From: Methanomassiliicoccaceae archaeon
GTDB lineage: Archaea > Thermoplasmatota > Thermoplasmata > Methanomassiliicoccales > Methanomethylophilaceae
Assembly (NCBI GenBank): GCA_034928305.1
Contig: JAYFOZ010000002.1
Location: 62,001-126,000 of the forward strand
Direction: 5' to 3'
Length of the DNA: 64,000 nucleotides
The notes below the pieces were generated by a model. The model saw only the letters and a program-made list of their open reading frames with translations, was not told the origin of the DNA and did no database searches. How positions within the stretch are numbered: the stretch's first letter is position 1; each line of letters begins with the position of its first letter. Shown here piece after piece: positions 1 to 64,000 of the stretch. The translations under genes were made by a program, and so were the position numbers.

Positions 1-1679
1 TGGGACTTGTAAAACGCGCCGACCTCGCCAAGAACTACGCCGGCGGGCCGGGAGAAGTAATGGTCCTCATAGGCGGCCGCACCGGCCGCGACGGCATACA
101 CGGCGTCAACTTCGCATCGCGCGAACTGACCGAAACCTCGGACGAGGATTCAAGGGGCTCCGTGCAGCTCGGCGACCCGATAACCAAGGAGCCGGTGATG
201 CACGCATGCTTCGAGGTCAACGCGAAACATCTGATAACCGGGATGAAGGACCTGGGAGGAGGAGGGCTCAGCTGCGTCGTCGGCGAGATGGCGCTGGACG
301 CGGGATGCGGCGCGGACGTGAACCTCGAAAAGGTCCCCCTCAAGGAATCCGGGCTTGCGCCCTGGGAGATATGGGTATCAGAGTCCCAGGAGCGCATGAT
401 GTGCACGTGCAAGCCCGAGGACCTCGAAAACGTATTGGCGGTTTTCGATGCATGGGACGTTCTCGCAACGCCGGTGGCAATGACGACGGACACCAAGCGC
501 ACGTGCATATTCTGGCACGGAGAGAAGATATTCGAAATGGATCAGAATTTCCTGACGGCCGGTCCGCTCTACCACAGGCCTTACGCCGCCCCCCCTGTTT
601 CGTCGATCGAGAACGAGCGCGTTCCGCGTCTTCCGGACGACCGCGCGATAATATTGAGGCTCCTCTCGGACCCGAACGTGGCATCCAAGGAGTGGGCGAT
701 AAGGCAGTACGACCACGATGTCAGAGCCGCTACGGTGGTCCACCCGATGGTAGGCGAGATGAACAAGACCGGGCCCGGGGACGCATCGGTCCTCCGTCCC
801 GTTCCGTCAAGCATGAAAGGGCTGGCCGCCGCCATAGGATGCAATCCCTGGTTCACCGCGCTGGACCCATACAACGGAGGAATGTCCTCCGTGGACGAGG
901 CATGGCGCAACGTCGTGGCCGTAGGTGCGATGCCTAACGCGCTGACCGACTGCCTCAACTTCGGGAATCCCGAAAAGCCGGAAAGGCTCGGGGAATTCAG
1001 AGAGGCCGTACGCGGCATAGGCGATTTCGCAAAGGCGCTCAACATTCCGATCCCCTCGGGAAATGTAAGCCTATACAACGAGGCGCCGGGAGGTGCGTCA
1101 GTGCTCCCGACACCTATGATGCTGTGCTGCGGCATCATCGACGATATATCGAAAGCGGTCACCGCTGACTTCAAGAAGCCCGGCAGCCGGATCTATGTTA
1201 TCGGCAAAACCAAGGAAGAGTTGGGCGGGTCGCTGCTATACCGTGTTTTCGGAGGAAAACAGGGAGCCGTGCCGACAGTCGATGTCAACGATGTCCGCGA
1301 ATTGACCGAGAAGATTCTGAAGGCGATGGACAGACGCCTCATATCCGGTTGCCACGACTGTTCCGACGGCGGCATAGCCGTCGCGGTCGCAGAGATGTGC
1401 ATCTCGGGACAGATGGGCGCGGCCCTCGATATGAGGAAGGCGGCCGACATGTCGCCCCGCAAAGTACTCTATTCCGAGAGCAACACTCGCTGGATAGCCG
1501 AAGTTTCTGAAGAAAACGCGGAGGAGTTCGAGAAGATAATGGGAGGTTCCGCACACAACATAGGCAAGACCGGCGGAAACTCTTTGAAGTTAAGGGACTC
1601 AGGCGTGATCATAGAGGTCGAGGAGATGCGCAAGGCATGGAACGACCCTATATGGAAGATCATGGGGGGACAATCATGA
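1..1679 (+). CDS. purL: Phosphoribosylformylglycinamidine synthase subunit PurL (5' end outside window)
   Basis: Catalytic synthase subunit of the FGAM synthase complex, which converts FGAR, ATP and glutamine-derived ammonia to FGAM in purine synthesis. The frame is open from base 3, so the N-terminus lies upstream; about 559 residues are visible of the roughly 720 usual for the small PurL type. Visible family motifs are GGRTGRDGIHG near the cut end, the LNFGNPEKPE segment and SGNVSLYNE. The stop overlaps the start of purQ by four bases (ATGA), so the two subunits are translationally coupled. The third subunit, PurS, is not in view and may lie upstream. Identification is secure. Confidence 0.96.
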   Translation, partial: GLVKRADLAKNYAGGPGEVMVLIGGRTGRDGIHGVNFASRELTETSDEDSRGSVQLGDPITKEPVMHACFEVNAKHLITGMKDLGGGGLSCVVGEMALDAGCGADVNLEKVPLKESGLAPWEIWVSESQERMMCTCKPEDLENVLAVFDAWDVLATPVAMTTDTKRTCIFWHGEKIFEMDQNFLTAGPLYHRPYAAPPVSSIENERVPRLPDDRAIILRLLSDPNVASKEWAIRQYDHDVRAATVVHPMVGEMNKTGPGDASVLRPVPSSMKGLAAAIGCNPWFTALDPYNGGMSSVDEAWRNVVAVGAMPNALTDCLNFGNPEKPERLGEFREAVRGIGDFAKALNIPIPSGNVSLYNEAPGGASVLPTPMMLCCGIIDDISKAVTADFKKPGSRIYVIGKTKEELGGSLLYRVFGGKQGAVPTVDVNDVRELTEKILKAMDRRLISGCHDCSDGGIAVAVAEMCISGQMGAALDMRKAADMSPRKVLYSESNTRWIAEVSEENAEEFEKIMGGSAHNIGKTGGNSLKLRDSGVIIEVEEMRKAWNDPIWKIMGGQS

Positions 1680-2482
1680 AAGAAGTCAGAGTATGCGTGC
1701 TGAGGATAGAGGGCACGAACTGCGAGGACGAGATGGCCGATGCATTCAGCATGGTCGGCGCGGTTCCGGAGAAGGTACACCTCAAACAGATGGAGAAGAA
1801 CGCCCCCGCAGGGCTCGCCCGCAACCTCGAGGACTACGACATACTTGCGTTCCCGGGAGGGTTCTCTGCAGGCGACTATGTAAGGGCCGGAGCGATATTC
1901 GCGGCAAGGATCAGAAGCCTGATGGGGCCGCAGCTGAAGAGGTTCGTGGAATCCGGAAAACCCGTATTGGGCGTATGCAACGGGTTCCAGATATTGGTGG
2001 AGCTGGGTCTTTTGCCTGCCATGGAAGGGGCGATGTCAGAGGTACCTACCGCCGCGCTGTATACCAATGATTCGGGGAGGTTCGAATGCCGCCCCACCGT
2101 TCTTAGGAACGATGACCGCGGAAAATGCATATTCGCATCCGAGATCCCGAAGAAAGGTCTTGTTATGTTCCCGTCCGCACATGCGGAAGGAAAGCTCATG
2201 AGCAACGATCCGGACTTCGTAAGCAAGCTCGAGGACAACGGTCAGATAGTGTTCCGTTACGTTAATCCGGATGGAAGCAACGCCGTATATCCGTGGAACC
2301 CCAACGGCTCGCCGTCGGACATAGCAGGCATATGCAATCCGGCAGGCAACGTCATGGGCATGATGCCCCACCCCGAGCGTGTAATGACCCGTTTCACCCG
2401 TCCCGACTGGACGCGGAACATCGGTCCCGAGGAAGGGGACGGCATGATGGTCTTCAGGTCGGTTATGAAGAGCCTAAGGTGA
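1676..2482 (+). CDS. purQ: Phosphoribosylformylglycinamidine synthase subunit PurQ
   Basis: Class I glutamine amidotransferase subunit that releases ammonia for PurL. The protein has 268 residues, normal for the archaeal/Bacillus-type separate PurQ. The nucleophile elbow GVCNGFQ carries the catalytic Cys, and the PHPE motif near the C-terminus carries the His and Glu of the triad. I chose the ATG at 1676 because it overlaps the purL stop as ATGA, sits behind a GGGGGGA ribosome site, and begins directly with the conserved first strand (KEVRVCVLRIEGTNC). The in-frame start 39 bases earlier lies inside purL and adds a non-conserved tail. Confidence 0.96.
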   Translation: MKEVRVCVLRIEGTNCEDEMADAFSMVGAVPEKVHLKQMEKNAPAGLARNLEDYDILAFPGGFSAGDYVRAGAIFAARIRSLMGPQLKRFVESGKPVLGVCNGFQILVELGLLPAMEGAMSEVPTAALYTNDSGRFECRPTVLRNDDRGKCIFASEIPKKGLVMFPSAHAEGKLMSNDPDFVSKLEDNGQIVFRYVNPDGSNAVYPWNPNGSPSDIAGICNPAGNVMGMMPHPERVMTRFTRPDWTRNIGPEEGDGMMVFRSVMKSLR

Positions 2483-2485
2483 ACT

Positions 2486-3142
2486 TCAGATGTTGACCCT
2501 GACCTCTACGGGGTCCCGGTCGTTCAGGCTTAGAGTACGCCTCAGGTGGTACTGGCACACAACCTCTATCACGTCGGCGTAATGTGACCTCTCCGGCACC
2601 ACGATGGCACAGTCGATGTTCTTGATCTTGGCCTTATAAGCGACAACGTTCCCGAAGGTCCGCCCCTCGCTTTCGAAGCCGCTGATAAGCTGCCCTGCGG
2701 TACCTCTGAGGACCTCCAGCTTCCCTGTGTCCTCTTTGTCGACGGCGATGTTGAGAGTACCCTCGAACGGTCTGAACCCAAGCTTGTTCTGAAACTGCTC
2801 GATGTACCCGGGCTGGGATATGTAGTATCCTCCTTCCCCCATTCCCGAGGCCACATGTCCCCTGAGGGTCACGTGGTCGGTGAGCTCGAATATCCTGCGG
2901 TATTCGTTGTACTCCCTCTTTAGTTCGTCGACTCCTTTCTGGGTCAGCTTTATGCGTTGTCTTCTGGCCCCGAGGTCGCGCACTATCAGTTTCTCGTCCA
3001 GGAGCTCCAATATCCGTTTCGAGGCGGACTGTTGGCTCATTTCAAGCGTATCCCCAAGTTCTCTGGAGGATACAGCGATATAATCATCCATTCCGCCCAG
3101 CAAAGCGATTCTCTTCAGTGCGGATGTGTATTTATCGTCCAC
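2486..3142 (-). CDS. rbkR: CTP-dependent riboflavin kinase with N-terminal winged helix (RbkR type)
   Basis: Archaeal riboflavin kinase makes FMN from riboflavin using CTP. Residues about 1-85 form a winged-helix DNA-binding domain (SQQSASKRILELL as recognition region), and residues about 90-218 are the DUF120 kinase barrel with GxGEGGYYIS and the FEGTLNIAV motif. This two-domain form is known in archaea as RbkR, a kinase that also represses riboflavin genes, so a regulatory role is inferred from architecture. The start is GTG. A TATA-like GTATTATAAC about 25 bases upstream on this strand predicts a leaderless mRNA. It converges on purQ with a 3-base gap. Confidence 0.88.
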   Translation of the reverse strand: MDDKYTSALKRIALLGGMDDYIAVSSRELGDTLEMSQQSASKRILELLDEKLIVRDLGARRQRIKLTQKGVDELKREYNEYRRIFELTDHVTLRGHVASGMGEGGYYISQPGYIEQFQNKLGFRPFEGTLNIAVDKEDTGKLEVLRGTAGQLISGFESEGRTFGNVVAYKAKIKNIDCAIVVPERSHYADVIEVVCQYHLRRTLSLNDRDPVEVRVNI

Positions 3143-3217
3143 ATATGTCGATGGAAAAAACCAGTTATAATACTACCGTTTTATTTGTAGATAGGTTATA
3201 TTTGATATATATAAAAC

Positions 3218-3244
3218 GGACCGCCCGGGACTACCGGACGGCCC
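3218..3244 (-). terminator. Stem-loop terminator after the 123-residue membrane protein gene
   Basis: On the minus strand an 11-pair hairpin (left arm GGGCCGTCCGG, right arm CCGGGCGGTCC, 5-base loop, two G-U pairs) is followed directly by GTTTTATATATA. It sits six bases past the stop of the gene at 3251-3622. The geometry resembles an intrinsic terminator; in archaea the T-rich stretch is the main determinant, so the hairpin contribution is inferred. Confidence 0.55.
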
Positions 3245-3250
3245 GATCGT

Positions 3251-3622
3251 TTAGTTTGTAAGTCTGTCTGCCTTGATCCAGCGGCCCGTCTTGGAGTTGG
3301 CCGCAATCACAATCTCGATTACGCCGATGACCGCGAGAATGATTCCGAACCAGATGTCGATGGACTCGTACATCGTGACCGCGACCGCGGCACCGGTCGC
3401 GAGAGCCGCCATGAACACGACTATGCCCCAGCTTCCTGGACCGTTGGTCATGAACATTCCTCCGAGAGCGAAGAAAATCACTGCGACCAGGAAGCCCAGC
3501 CCCATGTTGGCCGCTGTCACCGATTCGGGGGCGAAGGCCATTATCGCTGCGACAATCGCAATCAAACCGCCTATTATGCCGAACCCGAAGCCGGCCTTTA
3601 CGATTTTAGGTCTTACTGTCAT
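3251..3622 (-). CDS. Small four-helix membrane protein of unknown function
   Basis: The 123-residue product has four predicted membrane spans (about residues 10-30, 38-58, 65-85 and 90-108) separated by short loops, and a basic C-terminal end (TGRWIKADRLTN). No cleavable signal peptide or catalytic motif is visible. It lies 22 bases downstream of another small membrane protein gene on the same strand, so the two are probably co-transcribed. I do not recognise the family; function is unknown. Confidence 0.75.
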   Translation of the reverse strand: MTVRPKIVKAGFGFGIIGGLIAIVAAIMAFAPESVTAANMGLGFLVAVIFFALGGMFMTNGPGSWGIVVFMAALATGAAVAVTMYESIDIWFGIILAVIGVIEIVIAANSKTGRWIKADRLTN

Positions 3623-3644
3623 TTCATTTACCTTCCTTTGTGAT

Positions 3645-4226
3645 TTACTTTCTCTTATTTATCGTTGGTTCATGCATCAGGCCCTTTGCGCTCCTGGCGA
3701 TAATCCAGACCGCCGCCGCGACTATCCAGACCATCTGGTACATTGCGACGTCGTATGCGAAGTACGCTCCGATCGAGATGATGGTCAGGAACACGGTCAA
3801 AGCACCGAACATCATGCTGCGGTTATCCATGAAGTCGTCGTACATGGAAGCGATCATCGCAAATACGAAGGTTACGAAGACCAGTATGACCGCGGCATCG
3901 TGTACCAGGTTTTCAGGTTCGAAGAATGCGACCCAGACAAGGAGTATTCCGGAGATCATAAGTAGCACGCCCTCCGCGGTCTTTGCGCGGCGGCCCCCAT
4001 CGAAAACCATTCCGATGGATGCGAAGGCAAGCAGTATTCCTCCCAGAGCAATGCCCGAATTGAGATACACGCCCGCATCGGATCCAGCGAGCACCTCTAT
4101 GAGGTCCTCGCCCAATACCCAGTCGGAGCCGTCGGCGATTGCCAGTACCATCAATACGAAGAACAGAGAGGCGGCAATCAGGCCAAGCATGGCGAAGGTT
4201 GCGCCACTCTTTTTTTCCGATATCAT
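3645..4226 (-). CDS. Six-helix membrane protein of unknown function
   Basis: The 193-residue protein has six predicted membrane helices with a roughly 35-residue acidic segment between helices 1 and 2 (around DWVLGEDLIEVL) and a basic C-terminus ending NKRK. Length, helix spacing and loop positions match the protein encoded at 28468-29064, so the two may be distant paralogues of one family of DUF998-like topology. It is the first gene of a two-gene minus-strand unit and is divergent from the GPN-loop GTPase gene. No enzyme motif is seen. Confidence 0.75.
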   Translation of the reverse strand: MISEKKSGATFAMLGLIAASLFFVLMVLAIADGSDWVLGEDLIEVLAGSDAGVYLNSGIALGGILLAFASIGMVFDGGRRAKTAEGVLLMISGILLVWVAFFEPENLVHDAAVILVFVTFVFAMIASMYDDFMDNRSMMFGALTVFLTIISIGAYFAYDVAMYQMVWIVAAAVWIIARSAKGLMHEPTINKRK

Positions 4227-4323
4227 GCGACGGAATTAGTCCAGGGGTTAATAACGGTAATGCTTGTTACGACTCTCTCCGGGTTTAATCAACCTTAAAT
4301 CGATATACGGACTGTCCGTGGAC

Positions 4324-5100
4324 ATGAAGAATATCTTTTTCGTCGGCACCGCAGGTTGCGGTAAAAGCACACTTGTTGCGGCTTACAAGAACTGGCTGGA
4401 CGAGCAGGGGTTCGATGCTTTGATCTTGAACCTGGACCCGGGAACCGACACCTTGCCATACGAACCTGATGTGGACATCCGCGAATGGGTCAACACGGCC
4501 GAGGTCATGGAGGAGTACGGACTGGGGCCCAACGGTGCACAGATCGTCGCCGCCGACCTCATGGCCATGAACATATCCAAAATGACAGACATAATCAACA
4601 CGATGAGGTCCGATTATCTGCTCATCGACACTCCGGGACAGCTTGAACTGTTCGCATTCAGGGAGTCCTCGAAGATGACCGTGGAAGCGTTCGGGAAGGA
4701 GAATTCCATGCTGATCTATCTTTCGGACCCCGCTCTGTGCAAGAATCCCAACGGGTTCGTGACCTCAATGACACTGTCGGCACTGGTACAGTTCAGGCTC
4801 CAGCTGCCTACATTCGGCCTGCTGTCAAAGTCCGATATTCTCGGTGAAGAAGAAAGGGACAGGATGCTGGGATGGTTCTCGGACCCGGACTCGCTCTATT
4901 ATGATCTGATGGAGCACGACTCCGAGCCGCAGACCGTTGTCGGCGTCGAGCTTTTCAAGGCAATGGACTCTATGGGCGTGTTCGGCGAAGTAAGGGGAGT
5001 TTCCGCGAAGGAGTCCATAGGCATGGCCGAGATATATGCGGCATCGCAGCTATCCTTCTACGGTGGTGCGGACGCAGAGCCCGGCGAGATAGACGATTGA
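4324..5100 (+). CDS. GPN-loop GTPase
   Basis: GTPase of the GPN/XAB1 family, whose eukaryotic members assist RNA polymerase assembly; the archaeal role is not settled. The 258-residue protein has a P-loop GTAGCGKST at residues 8-16, the diagnostic Gly-Pro-Asn insert in GLGPNGAQIV, the DTPGQLELF switch motif and a base-recognition LSKSDIL segment. I chose ATG 4324, which places the P-loop at the N-terminus as in the family. A TATA-like CCTTAAATC lies about 27 bases upstream, predicting a leaderless mRNA. An in-frame start 60 bases upstream would add a non-conserved leader. Confidence 0.9.
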   Translation: MKNIFFVGTAGCGKSTLVAAYKNWLDEQGFDALILNLDPGTDTLPYEPDVDIREWVNTAEVMEEYGLGPNGAQIVAADLMAMNISKMTDIINTMRSDYLLIDTPGQLELFAFRESSKMTVEAFGKENSMLIYLSDPALCKNPNGFVTSMTLSALVQFRLQLPTFGLLSKSDILGEEERDRMLGWFSDPDSLYYDLMEHDSEPQTVVGVELFKAMDSMGVFGEVRGVSAKESIGMAEIYAASQLSFYGGADAEPGEIDD

Positions 5101-5102
5101 TC

Positions 5103-6311
5103 TCAGCCGAACATATAGGCCGGCGCAGCCTTTATCTTGTTGCGTCCGGCCTCCATTACCTTTTCCTTACCCCTCATGAAGTCGCTCATTGTGACCATGT
5201 CGCGGCCGTCCCTGATGGCCAGCATTCCCGCCTCTGTACACATGCTCTTGATCTCCGCCCCCGAGGCGGTTTCCGTGAGCTCTGCGAGCGTCTTGAGGTT
5301 GACGTCCTTGTCGATATTCATGTGGGATGTGTGTATCTTGAAGATCTGGTGCCTTCCGTCTGCATCGGGCATTCCGACGTCTATGATACGGTCGAATCTT
5401 CCGGGTCTGAGCAGAGCATCGTCCAGGATGTCGGGCCTGTTAGTGGCCCCTATGATCTTGACGTCGCCCGTGGGCTTGAATCCGTCGAGTTCGGCCAGAA
5501 GCTGCATGAGTGTCCTTTGGACCTCGCGGTCGCCGGACGTAGCGGCGTCCAGCCTCTTAGCTCCGACGGAGTCTAGCTCGTCGATGAATATTATGCTCGG
5601 AGCCTTATCCCTTGCAAGCTCGAACAGCTCGCGGACCAATCTGGCTCCCTCGCCTATGTACTTCTGGACCAGTTCGGACCCTACAAGCCTGACGAACGTC
5701 GCGTTGGTGGCGTTGGCGACGGCTTTGGCCATGAGCGTCTTTCCGGTCCCCGGGGGACCAACGAGCAGAACTCCCTTCGGAGGCTCTATTCCCACCTTCG
5801 TGTAAAGCTCGGGCCTGAGGAGGGGGTCCTCGACGGCCTCGCGGAGCTCCAGCATCTGTTGCTTGAGCCCGCCTATGTCGTCGTAAGTGGTATCGGGCTT
5901 CTCTATGATCTCCGCCCCGGTGACTATGGGGTCGAGCGAGGACGGCAGTATGTTCATGAGCGCCAGCGTTTGCTTGTTCAGTGAAACACGGGCTCCGGGG
6001 ACCAGGTCCTCCTTCGGAACGTATTCCGAAACGGAAACAATGAAATCAGGTCCCGTAGAGCTCTTGACCACGACGCGGTTGTCGGGTAGGACGTCTCTAA
6101 GGGAGCCTATGATAAGCGGGGGGCTCCTGAGCCTCTCCAATTCGGTCCTGACGCGGGTAAGATCCTTCTGCAATCTGAATAGTTCGCTCTCCGAGAAGCG
6201 CTTTTCGTTCTCAGCGTTTTGAAGATCCTCCATCAGACGTACGTTCCTTTCTTCCAGCGATACAATCTTCGCTTTAAGTTCCGCAGTCACTCCTTCGGCC
6301 TGATCCACCAT
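5103..6311 (-). CDS. pan: Proteasome-activating nucleotidase PAN (AAA+ ATPase)
   Basis: Hexameric AAA+ unfoldase that feeds substrates to the archaeal 20S proteasome. The 402-residue protein shows an N-terminal coiled coil (about residues 5-60), an OB domain (about 65-140), Walker A GPPGTGKT, Walker B FIDELD, sensor-1 GATNRPD and the arginine-finger segment RPGRFDR. The last three residues are Met-Phe-Gly, whereas PAN normally ends in a hydrophobic-Tyr-any tail that opens the proteasome gate; here Phe replaces Tyr. It converges on the GPN GTPase gene with a two-base gap and diverges from MBF1. Confidence 0.95.
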
Positions 6312-6422
6312 GTTATCTCGAGGGCTATACGCTCTCGTCTTTATTACTTTTCGTCATTAACGCGCGTTGCGCCAGTTTTTAGACCGTAGTTATTAATTAT
6401 CAGAGCACACAATTGAGGTTCG

Positions 6423-6932
6423 ATGCCCTGCGAGATGTGCGGTAAAAGCGTGCCGTTCACTAAATCGGTGATGATCGACGGCGCTAAACTAGAGGTTTGT
6501 CCCGAATGTGCCAGATTCGGAGATGATTATAAGGCTTCACTGTCTCCCCAGTCTTCCGGCCAGTCCACCGGGGGGAGCAGGACGGTAATCGAGCAGAGGC
6601 TTGAGAAACGCGAGAAGAGAATGGGCACCAAGGACGTCTACGCCCAGGCAAAGACGGTCGAGGTCGTCGAGAACTACGGCAAGGTCGTACGCGAGGCCAG
6701 AGAGGCAAAAGGAATGGACTTGGACGAGTTTTCCAAATTCATCAGCGAAAAGAAGGGGACCATAGCCAAGATCGAGGCGAACAGGCTCGTTCCCGATGAC
6801 AAACTAGTCAAGAAGATAGAGAAGGCCCTGGACATCAAGCTCCTGGAGACCGTTCTGTCGGGCGCAGGCCTGTCCACCGGCGGCAATTCATCCGGAAAGA
6901 TGACCCTCGGCGACTTCATAAAGAAGAAATGA
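6423..6932 (+). CDS. Multiprotein bridging factor 1-like transcription factor (MBF1)
   Basis: Archaeal MBF1 proteins join an N-terminal zinc ribbon to a helix-turn-helix of the XRE/Cro type. The 169-residue protein has zinc ligands in CEMC and CPEC (residues about 3-35), a linker, then the HTH at about residues 85-145 (FSKFISEKKGTIAKIEAN) and a basic end. A TATA-like TTATTAATTA lies about 27 bases before the ATG, so the mRNA is probably leaderless. It is divergent from pan. A role in basal transcription or translation is known only loosely for archaeal homologues. Confidence 0.9.
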   Translation: MPCEMCGKSVPFTKSVMIDGAKLEVCPECARFGDDYKASLSPQSSGQSTGGSRTVIEQRLEKREKRMGTKDVYAQAKTVEVVENYGKVVREAREAKGMDLDEFSKFISEKKGTIAKIEANRLVPDDKLVKKIEKALDIKLLETVLSGAGLSTGGNSSGKMTLGDFIKKK

Positions 6933-6935
6933 GGG

Positions 6936-7418
6936 TCATTTCTTCAGGACAGCGTCGTAGACCTTCTTGTAAAGAGAGGAGACGTCGGCACCTATGTCCC
7001 TGAGGACTATGACCCCGGCGACCTCTATGTCAACATCCAGTTTCTTCTGCAAAGCGTTGCATGCTGCAATATACCCAGCACGCCTCATGCCGCTCTTTTC
7101 AGCCATGGATACCATTTCGGGGAAAAGCCCGTTCTCGGTCTTTTTCTTCTTGGATGCGAGGGAGCCTATGAGTTCCGCGGACGGCCTGTAGGCTATGGGG
7201 ATCTCGAGCCCGGACCCGTCGAACTTCGGGCGGAGATAACCGTCTTTGAGCTCCAGCACACCAGATGAGACCATGGCATCCATCAATGCCTGGGACTCCT
7301 TTACGGACATCCATCTCAGGTCGAGGGAAATACCCATGGTGAATTCCTTTTCGGCGACCACGTCCCTCCCCTTGTTACGGAAGAATGCGGCGGCGCAGAC
7401 AGTAAGCTCGTCAGCCAT
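6936..7418 (-). CDS. DUF2240-like archaeal protein
   Basis: The 160-residue, mostly helical protein resembles the archaeal DUF2240 family, which I recall from sequence patterns such as DLRWMSVKESQALMDAMVSSG and the GYLRPKFD strand. No catalytic motif is apparent and the function is unknown. I chose the ATG at 7418, beginning MADELTV. A TATA-like GCATATTTTTAC on this strand is roughly 25-30 bases upstream and would exclude the start at 7457. It converges on MBF1 with a three-base gap. Confidence 0.75.
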   Translation of the reverse strand: MADELTVCAAAFFRNKGRDVVAEKEFTMGISLDLRWMSVKESQALMDAMVSSGVLELKDGYLRPKFDGSGLEIPIAYRPSAELIGSLASKKKKTENGLFPEMVSMAEKSGMRRAGYIAACNALQKKLDVDIEVAGVIVLRDIGADVSSLYKKVYDAVLKK

Positions 7419-7520
7419 CGTACGGCGATATCGCTCACTGTAAAAATATGCTTGCACGCCCCTCGCGCGCGTTATTAGTGTTCAACTAACAAATAAAAAT
7501 AAGGGAAACAAAATTTGCAA

Positions 7521-7532
7521 AAGGTTTATATC
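7521..7532 (+). promoter_or_regulatory. TATA/BRE promoter of rpoK-rpsB
   Basis: AAAAGGTTTATATC gives a purine-rich BRE followed by a TTTATAT TATA box. The expected transcription start, about 25 bases downstream, leaves a short leader that contains the GGTGA ribosome site of rpoK. Confidence 0.6.
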
Positions 7533-7568
7533 GGTCACCCTGATAGAGGGACATCCTGTGTGGTGAAC

Positions 7569-7739
7569 ATGAAGTACACTAGATTTGAGAAAGCGAGGAT
7601 CATCGGTTCCAGGGCGTTGCAGATTTCATACGGCGCCCCAGTTCTCGTGGACTACTCCGAGAAGCTGATCGATCCCATCGACATAGCCATGCTGGAATAT
7701 GAAAAAGACATGATCCCGATCACTGTCGTTAGAAACTAA
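7569..7739 (+). CDS. rpoK: DNA-directed RNA polymerase subunit K (Rpo6)
   Basis: Small assembly subunit of archaeal RNA polymerase, the counterpart of bacterial omega and eukaryotic RPB6. The 56-residue product contains the family core [22 protein letters not shown] and ends with the typical ITVVRN. The chosen ATG follows a GGTGAAC ribosome site; the upstream in-frame start at 7515 falls before the TATA box and is unlikely. It is followed after 13 bases by rpsB, matching the widespread archaeal order of rpoK, S2 and MEMO genes; the enolase gene often found between them is absent. Confidence 0.95.
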
Positions 7740-7752
7740 GAGGCATTTTTAC

Positions 7753-8376
7753 ATGAGCGACGAGGATAGCGTTAAAATCGAAACTGAACTGCTGGTGCCA
7801 GAGGACACATATCTTACATCGGGTGTCCACATCGGTACCCAGCAGAAAAGCGCCGATATGAAGGATTTCATATACAAAGTCAGACAGGACGGCCTGTACG
7901 TTCTTAACGTCCAGAAGACGGACGAGAGGATCAGGGTCGCCGCGGCGATGCTCGCACGCTATGACCCTAAGAGGATCCTCGTAGTATCGGCAAGGCAGTA
8001 TGGGCAGAGGCCCGCAAGGGAGTTCTCCAAGGCCATCGGGACGCCTGCGTTCGCAGGACGTTTCGTCCCCGGAACGCTCACAAACCCGGTCAACCCCGGA
8101 TTCGTCGAGCCCGAGATCCTTCTGGTCACCGACCCCGCCGCCGACAAACAGGCGCTCAACGAGGCCCTTAACCTTGGAATCCCGATCATCGCCATGTGCG
8201 ACGCCAACAATGAGACCCGCAACGTCGACCTCATTCTTCCCACCAACAACAAGGGAAGGCGCGCGCTAGCATGCGTCTATTGGCTCCTCACCCGCGAGGT
8301 GCTCGTGGCCCGCGGAGATCTGAAGGACCCCGCCGACTTCAAGATGGAGATCGAGGACTTCGAAGCCAAGCTCTGA
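7753..8376 (+). CDS. rpsB: 30S ribosomal protein S2
   Basis: Structural protein of the small ribosomal subunit. The 207-residue protein carries the archaeal S2 pattern: [14 protein letters not shown] near residue 25, [22 protein letters not shown]-type core, [11 protein letters not shown] and the [16 protein letters not shown] region. Length is typical for archaeal S2, and it lacks the coiled-coil domain of bacterial S2. It is co-transcribed with rpoK and followed by the MEMO-family gene. Confidence 0.97.
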
Positions 8377-8417
8377 GCCGGTAAAAACTCTTTTACTCAA
8401 ACCCCCTTAACTTCTTC

Positions 8418-9236
8418 ATGCGTTACCCGGCAGTCGCAGGGCGTTTCTATCCTCTGAAAAAAGAGGACCTCGTCCTTGATATCGAAGCATGCTTCCGTCA
8501 CAGACTAGGTCCCGGAATCCCAGGCCCCGAAGGAAGTGCCAGACGTATAGTTTCTGCGGTTTCTCCGCATGCAGGCTACATGGCGTCCGGGATGAACGCG
8601 GCCCATACCTACAAACGTATCAGGGAGGACGGGCTTCCCGAAACTTACATAATCATAGGTCCGGACCACCACGGCGTCCCTTTCGATTTCGTTATGTGCT
8701 CCGACGACTACCTTACGCCGCTCGGCCCCTGCAAAACAGATAAGGATATGATCGGCGCGTTGATGGACCTGGTCCCCGACAGCGCTGACGCACACAGGCT
8801 GGAGCACTCCATAGAGGTGCAGGTCCCGTTCATACAGTACATCGACCCCGATCCTCGCATTGTACCGATCATCATGTCGAAGCAGGACCGCAGGACGGCA
8901 GGGCGCCTGGCGGACATTCTGGCAAAGGTTTGCAAGGGAAAGGACGTGGTAATAATCGCATCCAGCGATATGTCGCATTATGTCCCGAAACAGAGGGCCA
9001 CAGCTTTGGACGCAGAGGTCATCAGGAACATAGTTTCTCTGGATGCAGACGGGATATTCGACGTCGTCAGAGCCAAGAGGATATCCGCATGCGGCTATGG
9101 CCCGATAGCGACCGCGATACTGGCCTCGTCCCCCGGCAGCGCAGAGGTCCTGAAGTACTCGGACTCATACGATTCCCTCGGCGGAGATCCGGAAGCGGTG
9201 GTAGGATACGCTTCGGCGGTAATGTACAGAAAATAA
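8418..9236 (+). CDS. MEMO1 family protein
   Basis: The 272-residue protein belongs to the MEMO family (AmmeMemoRadiSam system protein B), related in fold to class III nonheme-iron dioxygenases. Visible metal-site-like segments are SPHAGYMASG, IIGPDHHG, EHSIEVQVPF and SSDMSHY. In eukaryotes MEMO1 binds copper or iron; the archaeal function is unknown. The usual partners, an AMMECR1 protein and a radical SAM enzyme, are not adjacent here. The gene follows rpsB as in many archaea. A TATA-like CTTTTACTC lies about 26 bases before the ATG, so it may also have its own leaderless promoter. Confidence 0.9.
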   Translation: MRYPAVAGRFYPLKKEDLVLDIEACFRHRLGPGIPGPEGSARRIVSAVSPHAGYMASGMNAAHTYKRIREDGLPETYIIIGPDHHGVPFDFVMCSDDYLTPLGPCKTDKDMIGALMDLVPDSADAHRLEHSIEVQVPFIQYIDPDPRIVPIIMSKQDRRTAGRLADILAKVCKGKDVVIIASSDMSHYVPKQRATALDAEVIRNIVSLDADGIFDVVRAKRISACGYGPIATAILASSPGSAEVLKYSDSYDSLGGDPEAVVGYASAVMYRK

Positions 9237-9257
9237 TGTAAGTGGTTTGGTGGCGAA

Positions 9258-10163
9258 TCAATAATCGATGCGCTTCAGTCTTTTTAGGTCGGGCTCGTAG
9301 ACCATTCCGTTGTCCATCAGGATGTCGGATATCTCCTCGAGCTCCGTTGCGGATATGCCCTCGGCTTCCGCACGCCTCTCCACCTCGTCCCTAGGCGCGC
9401 CGCGGCCGTCTGTGTCCAGCTCGGTGATGATGCGGAGTATCGTGTCCTCCATGTCCTGGCGGTTTGCCACGGACTGCTCGGGGTCGACATCTATCTCGTC
9501 CGGAGATCCGCCTACGTCCTCGGGGAACCCGAAGTCTATGACGCTGTCGGGAAGCAACATCCTCAGGGCATCCTGTATCGTTTTCACATAGGGGGAAGAG
9601 TCAGGCATCCCGTACTTGTTGAGGGCGATGTCTATTCCTTTGGATTCTTCGACAGAAAAGCCCGCCGCGGTCAGGTCTTTTTCGGACGTGCTGTTAACGG
9701 CTATCGCTTTTTTCATTCTGATGAGGCGCTCCCATAGGGATACGGCGGCGCTCAGGATCCACTGCTTGCGCACGTCCTCCTGTACCTGGACGATCGTCTC
9801 CGGCCTCACGGAGACGAACACCCGTCCGTCGTCCGCCGTATAAGTTTTCACTTTCCCGACCACGGCCACGAACGCCGGTACTTCCAGTTCGGCTATGGCC
9901 GACGCGGCCTCGGGCTGGAATTTTCCTACATTTATGAAGAAGCTCCCGCCGACGTCCTGAATGCGCCCTCTCCAGAGAGGCTCGTCCTCATTGCCGATGT
10001 TCTCCTTTTCCGTAAGCACGCCGGCCACGAGCACCCTGTTAACCATGGCGCCCAGCCTTGTCACCAGATATGCCGGGGACATCTCCTCGTCGCCCTTCAC
10101 CGATGCCGAGGAGCTGTTAAGTTCGCCTGCGAAAAGCCTCCATGCCGTTTCCCTGGTGTTCAT
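9258..10163 (-). CDS. RPA-associated OB-fold protein
   Basis: The 301-residue protein resembles the archaeal replication protein A-associated family (COG3390). Its N-terminal half is a single OB fold (about residues 30-125, with WRGRIQDVGGSFFINVGKF), followed by a helical region and an acidic C-terminal part ending in a helical module around ATELEEISDILMDNG. It overlaps the upstream RPA gene by four bases (ATGA), so the two form one operon and probably one ssDNA-binding complex. The stop lies 21 bases from the end of the convergent MEMO gene. Confidence 0.88.
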   Translation of the reverse strand: MNTRETAWRLFAGELNSSSASVKGDEEMSPAYLVTRLGAMVNRVLVAGVLTEKENIGNEDEPLWRGRIQDVGGSFFINVGKFQPEAASAIAELEVPAFVAVVGKVKTYTADDGRVFVSVRPETIVQVQEDVRKQWILSAAVSLWERLIRMKKAIAVNSTSEKDLTAAGFSVEESKGIDIALNKYGMPDSSPYVKTIQDALRMLLPDSVIDFGFPEDVGGSPDEIDVDPEQSVANRQDMEDTILRIITELDTDGRGAPRDEVERRAEAEGISATELEEISDILMDNGMVYEPDLKRLKRIDY

Positions 10164-11485
10164 AGGGACGCCTCCACTTCATCGAGGAGTTTTTTAGCTT
10201 CAGCGGTCAGGTCCTCTTTGACGACCTCGGCAGCCCTTACTATCATCATGGGTCCGTAATCGTCGCTCATGACGTTCCCGGTAACCGAAAGCCTCCGGAT
10301 GAGCATCGATTTGGCCAGCTCCCGTTCGACGGGCTCCATGTTGCCTCTTGCCTTAGCGAGCCCCTGGGCCATGCCCAGCGTCACGCCCGTCAGGCGCTCC
10401 GTGAGCTCGCGGTTGACTATCGCGCTTATGGCGCCCGTACCGTCGTCGAGCGTAAGCTTCATCCTCAGGTCCATGACGGGCTCCACCCTTCCATGAGCCT
10501 GGCATTCTCCGTTGATTATGGACCGGTTGCATTCCGGGCACCGCTCGATCAGGCCGCTGCCGCGCCTCATGTCTACAACGGTCCCGGCAACGTTGATGTC
10601 CAGCCCGCCGCCTGTCCTGACTATGTCGCCTATCTTCTTGGTGGTAACGACATCGGCTATATCGTTGCCGAAAGTGTCGTCGACCCTGCTGACCTCGCAC
10701 CTCTCGCCCATGTTGAGCTGAGGTATGCCCTTCCAAGAGCGTATGTACGCGTTCTTGATGCAGACGGTCTCGCCCTCCTTGAGGCCGAAATCGTTCCATG
10801 CAGAATACTGGATTTTTCCGGTGTCGTCGGCGATCATCCCGGAGTAGACGGTCTTGGGCTCGCCTTTAACCGTAACGTTACGTTCCTCGGCGGATATTAT
10901 GCGCCCGGTCACGGTGACGTTCCCCATCCCTCCCGCGATCCGCCCTATCTTGACGTCGGAGGATTCCATGGATATGCTCCGGTCCGGTACGTCTACGCGC
11001 ATTCCGTCGGCCTTTTCGACGCTTCCGCGTGCGCCGATGTTGATCTGTATCTTCTCGTTCCAGGTTTTGGCGTAGGCGCTCTTCAACCAGTATACGGCGC
11101 CCTTCTCCATCTCGACCTGTTTCCCCTCCCAGACGGTGAACGATGCGGTGCCCGTCTCGTCGCCTATCAGTCCGGAGATTATGGTCTTGGGGCTGCCCTT
11201 GACCGTTATGTCCTTCTTCTCGACATATATCGCCTTGACCAGCATATCGACGCTCGCCTCCGTGCCGTTCAGATCCCCGATCTTCTTGACCAGGGACGAG
11301 GACTGGAACGGAGTCTGCTCGAGCACTCCGAATTTACGGAGTATTCCTCTCTTGGCTGCCTCGGGGGAGATGTGGAACTCGTTGACGTACTTCTTCAGTT
11401 CGTTCATGATCTGTTCGTCGTCGACCTTGTCCTTCAGCACCCTTTTCAGTTCTTCATAGTGGGGTGTTAGTTCTTGTTCGTTCAT
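10160..11485 (-). CDS. rpa: Replication protein A (single-stranded DNA-binding protein)
   Basis: Archaeal RPA protects single-stranded DNA in replication and repair. The 441-residue protein has three OB folds: about residues 65-160, 170-265 and 275-410. The first two are clear internal repeats (KTIISGLIGDETGTASFTVW and KTVYSGMIADDTGKIQYSAW). The third contains a zinc-finger segment, CPEC followed by C and H. The ATG follows a strong GGAGG ribosome site that abuts a small GNRA hairpin. A TATAAG-type box about 50 bases upstream serves the rpa operon, divergent from purP. Confidence 0.95.
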   Translation of the reverse strand: MNEQELTPHYEELKRVLKDKVDDEQIMNELKKYVNEFHISPEAAKRGILRKFGVLEQTPFQSSSLVKKIGDLNGTEASVDMLVKAIYVEKKDITVKGSPKTIISGLIGDETGTASFTVWEGKQVEMEKGAVYWLKSAYAKTWNEKIQINIGARGSVEKADGMRVDVPDRSISMESSDVKIGRIAGGMGNVTVTGRIISAEERNVTVKGEPKTVYSGMIADDTGKIQYSAWNDFGLKEGETVCIKNAYIRSWKGIPQLNMGERCEVSRVDDTFGNDIADVVTTKKIGDIVRTGGGLDINVAGTVVDMRRGSGLIERCPECNRSIINGECQAHGRVEPVMDLRMKLTLDDGTGAISAIVNRELTERLTGVTLGMAQGLAKARGNMEPVERELAKSMLIRRLSVTGNVMSDDYGPMMIVRAAEVVKEDLTAEAKKLLDEVEASL

Positions 11486-11496
11486 TCTATCGACCT

Positions 11497-11508
11497 CCGC
11501 TTTCGCGG
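11497..11508 (-). promoter_or_regulatory. GNRA-tetraloop hairpin at the rpa ribosome site
   Basis: On the minus strand CCGC-GAAA-GCGG forms a four-pair hairpin with a GNRA loop, and the GCGG arm runs straight into the AGG of the Shine-Dalgarno GGAGG for rpa. It could stack on, or compete with, ribosome binding; this is inferred from position only. Confidence 0.35.
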
Positions 11509-11595
11509 TATTTCCATCTATGCATTGTCTCTTATAAACTTAATCGGAAGGTCGCCGATTATTCCGAATCGTCCCCGCGCGACGTCTCGACCTAA

Positions 11596-11606
11596 TCTTT
11601 AAATGC
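11596..11606 (+). promoter_or_regulatory. TATA box of purP
   Basis: CTTTAAATG is centred about 25 bases before the purP ATG, the spacing expected when transcription starts at the start codon itself. Confidence 0.5.
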
Positions 11607-11625
11607 ATTATAACTATCATAGGAT

Positions 11626-12699
11626 ATGGTTCCCAAGAAGAAGATCGATGAGATTCTTGACGGGTACGATCCCGCCGACATTACTATCGCGACACTGTGT
11701 TCGCATTCTTCGCTTCAGATCTTCCACGGGGCCCGTAAGATGGGCTTTAAGACACTGGGACTTACGATCTCCCACGACACCAAGTACTACGACGCGTTCC
11801 CGCTGGCCAAGCCGGACAAGATCATAAAGTACAGCGACTTCGACGAGATGGAGGCGCGCGTTGGAGAACTCCAGGACATGAACACGGTGATAATCCCGCA
11901 CGGCTCGTTCGTCGAGTACATGGGGACGAAGAGGTTCGAGGACTTCGCCGTGCCTTCGTACGGTAACCGCGCCGTCCTCTCATGGGAGTCCGACAGGACA
12001 ATGCAGAGGGAGTGGATAACGTCTGCGGGGGTCCCGATGCCGCGCCTCATATCGGACGCCAGGGAGATACACGAGCCGGTAATGGTGAAGTACCACGGGG
12101 CCAAAGGCGGACGCGGGTTCTTCATCGCCAAAGACTACCCGGATTTCAAAATGTCCATAGACAACACCCAGCCCTACACGGTTCAGGAGTACTGCCTTGG
12201 GACCAGGTACTATATCCACTACTTTTACGATCATTTCAAGGCCGACGGCTACAGGTGCGACGATGGCGGCTCCATAGAACTGATGTCGATGGACCGCCGC
12301 GACGAGAGCAACATCGACGAGATGTACAAGCTCGGGTCCATAGAGGACTCCAAGAGGCATGGCCTCTACCCCTCTTTCGTGGTCACCGGCAACACCCCCG
12401 TCGTCCTCCGCGAGTCGCTTCTTCCGAAGGCGCTGGAGATGGGACAGAGGGTCGTCGACCGTGCATACGAGATGTTCGGCGGGATATGGGGGCCGTTCTG
12501 CCTCGAGACGGTGGTCAACGATAAGTTGCAGTTCAAGGTGTTCGAGATATCTGCGAGGATAGTCGCAGGGACCAACCCGTTCGTTTCCGGATCGCCGTAC
12601 GCCGATTTCATATATCCCGGGCTGAGCACGGCGGGCCGCATGGCCATGGATATAAAGAATGCAGCCGAGAACGGAAGGCTGAAATCCATCCTTACATGA
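11626..12699 (+). CDS. purP: Formate-dependent AICAR formylase PurP (ATP-grasp)
   Basis: PurP forms FAICAR from AICAR, formate and ATP in archaeal purine synthesis, without a folate cofactor. The 357-residue length is standard. Visible features are the N-terminal CSHSSLQIFHGARKMGFKT segment, the ATP-grasp region PVMVKYHGAKGGRGFF, and the C-terminal metal-binding FEISARIVAGTNPF segment. The gene stands alone behind its own promoter and is predicted leaderless. A full-length folate-dependent PurH at 23155-24705 can do the same formylation, so one of the two may be specialised or conditional. Confidence 0.92.
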   Translation: MVPKKKIDEILDGYDPADITIATLCSHSSLQIFHGARKMGFKTLGLTISHDTKYYDAFPLAKPDKIIKYSDFDEMEARVGELQDMNTVIIPHGSFVEYMGTKRFEDFAVPSYGNRAVLSWESDRTMQREWITSAGVPMPRLISDAREIHEPVMVKYHGAKGGRGFFIAKDYPDFKMSIDNTQPYTVQEYCLGTRYYIHYFYDHFKADGYRCDDGGSIELMSMDRRDESNIDEMYKLGSIEDSKRHGLYPSFVVTGNTPVVLRESLLPKALEMGQRVVDRAYEMFGGIWGPFCLETVVNDKLQFKVFEISARIVAGTNPFVSGSPYADFIYPGLSTAGRMAMDIKNAAENGRLKSILT

Positions 12700-12712
12700 G
12701 GTTGTAGGGTCC

Positions 12713-12720
12713 ATTATATA
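12713..12720 (+). promoter_or_regulatory. TATA box of the class I aminotransferase gene
   Basis: ATTATATA is positioned so that transcription would begin near 12742, leaving about 19 leader bases that include the purine-rich GAGAGGCG ribosome site. Confidence 0.5.
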
Positions 12721-12760
12721 CCCCTAAACAATAACCGCTAGGTAAACCGAGAGGCGTTAT

Positions 12761-13915
12761 ATGGTTTCAGAGAGACTAAAGAATATTCCGGCGTCAGGGA
12801 CCGTCGCAATTTCTAACAAGGTCAGCAGACTGAAGGCTGAGGGACAGGACATAATCTCTTTCTCAATGGGAGAGCCAGACTTCACGACGCCGAGCAACAT
12901 CGTGGACGCCTGCATAGATTCTCTCAACAACGGTTTCACCCATTACACCCCGTCGCCGGGAATACCCGAGCTCAGAAGGGCTGTCGCCGAGATAGCTCTG
13001 AGCGAGAACAACATTCCCTGCAGGGGCGCCAACGTTCTTATAACTCCTACCAAGCAGGCGATTTTCATGACGTCTCTGGCATATCTCGATCCCGGGGACG
13101 AGGTCATTCTGCCCGACCCGGCATGGGTATCGTACGAGGCATGCATCCGCCTCGCAGGCGCGGTGCCAGTGTTCATCCCGACGAAGTTCGAGGACGAATT
13201 CATCGTCGACCCGGCGCTTGTAGAGGCCGCGGTAACGCCCAAGACAAAAATGATAATCATCAACTCGCCCTCCAACCCGACGGGGTGCGTCATGCCGGAA
13301 GGCGTGCTCAAGCAGATCGCGGACATCGCCGTAAAGTACAACCTGATGGTGCTGTCCGACGAGATCTACGAGAAAGTGATCTACGACGGGAAGCATTTCT
13401 CCATCGCATCCTTCCCCGACATGTTCGACAGGACGATCACGGTCTCGGGGCTCTCCAAGACCTATGCCATGACGGGATGGAGGATCGGATGGGCGATAGC
13501 CAACGAGAACTGCATCTCCGATCTGAACAAGCTTCAGTCGCATTCGATATCGTGTTGCGTTTCTTTCGCACAGCAGGCGTCCGTCGAGGCCCTCAAGGGC
13601 AATCAGGACGACCGTTGCAAGTTCGTCAGGGAGTTCAAGCAGCGCAGGGACCTCGCAGTGGACCTGATAAACGAGATGAAAGGTCTCGACGTCAACGTTC
13701 CGCAGGGCGCTTTCTATCTGTTTCCCAAGTACAGCTCCGACATCAAATCGTCCGTGCTGGCTACAAGGCTCCTCGAGCAGGCCCACGTGGCGGTCACCCC
13801 CGGGTCTGCGTTCGGACCGGCGGGAGAAGGATTTTTCAGGATATCCTATGCCACCAGCGAGGACCAGATAAGGTCGGGCTTTGAAAGGATAAAGAAGTTC
13901 CTCGCGGACCTCTGA
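12761..13915 (+). CDS. PLP-dependent class I aminotransferase (aspartate/aromatic type)
   Basis: Fold-type I transaminase of 384 residues, moving an amino group between an amino acid and a 2-oxo acid. The PLP lysine lies in SGLSKTYAMTGWRIG, with the cofactor-contacting SPSNPTG motif and the C-terminal FFRISYATS arginine that binds the substrate carboxylate. Family members use aspartate, aromatic amino acids or others, and sequence alone does not settle the substrate. It precedes the serine genes but is transcribed from its own promoter, so a link to serine synthesis is not implied. Confidence 0.88.
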   Translation: MVSERLKNIPASGTVAISNKVSRLKAEGQDIISFSMGEPDFTTPSNIVDACIDSLNNGFTHYTPSPGIPELRRAVAEIALSENNIPCRGANVLITPTKQAIFMTSLAYLDPGDEVILPDPAWVSYEACIRLAGAVPVFIPTKFEDEFIVDPALVEAAVTPKTKMIIINSPSNPTGCVMPEGVLKQIADIAVKYNLMVLSDEIYEKVIYDGKHFSIASFPDMFDRTITVSGLSKTYAMTGWRIGWAIANENCISDLNKLQSHSISCCVSFAQQASVEALKGNQDDRCKFVREFKQRRDLAVDLINEMKGLDVNVPQGAFYLFPKYSSDIKSSVLATRLLEQAHVAVTPGSAFGPAGEGFFRISYATSEDQIRSGFERIKKFLADL

Positions 13916-13933
13916 ACGCGTGCGCGTCCGTCA

Positions 13934-13944
13934 AAATAAATATA
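13934..13944 (+). promoter_or_regulatory. TATA box of the serC-serA operon
   Basis: AAATAAATATA lies upstream of serC. A start about 25 bases downstream gives a leader of roughly 35-40 bases that contains the hairpin CCTGC-ATCTG-GCAGG (13971-13985) and then GAGGGA before the TTG start. Confidence 0.5.
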
Positions 13945-14004
13945 GGTTAGGGCATAGCCGTTCTCGTTCGCCTGCATCTGGCAGGATGGGCAGAGGGATT
14001 CCAT

Positions 14005-15072
14005 TTGAACAGAGAACTTTTCACGGTCGGCCCCGTTAACGTAGAGCCAGAGGTCCTTCAGGCCATGGCCAGGCCCATGATAACCCACAGGTCTAAGGAA
14101 TACAAGCAGCTCCACGGTGCGATCGTCGAAAAGACCAGGAAGGCCCTGGGCACGGACATGGACGTCCTTATGGTCGCCGGGTCCGCCACAGTCATGATCG
14201 AAGGCGCCATCAGGAACGGAGTGGCAGGCAGGTCGCTCGGAATAACGGGCGGTTCGTTCGGCGACAGGTCGATCGAGGTCGCACAGCTCAACGGCAAGAG
14301 CGTCGAAAAGGTCGAAGTGCCCATGGGCAAAGGGATCAGGCCCCAATCCATCGAAGGCCTTGTGAAGAAGGACATCGAGGCCGTGCATTGGGTCAGCAAC
14401 GAGTCTTCCACAGGAGTTTTCAGCGATTCTACCGCTATAGCGGAAGAGGTCCGCAGGCAGAGCTCCGACGCCCTGGTCATCGTCGACGCGGTGACGTCCG
14501 CGTTCGCCATGGACCTGAACATCAAGGATATGGAGCCGGACGCCCTAATATTCGGAACACAGAAGGCATTGGCGCTTCCTCCCGGGCTGGGAATGATGAT
14601 ATGCTCGGAAAAGATGCTCAAGAAGTCCGCGACCGTCACCAACCGCGGTTTCTATACGGATCTGCTGAAGATCAAGAAACAGAGCGACGAAAACTACGCA
14701 CTGACCACGCCCCCCGTGTCCCTGATGTACGGGCTGGACTTCCAGCTGGACAAAGCATTGGCCGAGGGGATGCCCGCAAGGTACAGAAGGCACCAGGAGA
14801 TGGCAGACCTTGTAAAGGCATGGTCTAAGAAACTGTACGGGATATTCCCGGAGGAAGGTTTCCAGTCCAACACGATAGGGGTCCTCAACCGCGGTCCGCT
14901 GGACTTCGATAAGTTCCACGCATCGCTGAAGTCACGCGGATACGAGATATCCAACGGCTACGGCGGCGTTAAAGAAAAGACGTTCAGGATCGGACACATG
15001 GGAGATCTGACCCCGGCAAGGGTAAAGAAGCTCCTTTCCGTCATGGACGAAATACTGGAGGAGATGAAATGA
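14005..15072 (+). CDS. serC: Class V aminotransferase, probable phosphoserine aminotransferase
   Basis: PLP enzyme of the alanine-glyoxylate/serine-pyruvate aminotransferase type, 355 residues. It starts with the family signature LFTVGPVNVEPEVLQAMARP; the Schiff-base lysine is in FGTQKALALPPG. In methanogens a class V enzyme of this kind serves as phosphoserine aminotransferase, and here it overlaps serA by four bases (ATGA), which supports that role. The start is TTG behind GAGGGA, directly preceding the conserved N-terminus. Broad specificity for aspartate or alanine is possible. Confidence 0.85.
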   Translation: MNRELFTVGPVNVEPEVLQAMARPMITHRSKEYKQLHGAIVEKTRKALGTDMDVLMVAGSATVMIEGAIRNGVAGRSLGITGGSFGDRSIEVAQLNGKSVEKVEVPMGKGIRPQSIEGLVKKDIEAVHWVSNESSTGVFSDSTAIAEEVRRQSSDALVIVDAVTSAFAMDLNIKDMEPDALIFGTQKALALPPGLGMMICSEKMLKKSATVTNRGFYTDLLKIKKQSDENYALTTPPVSLMYGLDFQLDKALAEGMPARYRRHQEMADLVKAWSKKLYGIFPEEGFQSNTIGVLNRGPLDFDKFHASLKSRGYEISNGYGGVKEKTFRIGHMGDLTPARVKKLLSVMDEILEEMK

Positions 15073-16658
15073 CCACTAAAATCCTAGTTTCCGACCCTCT
15101 CAACGAAGAGGGCCTTAAAATCCTGAAAGACTCCGGTTTCCCGGTAGACGTGAAACCCGACCTCTCGGAGGACGAACTGTGCAAAGAGATCGTCGATTAC
15201 GACTGTCTGATAATCAGGTCCGGCACCAAAGTCACGAAGAAAGTGATAGAAGCGGGCAAGAAGCTCCGCATCATCGGCCGTGCAGGCGTGGGGGTGGACA
15301 ATATCGATGTTCCCGCGGCGACCGAGAAAGGCATACTCGTGATGAACACTCCGTCCGCCAACATCCTCTCGGCGGCCGAGCACACATGCGCGATGCTGCT
15401 GTCTCTTGCGAGGAACATCCCGTTCGCACACGACTCGATGCACAGAGGAGAGTGGAAACGTTCCAAGTATACCGGGGTCGAGCTTAACGGCAAGACGCTG
15501 GGCATAATAGGCGTCGGACGCGTCGGCGGAGAAGTCGCCAAACGCCTCAAGGCGTTCAACATGACGATGGTCGGTTACGATCCGTTTCTTCCCAAGGACG
15601 TCGCGGACAGCATCGGCGTCCGCCTTACGACGCTGGACGAGGTACTGAAGATATCGGACTTCATGACGATACACACGCCCCTGCTTCCCGACACCAGGAA
15701 CATGATCTCCACGGCCCAGTTCAACATGATGAGGCCCAACGCCAGGATAGCCAATGTGGCACGCGGCGGGATCGTCGACGAGGACGCGCTGTACGAAGCG
15801 CTCAAGAGCAAGAGGATCGCCGGAGCGGCATTCGACGTATGGTGCGAGGAGCCTATATGCGAGGCGGAACAGAAACTTCTGGAGCTCGATAATCTGGTGA
15901 CCACGCCGCACCTAGGTGCAAGCACGGTCGAGGCCCAGGAGAGAGTATCGACGGAAGTCGCAGAGAACGTTGTTAAATATCTAAAGGACGGAGTAATAGC
16001 CAACGCAATCAACGCGCCCCGCGGGAAGTTGGATCCGGAGACGGAAGCATATGTCCCGCTGGCCGAGCGCATGGGAGTCTTGGCGCACCAGCTTAACGGC
16101 AACGTGCCGATAGACGAGCTCGAGGTCACGTTCCGCGGCGGTCTGGCATCCAAACAGACAAAGATGCTGACGATATACACGGTGATCGGAGTCCTGAAGA
16201 ACATCATCGGCCCGGGACAGGCCAATATGATCAACGCGTTGCCCATCGCCAAAGGCAAGGGCATAGCGATCAAAGAGTCTTCCACCGACGAGGTCAAGGA
16301 CTACGCGAACGTCATAGAGGTCAGGATAGTATCGGGAGAGGGGTCCCGCACGATACGCGGTACGGTCTTCGGCGGACAGCCGAGGCTCGTGGGAATAGAC
16401 GGCTACAGCTTCGAGGTCCCCATGTCCGGCGATATGGTATATATTCGTTACAAGGACGCGGCAGGAGTCATCGGCCATGTCGGCAATGCACTCGGAGAAG
16501 CGAACATCAACGTCGCACAGATGGCCGTCGGAAGGTCCGGAAAATGCGCGATGATGGTTCTGATCGTAGACCAGGATGTTCCGGTCAAAGTGCTGGACAA
16601 CATCGTTAAGGTGTCCGGGGCGAAGGACGCGAAGTTCATCGATCTCGTGGACAACTGA
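15069..16658 (+). CDS. serA: D-3-phosphoglycerate dehydrogenase
   Basis: First enzyme of serine synthesis, oxidising 3-phosphoglycerate with NAD. The 529-residue protein is the long form: catalytic and NAD domains (about residues 1-310, with GIIGVGRVGGEVAKRL and the catalytic PHLGAST His), an intervening domain (about 320-450), and a C-terminal ACT domain (about 455-529, AAGVIGHVGNALGEANINVA) that usually mediates serine feedback. It is the second gene of the serC-serA unit. The RuBisCO pathway encoded at 37848-41532 yields its substrate. Confidence 0.96.
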   Translation: MTTKILVSDPLNEEGLKILKDSGFPVDVKPDLSEDELCKEIVDYDCLIIRSGTKVTKKVIEAGKKLRIIGRAGVGVDNIDVPAATEKGILVMNTPSANILSAAEHTCAMLLSLARNIPFAHDSMHRGEWKRSKYTGVELNGKTLGIIGVGRVGGEVAKRLKAFNMTMVGYDPFLPKDVADSIGVRLTTLDEVLKISDFMTIHTPLLPDTRNMISTAQFNMMRPNARIANVARGGIVDEDALYEALKSKRIAGAAFDVWCEEPICEAEQKLLELDNLVTTPHLGASTVEAQERVSTEVAENVVKYLKDGVIANAINAPRGKLDPETEAYVPLAERMGVLAHQLNGNVPIDELEVTFRGGLASKQTKMLTIYTVIGVLKNIIGPGQANMINALPIAKGKGIAIKESSTDEVKDYANVIEVRIVSGEGSRTIRGTVFGGQPRLVGIDGYSFEVPMSGDMVYIRYKDAAGVIGHVGNALGEANINVAQMAVGRSGKCAMMVLIVDQDVPVKVLDNIVKVSGAKDAKFIDLVDN

Positions 16659-16674
16659 ATAAGGAGGCGAAGGT

Positions 16675-17061
16675 ATGGAAGTAATAATCACAGTCGAAGA
16701 GCTTACACAGGCCATAAAGAACGGCATACGCGAGGCGAGCAGGGAGATGGAGGAGGAGCAGGCGTATCAGCTGGCACTTCACGTACTCAACTTTTTCGGC
16801 TACTCCGACAGGATAATAGACAACATACTGGAGCCCGAGGACCGCGATGCCTTCTACATGTTGGAGGACGCAGGGATCCTGACCACCGAGCGCGAGGAGA
16901 CCACCCTGTACGACGGAAGAGAGTGGAGGATCCACTATTGGCTCTTCAGGAAGAAGAGGATAGAGGACCTGATAGGCGGCAATATGAAGCGCGAGGCCGA
17001 GGCAGAGGCCGAGGATTCGTTCTACGAAGCACTTCCGGACGAGATCTGGAAGAGGTCCTGA
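16675..17061 (+). CDS. Small acidic archaeal protein, possibly DUF6015
   Basis: The 128-residue, mainly helical protein has a winged-helix-like middle (LEDAGILTTEREETTLYDGREWRIHYW), a charged linker and an acidic Glu/Ala run near the end. I recall such proteins from Thermoplasmata as an uncharacterised family, possibly DUF6015, but this is uncertain. The start follows AAGGAGGCGAAGGT, a good ribosome site. It lies 16 bases after serA and is probably the last gene of that operon. No function is assigned. Confidence 0.75.
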   Translation: MEVIITVEELTQAIKNGIREASREMEEEQAYQLALHVLNFFGYSDRIIDNILEPEDRDAFYMLEDAGILTTEREETTLYDGREWRIHYWLFRKKRIEDLIGGNMKREAEAEAEDSFYEALPDEIWKRS

Positions 17062-17099
17062 TTCCCAAATACTTTTTACTCCCATGCGGGTACTCCCGC

Positions 17100-18983
17100 A
17101 TGGACCTTTTCCCGTACCCATTCAGAGAAGGACAGCGGGAGATGGTCGATTTTCTCAGAGAAGCGGCTGTAACGGGCAGGGCCGCAGTTGTAGAATCCGG
17201 TACAGGGACAGGCAAGACCATCTCGTCCCTGGTGGCATCGATAGATGCGGCGAAGTCCACCGGATGCAAGGTCGTGTACCTGACGAGGACAAAGTCCCAG
17301 CACAAACAGGTAGTGACGGAATGCGCCCGCATATCGGAAAAGATGCCTTTGCTATGCGTCCCTCTCCAAGGGAGGAAGGCCTCCACATGCCCGATGATGG
17401 CGGGAGATCCGGAACTTGCCACCGGGACCCCCGAAGAACTTTCAAAACTGTGTTCCGAGTACAAGCGTAAAGAGAACGGCGTATGCGCCTGCAAATACTT
17501 TGAAAACATAGAGAAAACAGATATACCCAGCGTTATTGAGTATATTAGGAAAGGACACCCCTCGCAGGAGGAGTTCAACTCATATTGCGAGGACGGCGAA
17601 CTTTGCCCTTACGAACTCATGAAGCACGCATTGCCGGAGGCCGACGTGATCGTAGCGCCATATCCATTCGTCTTCATGCCTCCGGTCCTTCATCATTTCA
17701 TCGAATGGGCAGGCGCTCCGCTGAGATCGATGATAGCCGTGGTAGATGAGGCCCACAACCTTCCCGACTATCTTAGAGAAGTCATGACCGCAGAATACAG
17801 CCTCAATGCACTGGCACTTGCCGAGAGGGAAGCGAGGGAAATGGGGAACCCCGAGGTGGCGGAAGGCCTTACGGTAACCGATTTCACAGGAGTCGTCCAC
17901 GACATAATCGTAGCGGCCTCTGCGGAATATCTCGTAGAGGAAGACGGCCTGGTCCCCCCGTATTTCCTGCAGGACGAGCTGATGGAGCGCCTGGGCGTAA
18001 GCTCAAGGACGATATCGGCTATTCAGAGGGCGTTGTTGGACATCGGCGAAGCCGTTTCCGAGTCTAAGAAAAAGAGGAAGAAGCTCCCTCGCAGCTACAT
18101 CGGTTCCCTCGGGAGGTTTCTTCAGCATTGGTACTCTACCGAAGAGGGATTTTACGTCAGGCTCGTCATAGGCGGCGATAACACCAAGCTAAAAGTCTAC
18201 TGCATGGACCCCAGGGAGGCGTCGGGACCACTGACGGAGTTCCACGCGTCAATACATATGTCCGGGACACTGGCACCTCTCGACGAGTACGTAACGGAAC
18301 TGGGGCTGGAGGATGCCGAAGCGCGTATTTTCAGATCGCCGTTCGATCCCGAGAACCTTTTGATCGAGTATGTCACCGACGTTTCCACCAAATACGACGA
18401 GATGAGCGACCCCGGAAACGTGGAGAGGATGGAGCAGCGGACGGTCGATATCGTAAGATGCACGGACAGAAACACAGCCGTATTTTTTCCATCCTACAGA
18501 CTGATGGACACATTCATAAGGGGCCGAGTTCCAGACCGTATAGGGAAGGACATATTCTACGAGATCAGGGGAATGAGCCAGATCGATCTAATGGAGGCAG
18601 TGGAGGGGTTCAGGAGCACCCCGCACAGCGTATTATTCGCCGTTACAGGGGGACGTATAAGCGAGGGGCTCGACTTCCCCGATAAAGACCTGGAGGTCGC
18701 AGTGATAATCGGGATTCCGTATCCTCGGCCGACGGCCAAACACAAGGCATTCACAAGATACTGCGAGATCGTTTTCGGAGATGGTTTCGAGCACGCATCC
18801 AAAATACCGGCCACGCGCAGGATCAGACAGGCGATCGGAAGGCTGATCAGGTCCGAGAACGACGCGGGGGCGGCGATAATACTGGACCGCAGGGCGTCCG
18901 TGCTGGACGGGATAGACGCGCGCCCCACCGACTACCCGTGTTCGGACATCGTAGAATTCTTCGCAGAAAGGGAACAAAATTAA
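17100..18983 (+). CDS. xpd: XPD/Rad3-type iron-sulfur DNA helicase
   Basis: Superfamily 2 helicase that unwinds DNA 5' to 3' and, in archaea, probably takes part in repair. The 627-residue protein has the Q-like region PYPFREGQREM, Walker A ESGTGTGKT and the DEAH box VVDEAHN. Between them, conserved cysteines (STC, LC, CAC and GELC segments) fit the 4Fe-4S domain. The C-terminal half has the GGRISEGLDFP and QAIGRLIRSENDAG motifs. I chose ATG 17100; the longer frame overlaps the preceding gene and is not conserved-looking. A TATA-like AAATACTTTT sits about 27 bases upstream, predicting a leaderless mRNA. Confidence 0.92.
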   Translation: MDLFPYPFREGQREMVDFLREAAVTGRAAVVESGTGTGKTISSLVASIDAAKSTGCKVVYLTRTKSQHKQVVTECARISEKMPLLCVPLQGRKASTCPMMAGDPELATGTPEELSKLCSEYKRKENGVCACKYFENIEKTDIPSVIEYIRKGHPSQEEFNSYCEDGELCPYELMKHALPEADVIVAPYPFVFMPPVLHHFIEWAGAPLRSMIAVVDEAHNLPDYLREVMTAEYSLNALALAEREAREMGNPEVAEGLTVTDFTGVVHDIIVAASAEYLVEEDGLVPPYFLQDELMERLGVSSRTISAIQRALLDIGEAVSESKKKRKKLPRSYIGSLGRFLQHWYSTEEGFYVRLVIGGDNTKLKVYCMDPREASGPLTEFHASIHMSGTLAPLDEYVTELGLEDAEARIFRSPFDPENLLIEYVTDVSTKYDEMSDPGNVERMEQRTVDIVRCTDRNTAVFFPSYRLMDTFIRGRVPDRIGKDIFYEIRGMSQIDLMEAVEGFRSTPHSVLFAVTGGRISEGLDFPDKDLEVAVIIGIPYPRPTAKHKAFTRYCEIVFGDGFEHASKIPATRRIRQAIGRLIRSENDAGAAIILDRRASVLDGIDARPTDYPCSDIVEFFAEREQN

Positions 18984-18998
18984 TACAAGGTGAACTTT

Positions 18999-19262
18999 GT
19001 GAACCGCATGCCTATCGAGGTAGACGAAGACGTCAAGAAGAAAATTCTGGCAGAGGGCAGGGACTACAGGGTGTGCACAGCATGCACGGGTCCAGCACTT
19101 GTCCCGATAACCGTCAAGCCCCCGAAGCCGAACGACATAAAAATCCAGATCGGGAAAAATATCCTGTATATCTCTGTGGTTCAGGCCAAATACATCAACC
19201 GAGTGACCATCGATATGGTCTACGACAAGGAAGATGTGGCGTACTGTCCGGCGTTCTATTGA
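18999..19262 (+). CDS. Small conserved-looking archaeal protein of unknown function
   Basis: The product of about 87 residues begins near MPIEVDEDVKKKILAEGRDY. It contains three cysteines, two in CTACTGPALVP, and ends VAYCPAFY. The C-x2-C could bind a metal with the last Cys, but no fourth ligand is evident. Possible starts are GTG 18990, GTG 18999 and ATG 19008; I prefer 18999 because GGTGA is six bases upstream. It follows xpd by 15 bases and converges on the ThiI-like gene. I do not recognise the family with confidence. Confidence 0.7.
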   Translation: MNRMPIEVDEDVKKKILAEGRDYRVCTACTGPALVPITVKPPKPNDIKIQIGKNILYISVVQAKYINRVTIDMVYDKEDVAYCPAFY

Positions 19263-19889
19263 TCACGATATGCGCACGGCAGAGTCTGCCGATGCGGAAA
19301 CCATCGCGTCGATGTCAGAAGAGGCATCGAAGGCCCTCACCTTAAGGAGTTCGGCCTCAGTGACGGGCCCCTTGGGTACGATCGTGCATCCGACCGCCGG
19401 ACGTATGGATATTTCGTAAGTTCCGATGTTTTTGGCGATCTCCTCGATCTCCAATTTATCGTAGCCGATAAGCGGCCTCAGGACTGGGAATTCCAGTCCG
19501 GCGTTCTCTGCGCGTATGTTGCGAAGTGTCTGCGAGGCTACCTGACCCAGGGAATCGCCCATCACTATCCCGGTACAGCCCAGTCTTTTTGCAAGCTCCT
19601 TGGCGGTGCGTTGCATGGTGCGCTTGCACATAACGCACTGATATCTTGTGTCGCAGGTCTCGCTTATGCGGGTCTGGCTCGGGCCGTGCTTCGCGGAATA
19701 AAGGGGAACGTCCTGACCTGTTATCTTTCTCAGCCGTTCGGCCAGCACCTTGACGTTCTCCAAGGACCTGCCGTCCCCGTACGGAGTGTTGTCCATATGC
19801 AGAAGGACGATCTCTGCGCCGGCCTCGGCCATCACGTAGGCCGCGACGGGCGAATCGATTCCGCCGGATATCAGTGAGATGAGCTTCAG
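19263..19889 (-). CDS. Stand-alone ThiI-type PP-loop sulfurtransferase with apparent CTG start
   Basis: The PP-loop ATPase motif SGGIDSPVAAYVM lies at residues about 8-20, and the protein continues with MDNTPYGD, the cysteine pair in QCVMCKRTM and CTIVPKGPVT, all typical of the AANH domain of ThiI, which adenylates tRNA U8 for 4-thiouridine synthesis. At about 208 residues it lacks the N-terminal ferredoxin-like and THUMP domains. No ATG, GTG or TTG precedes the PP-loop; CTG 19889, overlapping the upstream stop as CTGA behind AGGGGGAT, is the best start. The next usable start would delete the PP-loop. A partner supplying tRNA binding may exist elsewhere. Confidence 0.78.
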   Translation of the reverse strand: MKLISLISGGIDSPVAAYVMAEAGAEIVLLHMDNTPYGDGRSLENVKVLAERLRKITGQDVPLYSAKHGPSQTRISETCDTRYQCVMCKRTMQRTAKELAKRLGCTGIVMGDSLGQVASQTLRNIRAENAGLEFPVLRPLIGYDKLEIEEIAKNIGTYEISIRPAVGCTIVPKGPVTEAELLKVRAFDASSDIDAMVSASADSAVRIS

Positions 19890-20044
19890 GTAATATATCC
19901 CCCTTGAACGGGGGCTCCTTCGAAGCCCTCTTCGTCGACCAGCATCCCGTATAGTCCGCCGATTATCTCTTTTAGGTCTTTGACCTCGGCTCTGAGCGCG
20001 ACGACCTCGGCCTTAAGTGATTCTATGTCCTGTTCGTTGCTCAT
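19886..20044 (-). CDS. Small coiled-coil protein (52 residues)
   Basis: The 52-residue product is dominated by a heptad-like coiled coil (DIESLKAEVVALRAEVKDLK), then a short hydrophobic turn and an acidic tail ending GGYIT. It begins at an ATG that overlaps the csl4 stop as ATGA, and its own stop overlaps the next gene, so it is tightly held in the RNA-processing operon. Known function: none that I recognise. It may be an adaptor or oligomerisation factor for the neighbouring RNA enzymes, which is inference from position. Confidence 0.72.
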   Translation of the reverse strand: MSNEQDIESLKAEVVALRAEVKDLKEIIGGLYGMLVDEEGFEGAPVQGGYIT

Positions 20045-20601
20045 AATTTGACATTCCCATAGTCGTCCGCGAGCTTTCTGGGCATGGAGTACTTGCATTC
20101 AGGGCAGTACAGTCCCATTCCTTTACGGGTCATTTCGGTCTTGCATGTTCCGCACAATGCGCGTATCACGCCGAAATGTTGGTCCTTGGTCGTAAGTTGC
20201 AGGGAAGGTTCGGTATCAAGCACCATGGCTCTGATGAAATCTCCCTTCCTCAGCTCCTTCCCGACATCGTCGGTGTAACCGGGCGAGATCTTCGACACGT
20301 GGAGCGTAGCGTAGGTCTCTCCGCCGACCTGTCTCTCGGTGCCGTCTTTGGCGACCACGTCCGCCGTGGCCATCGTGTTCCTTATATCGGCGACGATCGC
20401 GTACACCACGTCGCCGTACTTCAGAATGTTGGGGGGATTAGGGGTGATCACCCTGGCGACGCATTCTTCGTCGTCCAGTACCAGATATCCTATCTGGGAT
20501 GCGTAAATTTTACCGTTATCCGCGAAGGTCCCGTCCGACGCAAGATACTCTTCTTCTACTGCTACCTCGTCCCCGGGGAAAACCTCAATTTTATTCTTCA
20601 T
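20041..20601 (-). CDS. csl4: Exosome complex RNA-binding protein Csl4
   Basis: Cap subunit of the archaeal RNA exosome, which recruits RNA to the Rrp41-Rrp42 core. The 186-residue protein has an N-terminal domain (about 1-60, PGDEVAVEEEYLASDGTF), a central S1 RNA-binding domain (about 65-145, with YGDVVYAIVADIR and RKGDFIRAMVLD) and a C-terminal zinc ribbon (CGTC and CPEC). It lies six bases downstream of a METTL5-like methylase gene, an order common in archaea. The other exosome subunits are not in this window. Confidence 0.95.
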   Translation of the reverse strand: MKNKIEVFPGDEVAVEEEYLASDGTFADNGKIYASQIGYLVLDDEECVARVITPNPPNILKYGDVVYAIVADIRNTMATADVVAKDGTERQVGGETYATLHVSKISPGYTDDVGKELRKGDFIRAMVLDTEPSLQLTTKDQHFGVIRALCGTCKTEMTRKGMGLYCPECKYSMPRKLADDYGNVKL

Positions 20602-20607
20602 ATCAAA

Positions 20608-21201
20608 TCACCTTATGTTAACAACAGCTATCTCAATGCTGCGCTTCTTCTCTCTATGGAATTCGAATGTATGAAGAATATCGTACTTATATACTTTACA
20701 AAGGGATGCTTTCCTTCCCTTCTTCTCGCAGTATTTGATGACGAATTCTGTCGTTTCCGCTTTATGCACGGAATAGACGCATTCAGAGAGCTCCATAGCT
20801 TTGTCCAAGAAAGGACGGTCAGCGTTACGGGTCTGACACCCGAAAGGGGGGTTCATAAAGACCGTGTCGGCCCCCTCATTTACGTTTTTTACATCGGAAA
20901 CGAAGAATGCAGAGTCAACGCCCGCGGAAAGCGCGTTCTTCTCGGCGGTCATGACGGCTTTTTTCGAGACATCGTAACCCAGCGAGGTGCCCGCGCCCAT
21001 GAGCGTCGCCGCTATGGCGAAAACACCGTTGCCGCAACCAAGGTCCAAGACCTTCATGTCGGCGACGTCCCCGCTCCGGTAGGCCTCGAAGACTATGTCC
21101 GCGACCACAGTGGCGGGCGTAGGATACTGCTCGAGAGAGGCATCCGGTTCCGAAATAGGCTCCAGCCTCTCCAGGGCGATCTCCAGGTCCTGTTTCTTCA
21201 T
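20608..21201 (-). CDS. METTL5-like RNA methyltransferase
   Basis: Rossmann-fold SAM-dependent methylase of 197 residues. It has the substrate-side LEQYPTPATVVADIVF segment, the SAM motif VLDLGCGNGVFAIAA and the amino-methylase motif NPPFG, which together match the archaeal METTL5 family; human METTL5 makes an m6A in small-subunit rRNA. The target here is inferred. I chose ATG 21201 (MKKQDLEIALERL); the frame stays open for 60 more codons upstream but that stretch is AT-rich and non-conserved-looking. It starts the operon with csl4 and is divergent from the glutamate synthase-like gene. Confidence 0.88.
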   Translation of the reverse strand: MKKQDLEIALERLEPISEPDASLEQYPTPATVVADIVFEAYRSGDVADMKVLDLGCGNGVFAIAATLMGAGTSLGYDVSKKAVMTAEKNALSAGVDSAFFVSDVKNVNEGADTVFMNPPFGCQTRNADRPFLDKAMELSECVYSVHKAETTEFVIKYCEKKGRKASLCKVYKYDILHTFEFHREKKRSIEIAVVNIR

Positions 21202-21312
21202 CGCCGTTGTGATACGTTCTGCGTTAATATCTTTCGCTAAAGGAGTCTTTACGATATTCGCGACCATATTATGATATTCAATAATACGGCATCTAGCTAT
21301 TCTAATTATGGC

Positions 21313-21326
21313 TAGACATTTGTCTA
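21313..21326. promoter_or_regulatory. Perfect palindrome TAGACA-TT-TGTCTA, candidate operator
   Basis: A 14-base palindrome with 6-base arms sits in the 221-base divergent region between the METTL5-like gene and the glutamate synthase-like gene, about 36 bases upstream of the TATA box of the latter. This is a position where archaeal activators or repressors bind. The cognate regulator is unknown. Confidence 0.4.
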
Positions 21327-21330
21327 ATAT

Positions 21331-21348
21331 TATCGAAAATAATCGATA
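21331..21348. promoter_or_regulatory. Inverted repeat TATCGA-N6-TCGATA, candidate operator
   Basis: The second inverted repeat, five bases after the first, has 6-base arms and a 6-base AT spacer. It ends about 13 bases before the TATA box of the glutamate synthase-like gene. Together the two repeats suggest a regulated promoter. Confidence 0.4.
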
Positions 21349-21361
21349 CATAACGGTTACA

Positions 21362-21370
21362 TTTATATCT
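21362..21370 (+). promoter_or_regulatory. TATA box of the glutamate synthase-like gene
   Basis: TTTATATCT gives an expected start near 21393 and a leader of about 30 bases with the ribosome site AAGGAGATC just before the ATG. Confidence 0.55.
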
Positions 21371-21422
21371 GAAAAGTGCATATTCGAGTATAGACAGCCT
21401 CACGCTGCCAAGGAGATCAAAA

Positions 21423-23027
21423 ATGTATACCATCGAAAACTCGAAGTCGACGACCGATACGACGACCCGTGTCAAGGACGTCTGCCCTGTCAGCGGCATG
21501 TGCCCGGTGTGCACGGAGGACTGTAACGTTATATGCGAGGTAGCCAAGGGAGCCTTCAGGGGAAGAGAAGTCCTATACCCCAGTCAGGAGCACTTCGGAA
21601 AGAGCACCGCCGCATCGAACAAGGACTATTTCCTGGACTGGTCACACTTCCAGATAATGGCCGAGCTCCTCGGGGCCAAGGGAATAGAGCCCAGCTCGGA
21701 CGTGGCGTTCTTCGAGAATGCAAAGATCAACACGGTCATAGGTTCAAGGGGAAAGAACCCCATCAAGATGTCCCTGCCTTTCCACATCGCAGGACTGGGA
21801 TCAACCGCGGTGGCGAAGACCAACTGGCGCGAGCTGGCGTCCGGTGCGGCGATCTCTGGTGTGTGTGAGGTCATAGGAGAGAACGTCTGCGGAATGGACG
21901 GCGATGCAGTATACTCAAACGGAAAGGTGCAGTCCTCCAAGGACCTGGCATTCCGCGTGAAGTCCTACATGGATTTCTGGGACGGAGAGAACGGCCGCAT
22001 CGTGCTCCAGACGAACGTCGAGGACCAACGCGGAGGAGTGGACGAATACGGGCTGTCCAAGCTGGACGTGGAGGTCATCGAGAGGAAGTGGGGTCAGGGG
22101 GCCAAGGCGATCGGCGGAGAGGTCAGGCTCAACACTCTTGAAAGGGCGCTCGAGCTCAAGGCCCGCGGATACATAGTAATGCCGGACCCGGAGGATCCCG
22201 CCGTCCAAGAGGCGTTCAAGGCAGGCATATTCAAGTCGTTCGAGAGGCACAGCCGCGTAGGGTTCCCGGAGCGCAGGTCGTTCCTCGAAGACATAGACAA
22301 CCTCAGGTCCATGGGCGCCAAGAGCGTGTTCCTGAAGACCGGGGCCTATAAGCCGGAGGCAGTGGCGTTCACGATGAAGGTGGCTTCCGAAGCCAAGCTG
22401 GACCTGGTCACTTTCGACGGTGCCGGAGGCGGAACGGGAATGTCGCCGGTCATGCACATGAACGAGCTCAGCACCCCGACGATCTGGCTCTACGCACAGG
22501 TAATGCAGTGCGCCTGGTACCTGAGAAAGAAGGGAAGATATGTTCCCGACATTTCTTTCGCAGGAGGATTCGTAAACGAATCGCAGATGTACAAGGCGTT
22601 CGCGCTTTCGGACATGGGCGACGGACCGATATGCAAGTCCATAGCTATGGCGAGGGCACCGATCACCGCGGCCATGAAGGGTAAGCACTTCGCGGAGCTC
22701 GCCGCAGAAGGCAAGCTTCCGGCCGGTTTCGCCAAGCAGTACGGAGAACAGCCGGAAAAGTACATGATATCCGGCAAGACGGTAGCCAAGATGTACCCCG
22801 ACAAGGAGCTCGGAACCGACATCCCCTGGGGAGGTGTCGCCCTCTACACGTACATGCACGACAGGCTCGGAGAGGGTCTGAAGCAGCTTATGGCCGGTAC
22901 CCGCAGGTTCACCCTGGACTCGATCGAGAACGAGGACATCGTAGCCCTCACGAAGATCGCGAACAGGGTCACCGGGGTCGAGACCCTAGAGGACAGGGCA
23001 GACCGCGTGATGAAGCAGTTCCTTTAA
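21423..23027 (+). CDS. FMN-binding glutamate synthase-like protein with N-terminal cysteine cluster
   Basis: The 534-residue protein contains the FMN-dependent TIM-barrel synthase domain of GltB (about residues 90-470, with FDGAGGGTGMSPV, DISFAGGFVN and a cofactor-binding Gly-rich segment). It corresponds to the archaeal separate synthase subunit, which makes glutamate from 2-oxoglutarate and ammonia. The N-terminus carries five cysteines at 21, 27, 30, 34 and 38, suggesting an iron-sulfur cluster, whereas the usual C-x5-C-x4-C 3Fe-4S motif of glutamate synthases is not seen after the barrel. No amidotransferase or GXGXG subunit gene is adjacent, so the exact reaction is uncertain. Confidence 0.82.
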   Translation: MYTIENSKSTTDTTTRVKDVCPVSGMCPVCTEDCNVICEVAKGAFRGREVLYPSQEHFGKSTAASNKDYFLDWSHFQIMAELLGAKGIEPSSDVAFFENAKINTVIGSRGKNPIKMSLPFHIAGLGSTAVAKTNWRELASGAAISGVCEVIGENVCGMDGDAVYSNGKVQSSKDLAFRVKSYMDFWDGENGRIVLQTNVEDQRGGVDEYGLSKLDVEVIERKWGQGAKAIGGEVRLNTLERALELKARGYIVMPDPEDPAVQEAFKAGIFKSFERHSRVGFPERRSFLEDIDNLRSMGAKSVFLKTGAYKPEAVAFTMKVASEAKLDLVTFDGAGGGTGMSPVMHMNELSTPTIWLYAQVMQCAWYLRKKGRYVPDISFAGGFVNESQMYKAFALSDMGDGPICKSIAMARAPITAAMKGKHFAELAAEGKLPAGFAKQYGEQPEKYMISGKTVAKMYPDKELGTDIPWGGVALYTYMHDRLGEGLKQLMAGTRRFTLDSIENEDIVALTKIANRVTGVETLEDRADRVMKQFL

Positions 23028-23046
23028 AACTTCATCAAACTTTTTC

Positions 23047-23088
23047 CGGGCCGGTCGGATCTAGGGGCCGGCCCGATGATATATTTTT
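23047..23088 (+). terminator. Stem-loop and T-tract after the glutamate synthase-like gene
   Basis: A 10-pair GC-rich hairpin (CGGGCCGGTC against GGCCGGCCCG, 9-base loop, one G-U pair) begins about 20 bases after the stop and is followed by GATATATTTTTG. It resembles an intrinsic terminator. The same AT-rich run may also hold the TATA box of purH. Confidence 0.55.
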
Positions 23089-23154
23089 GTAGAGCGAAAC
23101 CCTCCGGGGCATGCACGCAGTAAATGTTTGCGCCTCTAACGAGGGGGAATAGTA

Positions 23155-24705
23155 CTGGTAAAGATCAAAAGGGCGATTATCAGCGTTTCAGATAAGACCG
23201 GCATAGTCGATTTTGCTAAAGAGCTGGAGTCCGCGGGTGTCGAGATAATATCCACAGGCGGGACGTACAAACTGTTGAAAGATAACGGAGTGAAGGCGGC
23301 AGAAGTATCCGAACTCACCGGGTTCCCGGAGATGCTGGACGGGCGTGTCAAGACATTGCACCCCAAGGTGCACGCGGGAATTCTTGCACGCAGGGATATG
23401 CCGGCCCACATGAAGGCGATCGAGGAAATGGGAATATCGCCGATCGACATGGTGGTCATCAACCTGTATCCGTTCAAGGAGGCCGCCCTCAAGGACGGCA
23501 TCTCTTTCGAAGAGATAGTCGAGAACATCGATATCGGAGGGCCCAGCATGATACGCGCGGCAGCCAAGAACTATGAGTCCGTCGCAGTCATAACCGACAA
23601 GAGCCAGTACTCCGATGTTCTGAGCGAGATGAAAGAGGGCGGCCAGATATCCCGGGCGACCTTGGGCAGACTGATGGCGGAGGCCTTCATAGCCACGGCG
23701 AACTATGACGCGATGATAGCCAGCAGGATGCACTCGAAGTTCTGCGAGGGATTTCCCGATTCGTTCCCTATTCCCAGCGAAAAGGTGGAGGACCTCAGGT
23801 ATGGGGAGAACCCCAATCAGAAGGCCGCGTTCTACAGGGACCCCTTCACGGAAGGGACGACGGTACCCAAGGCGGAGCAGCTGCATGGTAAGCAGCTATC
23901 CTACAATAACATCCTGGACCTTGACAAATCGCTCGATATTGCAATGGATTTCGAGAAACCTACCGCTGTGGTAATGAAACATACCAACCCGTGCGGACTG
24001 GCGTCCGCCGACACGATCGCGAAGGCCTTTGTAACGGCGTACGATGTAGATCCGTTATCGGCATACGGTTGCGTGATCGCCCTGAACAGGGACTGCGACA
24101 TGGCAACCGCGGAAGAGGTCAAGAAACATTTTGTAGAGGCGATAATATGCCCGGACTACGCCCCCGAGGCCCTAGAGCTTCTGATGACCAAGAAGAATCT
24201 TCGGATACTCAGGACCGGACGTCCCATAGGGCCCGGACAGAGGCACCGCGAATACAAGATGAAGAAGGTCCAGGGAGGCATGCTGGTACAGACGGACGAG
24301 GATCTGGAGATCGACCCGGAGAAGCTTACTGTCGTCACCAAACGTGCACCCACGGGCGAAGAGGTGCACTCGCTGCTGTTCGCATGGAAGCTCGCGAAGC
24401 ACGTTACGTCCAATGCAGTGGTATATGTGAAGGGCGAGCGTGCGGTGGGGATCGGCGCCGGACAGATGAGCCGTGTGGATTCCGCCAAGATAGCGGCCAT
24501 GAAGGCCAACGAACCCACTCAGGGGTGCGTAATGGCATCGGATGCGTTCTTCCCTTTCAGGGACGGGGTGGACACGGCCGCGGAGGCGGGGATCACCGCG
24601 ATAATACAGCCCGGAGGAAGTATCAGGGACCAGGAGGTCATCGATGCCGCCGACGAGCACAACATCGCCATGGTTTTCACTGGATGCCGTGTATTCAGAC
24701 ACTGA
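23155..24705 (+). CDS. purH: Bifunctional AICAR transformylase/IMP cyclohydrolase PurH, apparent CTG start
   Basis: PurH carries out the last two purine steps: formylation of AICAR with 10-formyl-tetrahydrofolate, then cyclisation to IMP. The 516-residue protein is full length, with the cyclohydrolase domain first ([31 protein letters not shown]) and the transformylase domain after about residue 195 ([25 protein letters not shown]). The conserved N-terminus lies well before the first ATG at 23275. In the open frame between the stop at 23137 and KRAIISVSD there is no ATG, GTG or TTG; CTG 23155, seven bases after GAGGGGG, is the best start. The window also encodes PurP for the same formylation. 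Confidence 0.92.
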
Positions 24706-24744
24706 TGTTACAGTGCCAGCAATGAAAAAACAATTTACCGTTCA

Positions 24745-24948
24745 TTAATTTCTAGAACGTTCTTCAAGGTCGCCCGGTATGATGGGTTTCCCCTCGGCCT
24801 TCCTCTTCATGTGCCCTCCCGGCCCTCCGCGTTCAACGCGCGCCTTCTCGATACACTCGGGATCGTCGCAGACAAACGCCGCGTAAACGAAGTTGGTGGA
24901 AGTTTTTCCGCAGATCTCGCACGGATAATCGCTGAAATTTATCGTCAT
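24745..24948 (-). CDS. Small zinc-finger protein
   Basis: The 67-residue product has cysteines in CEIC and a C-x4-C pair (CDDPEC), consistent with one zinc site, then a basic glycine-rich middle (ERGGPGGHMKRKAEGK). The layout resembles small archaeal zinc-ribbon proteins of unknown role. The chosen ATG gives MTINFSDYPCEICG; longer frames run into the divergent hdrC gene region. It converges on purH with a 39-base gap. Function unknown. Confidence 0.7.
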   Translation of the reverse strand: MTINFSDYPCEICGKTSTNFVYAAFVCDDPECIEKARVERGGPGGHMKRKAEGKPIIPGDLEERSRN

Positions 24949-25013
24949 GCATAGGACAATGCGAAACTCAGGTAAAAAACAAGCGTTATCTAAATCAAGG
25001 TAGATATGCGGAC

Positions 25014-25442
25014 ATGGAACAAGGGGCCCTCGCGATAAAGTTCGAACTGGTGAAATGCATCCAGTGCAAGAAATGCACACGGAACTGCCCATCGGCAAAG
25101 CATGGAGGCATCATACCTAACGAGACGGTATTGGGGGTCCGAGAAGGAAATTATGCCGGAGATCCCTGGACATGCCTGATGTGCCACAGGTGCAGTATGG
25201 TGTGCCCTAAGGGGATAGAGGTAGCAGGATTGGTGCTGGCGCTCCGCAATAACGAAGCGGAGGCAGGCAACTTCCCGGAAAGGTTCGGCAGGGTTTATGG
25301 AAATTTCAGGAAGGCGGGAGACACGATGAGCACAGCGGGTTCGACCGACGAAGAACGCAACGCGTTCGGCCTTTCAAAAATATGCAGAGATCCAGGAGTG
25401 CCCGAGAAGTTGGAAAAGATGTCCGGGAGAAGGGTACAATGA
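25014..25442 (+). CDS. hdrC: Heterodisulfide reductase subunit C-like ferredoxin
   Basis: The 142-residue protein has two 4Fe-4S motifs of the HdrC type: Cys 15, 18, 21, 25 and Cys 54, 57, 60, 64 (CLMCHRCSMVCPKG). In methanogens HdrC passes electrons to HdrB, where the CoM-CoB heterodisulfide is reduced. It is somewhat shorter than the roughly 180 residues I expect, with a loosely conserved C-terminal half. It overlaps the HdrB-like gene by four bases. HdrA is not adjacent, so the electron donor is not shown; another HdrB-type substrate remains possible. Confidence 0.82.
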   Translation: MEQGALAIKFELVKCIQCKKCTRNCPSAKHGGIIPNETVLGVREGNYAGDPWTCLMCHRCSMVCPKGIEVAGLVLALRNNEAEAGNFPERFGRVYGNFRKAGDTMSTAGSTDEERNAFGLSKICRDPGVPEKLEKMSGRRVQ

Positions 25443-26212
25443 AGCTTTTCCCGGGATGTACGGTAAGTTCGAGGCTCCCGTTCGTCGAGTCGGCAGTAAG
25501 GTACATAGCGGAGAGGCTGGAGATCGAGATATCTCCGTCGGGGTGCAGCATGTGCTGTTTCGAGCCCACAGGCCTGAGGTCGATGGACCCGGACATGTGG
25601 ATGTCTGTCGGGAGCATGGTACATTCGATGAACCGCGGAGAATCGCTGGTGACCCTCTGCGAGGGATGCAATCTTTCATTATCGTCATCGGAAGAAGCCC
25701 TAAAGACCGAAGAAGGCGCCGCAGATGCCAAAGAAAGGCTATCGAAGGTCGGAATGGATTTCGGGACGGCGGACGTCCGCGGCCTGCTAGAATTCCTGTA
25801 TGAGAACATCGATGGGATACGCAGGCTGGCTAAAGTGCCAGCAGATGGCATGGGTGCAGTTTTTCCCGGATGTCACGGGGAGTTTGCGTATAAAATCAGG
25901 GGATCGGATGCAGGCACAATGATGTCAGAGATACTCGACGCGGCAGGATGTAATAACATAGTCATCAGGAAGCCCATGTGCTGCGGGGGAGGTCTGCAGG
26001 GAGTTAACGACCAGATAGCCAACGGAATTCTTCAGGACACGGTGGGCGAGTTCAAGGAAGCGGGTGCAGGGTTCGCAGTGGTATCGTGCGTTTTCTGCTT
26101 CCGCAGACTGGACATCTCTGCGAAATATCCAGTGATGCACATATCGGAAGTGGTCGCCCGTTCCATGGGATGGGGGGCGGACACCTCCAGATATCATCGC
26201 ACCAAGCTTTAA
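25439..26212 (+). CDS. hdrB: Heterodisulfide reductase subunit B-like protein
   Basis: The 257-residue protein has both cysteine-rich CCG motifs of HdrB, each with the full five cysteines: Cys 7, 39, 40, 74, 77 and Cys 145, 181, 182, 217, 220. Spacings are C-x31-CC-x33-CxxC and C-x35-CC-x34-CxxC, matching the ligands of the paired noncubane 4Fe-4S clusters that cleave the CoM-CoB disulfide. The ATG overlaps the hdrC stop as ATGA. The 3' end overlaps the convergent nadC by four bases. Which HdrA or flavoprotein it works with is not shown here. Confidence 0.85.
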   Translation: MKLFPGCTVSSRLPFVESAVRYIAERLEIEISPSGCSMCCFEPTGLRSMDPDMWMSVGSMVHSMNRGESLVTLCEGCNLSLSSSEEALKTEEGAADAKERLSKVGMDFGTADVRGLLEFLYENIDGIRRLAKVPADGMGAVFPGCHGEFAYKIRGSDAGTMMSEILDAAGCNNIVIRKPMCCGGGLQGVNDQIANGILQDTVGEFKEAGAGFAVVSCVFCFRRLDISAKYPVMHISEVVARSMGWGADTSRYHRTKL

Positions 26213-27024
26213 TCCAGGTCCATCGAGAACTGTATGGAGCCGGAGGAGTGGGTCAGGGAGCCCATCGAAACCAGGTCCGCGCACCCGGCGTACTTCGCCA
26301 CGTTCGCTAGCGTGATGTTTCCGGAGGCTTCCACTAGCGCCCTCGGATTCTTTTTGTGAACCGCGGCGCGGAGTTTTTTCACGTCGACGGGTTTCATGTT
26401 ATCCGCCATTATTATGTCGGCCCCCATTTCTGCCGCCGTCTCAGCGTCCTCGATGCTGCTGACCTCTATCTCTATTTTCAGGTTGAAAGGTGCCTTAGAG
26501 GCCCTCTCCATGGCGCTGCGGACCGATCCGCAGGCTTTGATGTGATTGTCCTTGATCAGGACCATGTCGTCCAGTCCGAACCTGTGCTCGGCTCCGCCGC
26601 CGAGCCTGACGGCCTTCTTCTCGTACTCTCGGAATCCGGGAGTTGTTTTCCTGGTGCCGCAGACAAGGATGTCCGGGTCCTTTTCCCTGAGCAGGTCTGC
26701 GGCCGCAGATGTGGCGGTCGCTATCCCGCTCATCTTCATAAGGAAGTTGAGGGCGGTACGTTCGGTGCTCAACAGCCCCCTCACGGGGCCGCTCACCGAA
26801 ATGATCCTTGTTCCCGCTCTGACGCGCGCTCCGTCTTTTACAAGGGCGGTGGCGTCCCCTCCGATAATCGAAAATATTTCGCAAGCTTCTTCAAGACCTG
26901 CTATCACGGCATCTTCCTCGCAGATGATCGAAGCTCTGCCGTTCACATCGGGGATAAGGCCGGCCGTTACATCGCCCCTTCCTATGTCCTCTTTCAAAAA
27001 ACGTTCAAGGCCGACCATGCTCAT
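26209..27024 (-). CDS. nadC: Nicotinate-nucleotide pyrophosphorylase (quinolinate phosphoribosyltransferase)
   Basis: NadC converts quinolinate and PRPP to nicotinate mononucleotide in NAD synthesis. The 271-residue protein has the family motifs ERTALNFLMKMSGIAT, CGTRKTTPGFR, VRLGGGAEHRFGLDDMVLIKDNH and the C-terminal EASGNITLANVAKYA barrel segment. Its start overlaps the stop of the upstream beta-CASP gene by four bases, so both are in one minus-strand unit. NadA and NadB are not in the window. Confidence 0.96.
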   Translation of the reverse strand: MSMVGLERFLKEDIGRGDVTAGLIPDVNGRASIICEEDAVIAGLEEACEIFSIIGGDATALVKDGARVRAGTRIISVSGPVRGLLSTERTALNFLMKMSGIATATSAAADLLREKDPDILVCGTRKTTPGFREYEKKAVRLGGGAEHRFGLDDMVLIKDNHIKACGSVRSAMERASKAPFNLKIEIEVSSIEDAETAAEMGADIIMADNMKPVDVKKLRAAVHKKNPRALVEASGNITLANVAKYAGCADLVSMGSLTHSSGSIQFSMDLD

Positions 27025-28256
27025 ACTTCCAGTTCGAATTCTTTTCCCAGTTCCGGCAGGATCACATTATAGTCCTGCAGGTCGGGGAGGAACAGTTCCC
27101 TGACCTCCGAGTGCATAAAGACGACATTTTTCGGATCGCATTTCTGGATGAAGTCAATGATCTCGCTGTGGTCTGCATGAGCGGAGAAGTCGAACCTCTG
27201 CACTTCGCATTCTATCTTGTATGCTTCGCCGTCAATGACCATGCTGCCCTGCTCGAGGAGCAGGCTTCCGTTGGTGCCTTCGGCCTGATATCCGACGATT
27301 AGGATCGCGCTCTTCGGGTCGTTCTTGACGTTGTTCACATATCCCAGCACAGGTCCGCCGTCCATCATTCCGCCTGTCGTGACGATGACCTGTCCCTTGG
27401 AGGCGTTGCGCCTCATGTTCGAATTCTTTACAGTGTTGAAATTCCTCTTTGCCGCCCTGAGCTTTTTGGGGTCGCGCAGGTATTCAGGATAATCCAGGAA
27501 CATGCGTGTAACGGAGCGCCCCATGCCGTCGACCCACATTTCGTACTTCAGGTCTTTCAGCAGCAACATGATCTCTTGTGTCCTGCCGATTGCAAAGCAG
27601 GGGATGATGCACGTCCCGCCTCTTTCCACGACCTCGCGCACCTTGTTGAGGAACTGGACCTCGGTCTGGCTCCTCGGGGGATGATTGCGCCCTCCATAGG
27701 TACCTTCGATGAACAGGTTCTCGCAACCGACCGGCTTAGCTCCCAGCACCAATCTCTGGTCTGCAGTGTGTATGTCGCCGCTGTAGAGTGTCGTGGTATC
27801 TCCTTCGAACATGAACATGGCCGCTCCCGGGATGTGCCCTGCCGAGTAAAGGGTAACGTCCGCCTTTCCGATCTCAATAGTATCGCCGAACGTCAGCGGG
27901 ACCACGTTGCTCATGGTTCTCTCGATATCGCCGGCAGAATATGGCTGAGGGTAGTTCTCGGCTTTGGCGATCTTCAGCGAGTCGTTCATCAGAAGTTCTC
28001 CTACCTCTGCGGTCACCGGTGTTGTGAAAAGCTCGCAGTCCTGCCCGCCGCAAACCACAGGGATCATGCCGCAGTGGTCGAGGTGGCCGTGTGTCAAAAA
28101 CACGTGGTCCACGCGCGGCGCGGGCATCGGATACTCGGGCGGCTTGGAAGGGCTCAGCCCGTATTCAATCAGGATTGTCTTTTTAGGACCTTCCATTGTA
28201 AGTCCCATGCGGCCGACTATATCCGCGCCGCCCAAAAATCGATATTTTACTTTCAT
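27021..28256 (-). CDS. Beta-CASP metallo-beta-lactamase ribonuclease (aCPSF2-like)
   Basis: RNA endo/exonuclease of the CPSF73-like beta-CASP family, 411 residues. The metallo-beta-lactamase domain has the zinc motif THGHLDHCG and the later SAGHIPGAA and YSGDIH motifs. The inserted beta-CASP domain spans about residues 210-345 (PCFAIGRTQEIM), and the C-terminal part has DFSAHADHSEI. It lacks the KH domains of aCPSF1/FttA, so it fits aCPSF2. It has a long leader with a terminator-like hairpin upstream and is followed by nadC in the same unit. Confidence 0.9.
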   Translation of the reverse strand: MKVKYRFLGGADIVGRMGLTMEGPKKTILIEYGLSPSKPPEYPMPAPRVDHVFLTHGHLDHCGMIPVVCGGQDCELFTTPVTAEVGELLMNDSLKIAKAENYPQPYSAGDIERTMSNVVPLTFGDTIEIGKADVTLYSAGHIPGAAMFMFEGDTTTLYSGDIHTADQRLVLGAKPVGCENLFIEGTYGGRNHPPRSQTEVQFLNKVREVVERGGTCIIPCFAIGRTQEIMLLLKDLKYEMWVDGMGRSVTRMFLDYPEYLRDPKKLRAAKRNFNTVKNSNMRRNASKGQVIVTTGGMMDGGPVLGYVNNVKNDPKSAILIVGYQAEGTNGSLLLEQGSMVIDGEAYKIECEVQRFDFSAHADHSEIIDFIQKCDPKNVVFMHSEVRELFLPDLQDYNVILPELGKEFELEV

Positions 28257-28290
28257 TGTTATTCTCCTTTTTATATTGCCATAGGCTGTG

Positions 28291-28314
28291 AAAAAGAGGG
28301 GCAGAACGCCTCTC
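28291..28314 (-). promoter_or_regulatory. Terminator-like hairpin in the 5' leader of the beta-CASP nuclease gene
   Basis: On the minus strand GAGAGGC-GTTCT-GCCCCTC (seven pairs, one G-U) is followed at once by TTTTT. It lies about 35 bases before the ATG and downstream of AT-rich promoter candidates near 28370-28392. A hairpin plus T-tract in front of the gene it precedes could act as an attenuator; this is inference. Confidence 0.4.
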
Positions 28315-28467
28315 CTTTGACTGTAAATCAGGACATAATGTGCAAGTCCTAAACTGGCTATTGTATCGCGGTATATTTAGTTTCCTTATATGCTAAAGAG
28401 TTATTTCATAGGCTGGAAAATCAAATGTGCCACAACTTAAAATATCGGTCAATACTTAACGGTGTCC

Positions 28468-29064
28468 ATGGGGCAAGCACGCAGCAGTACCAGTTATTTT
28501 GGGTTCTTTGGAATTATGGCGGCAATAATATATGCGGCCACTTTGTGGTCGGCCTCAAACGGCATCAGCACATGGGAGGTCGGTTCCAGCGACCCGGCGG
28601 AGCTGCTAGTCGATGACATTTACAGGATAGGCCTGACGTCCGCGGGTGCACTGGGGGCCCTCTTTGGAATTGGGTTTGCCGCCCGCAGGGACGGGCCGGT
28701 GCACATGATCGGAGGTATCGCGACAGTGTTCGCCGGTGTAACTTTGGCTATAATCGGATACCAGGCGCCCGACGTCGAGGCGAATTTCGTCTCGATCTTC
28801 GTCGCCCTGATCGTTCTGGCCGCCCTGATGGATGCTTTGAGCGGAGCCGTCAACAGAGAGTACGTGTCCCTGATACTGTCGATAGTTTTGGCGCTCATAA
28901 TGGCCGTAACGTACTATTCGAACATACTGTACGGAATGGCATTCATCATATCTGCTCTCGTCTGGGTGATCATGGTCTCGCTTATGATGGCAGTATACGA
29001 TCTGGAGCCGGAGGCCGAAGATTTCAAGTGGAATAAGAACGGCAAGAACTACAAAACAAAGTAA
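28468..29064 (+). CDS. Six-helix membrane protein of unknown function
   Basis: The product of about 198 residues has six predicted membrane helices and a charged cytoplasmic tail (LEPEAEDFKWNKNGKNYKTK). Its outside loop after helix 1 is about 30 residues. Topology and loop lengths parallel the protein at 3645-4226, so it may be a distant paralogue. TATA-like TTAAAATATC is about 27 bases before ATG 28468; GTG 28462 is an alternative start. It diverges from the beta-CASP gene. No catalytic motif is visible. Confidence 0.72.
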   Translation: MGQARSSTSYFGFFGIMAAIIYAATLWSASNGISTWEVGSSDPAELLVDDIYRIGLTSAGALGALFGIGFAARRDGPVHMIGGIATVFAGVTLAIIGYQAPDVEANFVSIFVALIVLAALMDALSGAVNREYVSLILSIVLALIMAVTYYSNILYGMAFIISALVWVIMVSLMMAVYDLEPEAEDFKWNKNGKNYKTK

Positions 29065-29223
29065 ATACAGAGATAAGGAAGCCTACAAAGCCTACAAAAA
29101 ACAAACAGCCAGGCTGTCCCAAAAACACGATGCTCGACGTAAGGGCGAAGCAGGGATCGAGAGCCCATTGCCGGGACGTTCTACCCAAACTTATTAAACG
29201 CATAACGAATAAGGGGAGATGGG

Positions 29224-30021
29224 ATGCAAACTACTAAGTATAGTTCGTCAGCCAAAAATATTGGTGGCGCAGGCGGCAACGCACCGTATAGCACAGGCAG
29301 GGCTATGGCCGGAGGGTTCGCCCTGGCCGCCGTACTGTGGTGGATCCCATTCATAGGCCCAGCTGTAGCAGGCTATTATGTCGGCAGAAGATCTGGGTCA
29401 TTCATAAAAGGAGCTATCTCCTCTTCCATAGCTGGTGGCAGCCTAATGTTGGCCGTAATGGCCGCTTCATATTATCTTCTCGGCCCCGCGGGGTTCCCAA
29501 ATACGGCTGTGGATGCGGCAGCCGGCACTTTGATAGGAGTATACTCGAGGGCCGGGATTTATATCAATTATTTCTTTAACCCCGGGACGGCGGAGCTAGC
29601 TCTGACGCCTCTGGGCATAATGGTCGCCTTCGGTTGCGTAGGCGGTTCCCTTTCCGGCCTGTACCGCCGGGAAGCCACATCGCTTATTGCGTCAGGGGCG
29701 GTCTATTCGGCGATCAGGCCTTTGGCAAGGTCTGTGCAACTCTATGAGAAAGGCAAGAAGCTGGGGTTCGAGTCCTACAACGACTGCACATCCGTCAGGG
29801 AATCGGCAGTAAGCGTCGGCAAGGATACCAGGCAGCGTTCGGACGCCGCAGCGTCGATGAAAAAGAAAGCGGTGACAACTACAGTGCAGGCGGTAACAAC
29901 GACCGTTGGTGAAGGGGTCACGCCGACCGCATCTTCACATGAAAAGACCCAGAGCCCGTTTTCAGATATTCTTAGGCGCTCCGAGGTCCACGGCAATGGT
30001 AAAGATGGTGTCCAGAAGTAA
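29224..30021 (+). CDS. Membrane protein with Thr/Val-rich repeated tail, unknown function
   Basis: The 265-residue protein has about four hydrophobic segments in residues 25-160: an apparent hairpin around ALAAVLWWIPFIGPAVAGYYVG, one near LMLAVMAASYYLLG, and one around LGIMVAFGCVGG. A long hydrophilic C-terminal region follows, with the imperfect repeat AVTTTVQAVTTTVGEGVTPT. The first hairpin, with glycines and a basic RRSG following, resembles DUF5518-like archaeal membrane proteins, but I am not certain. The ATG sits behind GGGGAGATGGG, and a TATA-like TTATTAAAC lies about 28 bases upstream. Function unknown. Confidence 0.72.
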   Translation: MQTTKYSSSAKNIGGAGGNAPYSTGRAMAGGFALAAVLWWIPFIGPAVAGYYVGRRSGSFIKGAISSSIAGGSLMLAVMAASYYLLGPAGFPNTAVDAAAGTLIGVYSRAGIYINYFFNPGTAELALTPLGIMVAFGCVGGSLSGLYRREATSLIASGAVYSAIRPLARSVQLYEKGKKLGFESYNDCTSVRESAVSVGKDTRQRSDAAASMKKKAVTTTVQAVTTTVGEGVTPTASSHEKTQSPFSDILRRSEVHGNGKDGVQK

Positions 30022-30092
30022 AGACGGATGCTAATCCTCGTGCGCGTGATAACTTATTAATATCGTCATCCAATGGGGATATCAGTGATAGC

Positions 30093-30389
30093 TTGTTTTG
30101 TTCTCAGTGCGGATCTTTGATGTTCCCTAATGAAGGGAAGTACGTCTGCAGCGCTTGCGACGAAGAAAAGGAAATCGGAGCATCGCACGTAATCGTCACC
30201 GGCTCCAACGAAAAGGAAATGACTGTGATCAAGGAGGATGTGGCGACACTTCCCAAGACGCGCATAGCGTGTCCCCTTTGCAGCCATACGGAGGCATACT
30301 TTGTCATAAGGCAGACACGTGCCGCCGATGAACCCGAAACCAGGATTTACCGTTGCTGCAAGTGCAACCATTCCTGGAGAGAATATTGA
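30093..30389 (+). CDS. Transcription factor S (TFS)
   Basis: TFS stimulates transcript cleavage by archaeal RNA polymerase, as TFIIS does. The 98-residue protein has an N-terminal zinc ribbon (CSQC with CSAC) and a C-terminal TFIIS-type ribbon (CPLC with CCKC). The catalytic acidic pair is kept in QTRAADEPETRIY, so it looks cleavage-competent. The start is TTG, preceded by GTGAT that pairs with the 16S end. A CTTATTAATATC TATA box lies about 35 bases upstream. It precedes pcna by 20 bases. Confidence 0.94.
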   Translation: MFCSQCGSLMFPNEGKYVCSACDEEKEIGASHVIVTGSNEKEMTVIKEDVATLPKTRIACPLCSHTEAYFVIRQTRAADEPETRIYRCCKCNHSWREY

Positions 30390-30409
30390 GCAATCCAGAA
30401 GGTGAAACA

Positions 30410-31147
30410 ATGTTCAAGGCAGAGATAAAGTCCGATACGATGAAGGGGCTCGTAAATATCGTTTCCACGCTCATTGACGAGGTCAAGTTCACCGTGGATC
30501 CCGAGGGAATGAGCTTGAAAGCGGTAGACCCGGCACATGTTGCCATGATAGAGCTCCGCATCGATGCCGGCGCCTTCGAATCTTACGTAGCCGACGAGAC
30601 AGAGATCGGGCTCGATCTCGACAAGGTGAAGAGCGTGCTCAAACTGGCATCGTCAGGTGACATAATCACCATAGAGCAGGACGACGACCATGGTAAACTC
30701 ATATTCAAGGTGGGGAATATCACTCGCCGCATGCACCTGGTGGACACTTCGGGGATGAACGATCCAAAGGTTCCGCAGCTTTCTTTATCCGCCAAGGTGA
30801 GGATTGCCGTGGACGAGCTACAGCAGGGCATCCGTGCATCCGAGACAATATCGGACCACATCGCGCTCACAGCGAGCCCGGAAGGATTCGAGCTTTCGTG
30901 TGAGGGAGACACAGACTCTGCGAGCCTGATAGTTCCCAAGGAGAAACTTGTAAGTCTCGAGGCCGAAGGAACATACTGCAGCCTCTTCCCCCTCGATTAT
31001 TTCGCGAACCTGGTAAAGGCGATTCCCGCAGGTACGGTCGTGAACATCGAGCTCGATAAAGATTATCCGATCAATATAAGGTTCGAGATAGCGGAAGGAA
31101 AAGGCAAAGTAGATTACCTCTTGGCTCCGAGGATAGAGAGCGACTGA
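30410..31147 (+). CDS. pcn: DNA polymerase sliding clamp (PCNA)
   Basis: Ring-shaped trimeric clamp that tethers DNA polymerases and repair proteins. The 245-residue protein has the two-domain PCNA pattern: VSTLIDEVKFTVDPEGMSLKAVDPAHVAM in the first half and the C-terminal FPLDYFANLVKAIP and YLLAPRIESD segments. The ATG at 30410 follows GGTGAAACA. An earlier in-frame start lies inside the TFS gene. The TFS-PCNA pairing is common in euryarchaea. Confidence 0.96.
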   Translation: MFKAEIKSDTMKGLVNIVSTLIDEVKFTVDPEGMSLKAVDPAHVAMIELRIDAGAFESYVADETEIGLDLDKVKSVLKLASSGDIITIEQDDDHGKLIFKVGNITRRMHLVDTSGMNDPKVPQLSLSAKVRIAVDELQQGIRASETISDHIALTASPEGFELSCEGDTDSASLIVPKEKLVSLEAEGTYCSLFPLDYFANLVKAIPAGTVVNIELDKDYPINIRFEIAEGKGKVDYLLAPRIESD

Positions 31148-31161
31148 TTTTGGTGATAAGG

Positions 31162-31998
31162 TTGGCCAAAAGCGAAAAGGAGCTAAAGGAAGTCGCAAAC
31201 AAACTCAGGCTCGATGTCATAGAGATGACGTCCGAGGCCGGGTCCGGGCATCCCGGAGGCTCTCTTTCGTCCGCCGACCTTATGGCCGTGCTCTATTTCA
31301 GGGTGATGAACCACCGCCCCTCCGATCCCTCATGGGATGGAAGAGACAGGTTCATACTTTCCAAAGGGCACGTAGCTCCCATATTATATGCATCGCTGGC
31401 CGAATCCGGGTACTTCCCGGTCGACGAGCTGATGACTCTCAGAAAGATCAACAGCAGGCTCCAGGGGCACCCGGTGCGCGGGAAGGTCCCCGGGGTCGAG
31501 ATGTCCACGGGATCGCTGGGACAGGGCCTCAGCATGGCTTGCGGTTTTGCGCTGGCAGCCAAAATGGACGGTAAGAAGCACAGGGTCTACTGTCTTATCG
31601 GCGACGGCGAGCTGCAGAGCGGAATGAACTGGGAGGCGGCGATGTTCGCTTCCCAATACAAGCTCAACAACCTTGTGGCTTTCGTGGACCGCAACCGTCT
31701 CCAGATATCCGGTTGTACCGACGATGTGATGAGCATAGAGCCACTGGAACGCAAATGGGAGTCGTTCGGATGGAGGGTCGTCACGGTAGACGGCCACAAC
31801 ATCGGACAGATAATCAATGCCTGCAACTGGGCCAAGAGGGCCCGCACCAGGCCCACAGTGGTCATAATGAACACGATAAAAGGCAAAGGCGTCTCGTTCA
31901 TGGAGAACAATGTGGCCTTCCACGGAAAGAGCTGTAACCAAGAAGAGGCGGTCTGCGCTGAGAACGAACTAGAGGAAGCAATGAGGTTCTGCAGATGA
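31162..31998 (+). CDS. Transketolase, N-terminal (TPP-binding) subunit
   Basis: One half of a split transketolase, which transfers two-carbon ketol units between sugar phosphates. The 278-residue subunit carries the pyrophosphate side of the thiamine site: SGHPGGSLSSADLMAVLYF, GSLGQGLSMACG and GDGELQSGMNWEAAMFA. I chose TTG 31162 because GGTGAT lies four bases upstream; TTG 31150 and GTG 31153 are alternatives. The gene begins 14 bases after pcna and overlaps its partner subunit by four bases. Confidence 0.93.
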   Translation: MAKSEKELKEVANKLRLDVIEMTSEAGSGHPGGSLSSADLMAVLYFRVMNHRPSDPSWDGRDRFILSKGHVAPILYASLAESGYFPVDELMTLRKINSRLQGHPVRGKVPGVEMSTGSLGQGLSMACGFALAAKMDGKKHRVYCLIGDGELQSGMNWEAAMFASQYKLNNLVAFVDRNRLQISGCTDDVMSIEPLERKWESFGWRVVTVDGHNIGQIINACNWAKRARTRPTVVIMNTIKGKGVSFMENNVAFHGKSCNQEEAVCAENELEEAMRFCR

Positions 31999-32933
31999 GC
32001 CAGATGTTAGCGCAACGCGACTATTACGGAAAGGCGCTCAGGGCCCTCGCATGCCGTGAAGACATAGTGGTATTGGATGCGGACCTGGCAGGTTCGACCA
32101 AAACATCGGAGTTCCAGAAGGTCTGTCCCGAAAGGTTCGTCGAGGTCGGCATAGCCGAGCAGAACATGATAGGCATTTCTTCCGGTCTCGCTGCCGAAGG
32201 GAAGACTGTTTTCGCATCCACTTTCGGAGTATTCGCGACAGGAAGGTGCTGGGAGCAGATAAGGCTCTGTGCGGCATATCCTAAACTGAACATCAAGATA
32301 GTGGCGACCCACTGCGGCATCAGCGTGGGAGAGGACGGCGCGACCCACCAGGCCCTTGAGGACATCTCGCTTATGCGCACTCTTCCGAACATGACGGTCA
32401 TATCGCCTGCGGACGCGTACGAGACGTACGCGGCGACGATGGCCATAGCCGAATACGACGGACCGGTCTACATGAGGATGGGTCGCTCGCCTGTTCCCAC
32501 TGTCAGCAAAGAGGGCGAGAAATTTACGATAGGCAAGGCAAAGGTCCTCCTCGAGGGGAAGGACGTTTCTTTGTTCGGTACCGGGCAGATGGTCTTCAAT
32601 TGCATCGAGGCCGCGGAAGAGCTGAGGAAAGAAGGCATCTCCGCTGAAGTGATCAACGTATCGACGATAAAACCGCTCGACAGAGAAACAGTCCTGGCAT
32701 CCGTGTCCGGGACTGGGTGTGCCGTCACCGCCGAGGAGCACAGCATCATAGGCGGACTCGGGTCCGCGGTTTCGGAACTGATTTCTGAAGAACTGCCATC
32801 GCCCGTTCAGAGGATCGGCACAATGGACATGTTTGGCGAATCCGGGTCCCCTGCCGAGCTTTTTGTAAAGTATGGGCTCACATCCAGCGATATAGCGGAA
32901 GCGGCCCGCAGGGCAATAAAGAAAAAGAGATGA
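31995..32933 (+). CDS. Transketolase, C-terminal (pyrimidine-binding) subunit
   Basis: Second half of the split transketolase, 312 residues. It holds the central pyrimidine-binding domain ([20 protein letters not shown], with the Glu that activates TPP) and the C-terminal domain from about residue 185. Its ATG overlaps the stop of the N-terminal subunit as ATGA, so the two are made together. Together with the aldolase-family gene immediately downstream it supplies the non-oxidative pentose phosphate steps. Confidence 0.94.
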
Positions 32934-32937
32934 CAAT

Positions 32938-33585
32938 ATGAAGATTTTCATAGACACCGCAAATCTGGACATGATCAAGGAGATCAACAGCTGGGGCATA
33001 CTCGATGGAGTTACCACGAACCCCAGCCTAATCGCTAAGGAAGGCACGGACGTCAGGACACGTGTAAAGGAGATCGCACAGATCGTCGACGGGCCGATAT
33101 CCGCTGAGGCCATGTCCCCGAAATGGGAAGACATGGTAAAAGAAGGAAGGGAACTGTCTAAGATACACAAGAATATCAACGTGAAGCTGCCGATGTGCAT
33201 CGACTCGATGAAGGCCGCGAAGGTCCTCTCTTCCGAGGGCATCGATGTCAATATGACGCTGATATTCTCGCCCCAACAGGCGCTGATGGCTGCGAAGGCC
33301 GGAGCGAAATACGTCTCTCCGTTCATAGGCCGTCTCGACGACATAGGGATGTACGGCATCGATCTGCTCAACCAGATCTGCGGCGTGCTAGGCAACTACG
33401 ACTATGGGACGGAAGTGATCGCGGCCAGCATAAGGAGCCCCGTCCACGTTCTGGACGCGGCCCTTTCCGGATGCGACATAGCTACAATTCCATACGATAT
33501 TCTTCTGAAAATGGTCTCTCACCCGAAGACGGACGAAGGCATCGCCAAGTTCATCTCCGACTACGAGAAGACGAAGAAGAAGTGA
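32938..33585 (+). CDS. Transaldolase/fructose-6-phosphate aldolase family enzyme
   Basis: Short class I aldolase-fold enzyme of 215 residues, the length of bacterial FSA and of the short transaldolases. It starts with [15 protein letters not shown]; the Schiff-base lysine is in NVKLPMC, and the barrel continues with [13 protein letters not shown] and SPFIGRLDD. Context with transketolase favours transaldolase activity in the pentose phosphate route, but sequence does not distinguish it from fructose-6-phosphate aldolase. It starts four bases after the transketolase gene. Confidence 0.9.
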
Positions 33586-33587
33586 TC

Positions 33588-34730
33588 ATGCGCGAAGCCG
33601 TCGTAATCGGCGGCGGACCGGCAGGCAGCAAGGCGGCGGAGTTGCTGGCCAGGGACCGCGACGTATTGGTTCTCGAGGAGCACCGCGAATCAGGCACCCC
33701 CATGGAATGTGCGGGGCTGGTCACCGACGACGTCATAGGCCTCTCCGGCGTACGCCCGGACATTTTGAACGTACTATACGGGGCCAATGTATTTTTTCCC
33801 GGAGGGGGCAGGATATCTGTCAGGTCCGGATGGCCCAAAGCGAACGTGATAGACCGGGCAGACATGGACCGCAAAATGGCATGGAAGGCGGAGGATTCCG
33901 GTGCCGAATACAGGTACAACGAACGGTATATCGGCCACAGGGTCACGGACCGCGTCACTGTCGAATCGACAAACGGCGCCACTGAATGTTCTCTCATCGT
34001 AGGTGCGGACGGTCACTCTTCCAAGGTGGCGATGTCGCTCGGAACCGACAACGGGCCAAGGGAGTACGTTCGCGGATTCCAGATGGACGTACGTAAGACG
34101 TATGAAGAGCAGGACATGATCAATATCAGGCTGGGTTCGAAAGTGGCCCCCGGGTTCTTCTCATGGGAGATCCCCTTCGGCGAATGCGTCCGCGTGGGGC
34201 TCTGCACATCTTGGTCTGCCGGACCCCCCTTTGAATACATGAGGTCGTTGTTGAAGGCATCCGGCCTGGAAGATGCAGAAGTCATAAAGAAATATTCGGG
34301 AAAAATCCCTCTGGGGGGACGGGCTAAGACATATGGCGAGCGCCTCATGCTCATAGGAGACGCCGCCGGGCAGGTCAAACCGATATCCGGAGGAGGTCTA
34401 TATCCCGCGTTCAGGTCCGCGGATGCGCTCAAGGAGACGGCCGACGCATCGTTCGGATCGGGCGACTTTTCAATAAAGGCAATGTCTCACTACGAAAAAA
34501 GATGGAAGGCAGCGGTAGGCGGAGAGATGCGCAACGGTTACAGGCTTAGGAAAGCATACCTGAAATTTGATGATGAAGATTTTGACAGAGCCTACCTTGC
34601 CACATCCCACGAATCTGTACGGAGCGTGCTGGACGGAATAAGTTTGGACAGACCCAGCTCTGTAGTTTCGCAAATGAGGATCAGGGACATGGCGAGGTTC
34701 CTGCCGGTGGTCCTGAGGGCTATATTATGA
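33588..34730 (+). CDS. Geranylgeranyl reductase family flavoprotein
   Basis: FAD-dependent oxidoreductase of 380 residues in the geranylgeranyl reductase family, which saturates the isoprenoid chains of archaeal lipids. The N-terminal dinucleotide site is VVIGGGPAGSKAAELLA; the second FAD motif is LMLIGDAAGQVKPISGGGLYPA. The ATG at 33588 is two bases past the aldolase stop; the longer frame overlaps that gene. A second family member is at 60004-61092, so the two may act on different chains or on menaquinone-like or other isoprenoids. It overlaps taw2 by four bases. Confidence 0.88.
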   Translation: MREAVVIGGGPAGSKAAELLARDRDVLVLEEHRESGTPMECAGLVTDDVIGLSGVRPDILNVLYGANVFFPGGGRISVRSGWPKANVIDRADMDRKMAWKAEDSGAEYRYNERYIGHRVTDRVTVESTNGATECSLIVGADGHSSKVAMSLGTDNGPREYVRGFQMDVRKTYEEQDMINIRLGSKVAPGFFSWEIPFGECVRVGLCTSWSAGPPFEYMRSLLKASGLEDAEVIKKYSGKIPLGGRAKTYGERLMLIGDAAGQVKPISGGGLYPAFRSADALKETADASFGSGDFSIKAMSHYEKRWKAAVGGEMRNGYRLRKAYLKFDDEDFDRAYLATSHESVRSVLDGISLDRPSSVVSQMRIRDMARFLPVVLRAIL

Positions 34731-35755
34731 AAAAGGTTACTGCGGCAATGGTGCCCCAGGACATAGCTTCAGAAATCATCCCTGAGCTAATATCCGAAGG
34801 AATAGCCGACAGGACGGCAAAGATCTCCAAGGCAGGTAAATTCAAGCTTGTACCCATAGTTCATGAAAGGATCGCAGAAGCGCAGGCAAGGTTCGAACTC
34901 TGCGAAACAACGGCATATTCCATAGAAAGAATGACTCCTCAGGGAAGGATATCTGACGTGCTGGCACATTTTCCTGAAGAAATCAGGTCAGTCCTGCCGA
35001 TGAAATGGGAGTTTGTCGGCGATGTGGCGATAATAAAGCTTCCCGACATATGTATAGGTTACAAAGAGGAGATAGGGCGGGCATATGCGGACGTCCTAGG
35101 GGTTAAAACAGTGTGCGCCGATATTTCGGGCATATCGGGTGAATTCAGAAGACCCAGCACCCAATTAATTTATGGTACCGCGACCGAGTCCGTAAGGCTG
35201 GAGAACGGCATATTGTATGATTTCGATGTTACACGTGTGATGTTCGCGTCAGGGAATACCGATGAAAGGATGAGGATGCGCGTAACAGACTGCACCGGAG
35301 AAACCGTTGTCGATATGTTCGCAGGCATAGGGTACTTTACTCTGCCGATAGCCAAATTCTCAGGTGCCAGGAGGGTTTTCGCATGTGAGAAGAATCCTGA
35401 ATCCTACAGATTCCTGCTGAAGAACGTAAAGCTCAACGGGGTCATTGACAAAGTGATCCCCATGCTGGGCGATAACCGCAGCATTCCGGGTCAGTGTTTC
35501 GCCGACAGGATAATCATGGGATACGTACAGACTACCTCCGCGTTCCTTCCGAAGGCCATGTCGATGATACGCCCCGGCGGAACAATACACTATCACGACA
35601 CGTTCCCTACAGGCGAACAAGAGCAACGCATAAGCAGGATCTTTTCTGAAGTATGCAACGATTTCGATATACTGGGTATAAGGGAGGTCAAATCCTTTGC
35701 CCCGTCCGTATCCCACTATGTCGCGGACGTCAGGATCTCAGACAGATTCGCCTGA
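34727..35755 (+). CDS. taw2: tRNA wybutosine-pathway aminocarboxypropyltransferase Taw2
   Basis: Taw2 transfers the aminocarboxypropyl group of SAM to 4-demethylwyosine at G37 of tRNA-Phe. The 342-residue protein has the Trm5/TYW2 fold, with the SAM motif VVDMFAGIGYFTLPIAKF and, in place of the Trm5 NLP-type motif, DRIIMGYVQTT, which marks the Taw2/TYW2 branch. The following GGTIHYHDTFP also fits. It is the last gene of the operon and its 3' end overlaps the convergent gene by 18 bases. Confidence 0.88.
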   Translation: MKKVTAAMVPQDIASEIIPELISEGIADRTAKISKAGKFKLVPIVHERIAEAQARFELCETTAYSIERMTPQGRISDVLAHFPEEIRSVLPMKWEFVGDVAIIKLPDICIGYKEEIGRAYADVLGVKTVCADISGISGEFRRPSTQLIYGTATESVRLENGILYDFDVTRVMFASGNTDERMRMRVTDCTGETVVDMFAGIGYFTLPIAKFSGARRVFACEKNPESYRFLLKNVKLNGVIDKVIPMLGDNRSIPGQCFADRIIMGYVQTTSAFLPKAMSMIRPGGTIHYHDTFPTGEQEQRISRIFSEVCNDFDILGIREVKSFAPSVSHYVADVRISDRFA

Positions 35756-37243
35756 GCTGCAGGCGGTCAGCATAGTATTCATGTTGCTGGTATATTTTGA
35801 AGGCTCCGACTCGATGAGCGCCTTTGCGAACGGCACCAGATATTCCATGTACTCCGATTCGTCCTTGGAAAGTTTGAACGGGTACTTCTCCGATCTGTCG
35901 CACGCGGCCAGGAAGGACGCGGATATGGAGCGGAACCTGCCGTCCTTTGCGAAACCGCGTTCTAGGGAATCCAGCACCATCTTCGCGCCTCCAACCTTTG
36001 CCGATTTGGCAAGTTTGTCGCACATCTGGGTTATCGGGCCCGATTTCTGGAAAACCGGAAGCGACCCCATCACATCGGCCAGTGCGAACTTTTTTCTTGC
36101 ATAGGAAAGCGCATCCGCCGGGACACCTTTGGAGACATCCCCCATAGAATCTGCAGTTTCTTTAGAGGTCGAAAGCTCGATGATTTTTTTGTAATTCGAT
36201 TCCCAGACCGCCGAAAGAGCCTCGTTCACTCTTTCGGTCCTTATTACAACAGGCGTGGGGAAGTTCTCAAGGAAAAGTCTGAGCGAATCCCGGTCCTCGT
36301 CGGAACCCTTCAGAGAGGATAGGAAAGCGCTGAGGTCGGAACCGTAATTCTTTTTCCCTACGACATAAGTCGCGGTGCTCCCGCTCTTGAGGCTGTCCAT
36401 CCCTGTCCTCATCACAGATGAGATGAGGCTCTTGTCGGTGCTCCCTCCTCCCGCGTATTTTTTTAGGGTATCGCCTTCGATCATCACCCTTCCGTCATCT
36501 CCCTCCTTACGGTATTTGTGGACCACGGAAACTTCAATGTCGTCGAGGGGATTGATAGTAGCTATCCGAGAAATGATGTATTGGACCGTGGAGATATCCT
36601 TTGCGCAGTCCGAGCATATGCGAATGCTCTGGCCCAGGGATTTTATTTTTATCTCCAGCGATGCGAGGGCATCGTGCCCGCAGTCGAGGGAATCGTCCGG
36701 AAACTCGTAAGGGGTCTCCCAGAATGTGTCGTAAAGATAATCTTCAGGCATATTGGGTTTGTCCGAGCACACGATGTTATCGCCGAAAGAGTACAGGTAC
36801 AGACGGTTCTTCTTGATCATGGTGTTGTACATCAAGAGTCTGATCTTCGGGTCGTTGTAGTACTGGCAGCCGATGAGCTTGTCGGCCCCTACAGTTCCCC
36901 TAACGGCATAGGAGATCTTTTCCTCGCCCAATTTGGCGGTGGCGAGCAAAGGTGCAGTGCCCGCGGCCGCCAGGGAGATAGTCCCGGCATATGCGCGGAC
37001 GATGTCGTCGCTTCCTCTGGTCGCATCCTTGAGTAAAGCATCGGAATTGTTGGCATGCGTTGCTATCACTCCGATGTCTTTGAAAGTCTTATCGAAATGA
37101 CACTTGCGGCAGTTTCCTGCGCACATCGGTCTGAGGATCCCGGGATCGGCCGCAAGCTCGGCAGAGCGGTCTAAAAGCTCCTCCTCAAGCCGCTTCGAGG
37201 CATGTTTCACTCCCCTCATTCTGATGCGCTTTTTGCCTGCCAT
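35738..37243 (-). CDS. Large uncharacterised protein with CX3CX2C and zinc-like cysteines
   Basis: I do not recognise this 501-residue protein. Near the N-terminus, Cys 41, 45 and 48 form CAGNCRKC, the spacing used by radical SAM enzymes, but the glycine-rich SAM segments of that family are not evident. A second group, Cys 188, His 190, Cys 210 and Cys 213, resembles a zinc site. The N-terminus is strongly basic (MAGKKRIRMRGVKHASKRL), which suggests nucleic acid binding. The C-terminal third is helical. It is transcribed alone on the minus strand and converges on taw2. Starts at 37300 and 37243 are possible; I chose the latter. Confidence 0.75.
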   Translation of the reverse strand: MAGKKRIRMRGVKHASKRLEEELLDRSAELAADPGILRPMCAGNCRKCHFDKTFKDIGVIATHANNSDALLKDATRGSDDIVRAYAGTISLAAAGTAPLLATAKLGEEKISYAVRGTVGADKLIGCQYYNDPKIRLLMYNTMIKKNRLYLYSFGDNIVCSDKPNMPEDYLYDTFWETPYEFPDDSLDCGHDALASLEIKIKSLGQSIRICSDCAKDISTVQYIISRIATINPLDDIEVSVVHKYRKEGDDGRVMIEGDTLKKYAGGGSTDKSLISSVMRTGMDSLKSGSTATYVVGKKNYGSDLSAFLSSLKGSDEDRDSLRLFLENFPTPVVIRTERVNEALSAVWESNYKKIIELSTSKETADSMGDVSKGVPADALSYARKKFALADVMGSLPVFQKSGPITQMCDKLAKSAKVGGAKMVLDSLERGFAKDGRFRSISASFLAACDRSEKYPFKLSKDESEYMEYLVPFAKALIESEPSKYTSNMNTMLTACSSGESV

Positions 37244-37324
37244 GCTGACACGCAACGGCATACAGGCTAATAATCCTAATGCGAGCCATGAACAGTACAA
37301 ATATTTCGAACAGGATTACCGAGC

Positions 37325-37813
37325 GTGGACGTATTAGGGCAGCATAAGAGGGCGATCAGGGAGCTCCTTGCGAAGCCGCCGTTCGGCTACAGGAACATCC
37401 CGGACAACGACCTGGAGCTTTTTGCTTCCGCACTTGTTCATGACAGTTATTCCAACGAGGCCGGCAACATGTGCAACAACGAAAGGCTGGAGTTCCTCGG
37501 CGATGCGGTTCTGGAGTTCGTCGCCTGCGAGCACATCTATAGAAACACGGATCTGACCGAGGGGAGGATGACAGGACTGAAACAGGAGATCGTCCGTAAC
37601 CGCAACATATCCGAGGCGGTCATTGCCTACGGGATCGGGCTGGACGAGATACTTCTCGTTGGCGGGGGGCACACAGACCCCATGACGAAGAGGCCTATAG
37701 TAAACGAGAACATGAGGGCCGATGCGTTCGAAGCACTGCTGGCCGCAATCTACCTGACCTATGGGATCGAAGATGTCCGAAGGATAGTCCAGGAAGTCCT
37801 TGTAGTGCGCTAG
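37325..37813 (+). CDS. rnc: Ribonuclease III, catalytic domain only, TAG stop
   Basis: Double-stranded RNA endonuclease of 162 residues. The signature NERLEFLGDAVLEF and the second acidic motif ADAFEALLAAIYL hold the metal-binding residues, so it looks active. It ends right after the catalytic domain and lacks the double-stranded RNA-binding domain of bacterial RNase III. The start is GTG, with CAAATATTTC about 24 bases upstream, giving a leaderless mRNA. It is the only complete gene here that stops with TAG; an in-frame TAA follows three codons later. Confidence 0.9.
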   Translation: MDVLGQHKRAIRELLAKPPFGYRNIPDNDLELFASALVHDSYSNEAGNMCNNERLEFLGDAVLEFVACEHIYRNTDLTEGRMTGLKQEIVRNRNISEAVIAYGIGLDEILLVGGGHTDPMTKRPIVNENMRADAFEALLAAIYLTYGIEDVRRIVQEVLVVR

Positions 37814-37817
37814 TCAC

Positions 37818-37826
37818 GTATTTAAT
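37818..37826 (+). promoter_or_regulatory. TATA box of the AMP-RuBisCO operon
   Basis: GTATTTAAT is centred about 26 bases before the GTG start of the isomerase gene, predicting leaderless transcription of the operon. It lies in the short gap after rnc. Confidence 0.5.
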
Positions 37827-37847
37827 GGGGAATGGACATTATCAACT

Positions 37848-38774
37848 GTGGCAGAAATCATTGAAAATACGGCGGAATCCATCAGAAACATGACCATTCG
37901 AGGTGCCGGGAGGATTGCACGTGCCGGAGCTTCCGCAATGGGCGATTTCGCCATGGATTACAAGGGCACGTCGCTGGAAGATTTTCGCCGCGACATCAAG
38001 AAAAGCGCCGACGTCCTGATAGCATCCCGCCCCACGGCAGTTTCTCTTTGGAACGGGGTCAGGGCGACAATGAGGGGTCTGTCCACCGTATCGACACTAC
38101 AGGAGGCAAGAGATACGGTCTCTTCCAACGCCGTAGAGTTCGTCGAGATATCGGCCAGAGCCGTGGCGACGATAGCCAAGATCGGTGCCAATCGCATCAA
38201 GTCCGGCGACGTTATAATGACGCACTGCAACAGCAGCGCAGCGATCGGCGTCATCAAAGAAGCCCACCGTCAGGGCAAGGACATTAAGGTCTATGCGACC
38301 GAATCCCGCCCATGGAGGCAGGGAATAATCACAGTCAAAGAGCTTGCCGAAGCAGGAATAGATACCACCCTGATAGTCGACAGCGCCGTGCGGACGGTCA
38401 TGAAGGAAGTGGACAAGGTATTCGTGGGCGCTGACACAATAACTTCCCATGGCGCGCTTATCAATAAGATCGGCACGTCGCAGCTGGCACTTGCCGCGCA
38501 CGAAGCCAGGGTGCAGTTCTATGTCTGCAGTGAAACATACAAATTCTCACCGGCGACCATTTTCGGCGATATGGTGACTATCGAGGAGCGTAGCCTCGAC
38601 GAGGTCGTCAAAAAGGGGGAGATCCCCGAATCCGTAAAGATATTCAACCCTGTTTTCGACAGCACGCCTGCGGCATACATAGATGCGATAATAACCGATG
38701 TAGGGATGATACATCCGGGCGCAGTCTACGAAGTGATGGTCAGACAGCTCGGCGACAGCCTTTTTGAGGAGTGA
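37848..38774 (+). CDS. Ribose-1,5-bisphosphate isomerase
   Basis: Converts ribose 1,5-bisphosphate to ribulose 1,5-bisphosphate for RuBisCO in archaeal AMP metabolism. The 308-residue protein has the eIF2B-like fold; the catalytic Cys lies in MTHCNSSAAIG and the catalytic Asp in VGADTITSHGALINKIGT. These, with direct linkage to RuBisCO and AMP phosphorylase genes, separate it from true translation factor eIF2B and from methylthioribose-phosphate isomerase. The start is GTG, and the stop overlaps the RuBisCO leader GAGGAGTGA. Confidence 0.93.
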   Translation: MAEIIENTAESIRNMTIRGAGRIARAGASAMGDFAMDYKGTSLEDFRRDIKKSADVLIASRPTAVSLWNGVRATMRGLSTVSTLQEARDTVSSNAVEFVEISARAVATIAKIGANRIKSGDVIMTHCNSSAAIGVIKEAHRQGKDIKVYATESRPWRQGIITVKELAEAGIDTTLIVDSAVRTVMKEVDKVFVGADTITSHGALINKIGTSQLALAAHEARVQFYVCSETYKFSPATIFGDMVTIEERSLDEVVKKGEIPESVKIFNPVFDSTPAAYIDAIITDVGMIHPGAVYEVMVRQLGDSLFEE

Positions 38775-38779
38775 ACCAA

Positions 38780-40021
38780 ATGGCAGGATTTTCATATCTG
38801 CATCTGGGAGAGGAGGCGGACCCGGCAACCGATGTGGTCTGCAAATACCGTGTCACGACAGATCTTCCGATAGAGAAGGCGGCAGAGGCCATTGCGGCCG
38901 AGCAGTCCACTGGAACATGGACAGGCATATCCACGCTGACCGAGAAAACCCTTGCGAACTATGGGGCCAGGGTTCTGGCCATAGAAGGGGACCTGGTTAC
39001 GATAGCATTCCCTGACGTCGATTTCAGCATAGAGGTCGGAGGTATACCGCAGATACTCAGCGTGGTATCGGGGAACCTTTATGGGCTCGAGGCCCTCAAA
39101 GCGGTCAGATTCGAGGACATAGAATTTCCGAGGAGCATCAGGTCGATGTACAACGGGCCGAGGTTCGGTGCGGAAGGTCTGAGGAAGATACTCGGACGCC
39201 CCGAGAAGCCGCTGATCGGAACCATCGTTAAGCCAAAGATAGGGCTATCGCCGAAGGAGACGGCCGAATACGTCTATGAGGCCGGGGCGGGAGGACTGAC
39301 CAACAGCAAGGACGACGAGACACTCGTGGACCAGAAGTTCTGCCCGATGCAGGACCGCACTATAGCGGTGGCCGAATCTCTCGACAGGCTTGCCAGCGAG
39401 GGCCACAGGATGGTGCACGCGGTTAACGTAAGCACCAACGGCGACAAGATACTCGAAGTGGCCGAAAGGGCCCAGGGCTGGGGGGCCAAGCAGCTTATGG
39501 TCGATGTGATAACATGCGGGTTCGGGGCGGTTCAGGCCCTTGCCGAGGACCCTTCGATAAAGGTGCCGATCCATGTCCACAGGACGATGCATGGTGCAAT
39601 GACAAAAAATCCGGAGCACGGGATAGCGATGCTTCCAATGGTCAAGATCATAAGGATGTGCGGAGGAGATGCGTTGCACATCGGGACGCTGGGAGCAGGC
39701 AAGATGTCCGGCGACATCGAAGGAGACCACGACAACCTTGATGCGTGTCTCGACCCCTCTTCGCAATACAGGACTGTAATGCCCGTATGTTCCGGAGGAG
39801 TATACCCCGGAATGCTGGAGAAGATGGTACGCGCGTCAGGACTAAACGTCCAGATACAGGCGGGAGGAGGCGTGGCAGGGCATCCCGGCGGAGTGAGGAG
39901 CGGAGCGATGGCCATGTCCCAGGCGGTCAGTGCTATTTACGACGGGATACCTCTGAAGGAATACGCCAAGGATCACAAGGAACTCGCACAGGCACTTGAA
40001 AAATGGGGGCTTAAAGAATGA
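38780..40021 (+). CDS. rbcL: Ribulose-1,5-bisphosphate carboxylase, form III
   Basis: Form III RuBisCO fixes CO2 on ribulose 1,5-bisphosphate made from AMP, giving two 3-phosphoglycerate. The 413-residue protein keeps the catalytic Lys 151 in KPKIGLSP, the carbamylated Lys 177 with Asp 179 and Glu 180 in SKDDE, His 267-Arg 268, loop-6 Lys 308 in GAGKMSGD, and Ser 338 in CSGGVYPG. The segment before the carbamate Lys reads GGLTNSKDDE, where RuBisCOs usually have GGxDFxKDDE. ATG 38780 is chosen for the GGAGTGA five bases upstream; GTG 38771 is the alternative. Confidence 0.95.
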   Translation: MAGFSYLHLGEEADPATDVVCKYRVTTDLPIEKAAEAIAAEQSTGTWTGISTLTEKTLANYGARVLAIEGDLVTIAFPDVDFSIEVGGIPQILSVVSGNLYGLEALKAVRFEDIEFPRSIRSMYNGPRFGAEGLRKILGRPEKPLIGTIVKPKIGLSPKETAEYVYEAGAGGLTNSKDDETLVDQKFCPMQDRTIAVAESLDRLASEGHRMVHAVNVSTNGDKILEVAERAQGWGAKQLMVDVITCGFGAVQALAEDPSIKVPIHVHRTMHGAMTKNPEHGIAMLPMVKIIRMCGGDALHIGTLGAGKMSGDIEGDHDNLDACLDPSSQYRTVMPVCSGGVYPGMLEKMVRASGLNVQIQAGGGVAGHPGGVRSGAMAMSQAVSAIYDGIPLKEYAKDHKELAQALEKWGLKE

Positions 40022-41532
40022 AACTGAATGTAAAATATTTCGATGTGGACTCGTCCGAGCCGACGGTCCTGATGCATGACGACGACTGCGAGGAGATCGG
40101 GGTCAAAGAGAACGACCGGGTGAGGCTTGAGAACAAAGGTTTTGCAACAGCCCTGGTCAGCAGGACGGATACGCTGGTCGAGCGGGGCACCATATTGGTG
40201 CCCGCAAAGACGATGGCGGCCATAGGGGCCAAGGACGGCTACACGGTATCCGTCGAGTTCGCACAATCTCCCGAGTCGGTACGCAGCATACGTAAAAAGA
40301 TGGACGGAGAGGTTCTTTCCAAGGACGAGATATTCGGTATCGTCCGCGATATACTGGACACAAAGCTGTCCAAGATCGAGATATCCGCATGGCTGACGTC
40401 CCTTTACATAAACGGGATGTGCATCGACGAGATCGCCGACTTCGCCACTGCGATGGTCGATACCGGGGAGAGGATAGTCTTCGACAGAAAGCCAGTATAT
40501 GACTTCCATAGCATGGGAGGGGTCCCCGGTAACAAGGTCACGCCGATAGTAGTGTCCATCGTTGCCGCCGCGGGCCTAATGTTACCGAAGACGTCTTCGC
40601 GCGCGATAAGCAGCGCCTGCGGAACTTCCGACTTCGTAGAGACGTTCTGCGACGTGGAACTTTCGTCAGAACGTCTGAAGGAGGTCGCCGAGAAGATCGG
40701 AGGGGTCCTCGCATGGGGCGGGGCCATCAACCTTGCGCCCGTGGACGACCTGGTCATAAAAATCGAGCACCCGCTGGGGATAAACCCGCGCGCCCAGATG
40801 TTGGCTTCCATAGTGAGCAAGAAGCTCGCCATCGGCGCAGAATATCTGCTTATCGATATACCGATGGGAGCAGGCACAAAGGTCCCGACCATCGAGGCCG
40901 CCCGTACCTACGCGAGGGACTTCATGGACCTGGGCGACAAGCTGGGAATACATGTCGAATGCGCGATAACATATGCCGACCAGCCTGTGGGAAGCGCGGT
41001 CGGGCCCAACCTGGAGGCGAGGGAATGCATACGCATACTGGAGGGCCAGGGGCATCCTGCCAGTGTCGCGGAGAAGGCATGTGAGCTCGCCGGGATCATA
41101 CTGGAGATGAGCGGGATGTCCAACGGCAACGTCAAGGCGAGAGAGATCCTCGACTCCGGAGAGGCGCTAAAGAAGTTCAGACAGATCGTAGACGCCCAGG
41201 GCGGTGACTGCAACGTAAAGTCCGAAGACCTCAAGCCGGGGCAGTTCATGGCGGAGTTCAGGTCCCCGAAGAGCGGATACGTTCACGGGATTAAGAACAA
41301 GGATATCGTAGCCGTCGCGAAGGCTGCCGGATCCCCCAACGACAAGGGGGCCGGCCTGCTGCTGTTCCGCAAGAAAGGACAGAGGGTCGAGGCAGGGGAA
41401 GTTCTGATGGAGATATACGCGGACAACGAAGCCAAGCTGCAGCGCGCAATGGTCCTGGCCGAAAGATACCAGCCTGTGGACATCGAAGGTATGTTGATCA
41501 AACGCATGTCGGTACCAAATGTAAAAAGATGA
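40018..41532 (+). CDS. deoA: AMP phosphorylase
   Basis: Phosphorolyses AMP (and CMP, UMP) to ribose 1,5-bisphosphate and base, the entry to the RuBisCO pathway. The 504-residue protein has an archaeal N-terminal extension of about 85 residues, then the nucleoside phosphorylase fold with KMDGEVLSKDEI, FHSMGGVPGNKVTP, the phosphate-binding TSSRAISSACGTSDFVE and a C-terminal biotinyl-like domain. It overlaps rbcL by four bases (ATGA). The bacterial relative is thymidine phosphorylase, but the extension and gene context identify the archaeal enzyme. Confidence 0.94.
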   Translation: MKLNVKYFDVDSSEPTVLMHDDDCEEIGVKENDRVRLENKGFATALVSRTDTLVERGTILVPAKTMAAIGAKDGYTVSVEFAQSPESVRSIRKKMDGEVLSKDEIFGIVRDILDTKLSKIEISAWLTSLYINGMCIDEIADFATAMVDTGERIVFDRKPVYDFHSMGGVPGNKVTPIVVSIVAAAGLMLPKTSSRAISSACGTSDFVETFCDVELSSERLKEVAEKIGGVLAWGGAINLAPVDDLVIKIEHPLGINPRAQMLASIVSKKLAIGAEYLLIDIPMGAGTKVPTIEAARTYARDFMDLGDKLGIHVECAITYADQPVGSAVGPNLEARECIRILEGQGHPASVAEKACELAGIILEMSGMSNGNVKAREILDSGEALKKFRQIVDAQGGDCNVKSEDLKPGQFMAEFRSPKSGYVHGIKNKDIVAVAKAAGSPNDKGAGLLLFRKKGQRVEAGEVLMEIYADNEAKLQRAMVLAERYQPVDIEGMLIKRMSVPNVKR

Positions 41533-41533
41533 T

Positions 41534-42331
41534 ATGAGGTCCTTCTGCTTTACCGTCGATGTAGACAGGGATGCCAACATCCCCGTACCCGGAATGAGCC
41601 AGGCCGGCTCATACAACAGGGGCCTCGGCACCGCGCCCAGGTTCAAGTCCTCCGGCGAGGGGATCGGAACGCTTACAGGGATACTGGACGAGATGGGCGT
41701 AAATGCCACATATTTCGCCGAGGCGAGAACGCTGTCGAACATCGGCGCCCAGCATCTGGCCGGGCGCGAGGTGGGCATACACGGTTTCGACCACGAGGAT
41801 TTCACCGGTACTTTTCCACCGGGAGGGAAAAAGGAGGTCCTTTCAAAGGCATGCGAAACCGTCGAGGATCTTACAGGTAAAAGACCCAGATGTTCAAGGA
41901 TGCCTTATATGAAGATGTCCGAGGAGGTCCCTTCCATACTTGCCGAGATCGGGATAAAGTACGACTCTTCAAAGTACCAGCCGATGGAAAAAGAGATTAT
42001 TCCTTACAAGCTGGGCGGAGTGCTGGAATTCCCGGTACCGGTTGGCAGGGACGCCTCAGACAAAAAGATAGTCGGGTACCTCTGGCCGATGCATGAGGGA
42101 AAGCGTTCTCCGGAGGACTACGTCGAGATGGCCTCCCGCCTGGAGAACGGAGTATTCATACTAGCAACACACAGCTGGCACATGTCGGAATTCATAGACG
42201 GCGGGATTATTTCCAAACATGCTGCGAAAGAGAACACAGATAATGTCCGAGAAGCGATAGCCGGGATACTGGATATGGGATTCGCGGCCGAGACCCTGCC
42301 CGAGGCGGCAAAGCATTACGACGTGCGCTAA
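41534..42331 (+). CDS. Polysaccharide deacetylase-family protein in the RuBisCO operon
   Basis: The 265-residue protein has the NodB-homology pattern: metal-site aspartates in FTVDVDRDANI, the HGFDH pair (H-x3-H), the SRMPYMKM motif corresponding to RxPY, and a final catalytic His in ATHSWHMSE. So it looks like an active carbohydrate or amide deacetylase. No signal peptide is visible, so it should be cytoplasmic. It begins one base after the AMP phosphorylase stop, which suggests co-expression with the AMP pathway. The substrate is unknown. Confidence 0.87.
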   Translation: MRSFCFTVDVDRDANIPVPGMSQAGSYNRGLGTAPRFKSSGEGIGTLTGILDEMGVNATYFAEARTLSNIGAQHLAGREVGIHGFDHEDFTGTFPPGGKKEVLSKACETVEDLTGKRPRCSRMPYMKMSEEVPSILAEIGIKYDSSKYQPMEKEIIPYKLGGVLEFPVPVGRDASDKKIVGYLWPMHEGKRSPEDYVEMASRLENGVFILATHSWHMSEFIDGGIISKHAAKENTDNVREAIAGILDMGFAAETLPEAAKHYDVR

Positions 42332-42335
42332 AGTA

Positions 42336-42346
42336 ATAAATATAAA
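42336..42346 (+). promoter_or_regulatory. TATA box of the folD operon
   Basis: ATAAATATAAA is centred about 26 bases upstream of the folD ATG, predicting a leaderless transcript for folD-kptA-mmp11-uppS-radical SAM. Confidence 0.55.
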
Positions 42347-42367
42347 GCTCGGTTCGCTCACGGTAGC

Positions 42368-43261
42368 ATGACCGCCGAACTTATCCTAGGTAAAGAGATC
42401 TCCCAGGAGATATACGGGGAGCTCGAGGCCAGGATAGCCGCGCTGAAGAAAAAAGGCATCACTCCGGGACTCGCCGTGGTACTTGTCGGCGACGATCCGG
42501 CATCCCAGACATACGTTCGCATGAAAGGCAAGATGTGCCAGGAACTGGGGATGCATTCGGACACGATAATCATGCCCGGGAACACGAGCCAGGCAGATCT
42601 TCTCGCCAGGGTAGGTGCCCTCAACAAAAACCCTGACATCCATGGATTCCTCATACAGCTTCCGCTACCGAAGCACATAGATGAGCAGGCGGTGATAAAC
42701 GCCATAGACCCATCTAAGGACGTGGACTGCTTCCATCCCTTCAACGTCGGAAGGATGCTAGTCGGAGACCCCGAATTCCTTCCCGCGACGCCGGCCGGCG
42801 TCCAGCAACTTCTTATCCGCTCCGGGATCCAGACCGACGGGAAGCACGTAGTGGTAGTGGGAAGGAGCAACATCGTCGGGAAACCGATGGCGGCGATGAT
42901 GATGCAGAAGGCCGAAGGGGCAAACTCCACTGTCACAGTGGTTCACTCCAGGACCAAAGATATCGGCTCGATTACCCGTCAGGCGGATATACTCATCGTG
43001 GCGATGGGAAGAGCGGGTTTCATAACTCCCGATATGGTTAAAGAGGGAGTGGTCGTCATAGACGTGGGGACAAACCACATACCCGACCCGAACTCCAAAA
43101 AGGGAACGCGTCTCGTAGGAGACGTCGACGAGAATGTGAAAGAGAAGGCGTCGGCCATAACGCCGGTCCCCGGCGGCGTCGGCCCGATGACGATTTGTAT
43201 GCTCATGTCCAACACCGTCCATGCGGCGGAGAGGACTTACGAGAGGAAGTGCAGTCAATGA
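42368..43261 (+). CDS. folD: Methylenetetrahydrofolate dehydrogenase/cyclohydrolase FolD
   Basis: Bifunctional NADP enzyme interconverting methylene-, methenyl- and 10-formyl-tetrahydrofolate. The 297-residue protein has the catalytic Tyr/Lys region DDPASQTYVRMKGKMCQELG, the dinucleotide motif VVGRSNIVGKPMA and the C-terminal TPVPGGVGPMTI. It supplies 10-formyl-folate to PurH. Folate-based one-carbon chemistry fits a methanogen that has lost the methyl branch of the C1 pathway, as in Methanomassiliicoccales. It overlaps kptA by four bases. Confidence 0.96.
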   Translation: MTAELILGKEISQEIYGELEARIAALKKKGITPGLAVVLVGDDPASQTYVRMKGKMCQELGMHSDTIIMPGNTSQADLLARVGALNKNPDIHGFLIQLPLPKHIDEQAVINAIDPSKDVDCFHPFNVGRMLVGDPEFLPATPAGVQQLLIRSGIQTDGKHVVVVGRSNIVGKPMAAMMMQKAEGANSTVTVVHSRTKDIGSITRQADILIVAMGRAGFITPDMVKEGVVVIDVGTNHIPDPNSKKGTRLVGDVDENVKEKASAITPVPGGVGPMTICMLMSNTVHAAERTYERKCSQ

Positions 43262-43968
43262 TACACGAGTGCGAGGAACACGGTTATTTCCGCGGCGAGT
43301 TGTGCCCGCTCTGCGGCGAGGAAGGTAAATTCATAATGAGCGACTACGAGGTTGAAAAACTCGGAAGGAGCATGGCGGCGATCCTCAGGCACGGCAACGG
43401 GGATCCAGATATGGATGAGCAGGGTTTCGTGGACACACGCGACATCGTTTCGATGGTTAAAAGCAGGGACCAGAACAGATGGAAATGGCTCAGGCCCCAC
43501 CACATCGAGGCAATGGTCGAGACGGACCCGAAGGGCAGGTACCAGCTATCCGGAGCGGACGTCAGGGCGACCTACGGGCACACTGTAAAGCTGGAGCTCA
43601 ACCTGCCGACCGACAACGTCCCCGAGGAGCTATATTATCCGGCCACCGACGAGGAGGCGGAACTGATCCTCGAAGCCGGCCTTATGCCGACGGACCGTGC
43701 GATGGTCCATCTGTCCCTGACATACGATGATGCGGTAACGGCGGGCTCCGTGCGCAGCGAGGACCCGGTCATCATAGCCGTGGACACATATGCCTGCGCA
43801 GAAGCCGGTTTTCCAGTCGGAAAAGCCGCAAAGACGGTATTCCTGTGCGATAAAGTCCCTCCCGAATGTCTATACCTCGCCGCGGAGCCCGAAGACGACT
43901 ACGACGATGACGATTACGAAGATGAAAATTCTTCAGAAGATGGACACGAAGAGGAAAAGGAGGATTGA
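43258..43968 (+). CDS. kptA: RNA 2'-phosphotransferase KptA/Tpt1 with zinc ribbon and acidic tail
   Basis: Tpt1-family enzyme that removes an internal RNA 2'-phosphate using NAD. The 236-residue protein has an N-terminal zinc-binding segment (Cys 5, His 8, Cys 16, Cys 19), then the KptA core from about residue 30: LGRSMAAILRHG, VDTRDIVSMVKS, DPKGRYQLSGADVRATYGHT and LMPTDRAMVHLS. The last 27 residues contain about 18 Asp or Glu. It overlaps folD by four bases and ends directly before mmp11. Archaeal substrates of this enzyme are not established. Confidence 0.9.
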   Translation: MIHECEEHGYFRGELCPLCGEEGKFIMSDYEVEKLGRSMAAILRHGNGDPDMDEQGFVDTRDIVSMVKSRDQNRWKWLRPHHIEAMVETDPKGRYQLSGADVRATYGHTVKLELNLPTDNVPEELYYPATDEEAELILEAGLMPTDRAMVHLSLTYDDAVTAGSVRSEDPVIIAVDTYACAEAGFPVGKAAKTVFLCDKVPPECLYLAAEPEDDYDDDDYEDENSSEDGHEEEKED

Positions 43969-44919
43969 ATGCCAACTATCCTGAAGCCGGACGAGGTCAA
44001 AGCAAAATACGGCCCCCTGTTCTGCCGCGGGTTCTACACCATGGTGGACGAAGATAACGGCATAGCACAGATAGTCGAGGTATGCTCGTCCAGAGGTCCG
44101 GCAGAATGGGATATAGTCAACCGCCGCCGCACCGGCGGCATAATCAAAGACATAGATCTGGACGGCCAGACTCTGATAATGAACGTCGAGATAGGCGAGA
44201 GGGCCCTGAACTTCGGACCCGTCTCCGCCAACCTGGGAGGACAGGGCGTTTCTTCGCTCAAGGTCGAGGGAGACCGTGTCCGCACCGTATGGAAAGGGCT
44301 CGCAGGAGCGTCGGTCGGGATCGGTGCATGCATCCCGCAATGCCCGGACGTCATCGAGACGGTATATCCGGACGGTTTCAAGATGGGCGGCGCCCATGCC
44401 GCCAGCGTCGAAATCGTCACCCCCAAGATGATACGTCTCGTCATCGGGATAGACGACACGGACACCAAAGAGAAAGGTGCCACATGGGTCGTAGGAATGA
44501 AGCTCGGAAGGTCATGCCCCTACGGCAAGTTCATCGAGCACAAGATAATCCAACTCAACCCCGACGTACCAAGCAAGACGACGAACTGCTGCTCTACAGC
44601 CATATCTTTCGCTGCTGTCGAGGAAGACGTACCGAAGATAATAGAGTACGCTGTAGATTTCGTGAGGAAGGAGTCATACTCTGAAGAAGCCGTAATGGCC
44701 GTTTATAAGGGGCTCAAAATACCAGAGCAACTGAGCGATTTCGGATGGAGCGCCAAAACAGTGCTCTACGATCACCAGGCCGCGATAAAACTGGCCGAGG
44801 AGAACGGCGTACAGATAATCTCCGTTACGGGCATGGGCGGAGTAATCGGTGCGGTGGCGGCCATAGGATGCTTCGACATGGGCGTCCGTGCCGCAGGTAT
44901 TCCCAGCGATTTCGAGTGA
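43969..44919 (+). CDS. mmp11: Methanogenesis marker protein 11
   Basis: The 316-residue protein matches the methanogenesis marker 11 family, found in methanogens with unknown function. The second half has a TiaS-like nucleotide-binding segment IGIDDTDTKEKGATWVVG, followed by HKIIQLNPDVPSKTTNCCST and a glycine-rich GMGGVIGAVAAIG. It could act on RNA or a nucleotide cofactor, which is inference from the TiaS-like motif. The ATG abuts the kptA stop and follows AGGAGGATTGA, a strong ribosome site. Its presence supports a methanogen. Confidence 0.87.
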   Translation: MPTILKPDEVKAKYGPLFCRGFYTMVDEDNGIAQIVEVCSSRGPAEWDIVNRRRTGGIIKDIDLDGQTLIMNVEIGERALNFGPVSANLGGQGVSSLKVEGDRVRTVWKGLAGASVGIGACIPQCPDVIETVYPDGFKMGGAHAASVEIVTPKMIRLVIGIDDTDTKEKGATWVVGMKLGRSCPYGKFIEHKIIQLNPDVPSKTTNCCSTAISFAAVEEDVPKIIEYAVDFVRKESYSEEAVMAVYKGLKIPEQLSDFGWSAKTVLYDHQAAIKLAEENGVQIISVTGMGGVIGAVAAIGCFDMGVRAAGIPSDFE

Positions 44920-44924
44920 TATAG

Positions 44925-45701
44925 ATGCCGATCTCAAATATACTGACCAACAAGGCATACTCCACTTATGAGACAAAGCTCAGGAAGGAGGTGCTTGCGG
45001 GCCAGGTCCCCAAACACGTTGCCATAATAATGGACGGCAACCGCAGGTACGCGGAGGAGCGAGGGGAGACAAAAGAGGAGGGGCACAGACTCGGCAGCGA
45101 AAAGCTGGAGGAAGTGCTCAATTGGTGCGTGGAGGACGGGGTCAGATTCCTGACGGTGTACGCTTTCTCAACCGAGAACTTCAACAGGGAGAAAGACGAG
45201 GTCGAATTCCTGATGGAACTGCTGAGGCAGTCCCTGATCAAATTCGCAGAGAGCCCCAGGGTCCACGAGAAGAAGGTCCGCCTCAAGGTCCTCGGAGACG
45301 TTACGATGCTTCCAGATCATGTGAAAGAAGCTGCGGACTACGCCGATGAGAAGACGAAAGATTATTCCGACTACCATTTCAACATGGCCATCGCCTACGG
45401 TGGCAGGCAGGAGATCATAGCGGCCGTGAAGAGCGTCGCCCAGAAGGTGGCCGACGGGAACATAAAAGTGGAAGATATCGACGAGAACATGCTGTCTGAG
45501 CACATGTATACGTCCGACACCCCGGACCCGGACCTGGTGCTCAGGACCTCCGGGGAGGTCAGGATATCCAATTTCCTCCTATGGCAGCTCGCATATTCAG
45601 AACTTTATTTTACAGACGTCTACTGGCCCGGGTTCAGGTACATCGACTTCCTGCGTGCCATAAGGACGTACCAGCAGCGCGGAAGGCGCTATGGGAAGTG
45701 A
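44925..45701 (+). CDS. uppS: cis-Polyprenyl diphosphate synthase (UppS family)
   Basis: Makes long cis-polyprenyl diphosphates, probably the dolichol-like carrier for glycan transfer; archaeal members extend geranylgeranyl diphosphate. The 258-residue protein has MDGNRRYAEERG with the catalytic Asp and Arg, YAFSTENFNR, RTSGEVRISNFLLWQLAYSE and the terminal ring of basic residues RGRRYGK. It starts five bases after mmp11. It is in the same run as a radical SAM gene, which might also act on isoprenoids. Confidence 0.94.
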   Translation: MPISNILTNKAYSTYETKLRKEVLAGQVPKHVAIIMDGNRRYAEERGETKEEGHRLGSEKLEEVLNWCVEDGVRFLTVYAFSTENFNREKDEVEFLMELLRQSLIKFAESPRVHEKKVRLKVLGDVTMLPDHVKEAADYADEKTKDYSDYHFNMAIAYGGRQEIIAAVKSVAQKVADGNIKVEDIDENMLSEHMYTSDTPDPDLVLRTSGEVRISNFLLWQLAYSELYFTDVYWPGFRYIDFLRAIRTYQQRGRRYGK

Positions 45702-45704
45702 ACG

Positions 45705-47432
45705 ATGACAAGATACGATGCAGTGTTCATACACGCCCCCAGCGTCTATGATTTCAGGAAAAAGCCGATATTCTACGGCCCGGTGAGCGATGTGATACCT
45801 TCTTCGCCGGTGTTCGAGATGTACCCGATAGGGTTCATGACCCTAAGTGCCCACCTGCAGAGGGCCGGTTTCAAGACAAGGATCGTCAACATCGCGGTAA
45901 GGATGCTGATGAGCGAGAAGTACGATGCCGAGAAGGCTATCAGAAAGCTCGATTCCAAGGTATACTTTATCGACCTTCATTGGATGCCCCATGCCCACGG
46001 GGCGCTGGAACTTGCCAAGCTCGTAAAGAAGCACCATCCGGATGCGAAGGTGGAGCTCGGAGGGCTGACATCATCGTACTTCTGGGAAGAGCTGATCGCC
46101 CGTCCCGAGGTAGACTTCGTAATGCGTGGCGATTCTACCGAGGAGCCGACGGTCAAGATGATGCAGACCCTCGAGTCCGGAGGGGACATGTCGGAAGTTC
46201 CCAATCTGGTCTGGAAGGATTGCCAGGGGAAAGTCCATGACAACGGCTTGACATTTGTTCCAGATACTCTGGACGATGTGATTTTCGATTACGGCACCAT
46301 GATCAAGGGTGTATTGAAGACCATGGACGTCAAGAGCTCGCTTCCGTGGGCAGGTTGGGATTCCGAACCGCTCACGATGGCCCTGTCGGTACGCGGATGC
46401 TCGTTGAATTGTGCAGAATGCGGCGGATCGCATTACGCGAACGGAAAAGTGGTATGCAGGAGCAGACCGGCATTCAGGAGCCCGGAGAAACTGGCCGAGG
46501 ACCTCGATGCGATACAGAGCTACATGAAAGCACCGATCTTTGTCGTAGGGGACATAAGGCAGAACGGAGACGATTACTCCGAAAGGTTTCTCAGGTCTGT
46601 CAGGGAACGTGGGATAGACAACCACGTCGTGATCGAGCTGTTCAACGGTGCAAGTGCCGATTACTTCAAATCACTGGACCACGCGTTCGACGGCGGGTAC
46701 ACGATCGAGTTCTCACCCGATTCCCACGATGAAGAGGTGCGTTTCGCGCTCGGCAAGGGATACACCAACGAAAACATCGAAAAAACAGTCCAAAACGCCT
46801 TTGAAGGAGGGTGTATGCGGATGGACCTGTTCTATATGACCGGGCTGCCATTCCAGTCATCAGAGTCGGCCGTCAACAGTGCCAGAGCATCAAAGAAACT
46901 ATGGTCGCTAGTCGATAGGAAAGATGGGTTGTTTATATACAACTCTCCCTTCTCGCCCTTCGTCGATCCCGGTAGCAGAGCCTTCGAAGAGCCCGATAAA
47001 TGGGGCTATAAATTCTACGCGAGGACACTGGAGGAGCACCGCGTGCTGCTGGACAGCCCTTCTTGGAAGCTAACGCTGTCCTACGAGACCGATTTTATGA
47101 CCCGTGACCGGATAGCAGAGACATCTTACGATGCGGCCAATGTACTGGCACAATGTGAGTTCGAGGCCGGCAGGATATCGGAGTCACGGTTGATCGACCG
47201 TACCGAGAGGACCGAGTTGGCACGTTCACTAATGCATGAGGTCGACAAGATAATGGCCGTTCGGGACTCCGCGGAGCGCGAGACGCTCCTCTGGGGGATC
47301 AAAGAGAAAGGAATGGAGATGATGAACTCCACGGTATGCGAGAAGGAAGACCTGGCCTGGGACACCAAACCCGTATGGTACAGCGCCCCCAGGGCGCTCA
47401 GGGGATTGCTGTTCCCGCTCAGACATCGCTAA
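45705..47432 (+). CDS. B12-binding radical SAM protein, Ta0216-like
   Basis: The 575-residue protein has an N-terminal cobalamin-binding-like Rossmann domain (about residues 1-170, with FMTLSAHLQRAGF and GGLTSSYF) and a radical SAM barrel. The 4Fe-4S cysteines are in RGCSLNCAECGG, the CX3CX2C motif. It resembles the B12/radical SAM family named after Ta0216 of Thermoplasma. Such enzymes methylate or couple unreactive carbons; related archaeal proteins modify membrane lipids. It follows uppS by three bases, so a lipid or polyprenol substrate is possible but unproven. It is the last gene of its operon. Confidence 0.85.
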   Translation: MTRYDAVFIHAPSVYDFRKKPIFYGPVSDVIPSSPVFEMYPIGFMTLSAHLQRAGFKTRIVNIAVRMLMSEKYDAEKAIRKLDSKVYFIDLHWMPHAHGALELAKLVKKHHPDAKVELGGLTSSYFWEELIARPEVDFVMRGDSTEEPTVKMMQTLESGGDMSEVPNLVWKDCQGKVHDNGLTFVPDTLDDVIFDYGTMIKGVLKTMDVKSSLPWAGWDSEPLTMALSVRGCSLNCAECGGSHYANGKVVCRSRPAFRSPEKLAEDLDAIQSYMKAPIFVVGDIRQNGDDYSERFLRSVRERGIDNHVVIELFNGASADYFKSLDHAFDGGYTIEFSPDSHDEEVRFALGKGYTNENIEKTVQNAFEGGCMRMDLFYMTGLPFQSSESAVNSARASKKLWSLVDRKDGLFIYNSPFSPFVDPGSRAFEEPDKWGYKFYARTLEEHRVLLDSPSWKLTLSYETDFMTRDRIAETSYDAANVLAQCEFEAGRISESRLIDRTERTELARSLMHEVDKIMAVRDSAERETLLWGIKEKGMEMMNSTVCEKEDLAWDTKPVWYSAPRALRGLLFPLRHR

Positions 47433-47467
47433 TTATCATTACCTAGTAATATAAGAGCGCGCGAAGG

Positions 47468-48274
47468 TCACCTGCGCCCCATTTCCCTGGACTTTATGGT
47501 GCTCGCTTCGACTGCTGCTATGAAGGCCGCCCTGACGCACGAGTCCTCAAGGACGCGGACGCCCTCGATGGTCGTCCCTCCCGGAGAGCACACGCTGTCC
47601 TTCAGCTTGTCCGGGTGTTCCCCCGTCTCTAGAACCATTTTCGCAGAACCCAGCATCGACTGGGCCGCAAGCCTTATCGCTTTTTCGCGGGTAAGTCCGC
47701 ATAGGACGCCTCCGTCGGCCATTGCGTCAATGACCATGTACATGAAGGCCGTGGAGCTCCCCGCTATTCCGGTCACAGCGTCCAGGTCCGATTCTTTTAC
47801 CTCCTCTGCCATTCCGGACGAAGACAGCACGCCGCGGACCCTCTCCATATCCTCGTTTGTCGCCCTTATCCCCCGGGAATAACCCGCGGCACCCTCGCCT
47901 ACAAGGCAGCAATGATTGGGCATAACTCGTACTATTTTACAGTCTGGCACATACGTCTCTAAAGTAGAGATTTTCACTCCTGCAACTATGCTCATTATGA
48001 GGTGGGAGCTATTGAATTTCAGCCCCTCCTCCGCAAAAAGGTCCTGAAGCTGGTTCGGTTTTACCGAGAGTACTATGAAATCTGCAAGGCGAACGACCTC
48101 CGCAGCGGTCCCGTAGACCTTAATGCCGTATTTCGCTGACACTTTGTCCCTCGTAGAAGCGCTCGGAGCACAAGCGACCACCTCGTCCTTTGTGTAAAGT
48201 CCGCTCGTTATTATGCCTCCGATCATAGCGGAAGCCATGTTACCCGCGCCGATAAAACCGATTTTGACAGACAT
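47468..48274 (-). CDS. proC: Pyrroline-5-carboxylate reductase
   Basis: Last step of proline synthesis, reducing 1-pyrroline-5-carboxylate with NAD(P)H. The 268-residue protein has the N-terminal dinucleotide motif KIGFIGAGNMASAMIGG, the LSVKPNQL strand, the helical dimer domain with DAVTGIAGSSTAFMYMVIDAMADGG split across its middle, and the SPGGTTIEGVRVLE signature. I chose ATG 48274 (MSVKIGF); starts up to 48304 are possible. It is divergent from the Fpo operon. Proline and pyrrolysine use different enzymes, so this is not a pyl gene. Confidence 0.93.
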   Translation of the reverse strand: MSVKIGFIGAGNMASAMIGGIITSGLYTKDEVVACAPSASTRDKVSAKYGIKVYGTAAEVVRLADFIVLSVKPNQLQDLFAEEGLKFNSSHLIMSIVAGVKISTLETYVPDCKIVRVMPNHCCLVGEGAAGYSRGIRATNEDMERVRGVLSSSGMAEEVKESDLDAVTGIAGSSTAFMYMVIDAMADGGVLCGLTREKAIRLAAQSMLGSAKMVLETGEHPDKLKDSVCSPGGTTIEGVRVLEDSCVRAAFIAAVEASTIKSREMGRR

Positions 48275-48353
48275 TGGAATCATAGGCAAATCGGTTACCT
48301 CCATAATAACTTGTTCCCGCGCTCGCGCAATAGGGAAAATGCGTGACTCAATC

Positions 48354-48363
48354 GTTATATACT
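48354..48363 (+). promoter_or_regulatory. TATA box of the fpo operon
   Basis: GTTATATACT is centred about 27 bases upstream of the fpoA ATG, so the roughly 10.5-kb fpo transcript is predicted to be leaderless. No other clear promoter is seen inside the operon. Confidence 0.6.
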
Positions 48364-48385
48364 TTTAAGACGTCGCGACGCCCCA

Positions 48386-48748
48386 ATGTCACTGATAACG
48401 TACTACATTCCGCTGATGGTACTAGGCGTGGTCTGTATGGGCTTCGCGCCGCTAGCGTGGGTCGTGTCTAGGTTTATAAGACCTACGAAAACGACGCCGT
48501 GGATGGAGTCAACCTATGAGTGCGGGTCGGAACCGATAGGGGACGCACACGTCCAGTTCAGGTTCCAATACTATGCTTTTGCCATCATTTTCGTGGTTTT
48601 CGACCTTGTCGCGACCCTTCTGATGGTTTGGGCTGTAGGATTTTCCGGTCTATCGACCATGGCTCGCATCTGGATTCTCATATTCCTCGGCGTGATGATC
48701 CTGGGCGTATCTTATGCGCTCAAAAAGGAGGAAAAAATATGGATATGA
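48386..48748 (+). CDS. fpoA: Fpo complex subunit A (complex I subunit NuoA-like)
   Basis: Membrane subunit of the archaeal complex I-like proton pump, 120 residues. It has three membrane helices and the NuoA signature WMESTYECGSEPIGDAHVQFRFQYY in the loop after helix 1, with the conserved Glu and Cys. It is the first gene of fpoABCDHIJJKLMN. Its end overlaps the start of fpoB by ten bases. Confidence 0.94.
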   Translation: MSLITYYIPLMVLGVVCMGFAPLAWVVSRFIRPTKTTPWMESTYECGSEPIGDAHVQFRFQYYAFAIIFVVFDLVATLLMVWAVGFSGLSTMARIWILIFLGVMILGVSYALKKEEKIWI

Positions 48749-49302
48749 GTTTGTACCCTCATGCCGTCGCCATGAGCGCGGAAGAGTTCATGGACTGGTC
48801 CACTCTGGTCATCAACGACCTTCTAAGCGCTGGGACCAAGAAAACCGTCGACAAGCTCACAGGTCCTGTCTGGACATGGGCTATGAAAAACTCCATGCAC
48901 CCGTTGCACTGGGGACTGGCCTGTTGCGCCCTCGAGATGGCATCCGCCTCTACGACAAGGCACGACGCAGAGCGTCTCGGAATCATCTATCGTTCATCCC
49001 CGAGGCAGACAGATATTCTGCTCATTAACGGATGGATCGGAAAGAAGGTCCGTCCCTCCATAAGGCGTCTCTACGAGCAGATCCCCAACCCCAAGTGGGT
49101 CATAGCCATGGGCGAGTGCGCCATTTCCGGCGGACCCTGGTATGATTCCTACAACTGCGTTCAGGGAGTCGACCAGATTGTGCCAGTAGACCTTTACATT
49201 CCCGGATGCCCCGTTAAGCCCGACGCGATGATCGACGGCTTCATGCTGCTTCAGAAGAAAATCGGCGATTACTTCAACAGAGGCGTTTTCCTGGAGGACT
49301 GA
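48739..49302 (+). CDS. fpoB: Fpo complex subunit B (NuoB-like)
   Basis: Peripheral subunit carrying the terminal 4Fe-4S cluster N2 that passes electrons to the membrane acceptor. The 187-residue protein has the tandem cysteines LACCALEM plus GECAISGG and PGCPVKPD, the four N2 ligands. It is somewhat extended at the N-terminus. ATG 48739 follows AAGGAGG at seven bases; ATG 48745 is possible. It starts within the last codons of fpoA. Confidence 0.95.
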   Translation: MDMSLYPHAVAMSAEEFMDWSTLVINDLLSAGTKKTVDKLTGPVWTWAMKNSMHPLHWGLACCALEMASASTTRHDAERLGIIYRSSPRQTDILLINGWIGKKVRPSIRRLYEQIPNPKWVIAMGECAISGGPWYDSYNCVQGVDQIVPVDLYIPGCPVKPDAMIDGFMLLQKKIGDYFNRGVFLED

Positions 49303-49304
49303 AG

Positions 49305-49784
49305 ATGATGGACACAGAAGCGATCTATCAGGAGCCCTCGGTCTCCGAGATAAAGCATCTACTTGAAACAAAATTCAAAGGGAAGGTAACGGTCAGCAAG
49401 ACCGATGTCCGCCGCGTTCATGCGGAGATTTTGGACAAAAAGGATGCTTTCGACGTATGTAACTACATCCACGACAACCTGACTTTCGAGCACTGCACGA
49501 TCGTCATGGGCGCGGATATGATCGACCATTTGGAGGTCATATATCTCCTTACCAACTATCACAGCGGAACGGTGATCGAGATCTTTACCAAGCTACCGCT
49601 TGACGATCTCCACGTGCACTCGGTCGCACTCGTATGGGAAGGCGCGAACTGGCACGAGAGGGAGACGTTCGAGCTTTTCGGGATAATTTTCGATGAGCAC
49701 CCGAAACTACAGAGGCTTCTCACTCCGGACACATATACGTTCTTCCCGTTCAGGAAGTCCTATAAACTAAGGGGGCAGGAATGA
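49305..49784 (+). CDS. fpoC: Fpo complex subunit C (NuoC-like)
   Basis: Peripheral arm scaffold subunit of 159 residues, the archaeal counterpart of NuoC. The core is NYHSGTVIEIFTKLPLDDLHVHSVALVWEGANWHE read across the second half, with the family ending WHERETFELFGIIFDEHP and RLLTPDTYTFFPFRKSY. It has no cofactor of its own. ATG 49305 or 49308; it begins two bases after fpoB and overlaps fpoD. Confidence 0.93.
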   Translation: MMDTEAIYQEPSVSEIKHLLETKFKGKVTVSKTDVRRVHAEILDKKDAFDVCNYIHDNLTFEHCTIVMGADMIDHLEVIYLLTNYHSGTVIEIFTKLPLDDLHVHSVALVWEGANWHERETFELFGIIFDEHPKLQRLLTPDTYTFFPFRKSYKLRGQE

Positions 49785-50950
49785 TGGTAGTCGAAAATAC
49801 AATAGACACATTCGATTCACCTCCTGAGGAGAGAATCGGGAAAGAGAAGTACGAAACGGACCAGATGTGGATCTACATGGGTCCGCAGCATCCCTTCTCC
49901 CACGGACTTTGGACACTGAAAGTCAGGGTCGACGGAGAGATAGTCACGGATGCGGAACCCGTTATCGGTTACCTGCACCGCGGCTGGGAGAAAGAGGCCG
50001 AGAACAGGACCTATCCGAAGATCATCCCGATGGCAGACCGTCTTTGCTATTCGGCATCGATGACCTATACTCACCTCTACTGCATGACCGTTGAGAAAGC
50101 CCTGGGGATAGAAGTTCCCGAGAAAGCCAAGTATATCAGGATAGTGGCGGACGAGATCTGCCGTATCCAGTCGCATCTTATGTGGCTTGCGGCCGTCGGA
50201 ACGGACCTAGGTAACCTCACGATTTTCCTGTGGGGAATGAGGGAGAGGGAATACTGGCTCGACCTTAATGTCAGGCTGTGCGGTCAGAGGATGACCACCA
50301 ACTACCCGCGTATCGGCGGAGTCAGGAACGACACTACCGATATATTTGACAGGGATGTAATGAGGTGCACCGAGCGCTTTGAGAAAGCACTCTGGGACAT
50401 TATCAATATGATCGACACCAACTCGATCTATGTATCGAGGATGAAAGGCATCAGTTATCTCACGCGCGAGCAGTGCGCCAACCTTGGCATAACGGGGCCC
50501 GCGATGAGAGGATGCGGAGTAGACTTCGACCTGCGTCGCGACGACCCGTACGACAACTATGAGCACATCGATTTCGAGGTGCCCGTCCTGAAAGAAGGGG
50601 ACACCTATGCCAGATATATGGTCAGGATCGAAGAGATGTTCCAGTCCTGTGAGATAATCAGGCAGGCTGTCCGCAAGATCAATGCTCTCGGCAAGAATGC
50701 GCCCTATAGGCTCAAGGTACCTTCCAAGGTACCGGCAGGAAAAACATTCTGCAAGCTCGAGGACCCTCGCGGCGAGTCGCTGATGTACTTGATATCGGAC
50801 GGCACGGACAAGCCCTTCAGGCTTAAGGTCCGCGCGCCGCTGTTCACTAACATATCCGCATCGAGGCCCATGGTCAAAGGAGTCAGGGTCGCCGATGTTC
50901 CGGCAGTGATGGCTATGATCGATGTTTGCATGGGAGAAACGGACAGGTGA
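49781..50950 (+). CDS. fpoD: Fpo complex subunit D (NuoD-like, quinone/methanophenazine site)
   Basis: The 389-residue subunit is related to the large subunit of NiFe hydrogenases and forms the lipid-electron-carrier site with FpoB. It has the conserved MGPQHPFSHG start, the GYLHRGWEKEAENRTYPK segment that holds the acceptor-binding His, RLCGQRMTTNYPRIGGV and the C-terminal ADVPAVMAMIDVCMGETDR. Nickel-binding cysteines of hydrogenase are absent, as in all complex I. It overlaps fpoC by four bases. Confidence 0.95.
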   Translation: MMVVENTIDTFDSPPEERIGKEKYETDQMWIYMGPQHPFSHGLWTLKVRVDGEIVTDAEPVIGYLHRGWEKEAENRTYPKIIPMADRLCYSASMTYTHLYCMTVEKALGIEVPEKAKYIRIVADEICRIQSHLMWLAAVGTDLGNLTIFLWGMREREYWLDLNVRLCGQRMTTNYPRIGGVRNDTTDIFDRDVMRCTERFEKALWDIINMIDTNSIYVSRMKGISYLTREQCANLGITGPAMRGCGVDFDLRRDDPYDNYEHIDFEVPVLKEGDTYARYMVRIEEMFQSCEIIRQAVRKINALGKNAPYRLKVPSKVPAGKTFCKLEDPRGESLMYLISDGTDKPFRLKVRAPLFTNISASRPMVKGVRVADVPAVMAMIDVCMGETDR

Positions 50951-50954
50951 TACT

Positions 50955-52127
50955 ATGGTTTCTTCAATGAAAGATTGGATTCAATATGGGGACCCGATGT
51001 CCAACGCGTACTATCCGTACGACACGTACAACGTGGTCTATGACATCGGTTTCGAGGTGTACCAGTTCCTAGGAGGAATTGTAGCCTGGCTCATCAACCT
51101 TCTGATACCCGGGAACTGGCTTTCGGAATGGCTGGTATCAGATGCCGTAGTCAACGCGTTCGCGATAATCATACTGGCGCTGCTGATATTCCTGGTGATA
51201 TTCGTCGGGGTACTGATATCGCTGTGGGAAGAGCGTAAAGTTCTCGGAAGGTTCATGGACAGAAGAGGGACCATGATAGGCATGAAGGGATTCATGCAGT
51301 GCGTCGCCGACGGTCTCAAGACCTTCATGAAAGAGAACACCATGCCCAAGAAGATCGACAAAATGACCTACATGTGGACCGTTTCACTGGTCATAGGCAC
51401 GTCGGTCCTTGTTGCGTGCATGTTGCCTCTTTCCGACAGGTTCTACATCGTGAACTTCGATTCCGGTCTCCTGATCGTTATGGCGCTGTACGCTTTGGCG
51501 CCATTCTTCATCCTGGTTTCCGGCTGGTCGCAGAACAACAAATATTCTCTGATCGGAGGAATGAGGGCTGCGGAGTCGATGATATCATACGAGATTCCGA
51601 TGCTCATCATCGTATGTTCCGTGGCAGTATTGTCTGGAACATTCAATATCGGCGGCATAGTGGCCGCTCAGAACGAATCGATGTGGTACATCATCCCGCT
51701 GTTCATAGGTTTCATCGTGTTCTTCACATGTGCGTGTGCAGAATCCGAGCGTTCGCCCTTCGACCTGGCAGAAGCAGAGGCCGAACTGGTCGAGGGATGG
51801 CAGACAGAGTACGCCGGAATGAAATGGGGACTCATAATGCTTGGAGATTATCTCAGGGGATTCGCCTCCTGTGCGATGATATCCATCATGTTCCTCGGAG
51901 GCTGGAATATAGCTCCGTTCGCATCCGATGCCGTCAACGGATTCCTTCCCGAAGTCGTACAGCTCCTCAAGGGCTGGTTCATCTTCTTCATAATGATCTG
52001 GGTCAGAGTAGCTCTGCCCCGTGTTAGGATCGATCAGATCCTCAACCTCGGATGGAAGGTGTTCATGCCGTTGTCTGTGATCAACCTGGTAATTGCGGTA
52101 TTGCTCAAAGTAGGAGGTGTCTTCTGA
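50955..52127 (+). CDS. fpoH: Fpo complex subunit H (NuoH-like membrane anchor)
   Basis: Membrane subunit linking the peripheral arm to the pump modules; 390 residues with about eight helices. The conserved cytoplasmic loop reads ERKVLGRFMDRRG, followed by PKKIDK and CAESERSPFDLAEAEAELVEG with the conserved acidic residues. ATG 50955 is preceded by GGTGAT at three bases. The first 40 residues form a hydrophilic N-terminus and a helix typical of archaeal FpoH. It shares one base with fpoI. Confidence 0.95.
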   Translation: MVSSMKDWIQYGDPMSNAYYPYDTYNVVYDIGFEVYQFLGGIVAWLINLLIPGNWLSEWLVSDAVVNAFAIIILALLIFLVIFVGVLISLWEERKVLGRFMDRRGTMIGMKGFMQCVADGLKTFMKENTMPKKIDKMTYMWTVSLVIGTSVLVACMLPLSDRFYIVNFDSGLLIVMALYALAPFFILVSGWSQNNKYSLIGGMRAAESMISYEIPMLIIVCSVAVLSGTFNIGGIVAAQNESMWYIIPLFIGFIVFFTCACAESERSPFDLAEAEAELVEGWQTEYAGMKWGLIMLGDYLRGFASCAMISIMFLGGWNIAPFASDAVNGFLPEVVQLLKGWFIFFIMIWVRVALPRVRIDQILNLGWKVFMPLSVINLVIAVLLKVGGVF

Positions 52128-52867
52128 TGCCTATAAAATATCTAGATAAGTATCCGAAAAACCCGGCGAGGACCCTTTGGGTTCTGAAGCCCATGTGGGT
52201 CAGCCTTAAGCTGTTCTTCAAGACCGTAACCCACAGGCCCGTCACCATTCTCTATCCTTACGAGAAGGAGTGGATTCCCGACAATTATCGCGGACGCCCG
52301 GGGCTCAGGTTCGATAAGTGCATCGGTTGCGGAGTATGTTCGAGGATGTGCCCTACGGGGTGCATCAAGATGGTCGATGTTGCGGACGACGATGGCAAGA
52401 TGGTATCGAGGCCGCAGGTGTTCGTCGGAAGGTGCGCCTTCTGCGGGTACTGCGCTGAATACTGCCCGGTGAACGCGATGACCGTGACGCCCGAATATGA
52501 ACTGGCAGAGCTGTTCAAGGAAGATCTGTTCTACGGACCCCGCAGGCTGAATTTCAAGGACACAACGCCCGGAATGGAGGTACATCTGGAGATGACCCTC
52601 CAGTCCGATATCGATGCAGGGCGCTCAGAGAGGAGGGTACTCCCCTATGAGATAGACAACCCTGTCGTCGATGAGGACCTATGCATCGGATGCAAGAAGT
52701 GCCAGAAGGTATGTCCCGTCGATGCCGTTACGATGGTCGAGAAGGGCCTTAACGCCAAAGGCAAGCCCAAGCTCATTCCGGAGTTCGATGCGAAAAAGTG
52801 CATATGCTGCGAGAACTGCGTAATCGACTGTCCCAAGGACGCAATAATCATTGAGGAGGTGCTCTGA
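52127..52867 (+). CDS. fpoI: Fpo complex subunit I with four 4Fe-4S motifs
   Basis: Electron-carrying subunit of the peripheral arm, 246 residues. NuoI/FpoI proteins carry two 4Fe-4S clusters; here they are Cys 65, 68, 71, 75 and Cys 103, 106, 109, 113. A second ferredoxin-like module of about 70 residues follows, with Cys 186, 189, 192, 196 and Cys 225, 228, 231, 235. This C-terminal addition is unlike the shorter FpoI of Methanosarcina as I recall it. Since the operon has no fpoF, the extra module may accept electrons from ferredoxin or a partner protein, which is inference. Confidence 0.93.
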   Translation: MPIKYLDKYPKNPARTLWVLKPMWVSLKLFFKTVTHRPVTILYPYEKEWIPDNYRGRPGLRFDKCIGCGVCSRMCPTGCIKMVDVADDDGKMVSRPQVFVGRCAFCGYCAEYCPVNAMTVTPEYELAELFKEDLFYGPRRLNFKDTTPGMEVHLEMTLQSDIDAGRSERRVLPYEIDNPVVDEDLCIGCKKCQKVCPVDAVTMVEKGLNAKGKPKLIPEFDAKKCICCENCVIDCPKDAIIIEEVL

Positions 52868-53199
52868 TGTCTACAATACAAAACATTTGGAACGAGTTCA
52901 CCGACTATCTGGGGTACCTCGGCAACAACGGTGACCTGGTGATGTTCCTGGCCGTAGCGGCCATCGGAATAACCGCTGCGTTGTTCGTGGTTACCGATAA
53001 GGAGGCAATGCACAGTGCATTCTACCTCGCCCTTGTGTTTGTAGTCGTGGCAGTTGTCTTCCTGTTCCTGGAAGCCGAGTTCATGGCGATCATACAGCTA
53101 TTCGTGTACGTCGGTGCTATCACCATACTGTTTGCGTTCAGCATAATGCTTACGAGACGTTACATCATGAAGTCCGGAGGTGGCAACGATGATGAGTAA
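52867..53199 (+). CDS. fpoJ1: Fpo complex subunit J, N-terminal part (NuoJ-like)
   Basis: The 110-residue protein corresponds to the first half of NuoJ, with three membrane helices and the conserved EAEFMAIIQLFVYVGAITILF segment in helix 3. The second half is a separate gene immediately downstream, a split also known in Methanosarcina. It shares one base with fpoI and overlaps fpoJ2 by 11 bases. Confidence 0.92.
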   Translation: MSTIQNIWNEFTDYLGYLGNNGDLVMFLAVAAIGITAALFVVTDKEAMHSAFYLALVFVVVAVVFLFLEAEFMAIIQLFVYVGAITILFAFSIMLTRRYIMKSGGGNDDE

Positions 53200-53485
53200 G
53201 AGAACGATCTACGGAATCGTCACGGCCGTCATAGTGATGGTCGCACTCACGTTCGCCGTGTTCGCCACCGGATGGGGGGACATTGTCACCTACGACTGGC
53301 CTCAGTCGATGCCTACCTTCAACCCGATAGATGGAAGCGGAAACCTCCTTGCAGGTTCGCTTACATACGTGGTGTTTGAAACATATGGCCCCATCGTCGC
53401 ACTGCTGGCATTGATAATGTTCGGTGCAATGGTCGGTGCGATATGCGTTGCAAAAGAGGAGGTTGATGACGATGATTCCAATTGA
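53189..53485 (+). CDS. fpoJ2: Fpo complex subunit J, C-terminal part (NuoJ-like)
   Basis: The 98-residue protein corresponds to the second half of NuoJ: a helix at residues about 7-27, a loop, and a last helix (TYGPIVALLALIMFGAMVGAI) with an acidic tail. ATG 53189 sits six bases after GGAGGTG, within the end of fpoJ1; ATG 53192 is the alternative. The product probably completes the NuoJ fold with FpoJ1. Confidence 0.88.
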   Translation: MMSKRTIYGIVTAVIVMVALTFAVFATGWGDIVTYDWPQSMPTFNPIDGSGNLLAGSLTYVVFETYGPIVALLALIMFGAMVGAICVAKEEVDDDDSN

Positions 53486-53774
53486 ATTCTTCCTCATGTT
53501 CTCGGCCATACTGTTCGTCATAGGAACATATGGAATAATGACCAAGAACAACGCGATTGTCGTGCTGATGTGCATCGAGATGGTCCTGAACGCCGCAAAC
53601 ATAAACCTTGTCGCTTTCGCCGCATATAACGGCGAAATAATGGGACAGGTTTTCGTGGTGTTCACCGTTGCGATCGCAGCATGCGAGGTCGCTGTGGGCA
53701 TAGCAATATTGCTCAACGCATACAAAATGAAGAAAACGACCGTCATAGACGATCTTACGGAATTGAGGTGGTAA
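53472..53774 (+). CDS. fpoK: Fpo complex subunit K (NuoK-like)
   Basis: The 100-residue membrane subunit has three helices with the conserved buried Glu in LMCIEMVLNAANINLVAF and a second Glu in the AACEVAVGIAILL helix, both important for proton pumping in NuoK. ATG 53472 is eight bases after GAGGAGGT and gives the standard NuoK length. It begins inside the end of fpoJ2 and is one base from fpoL. Confidence 0.93.
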   Translation: MIPIEFFLMFSAILFVIGTYGIMTKNNAIVVLMCIEMVLNAANINLVAFAAYNGEIMGQVFVVFTVAIAACEVAVGIAILLNAYKMKKTTVIDDLTELRW

Positions 53775-53775
53775 G

Positions 53776-55830
53776 ATGTTCATCGAATATACATGGCTCA
53801 TACCGGTGATTCCGCTGATTTTCTTCGTTATCATCGGTCTGATCGGAAAGAAGACCCCCAAAGAAGGGGGGTTGATTGCAATCATAGGGGCCTTGGTATC
53901 CTTCGTCCTGTCCGTGCTGGTGGTGTACGAGTTCCTAACGGGACCCGCTTACAACGGCGGCATCGGTTATGTGACGGATGCGGTAACATGGTTCACGATC
54001 CCGGGCGGGTTCACGCTCACACTGGGATACTACGTGGATGGGCTTACTTGCGTAATGCTGATGTTCTCCTCCCTGATCTCCCTGCTGATCTTCATCTACT
54101 CGATAGGGTACATGCATGACCAGGGAAAGAGGAACAGGAGATACTTCGCAGAAGTGAGCCTTTTCCTCGCAGGAATGCTGGGGCTCATAATCTCCAACAA
54201 CTACCTGATGACCTTCGTCTTCTGGGAGGTAATGGGCCTTTGCTCGTACCTCCTGATAGGATTCTGGAGCTTCAGGCACCCTGAAGGCGATGTCGCTTCC
54301 GACAAAGCCGCTTCCGCCGCAAAGAAGGCGTTCATAGTTACCCGCCTGGGAGACGTTTCGTTCATGGCAGGACTGTTCGTACTTCTGTACGCGTTCCAGT
54401 CCCTGGACTACGTTAGCCTGTTCGAGCCCTCGGCCATAGCCGCTGTCGACTCGAATCTGATAATCCTTGCTACTCTCCTGCTTTTCGGAGGTGCGATCGG
54501 AAAGAGCGCACAGTTCCCTCTGCAGGACTGGTTGCCGGATGCGATGGCGGGCCCGACCACGGTTTCAGCTTTGATACACGCGGCGACGATGGTCAAGGCG
54601 GGCGTGTACCTCGTTGCGAGGAGCTACCCGCTGTTCGTCCAGTCTGCGGACGTCATGCTGCTCGTCGGCCTGATCGGAGGAATCACCGCAATACTTGCGG
54701 CCTCCATGGCGCTTAACAATATGAACATAAAGAAAGTCCTCGCGTTCTCGACGATTTCCCAGCTCGGTTACATGATAATGGCACTGGGAGCCGGCGGATA
54801 CATGATGGCAATAGGGATGCAGGAAAACAACCCGGCCCTTATTGCCGCGGGCGCAGCCGGATACACCGCAGGTGTGTTCCACATGTTCAACCACGCCTTC
54901 TTCAAGGCATTGCTGTTCATGGGGTCCGGTTCGGTCATCCATTCGTGCGGTACCGAGGACATGCGCGAGATGGGCGGCCTCGGTAAGAAGATGAAGTGGA
55001 CTTCGATAACCATGCTGATCGGTTCATTATCGATTGCAGGGTTCCCCTTCTTCAGCGGTTTCTGGTCGAAAGACCTCGTGCTCGAGTCTGTTATGAAGGC
55101 GTCGGAGTTTGGACCCGAGGGCTACATATTCGCAATAATATGGGTTCTGGGAGTCGTGACCGCGTTCATGACCGCGTTCTACATGTTCCGCATGTGGTAC
55201 ATGACGTTCGGAGGACCCAAGGGTCACGCAACCGAGCACTCGCACGGCGAGTCCCCGGCATCCATGACCATCCCCTTGATGTTGCTTGCGATATTCGCGT
55301 TCGGTTCCGGTTTCCTGATTCTGTTCGGGCTTGACGGCATAATAACCATATCCCCCGATGCGATCACAGGTGCGTTCACAGTGGGAATGCACGACGGTCA
55401 CGGAGCAGCGCACTTCATCGAAGAGCTGTTCACCAACCCGTACACCTACCTGACCATAGTCCTGGCACTGCTGGGGATATACATTGCGTACCTCATGTAC
55501 AGCAAGTTCTCGGTCAACCCCGGGAGGTTCAACAAGGAAGGACAGTCCAGGCTCTACAATGCCCTGGAGAAGAGATGGTGGTTCCCCCAGTTGTACGACT
55601 GGATTTCCTGGAAGTTCGGATACGGCATCGGAAAAGGTGTCGATTACTTCGACAGGAACGTGGTCGACGGGACCGTCAACGGACTCTCCAGTGCAGTTGT
55701 GGGTTCAGGCGAGAGCGCCAAGTACGTCCAGACAGGAAACGTGGGCAACTATGCTTCGATCGTGATGATCGGTGTAGCGGCGGTATTCGTCGTTGCCCTT
55801 GTATTTATCTATTTCATGGGAGGGATGTAA
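53776..55830 (+). CDS. fpoL: Fpo complex subunit L (NuoL-like antiporter subunit)
   Basis: Largest membrane pump subunit, 684 residues with about 16 helices. It has the antiporter family core: FWEVMGLCSYLLIGFW with the key Glu, KSAQFPLQDWLPDAMAGPTTVSALIHAATMVKAG with the key Lys, and the AFSTISQLGYM and FNHAFFKALLFMGSGSVIH helices. The C-terminal lateral helix region follows. Its gene ends one base before fpoM. Confidence 0.95.
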   Translation: MFIEYTWLIPVIPLIFFVIIGLIGKKTPKEGGLIAIIGALVSFVLSVLVVYEFLTGPAYNGGIGYVTDAVTWFTIPGGFTLTLGYYVDGLTCVMLMFSSLISLLIFIYSIGYMHDQGKRNRRYFAEVSLFLAGMLGLIISNNYLMTFVFWEVMGLCSYLLIGFWSFRHPEGDVASDKAASAAKKAFIVTRLGDVSFMAGLFVLLYAFQSLDYVSLFEPSAIAAVDSNLIILATLLLFGGAIGKSAQFPLQDWLPDAMAGPTTVSALIHAATMVKAGVYLVARSYPLFVQSADVMLLVGLIGGITAILAASMALNNMNIKKVLAFSTISQLGYMIMALGAGGYMMAIGMQENNPALIAAGAAGYTAGVFHMFNHAFFKALLFMGSGSVIHSCGTEDMREMGGLGKKMKWTSITMLIGSLSIAGFPFFSGFWSKDLVLESVMKASEFGPEGYIFAIIWVLGVVTAFMTAFYMFRMWYMTFGGPKGHATEHSHGESPASMTIPLMLLAIFAFGSGFLILFGLDGIITISPDAITGAFTVGMHDGHGAAHFIEELFTNPYTYLTIVLALLGIYIAYLMYSKFSVNPGRFNKEGQSRLYNALEKRWWFPQLYDWISWKFGYGIGKGVDYFDRNVVDGTVNGLSSAVVGSGESAKYVQTGNVGNYASIVMIGVAAVFVVALVFIYFMGGM

Positions 55831-55831
55831 G

Positions 55832-57391
55832 GTGTTCGACGAAATTTTCGCTGAGATCCCCATACTGATGTTGTTGCTGGTGATTCCCCTAATAGGGGCA
55901 GTCGCAACGCTCTTTATGGGCGGAGAGAGACAGAAGTACGCAAAGTACGTGGCGGGAGCCTTCTCAGGTGTAACGCTGGTACTTGTGATACTCCTAATGT
56001 TCGTCGATAATATGGCGCTCCTTTCGGAGAACTATCTTTGGATCGACGCCGCAAACATCAGGATATCGTTCATACTGGAAATAGACGGGCTCAGCCTGTT
56101 GATGGTCCTGCTGACCGCTCTGCTGGTGTTCCTGGTCGTCGTGTTCTCGGCATCCGAGAGCGACAGGCCGAACTACTTCCACACGCTGATAATGATCATG
56201 GAGCTGGGTCTGATGGGTGTCTACCTGTCGGCCGATTACTTCCTGTTCTACATCATGTGGGAAGTAACGCTGATCCCGATGTACTTCATGATATCATGGT
56301 ACGGAGGGCCCAGAAGGCACTATTCGGCAATCAAGTTCTTCATCTATACGCATGTGGCGAGCCTGGTCATGCTGATCGGTATCTTCGCGATCGTGTTCCA
56401 GGCGGCAGCAATAAACCCCGGCGTAATTGCGGACTTCTCGTTCGCCGCCGTGAACGCTGCGTCTGGATCGTTCGGCGAGGTATTCCAGGTGCTGGTGTTC
56501 GGTCTGTTGTTCTTCGGGTTTGCAGTCAAGATGCCCGCGGTCCCGTTCCACACATGGCTTCCGGACGCGCACGTCGAGGCACCTACCGGAGGCTCGGTCC
56601 TGCTTGCAGGTGTCATGCTTAAGATGGGATCTTACGGTATAATCAGGGTCGCACTCAACGCTCTACCCGACGGAGCAATCTGGTGGGCGGAGATAATATT
56701 GGTCGTTGCCTTGATTTCGATAGTCTACGGCGCTTACGCATGTATCGCGCAGACCGACCTCAAAAAGATGGTGGCCTATTCGTCCATCAACCACATGGGA
56801 ATGGTCATGCTGGGTATCGCCGCATCGCTGCTGTACGTCAAGTACGCCGCGTCGCCCGACCCCGTAATAGCGCAGATAGGAATCGAATTCGCGATATTCC
56901 AGATGTTCGCCCACGGCCTCGTTACCGCAGTGCTGTTCATGGTGTGCGGTTTCACCGGTCATGCCTTGGGAACGAGGGAGATTCCGCTTCTCGGCGGTCT
57001 GGCAGGAAAATTACCTGCCTTCGCAACCTTCATGATGATCGGTTTCATGGCCTCGCTGGGTCTGCCCGGTCTCGTAGGGTTCTGGGGAGAGTTCGGAGTG
57101 ATATTCTCGTTCTACGTGGCGGCGGAAGCCATGGGACAGATATGGCTGATAGTATTCTGCCTGCTGTCCATCATGCTGAACGCAGGGTTTTACATATGGG
57201 CGATGCAGAGAACGCTGTTCGGCAGGGAGACCACCAAGGTCGATCTGTCTCATGTGCACGATGTTAGCAAGGCCGAGGGCTTCGCACTGGCGGTGCTGTG
57301 CATAGTCATAGCGCTGTTCGGTATTTGGCCCGACTTCGCTCTGGGCTATATCGAGACTTTCGTGGCAAACTTTGCCATGCCGGGGGTGTGA
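55832..57391 (+). CDS. fpoM: Fpo complex subunit M (NuoM-like antiporter subunit)
   Basis: Proton-pumping subunit of 519 residues with about 14 helices. Key residues are in IMWEVTLIPMYFMISWYGG (Glu) and VKMPAVPFHTWLPDAHVEAPTGGSVLLAG (Lys and His), then DLKKMVAYSSINHMG. The start is GTG 55832, one base after the fpoL stop and behind GGGAGGGAT. A longer frame exists but overlaps fpoL. Confidence 0.94.
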   Translation: MFDEIFAEIPILMLLLVIPLIGAVATLFMGGERQKYAKYVAGAFSGVTLVLVILLMFVDNMALLSENYLWIDAANIRISFILEIDGLSLLMVLLTALLVFLVVVFSASESDRPNYFHTLIMIMELGLMGVYLSADYFLFYIMWEVTLIPMYFMISWYGGPRRHYSAIKFFIYTHVASLVMLIGIFAIVFQAAAINPGVIADFSFAAVNAASGSFGEVFQVLVFGLLFFGFAVKMPAVPFHTWLPDAHVEAPTGGSVLLAGVMLKMGSYGIIRVALNALPDGAIWWAEIILVVALISIVYGAYACIAQTDLKKMVAYSSINHMGMVMLGIAASLLYVKYAASPDPVIAQIGIEFAIFQMFAHGLVTAVLFMVCGFTGHALGTREIPLLGGLAGKLPAFATFMMIGFMASLGLPGLVGFWGEFGVIFSFYVAAEAMGQIWLIVFCLLSIMLNAGFYIWAMQRTLFGRETTKVDLSHVHDVSKAEGFALAVLCIVIALFGIWPDFALGYIETFVANFAMPGV

Positions 57392-57394
57392 TAA

Positions 57395-58900
57395 ATGGTA
57401 GATATTGATATCAATTGGATAACCGACTCGTTCGGAAGCATGACCCCGGTACTGCCCATGGTGCTTGTCATCATAGGGGCATTGCTGATGCCGGGCATTC
57501 ACCTTCTCTTCAAGAGAAAAGATGTGACCTGCGCGGTATCGCTTGCGTTTGTGGTTCTGGCGGCAGTATTCAACATACTGCTTCTGCTCGGGCACTACAA
57601 CGGGACGTATTACGACCTGTTCACATACGACGCGTTCTCGGGACTGATGATCCTGCTTTTCCAGGTCGTCGCATTCATTGCTATCCTGATTGCGGGCCCC
57701 AGCAGCGAGACGACCAAGTTGCACGTCGGTGCGTTCTATTCGCTGATGCTCATCGCAACGGCGGGAATGGCATTCGTTGCAACAGCTTCCGACCTGCTAC
57801 TGATCTTCGTGGGCGTCGAGATGGTAAGCATCCCGTCGTACGCGATGGTCGCAATGAAGAAAAAAGACCCCAGGGCCTCTGAGGCCGCTGTCAAGTACGT
57901 CATCATCGGAGGACTTTCTTCCGGTCTGACGATATACGGTATTTCTATGCTGTTCGGCCTTACGGGCACGACCAACATCGCGGATATCGCGGCGGCACTC
58001 GCAACCCAGGGATACACCGCAGGCCTCGTAATCGCGCTTGCGACTATGATCGCAGGATATGGTTTCAAGATCGCGGCGGCTCCGTTCCACATGTGGGCCC
58101 CCGACGTGTACGAGGGGGCAGCGACACCGGTTTCTCTGTTCCTTGCTACAGGCTCCAAGAAAATGGGGCTCGTGGTATACATCAAGGTCTTTTTCGTGAT
58201 GTTCGTCACGATACAGGCGGCCCAGCCGTTCATGACCGAGTCGATCCAGTACGTGTTCGCGATCCTTGCGGCCATCACGATGACCGTAGGAAATATACTG
58301 GCCATCGTACAGGGCAATGTGAAGAGAATGCTGGCATACTCTTCGATAGCCCAGGCAGGTTACATGCTTATGGCGATCGCGATCATGAGCGAGTGGGCGA
58401 TGACAGGAACAATCTACTACATGTTCGCGCACGTGTTCATGAAGGGCGGAGCGTTCGTGGTCGTAGCTGCGCTGATAACGGCCGGCGTCGGAGAGAACCT
58501 CAAGGATTACAGAGGACTTGCAAAGAGGGCACCGTTGCTTTCAGCTGTGATGCTTCTATGTGTGTTCTCGCTTGCGGGAATACCCCCTCTGGCGGGATTC
58601 ACAGCAAAGTTCTTCCTGTTCTCGGCCGCAATCGTGCCCGGGCTCGGAGAACCGGTATCGGCACAGTGGGTGTGGCTCGCGTTCGTGGCAATACTGAACT
58701 CTGCCATTTCGCTGTATTATTACGCCAAGATAGTCAAGGCGATGTACATCGAGAAGGGAGAGTCCGAAGAGAAGATCAAGGTCCCCGTGGCATTCACGAT
58801 AGCAGCAGTATTGTGCGTCTTAGGAGTAATCGCGATGGGTGTATTCCCTGAGCCGTTCCTATATTACTGCTCGCAGGCCGCGGCCGCCATTATGCCTTGA
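57395..58900 (+). CDS. fpoN: Fpo complex subunit N (NuoN-like antiporter subunit)
   Basis: Last pump subunit, 501 residues with about 14 helices. The antiporter motifs are FVGVEMVSIPSYAM (Glu), FKIAAAPFHMWAPDVYEGAATPVSLFLATGSKK (Lys and following helix) and VKRMLAYSSIAQAGYM. It ends the operon and is followed by a strong terminator hairpin. No fpoO or fpoF gene follows, in keeping with the reduced Fpo complex of Methanomassiliicoccales. Confidence 0.94.
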   Translation: MVDIDINWITDSFGSMTPVLPMVLVIIGALLMPGIHLLFKRKDVTCAVSLAFVVLAAVFNILLLLGHYNGTYYDLFTYDAFSGLMILLFQVVAFIAILIAGPSSETTKLHVGAFYSLMLIATAGMAFVATASDLLLIFVGVEMVSIPSYAMVAMKKKDPRASEAAVKYVIIGGLSSGLTIYGISMLFGLTGTTNIADIAAALATQGYTAGLVIALATMIAGYGFKIAAAPFHMWAPDVYEGAATPVSLFLATGSKKMGLVVYIKVFFVMFVTIQAAQPFMTESIQYVFAILAAITMTVGNILAIVQGNVKRMLAYSSIAQAGYMLMAIAIMSEWAMTGTIYYMFAHVFMKGGAFVVVAALITAGVGENLKDYRGLAKRAPLLSAVMLLCVFSLAGIPPLAGFTAKFFLFSAAIVPGLGEPVSAQWVWLAFVAILNSAISLYYYAKIVKAMYIEKGESEEKIKVPVAFTIAAVLCVLGVIAMGVFPEPFLYYCSQAAAAIMP

Positions 58901-58924
58901 AGTCGGTATCAAACAATTTCATTC

Positions 58925-58956
58925 CCTGCCCCTTTGGGGGCAGGTTTTAATTTATT
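58925..58956 (+). terminator. Intrinsic-type terminator of the fpo operon
   Basis: A perfect 8-pair hairpin, CCTGCCCC-TTTG-GGGGCAGG, is followed by TTTTAATTTATT, starting 24 bases after the fpoN stop. It is the clearest terminator in the window. Confidence 0.75.
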
Positions 58957-59033
58957 CTTTATGCTTCTGCACTGGCTATTTTGATTATTGAACTCTGAAA
59001 AGCTTAAGTAGATTACACACTTCACTCAAGGTT

Positions 59034-59999
59034 ATGTCCGACCTTTGGCACGACTGCATATCGGATGAGCTCGAAAGGGTCGAGGACCTAATGGCTAAGG
59101 AACTGACGTCCGAGAACCGAGAGCTCACCGAAATGTGCAGATATGTCATCACTTCAGGAGGCAAAAGGATCAGGCCCGCCGTATGCATCCTGGCTTATTA
59201 CGCATGCGGAGGGAGAGATCCCAAGAGGGCGATCGAAATAGGCTCCGCGTTCGAAATCATCCACAGCGCGACCCTAGTCCACGATGATATCAATGACCAG
59301 GGCGAGCTTCGCAGGGGCCGCAAGTCGCTTTACAAAGAGTATACGATCGGTAAGGCGATAATCACCGGTGATTTCATGTTCGCCATGGGCTTCAGACTGA
59401 TAGGTGCCACATCGCCCGACATAGTCGAATATGTCATCGACGCATCGTCATCCATGAGCGCCGGCGAATTCATCCAGAAGAATTTCGAGCACAAGTCCGA
59501 GGTCACAGAGGACGACTATATGGAGATCATCAACGGGAAGACCGCCAAGATAATTTCCGCATCGGCAAAGTCGGGCGCATTCATGGCCGATGCAAACATC
59601 CAGACGCTGGATGCGATCGGGGATTACGCCATGGCCACCGGGATGGCATTCCAGATAATCGATGATACCTTGGACATAATCGGGGATGCCGATAACACCG
59701 GCAAGCTTGTAGGTACAGATATCATCGAGGGCAAGCCCACACTTCCCATAATATATGCCATGGAAGACCCACTTTACGGAAAGCAGATCATCGAAGTGTT
59801 CGAGACCGATGAGCCAGACGCCGATACAGTAGAGATGGCGATCAATCTGATAAAGAAGACCGACGCCATAAGCAGGTGCAAGAAAAAGGCGATGGAGGTA
59901 CTGGTCGAAGCACGCCAGAATCTCGATATCCTTGGCGACTCGATCTATAAGAGGGCTCTGCTGGCACTTGGCGATTACATCGTAACGAGGGATAAGTGA
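59034..59999 (+). CDS. idsA: Geranylgeranyl/farnesyl diphosphate synthase
   Basis: trans-Isoprenyl diphosphate synthase of 321 residues that builds the C20 chains of archaeal lipids. The first aspartate motif is LVHDDINDQGELRRG (DDxxD), the second is IIDDTLDIIGD, with the GGKRIRPAVCIL substrate segment ahead of them. Final chain length cannot be read with certainty. A TATA-like CTTAAGTA is about 26 bases upstream, so the mRNA is probably leaderless. A geranylgeranyl reductase gene follows after four bases. Confidence 0.94.
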   Translation: MSDLWHDCISDELERVEDLMAKELTSENRELTEMCRYVITSGGKRIRPAVCILAYYACGGRDPKRAIEIGSAFEIIHSATLVHDDINDQGELRRGRKSLYKEYTIGKAIITGDFMFAMGFRLIGATSPDIVEYVIDASSSMSAGEFIQKNFEHKSEVTEDDYMEIINGKTAKIISASAKSGAFMADANIQTLDAIGDYAMATGMAFQIIDDTLDIIGDADNTGKLVGTDIIEGKPTLPIIYAMEDPLYGKQIIEVFETDEPDADTVEMAINLIKKTDAISRCKKKAMEVLVEARQNLDILGDSIYKRALLALGDYIVTRDK

Positions 60000-60003
60000 T
60001 CCC

Positions 60004-61092
60004 GTGACAGAGAAGGTGGATGTTCTGGTGGTCGGAGCCGGCCCGGCCGGCAGTATGACCGCACGCTTTGCGGCCGAGAAAGGCGTCTCGGTCAGAATCA
60101 TCGAGAGGCGCGGCGAGGTCGGATTTCCGGTCAGGTGCGGAGAGCTCGTTCCGAGTCTGGAGGAGACACGCGGCACCTTTCCCGACGCGCCGGATCTCGA
60201 TGATACGATGGATATCCCTTCCTCATTGGTTACGAGATGGATAGAGGGCATGAGGTTCACATCTCCTAACGGTCGAACCACTGAATTCCCGTTCACCGGA
60301 TGCACGGTCGACAGAGATAGGTTCGATCAACATCTTATATCGGAGGCCGTCAAGGCCGGCGCCGAACTCGTGACGAACTGCAGTTTCCAAAGGATAGAGA
60401 ACGGGGTTGCTGTGACCGAGAAAGGCGAGATCGAATACAAGGTCATCGTGGGCGCAGACGGCCCATCCTCCAGAGTCTCCCGAGAACTGGGCCTCCCTCG
60501 GAACAAGAATCTCTACCCTGCGGTCACATCGGTCGCCAAAGGTGACTTTGAGCCTGTAATCGAGATGTTCTTCGGAGGCATCGCTCCGGGCGCCTACAGC
60601 TGGATAATACCCAAGTCGGGATGCGCAAACGTCGGAGTGGGATTCGCACCCAAATTCTCCAAGGGAAGGCCCACCGAATATTTCAGGCAGTTTGCGGAGA
60701 AGCAGGGATTGGACATCGTGCAAGAAGTGCACGGAAAATACGTTCCCAGCGAGGGGCCGATCAATAGAACGGTCTCCGGAAACGGACTGGTGGTCGGAGA
60801 CGCCGCAGGCCAGGTCGCGTCGGTCAACGGAGGGGGAATCCCTCAGGCGATGATATCTGGGCGCATCTGCGGAAACGTAGTGGCAGACCATATACTCAAG
60901 GGCAGGCCTCTGGAGGATTACGATTCGGAATTCAGGGAGGCGATCGGCAAACCTCTGAAAACAGCGGCATTGAACAAGAAGCTCGCCGACACGTTCGCAT
61001 TCGGCTCGGACCGCAGGACCGACATATGCATGCGCATACTCGGCGAAAGGCGCATGGCCAACCTGGTAAGATGCAAGCGCATATTCCCTTGA
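60004..61092 (+). CDS. Digeranylgeranylglycerophospholipid reductase family protein
   Basis: FAD-dependent reductase of 362 residues. The N-terminal site is VLVVGAGPAGSMTARFAAEKG; later motifs are the RCGELVPS segment, IVGADGPSSRVSRELG and VVGDAAGQVASVNGGGIPQAM. It probably saturates the chains of archaeal membrane lipids, consistent with the prenyl synthase gene upstream and carS downstream. The start is GTG. A paralogue is encoded at 33588-34730. It meets nob1 tail to tail with no gap. Confidence 0.9.
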   Translation: MTEKVDVLVVGAGPAGSMTARFAAEKGVSVRIIERRGEVGFPVRCGELVPSLEETRGTFPDAPDLDDTMDIPSSLVTRWIEGMRFTSPNGRTTEFPFTGCTVDRDRFDQHLISEAVKAGAELVTNCSFQRIENGVAVTEKGEIEYKVIVGADGPSSRVSRELGLPRNKNLYPAVTSVAKGDFEPVIEMFFGGIAPGAYSWIIPKSGCANVGVGFAPKFSKGRPTEYFRQFAEKQGLDIVQEVHGKYVPSEGPINRTVSGNGLVVGDAAGQVASVNGGGIPQAMISGRICGNVVADHILKGRPLEDYDSEFREAIGKPLKTAALNKKLADTFAFGSDRRTDICMRILGERRMANLVRCKRIFP

Positions 61093-61551
61093 TCATTTCT
61101 TACGATGGGACCGCATGGCCGAGCCGCATATGGGGCACTCTTCGGATTTTTCCTTGAACCATTTTCCGCACCCGATGCAACGGTAGTTCCATTTGACCTT
61201 TTTCGTTATTCCTGCCGTGCCCACCGCCCGATAGGGTATCTCCATAGATTTGGCTACATTTTGGATGGAATAATCGTCGGTCAGTATCGTGCCGCCTGTG
61301 TCCAAGGCAAGTGCAAGCACGGAGAGGTCCACAGGCGAGAGCCTTCCGATGTCTCCGGTCTTTCGCGCCTCTTCCTTCACCTTTTCCATCGAGGTTTTGG
61401 TGCAGTCGGACACCCTGAGGCGGTCGTCCCACAGAGCGAGACGCGGGTCGTTGAACCTCTGCAGCTCGTCCACTATCCCAGGCGGGCAGAGGAATTCCTC
61501 ATCGGGGATCCAATCCATCGTGAAGAACGCCGAAGTGTCCATGATGAGCAT
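61093..61551 (-). CDS. nob1: rRNA endonuclease Nob1 (PIN domain plus zinc ribbon)
   Basis: Nob1 matures the 3' end of small-subunit rRNA. The 152-residue protein has an N-terminal PIN domain with metal-binding Asp in LIMDTSAFF and later acidic residues (LSPVDLSVLALAL and ILTDDYS), then a zinc ribbon CIGC with CPIC. The ATG at 61551 gives the normal archaeal length; the longer frame overlaps carS on the other strand and is spurious. It is divergent from carS. Confidence 0.93.
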   Translation of the reverse strand: MLIMDTSAFFTMDWIPDEEFLCPPGIVDELQRFNDPRLALWDDRLRVSDCTKTSMEKVKEEARKTGDIGRLSPVDLSVLALALDTGGTILTDDYSIQNVAKSMEIPYRAVGTAGITKKVKWNYRCIGCGKWFKEKSEECPICGSAMRSHRKK

Positions 61552-61642
61552 GGGTTCCGATTCACACAGTGGATTATCAAAGTTGCTATGCGAAGATAAG
61601 CAAAGGTTAAACAATGGACGCCCATCCAGAATCAGGGATAGA

Positions 61643-62215
61643 ATGGACGTTCTGGGTGCCGTTACAGTAATGCTGGTCGGACTTTGGGTGTTTTTGCCAG
61701 CTATGTTGCCCAACTCCGCTGCCGTGGTATTCGGTGGAGGGACGAAGATGGACTTCGGCAGGTCTTGGAGGGGCAAAAGGATATTCGGAGATGGCAAGTC
61801 CTTCAGAGGCTTTTTCGGAGGTGCCTTCTCAGGGATAGCTCTGGGCATGATCCTGATTGGGATCTCTCACGTTTTCGACCCCGTAGACCACTGGGGATAT
61901 GGGCAGCTATGGCAATGCGCGGGGACCGTATGTGCGCTGTCTTTCGGAGCGGTGCTCGGCGATCTTTCCGGAGCCTTCATCAAACGCAGGCTCGGCATGG
62001 AAAGGGGTCAGAAGGCGCCGATCCTTGACCAATATGATTTCGTTGCAGGAGCGTTGCTCGTCACGGCGCTGTTCTTTCCCGGCTGGGTTTACGGGACCTA
62101 CATAGAGGGATGGAACATACTGGCACTTATATTCTTGATACTGATAATGTTCGGTATACACCGGATAGCCAACATGGTCGGATTCAAAGCCGGCCTGAAA
62201 AAAGAACCATGGTGA
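61643..62215 (+). CDS. carS: CDP-archaeol synthase
   Basis: Integral membrane enzyme that activates digeranylgeranylglyceryl phosphate with CTP for archaeal phospholipid synthesis. The 190-residue protein has about five helices and the CdsA-like motifs GGGTKMDFGRSWRGKRIFGDGKS and GAVLGDLSGAFIKRRLGMERG, then PILDQYDFVAGAL. ATG 61643 is chosen; the in-frame extension upstream crosses the nob1 gene. It ends at the ribosome site of pyrE. Confidence 0.93.
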   Translation: MDVLGAVTVMLVGLWVFLPAMLPNSAAVVFGGGTKMDFGRSWRGKRIFGDGKSFRGFFGGAFSGIALGMILIGISHVFDPVDHWGYGQLWQCAGTVCALSFGAVLGDLSGAFIKRRLGMERGQKAPILDQYDFVAGALLVTALFFPGWVYGTYIEGWNILALIFLILIMFGIHRIANMVGFKAGLKKEPW

Positions 62216-62220
62216 CACAA

Positions 62221-62754
62221 ATGGGAGAAATGTCAAAGGCACTGATAGAATGCGGAGCGCTGCAGTTCGGAGACTTCACGCTGGCGTCGGGGGCGAAAAG
62301 CACCTACTACATAGATATAAAGAAGGCGAGCACGAACCCCAGGGTCCTGAAGCTCATAGCCAAGCTTATGGCATCGAAGGTATCGGAGCTCGGTTACCGC
62401 CCCGACAGGATCGCCGGGGTAGTCCTCGGATCCGTTCCTTTGGCAGCGGCCCTTTCGCTCGAGACGGGTATCCCTTACGTTATGGTTCGGAAAGAGAAGA
62501 AGGACCACGGTACCGGGAAGTTGATCGAGGGGGACCTGGAAGTCGGGGACCGCGTGCTGGTCATAGAGGACGTTATAACCACGGCAGGCTCCAGCATCGC
62601 CGCCATCGCGACCGTACGCGAAGCTGGAGGAAAGGTCACCGACATAGTTTCCGTCATCGACCGCCAGGGAGGGGGCTCGGAAAATCTCTTCGAGGCTGGC
62701 GTTGAACTTCGACCGCTGGTCAGGGCGTCCGAGATTCTGGAGGGCCGTGTTTGA
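62221..62754 (+). CDS. pyrE: Orotate phosphoribosyltransferase
   Basis: Joins orotate to PRPP to form OMP in pyrimidine synthesis. The 177-residue protein has the PRPP-binding motif VLVIEDVITTAGSS, the substrate segment LASGAKSTYYIDIKKA and MVRKEKKDHGTGKLIEG. ATG 62221 is chosen because GGTGA lies five bases upstream; ATG 62209 and 62230 are alternatives. It overlaps the downstream uracil-DNA glycosylase gene by four bases as TTGA. Confidence 0.95.
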   Translation: MGEMSKALIECGALQFGDFTLASGAKSTYYIDIKKASTNPRVLKLIAKLMASKVSELGYRPDRIAGVVLGSVPLAAALSLETGIPYVMVRKEKKDHGTGKLIEGDLEVGDRVLVIEDVITTAGSSIAAIATVREAGGKVTDIVSVIDRQGGGSENLFEAGVELRPLVRASEILEGRV

Positions 62755-63290
62755 GGCCGTCGGAGAACTGTGACCTCTGTTCCCTGTGCAAAGGAAGGAC
62801 CAACCTTGTCCTGCCCAGCGGGGACCTGTCCTCGGGAATAGCTTTCGTGGGGGAGGCCCCCGGCGAATCAGAGGACCTGCAGGGTAAGCCATTCGTAGGC
62901 AGGTCGGGCAAGATACTCGACAAGATCATGGCGGAGGAAGGCCTCGATCGGTCTAAGGTAATGATCACCAACACTGTGAAATGCCGCCCACCGAATAACC
63001 GCGACCCCACGAAGGAGGAGATGGCCGCATGCAGGAAGTTCCTCGACAGCGAGCTTTCATCATGCAGACTGGTGATCGGCCTAGGCAAATCTGCCTGCAG
63101 GGACCTCCTAGGATACGAAGGAAAGATGGGCGATATAGTCAACAAGAAGATTTTCATAACGGTCGACGGAAAAGAGATCGCGTTCATACCCACCTACCAT
63201 CCGGCCGCATGCATCTACAACAAAGAGGCCCGGGTGGGCCTCAGGGAGACCATCAGGACAGCGAGGGGAGAGCTTGAAGCTGGGAACTGA
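62751..63290 (+). CDS. Uracil-DNA glycosylase, family 4 (iron-sulfur)
   Basis: Repair enzyme that removes uracil from DNA. The 179-residue protein has the family 4/5 motif GEAPGESEDLQGKPFVGRSG, the NTVKCRPPNNRDP segment and the HPAACIYN motif. Cysteines in CDLC near the N-terminus and in NTVKC and AACRKF-type positions fit the 4Fe-4S cluster of thermophile-type enzymes. The start is TTG inside the pyrE stop. It overlaps the HAD gene by 17 bases. Confidence 0.92.
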   Translation: MRPSENCDLCSLCKGRTNLVLPSGDLSSGIAFVGEAPGESEDLQGKPFVGRSGKILDKIMAEEGLDRSKVMITNTVKCRPPNNRDPTKEEMAACRKFLDSELSSCRLVIGLGKSACRDLLGYEGKMGDIVNKKIFITVDGKEIAFIPTYHPAACIYNKEARVGLRETIRTARGELEAGN

Positions 63291-64000
63291 CGTCGCCGGG
63301 GTACTTCTGGACATGGACGGCACCGTTTACCGGGGAGATGAGCCCATAGAAGGCGCCTCCCTTTTCATTTCGAGGCTGAAGGAAGCAGGCGTACCGTACG
63401 CGTTCATAACGAACAATTCCTCCCATACTCGCGACTTCTACTACCGGAGGCTCAGTAATATGGGATTTCCCGTTTCCGAGGCCGAGATAATCACATCTGC
63501 GACCGCCACGGCCAGGTTTCTGCAAAAGTTCCGACCCGGTGCGCGCGTTTTCCTCATGGCGTCACCGGACGTCAGGGAAGAGATCGTTTCATACGGCATC
63601 AACGTAACCGACGATAGGCCGGATACAGTGTTGCTAACGTTCGACCGCACCATATGCTATGACAGGATAAACGAGGCGTACCATCTGATATCCGCAGGCG
63701 CGGAGCTCGTGGCCACACATCCGGACGACCTATGCCCTACGGAAGACTCGTACGATGTGGACATAGGTCCGTTCATCAGGCTGTTCGAGTCGCTCACGGG
63801 AAAAAAGGCAACGGTGATAGGTAAACCGAACAGTCTGATGCTCGAGATGGCGGCCAGTGTAATGAACGTAGATCCCTCCGATACTATGATGATCGGGGAC
63901 CGTCTTTACACAGACATCAGGATGGCCAACGATGCGGGGATCCGTTCAGTCCTGGTACTAACAGGTGAGACTTCAGAGAGCGATCTGGTAACTTCTGCGG
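63274..64000 (+). CDS. HAD-superfamily IIA phosphatase (NagD-like), 3' end outside window
   Basis: The frame is open to the window edge, giving about 242 residues. The HAD motif I is LLDMDGTVYRG, motif II is FITNNSSHT, Lys is in VIGKPNSLM and motif IV is MMIGDRLYTDI, typical of class IIA phosphatases such as NagD and PNPPase. The cap domain lies between motifs II and III. The start is TTG, three bases after GGGGAG, within the end of the glycosylase gene. Substrate unknown; a nucleotide or sugar phosphate is usual. Confidence 0.88.
   Translation, partial: MKLGTDVAGVLLDMDGTVYRGDEPIEGASLFISRLKEAGVPYAFITNNSSHTRDFYYRRLSNMGFPVSEAEIITSATATARFLQKFRPGARVFLMASPDVREEIVSYGINVTDDRPDTVLLTFDRTICYDRINEAYHLISAGAELVATHPDDLCPTEDSYDVDIGPFIRLFESLTGKKATVIGKPNSLMLEMAASVMNVDPSDTMMIGDRLYTDIRMANDAGIRSVLVLTGETSESDLVTSA

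Follow-up and report, generated by a model that had tools for sequence, protein, structure and literature searches.

How does a complex of the Fpo type take up electrons when it lacks FpoF, and does an enlarged FpoI subunit mark the place where they enter? The question is raised by one gene in the window, by which we mean the whole stretch of 64,000 nucleotides from a Methanomassiliicoccaceae archaeon (contig JAYFOZ010000002.1) that was analysed here. The features that bear on it are the following.

48386..58900, + strand: fpo operon A-B-C-D-H-I-Jn-Jc-K-L-M-N, contiguous or overlapping open reading frames with NCBIfam matches
52127..52867, + strand: fpoI, 246 residues, four 4Fe-4S motifs, TIGR01971 NuoI match
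52127..52549, + strand: NuoI/FpoI core, residues 1-141, from matches to TIGR01971, the FpoI profile, PDB NuoI sequences and Foldseek NuoI structures
52319..52351, + strand: 4Fe-4S motif 1, CIGCGVCSRMC, residues 65-75
52433..52465, + strand: 4Fe-4S motif 2, CAFCGYCAEYC, residues 103-113
52550..52660, + strand: linker, residues 142-178, dN/dS above both domains in close comparisons
52661..52864, + strand: extra C-terminal dicluster ferredoxin module, residues 179-246, from Pfam, PDB sequence matches and AF2
52682..52714, + strand: 4Fe-4S motif 3, CIGCKKCQKVC, residues 186-196
52799..52831, + strand: 4Fe-4S motif 4, CICCENCVIDC, residues 225-235

Translation of 52127-52867 (+) gives 246 residues without an internal stop, and the preliminary description, which had claimed four complete 4Fe-4S motifs in a single protein of this length, was exact: complete Cx2Cx2Cx3C motifs start at residues 65, 103, 186 and 225. 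The fpoI reading frame is well defined because it overlaps the genes on both sides, its start codon with the fpoH stop (TGATG at 52125-52129) and its stop codon with the ATG of the following gene (TGATG at 52865-52869). The gene sits between H and J, as expected for NuoI/FpoI in a complex I operon. The operon itself, in which FpoA, C, D, H, I, J, K and L have NCBIfam matches, is of the 11-subunit complex I type and lacks both FpoF and FpoO. It thus has the composition of the headless Methanomassiliicoccales Fpo (fpoABCDHIJKLMN without fpoF or fpoO, FpoO being judged in the operon only), and its gene order matches that of the published Methanomassiliicoccales operon (PMC4153887). The short gene that takes the place of the FpoJ C-terminus (53180-53485, +) gave no hit in NCBIfam at E 0.001.

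Up to residue 141 the protein is a normal NuoI/FpoI, with its dicluster motifs at the usual place. The NuoI family TIGR01971 matches residues 26-141 at 152.1 bits (cut-off 113.05), the FpoI profile NF040612 matches residues 31-141 and ends where the TIGR01971 match ends, PDB NuoI sequences match residues ~19-143, and the model of the protein has Foldseek matches to NuoI (best E 2.2e-10). This core is expected to hold clusters N6a and N6b. With the TIGR01971 match to the core and a second ferredoxin domain behind it, the protein is, as had been proposed, an FpoI/NuoI extended at its C-terminus by a dicluster module.

The added domain has Pfam Fer4 and dicluster matches at residues 179-240, and its best PDB sequence matches, when it is taken in isolation, are the polyferredoxins FwdF and MvhB, which serve as electron wires. 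The AF2 model of the whole protein (pLDDT 82.9, pTM 0.67; pLDDT ~85-91 across most of the module) contains two ferredoxin helix/strand patterns, and a Foldseek/PDB structure match to FwdF extends over ~205-214 columns with poor placement (rmsd ~23 Å); at a pTM of 0.67 the relative placement of core and module in the model is uncertain. Across 59 aligned homologues, with identities down to 32%, none of the 16 cysteines varies; the set was chosen to consist of full-length four-motif relatives, so that the figure measures constancy within that group. Four motifs with nearly fixed spacing are likewise present in 77 of 77 Methanomassiliicoccales loci (37 from contigs, L005-L041, and 40 from whole-genome searches, L001 and L054-L092; genomes may overlap). 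The module is under purifying selection near that of the core (dN/dS ~0.04-0.16), and the linker is usually less constrained than either domain (0.09-0.12, against 0.02-0.04 for the core and 0.06-0.08 for the module, when the window fpoI is compared with those of L005, L006 and L025). The invariant cysteines, the consistency of all 77 loci and the selection on the module together argue that the four motifs are not a product of chance. In most of the Methanomassiliicoccales tested the core is basic (pI ~8.6-9.3) and the part behind it acidic (pI ~4.8-5.7), the exceptions being L083 and L084, in which the post-core part is neutral to basic.

The source genome (1.34 Mb, 98.9% complete, mcrA present) gave no match to the FpoF/FrhB family PF04432, and no NuoF was found in it; the absence of FpoF asserted in the preliminary description therefore applies to the genome as well as to the operon. 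The genome also has a gene for an HdrD-like protein of 582 residues (L203 640-2388, genome contig C5), which continues past its second CCG domain in a C-terminal tail made up of a repeated PKEVAK-type stretch and then ~100 further residues. Elsewhere in the window lie two adjacent, overlapping genes (25014-26212, +) for HdrC-like and HdrB-like proteins of 142 and 276 residues, a divergent HdrBC pair whose Hdr profile scores are well under the cut-offs; a homologue of methanogenesis marker protein 11 (43969-44919, +; TIGR03280, 217 bits against a cut-off of 256); and a TIGR04190 B12-binding radical SAM protein (45705-47432, +; 619 bits).

Is the module a property of methyl-reducing methanogens that have lost FpoF, as had been supposed? 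A search of the class Thermoplasmata matched 280 of 300 genomes, unrelated ferredoxins included, and motif counts were taken from the proteins themselves, L191 being left out for its unusable reading frame. Four-motif NuoI occurs in Thermoplasmata families f11, f12, f16, f20, f22, f24, f25 and f28 and, in the rest of the phylum, in f34 and f46; NuoI of f8 and f21 has five or six motifs, one f7 protein has three perfect ones, and two-motif NuoI is found in f19, f29, f30, f15 and f27. Thermoplasmatales-like genomes have a two-motif NuoI and mostly no NuoF. Every genome tested outside the Methanomassiliicoccales (f7, f8, f11, f12, f16, f20-f22, f24, f25, f28, f34 and f46) lacks mcrA, and non-methanogenic Thermoplasmatota thus carry four to six motifs, which severs the proposed tie to methyl-reducing methanogens. 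Most Thermoplasmata loci with the whole operon on the fetched stretch read A-B-C-D-H-I-J-K-L-M(-N) with no E/F/G or F insertions, f16 and f20 having A-B on the opposite strand; the NuoF family had no match in 37 of the 44 genomes tested, and FrhB-family genes were absent from 35 of 43. Two variations on this organization were seen in passing: a nuoB-nuoI pair detached from the complex I operon in f22, f24, f25 and f28 (L093-L096, L101, L102, L106), and a NuoI of 302-325 residues with a third dicluster module in f8 and f21 (L097-L099, L103, L104, L107, L121, L122).

Among 296 Halobacteriota genomes searched, matches reach into the module in ~25. Fourteen of these loci were fetched, and ten (L211-L220) encode a four-motif I subunit in the gene order N-A-B/C fusion-D-H-I, some of them truncated by contig ends; in all eight with long enough contigs the gene after I encodes an FpoF/FqoF-type F420 protein (PF04432 or NF040616). 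Their gene content, gene order and phylum indicate that these are probably Fqo complexes of the Archaeoglobales/ANME-1 type (discussed in PMC3949148 and PMC9012536). Membrane hydrogenases were considered for these N-A-BC-D-H-I loci and rejected, the D subunit having no NiFe cysteine pairs and the gene after I being FpoF/FqoF-like. FpoI-type proteins of the class Methanosarcinia have two motifs in those translated, and among the matches listed for 120 genomes of the class no FpoI-type match extends beyond query residue 158; the premise that ordinary FpoI has two motifs is thus correct for Methanosarcina and Methanothrix. The further claim that the module goes with the loss of FpoF fails on both sides. 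Four motifs occur together with an F420H2 subunit in the Fqo operons and two motifs occur without one in headless complexes, so the proposed correlation does not hold. The mcrA-less carriers and the four-motif I subunits of Fqo exclude a module specific to FpoF-less methyl-reducing methanogens, and the two-motif headless cases exclude one required for a headless complex.

Because non-methanogenic relatives carry it too, the module is an old Thermoplasmatota feature rather than a compensation for FpoF loss. Few gains or losses of the module are seen on the NuoI-core tree, where the label "four or more" changes three times among 83 rows. In a tree of single diclusters the C-terminal modules of the Thermoplasmatota cluster together (SH-aLRT 89) and those of Fqo are separate (SH-aLRT 97), which suggests that the Thermoplasmatota acquired theirs in one old addition and Fqo separately, with a confidence limited by the short 66-column alignment. 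A duplication of the protein's own NuoI domain is one conceivable source of the module, though core dicluster domain and module share only 30% identity in the window protein. Since some other Thermoplasmatota have five or six motifs, the subunit may have been lengthened step by step. We tentatively propose, as an idea with somewhat less than an even chance of being right, that archaeal subunit I is a modular input wire in which C-terminal ferredoxin modules added stepwise (two, four, five or six motifs) set the electron donor, having been gained at least once in the Thermoplasmatota and separately in Fqo.

What, then, might the module do? In the published scheme, bifurcation by MvhADG/HdrABC yields reduced ferredoxin, headless Fpo pumps protons as it oxidises this ferredoxin, and HdrD reduces the heterodisulfide (PMC6019823, PMC7374477); HdrD there receives electrons from Fpo, which runs against the HdrD-type electron source named in the preliminary description. 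PMC7374477 cites a report of ferredoxin oxidation coupled to heterodisulfide reduction in M. luminyensis and gives free ferredoxin as the reported electron donor to the membranes of this organism, which agrees with the ferredoxin donor named in the preliminary description. As entry points for ferredoxin electrons in complexes that have neither an NADH nor an F420H2 module, FeS clusters of FpoB or FpoI in Methanothrix (PMC10470525) or of FqoBCDI in ANME-1 (PMC9012536) have been proposed.

Our best reading, held with moderate confidence, is that FpoI is a subunit I in which a tethered, ferredoxin-like 2[4Fe-4S] unit serves as a relay where electrons enter the peripheral arm. Reduced ferredoxin supplied by MvhADG/HdrABC bifurcation would donate to the module (residues 179-246), which would act as an outer relay and pass electrons to N6a, N6b, N2 and then a membrane-side acceptor, from which they would reach HdrD while proton pumping is driven. 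Assembly of all four clusters, electron flow through the module and the direction of this flow are inferred. Several lines of evidence converge on a relay: the 16 invariant ligand cysteines and the core-like purifying selection on the module; the ferredoxin patterns of the AF2 model and the structure matches to NuoI and FwdF; the nearness of the module to FwdF and MvhB; a basic core with an acidic remainder, as expected for ferredoxin docking on NuoI; a source genome without FpoF/FrhB and NuoF; the parallel four-motif I subunit beside FqoF in Fqo operons; and the longer versions in other Thermoplasmatota. Against it speaks that headless two-motif complexes of the Thermoplasmatales-like and Methanothrix types appear to work, and that an acidic module could repel free, acidic ferredoxin, so that the donor may be another protein.

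This last point leads to an alternative that we consider unlikely, in which the module docks a specific donor protein rather than free ferredoxin, with electrons still entering there. The partners envisaged are HdrABC/Mvh or a polyferredoxin-type protein in methanogens, FqoF in Fqo and other dehydrogenases in non-methanogens. Besides the acidic surface, which is unexpected for a ferredoxin-binding site, the four-motif I gene directly adjoins that of FqoF, an obvious partner, in the Fqo operons, and the well-supported separation of Thermoplasmatota and Fqo modules looks as if each had been shaped by its partner. No partner gene, however, lies in the window fpo operon or between subunit genes in the further Thermoplasmata operons that were inspected, and M. 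luminyensis membranes are reported to accept electrons from free ferredoxin (PMC7374477). We regard as quite improbable a structural or accessory domain that would stabilise the arm at its open end or buffer electrons outside the main electron path. It would fit with the headless two-motif complexes that do without a module and with the non-FeS tail that Methanothrix has at the same place; yet none of the eight module cysteines varies among the 59 proteins, which is stricter than a purely structural role requires, and the fold of the module is the usual one of dicluster electron-transfer domains. An exit, by which the module would pass electrons from the arm to HdrD, no HdrE, cytochrome or methanophenazine pathway being reported, is very improbable: HdrD without HdrE is indeed the published acceptor in Methanomassiliicoccales (PMC6019823, PMC7374477) and the source genome has its HdrD-like gene, but the module occurs in many mcrA-less genomes that are not expected to make heterodisulfide and in Fqo complexes, which reduce menaquinone (PMC3949148), and electrons that left by subunit I would never reach N2 and the coupling site, with the result that proton pumping would not occur.

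If the module is a tethered relay, subunit I, with its conserved additional ferredoxin domain, offers a concrete candidate entry point for electrons in gut methanogens and in many uncultured Thermoplasmatota. In the openly accessible literature we found no mention of an FpoI or NuoI with four motifs; the available part of Borrel et al. 2014 (PMC4153887) lists fpoI, notes that FpoF and FpoO are lacking and does not mention extra clusters.

Set beside known systems, the module has its nearest solved sequence relatives in FwdF and MvhB, which, unlike the window FpoI, are soluble polyferredoxin subunits of other enzymes and have no NuoI core. The other Thermoplasmatota NuoI proteins (f8, f11, f12, f16, f20-f22, f24, f25, f28, f34, f46) share the C-terminal dicluster module or modules but differ in motif spacing, in the extra module of f8 and f21 and in the lack of mcrA in the genomes tested. 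Methanosarcina FpoI (NF040612) is the same subunit, encoded between H and J, and the window core aligns to positions 10-124 of its 135-position profile; it differs in having two motifs, no C-terminal module and FpoF as a partner. The window protein scores 103.4 bits against the NF040612 cut-off of 180 and, with four motifs in a genome without PF04432, departs from the Methanosarcina pattern of two clusters and an FpoF partner. Methanothrix-type Fpo resembles the window complex in being headless and without FpoF, and is reported to take electrons from ferredoxin (PMC10470525), but its FpoI has two motifs and a Lys/Ala-rich C-terminal tail (pI ~9.6) without cysteine motifs. Such long, low-complexity Lys/Ala-rich tails stand where Thermoplasmatota carry the module in L183-L190, L156, L160, L161, L163, L164 and L166. 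The I subunit of the Fqo-type loci is built like the window FpoI, with a NuoI core, a linker and a C-terminal dicluster module and four motifs in 237-252 residues, whereas the complexes differ: FqoF is encoded in the Fqo operon and not with the window complex, B and C are fused, motif spacing is different and the modules group apart. Fqo (module and FqoF) and Methanothrix (no module) offer ready controls for the entry-point idea.
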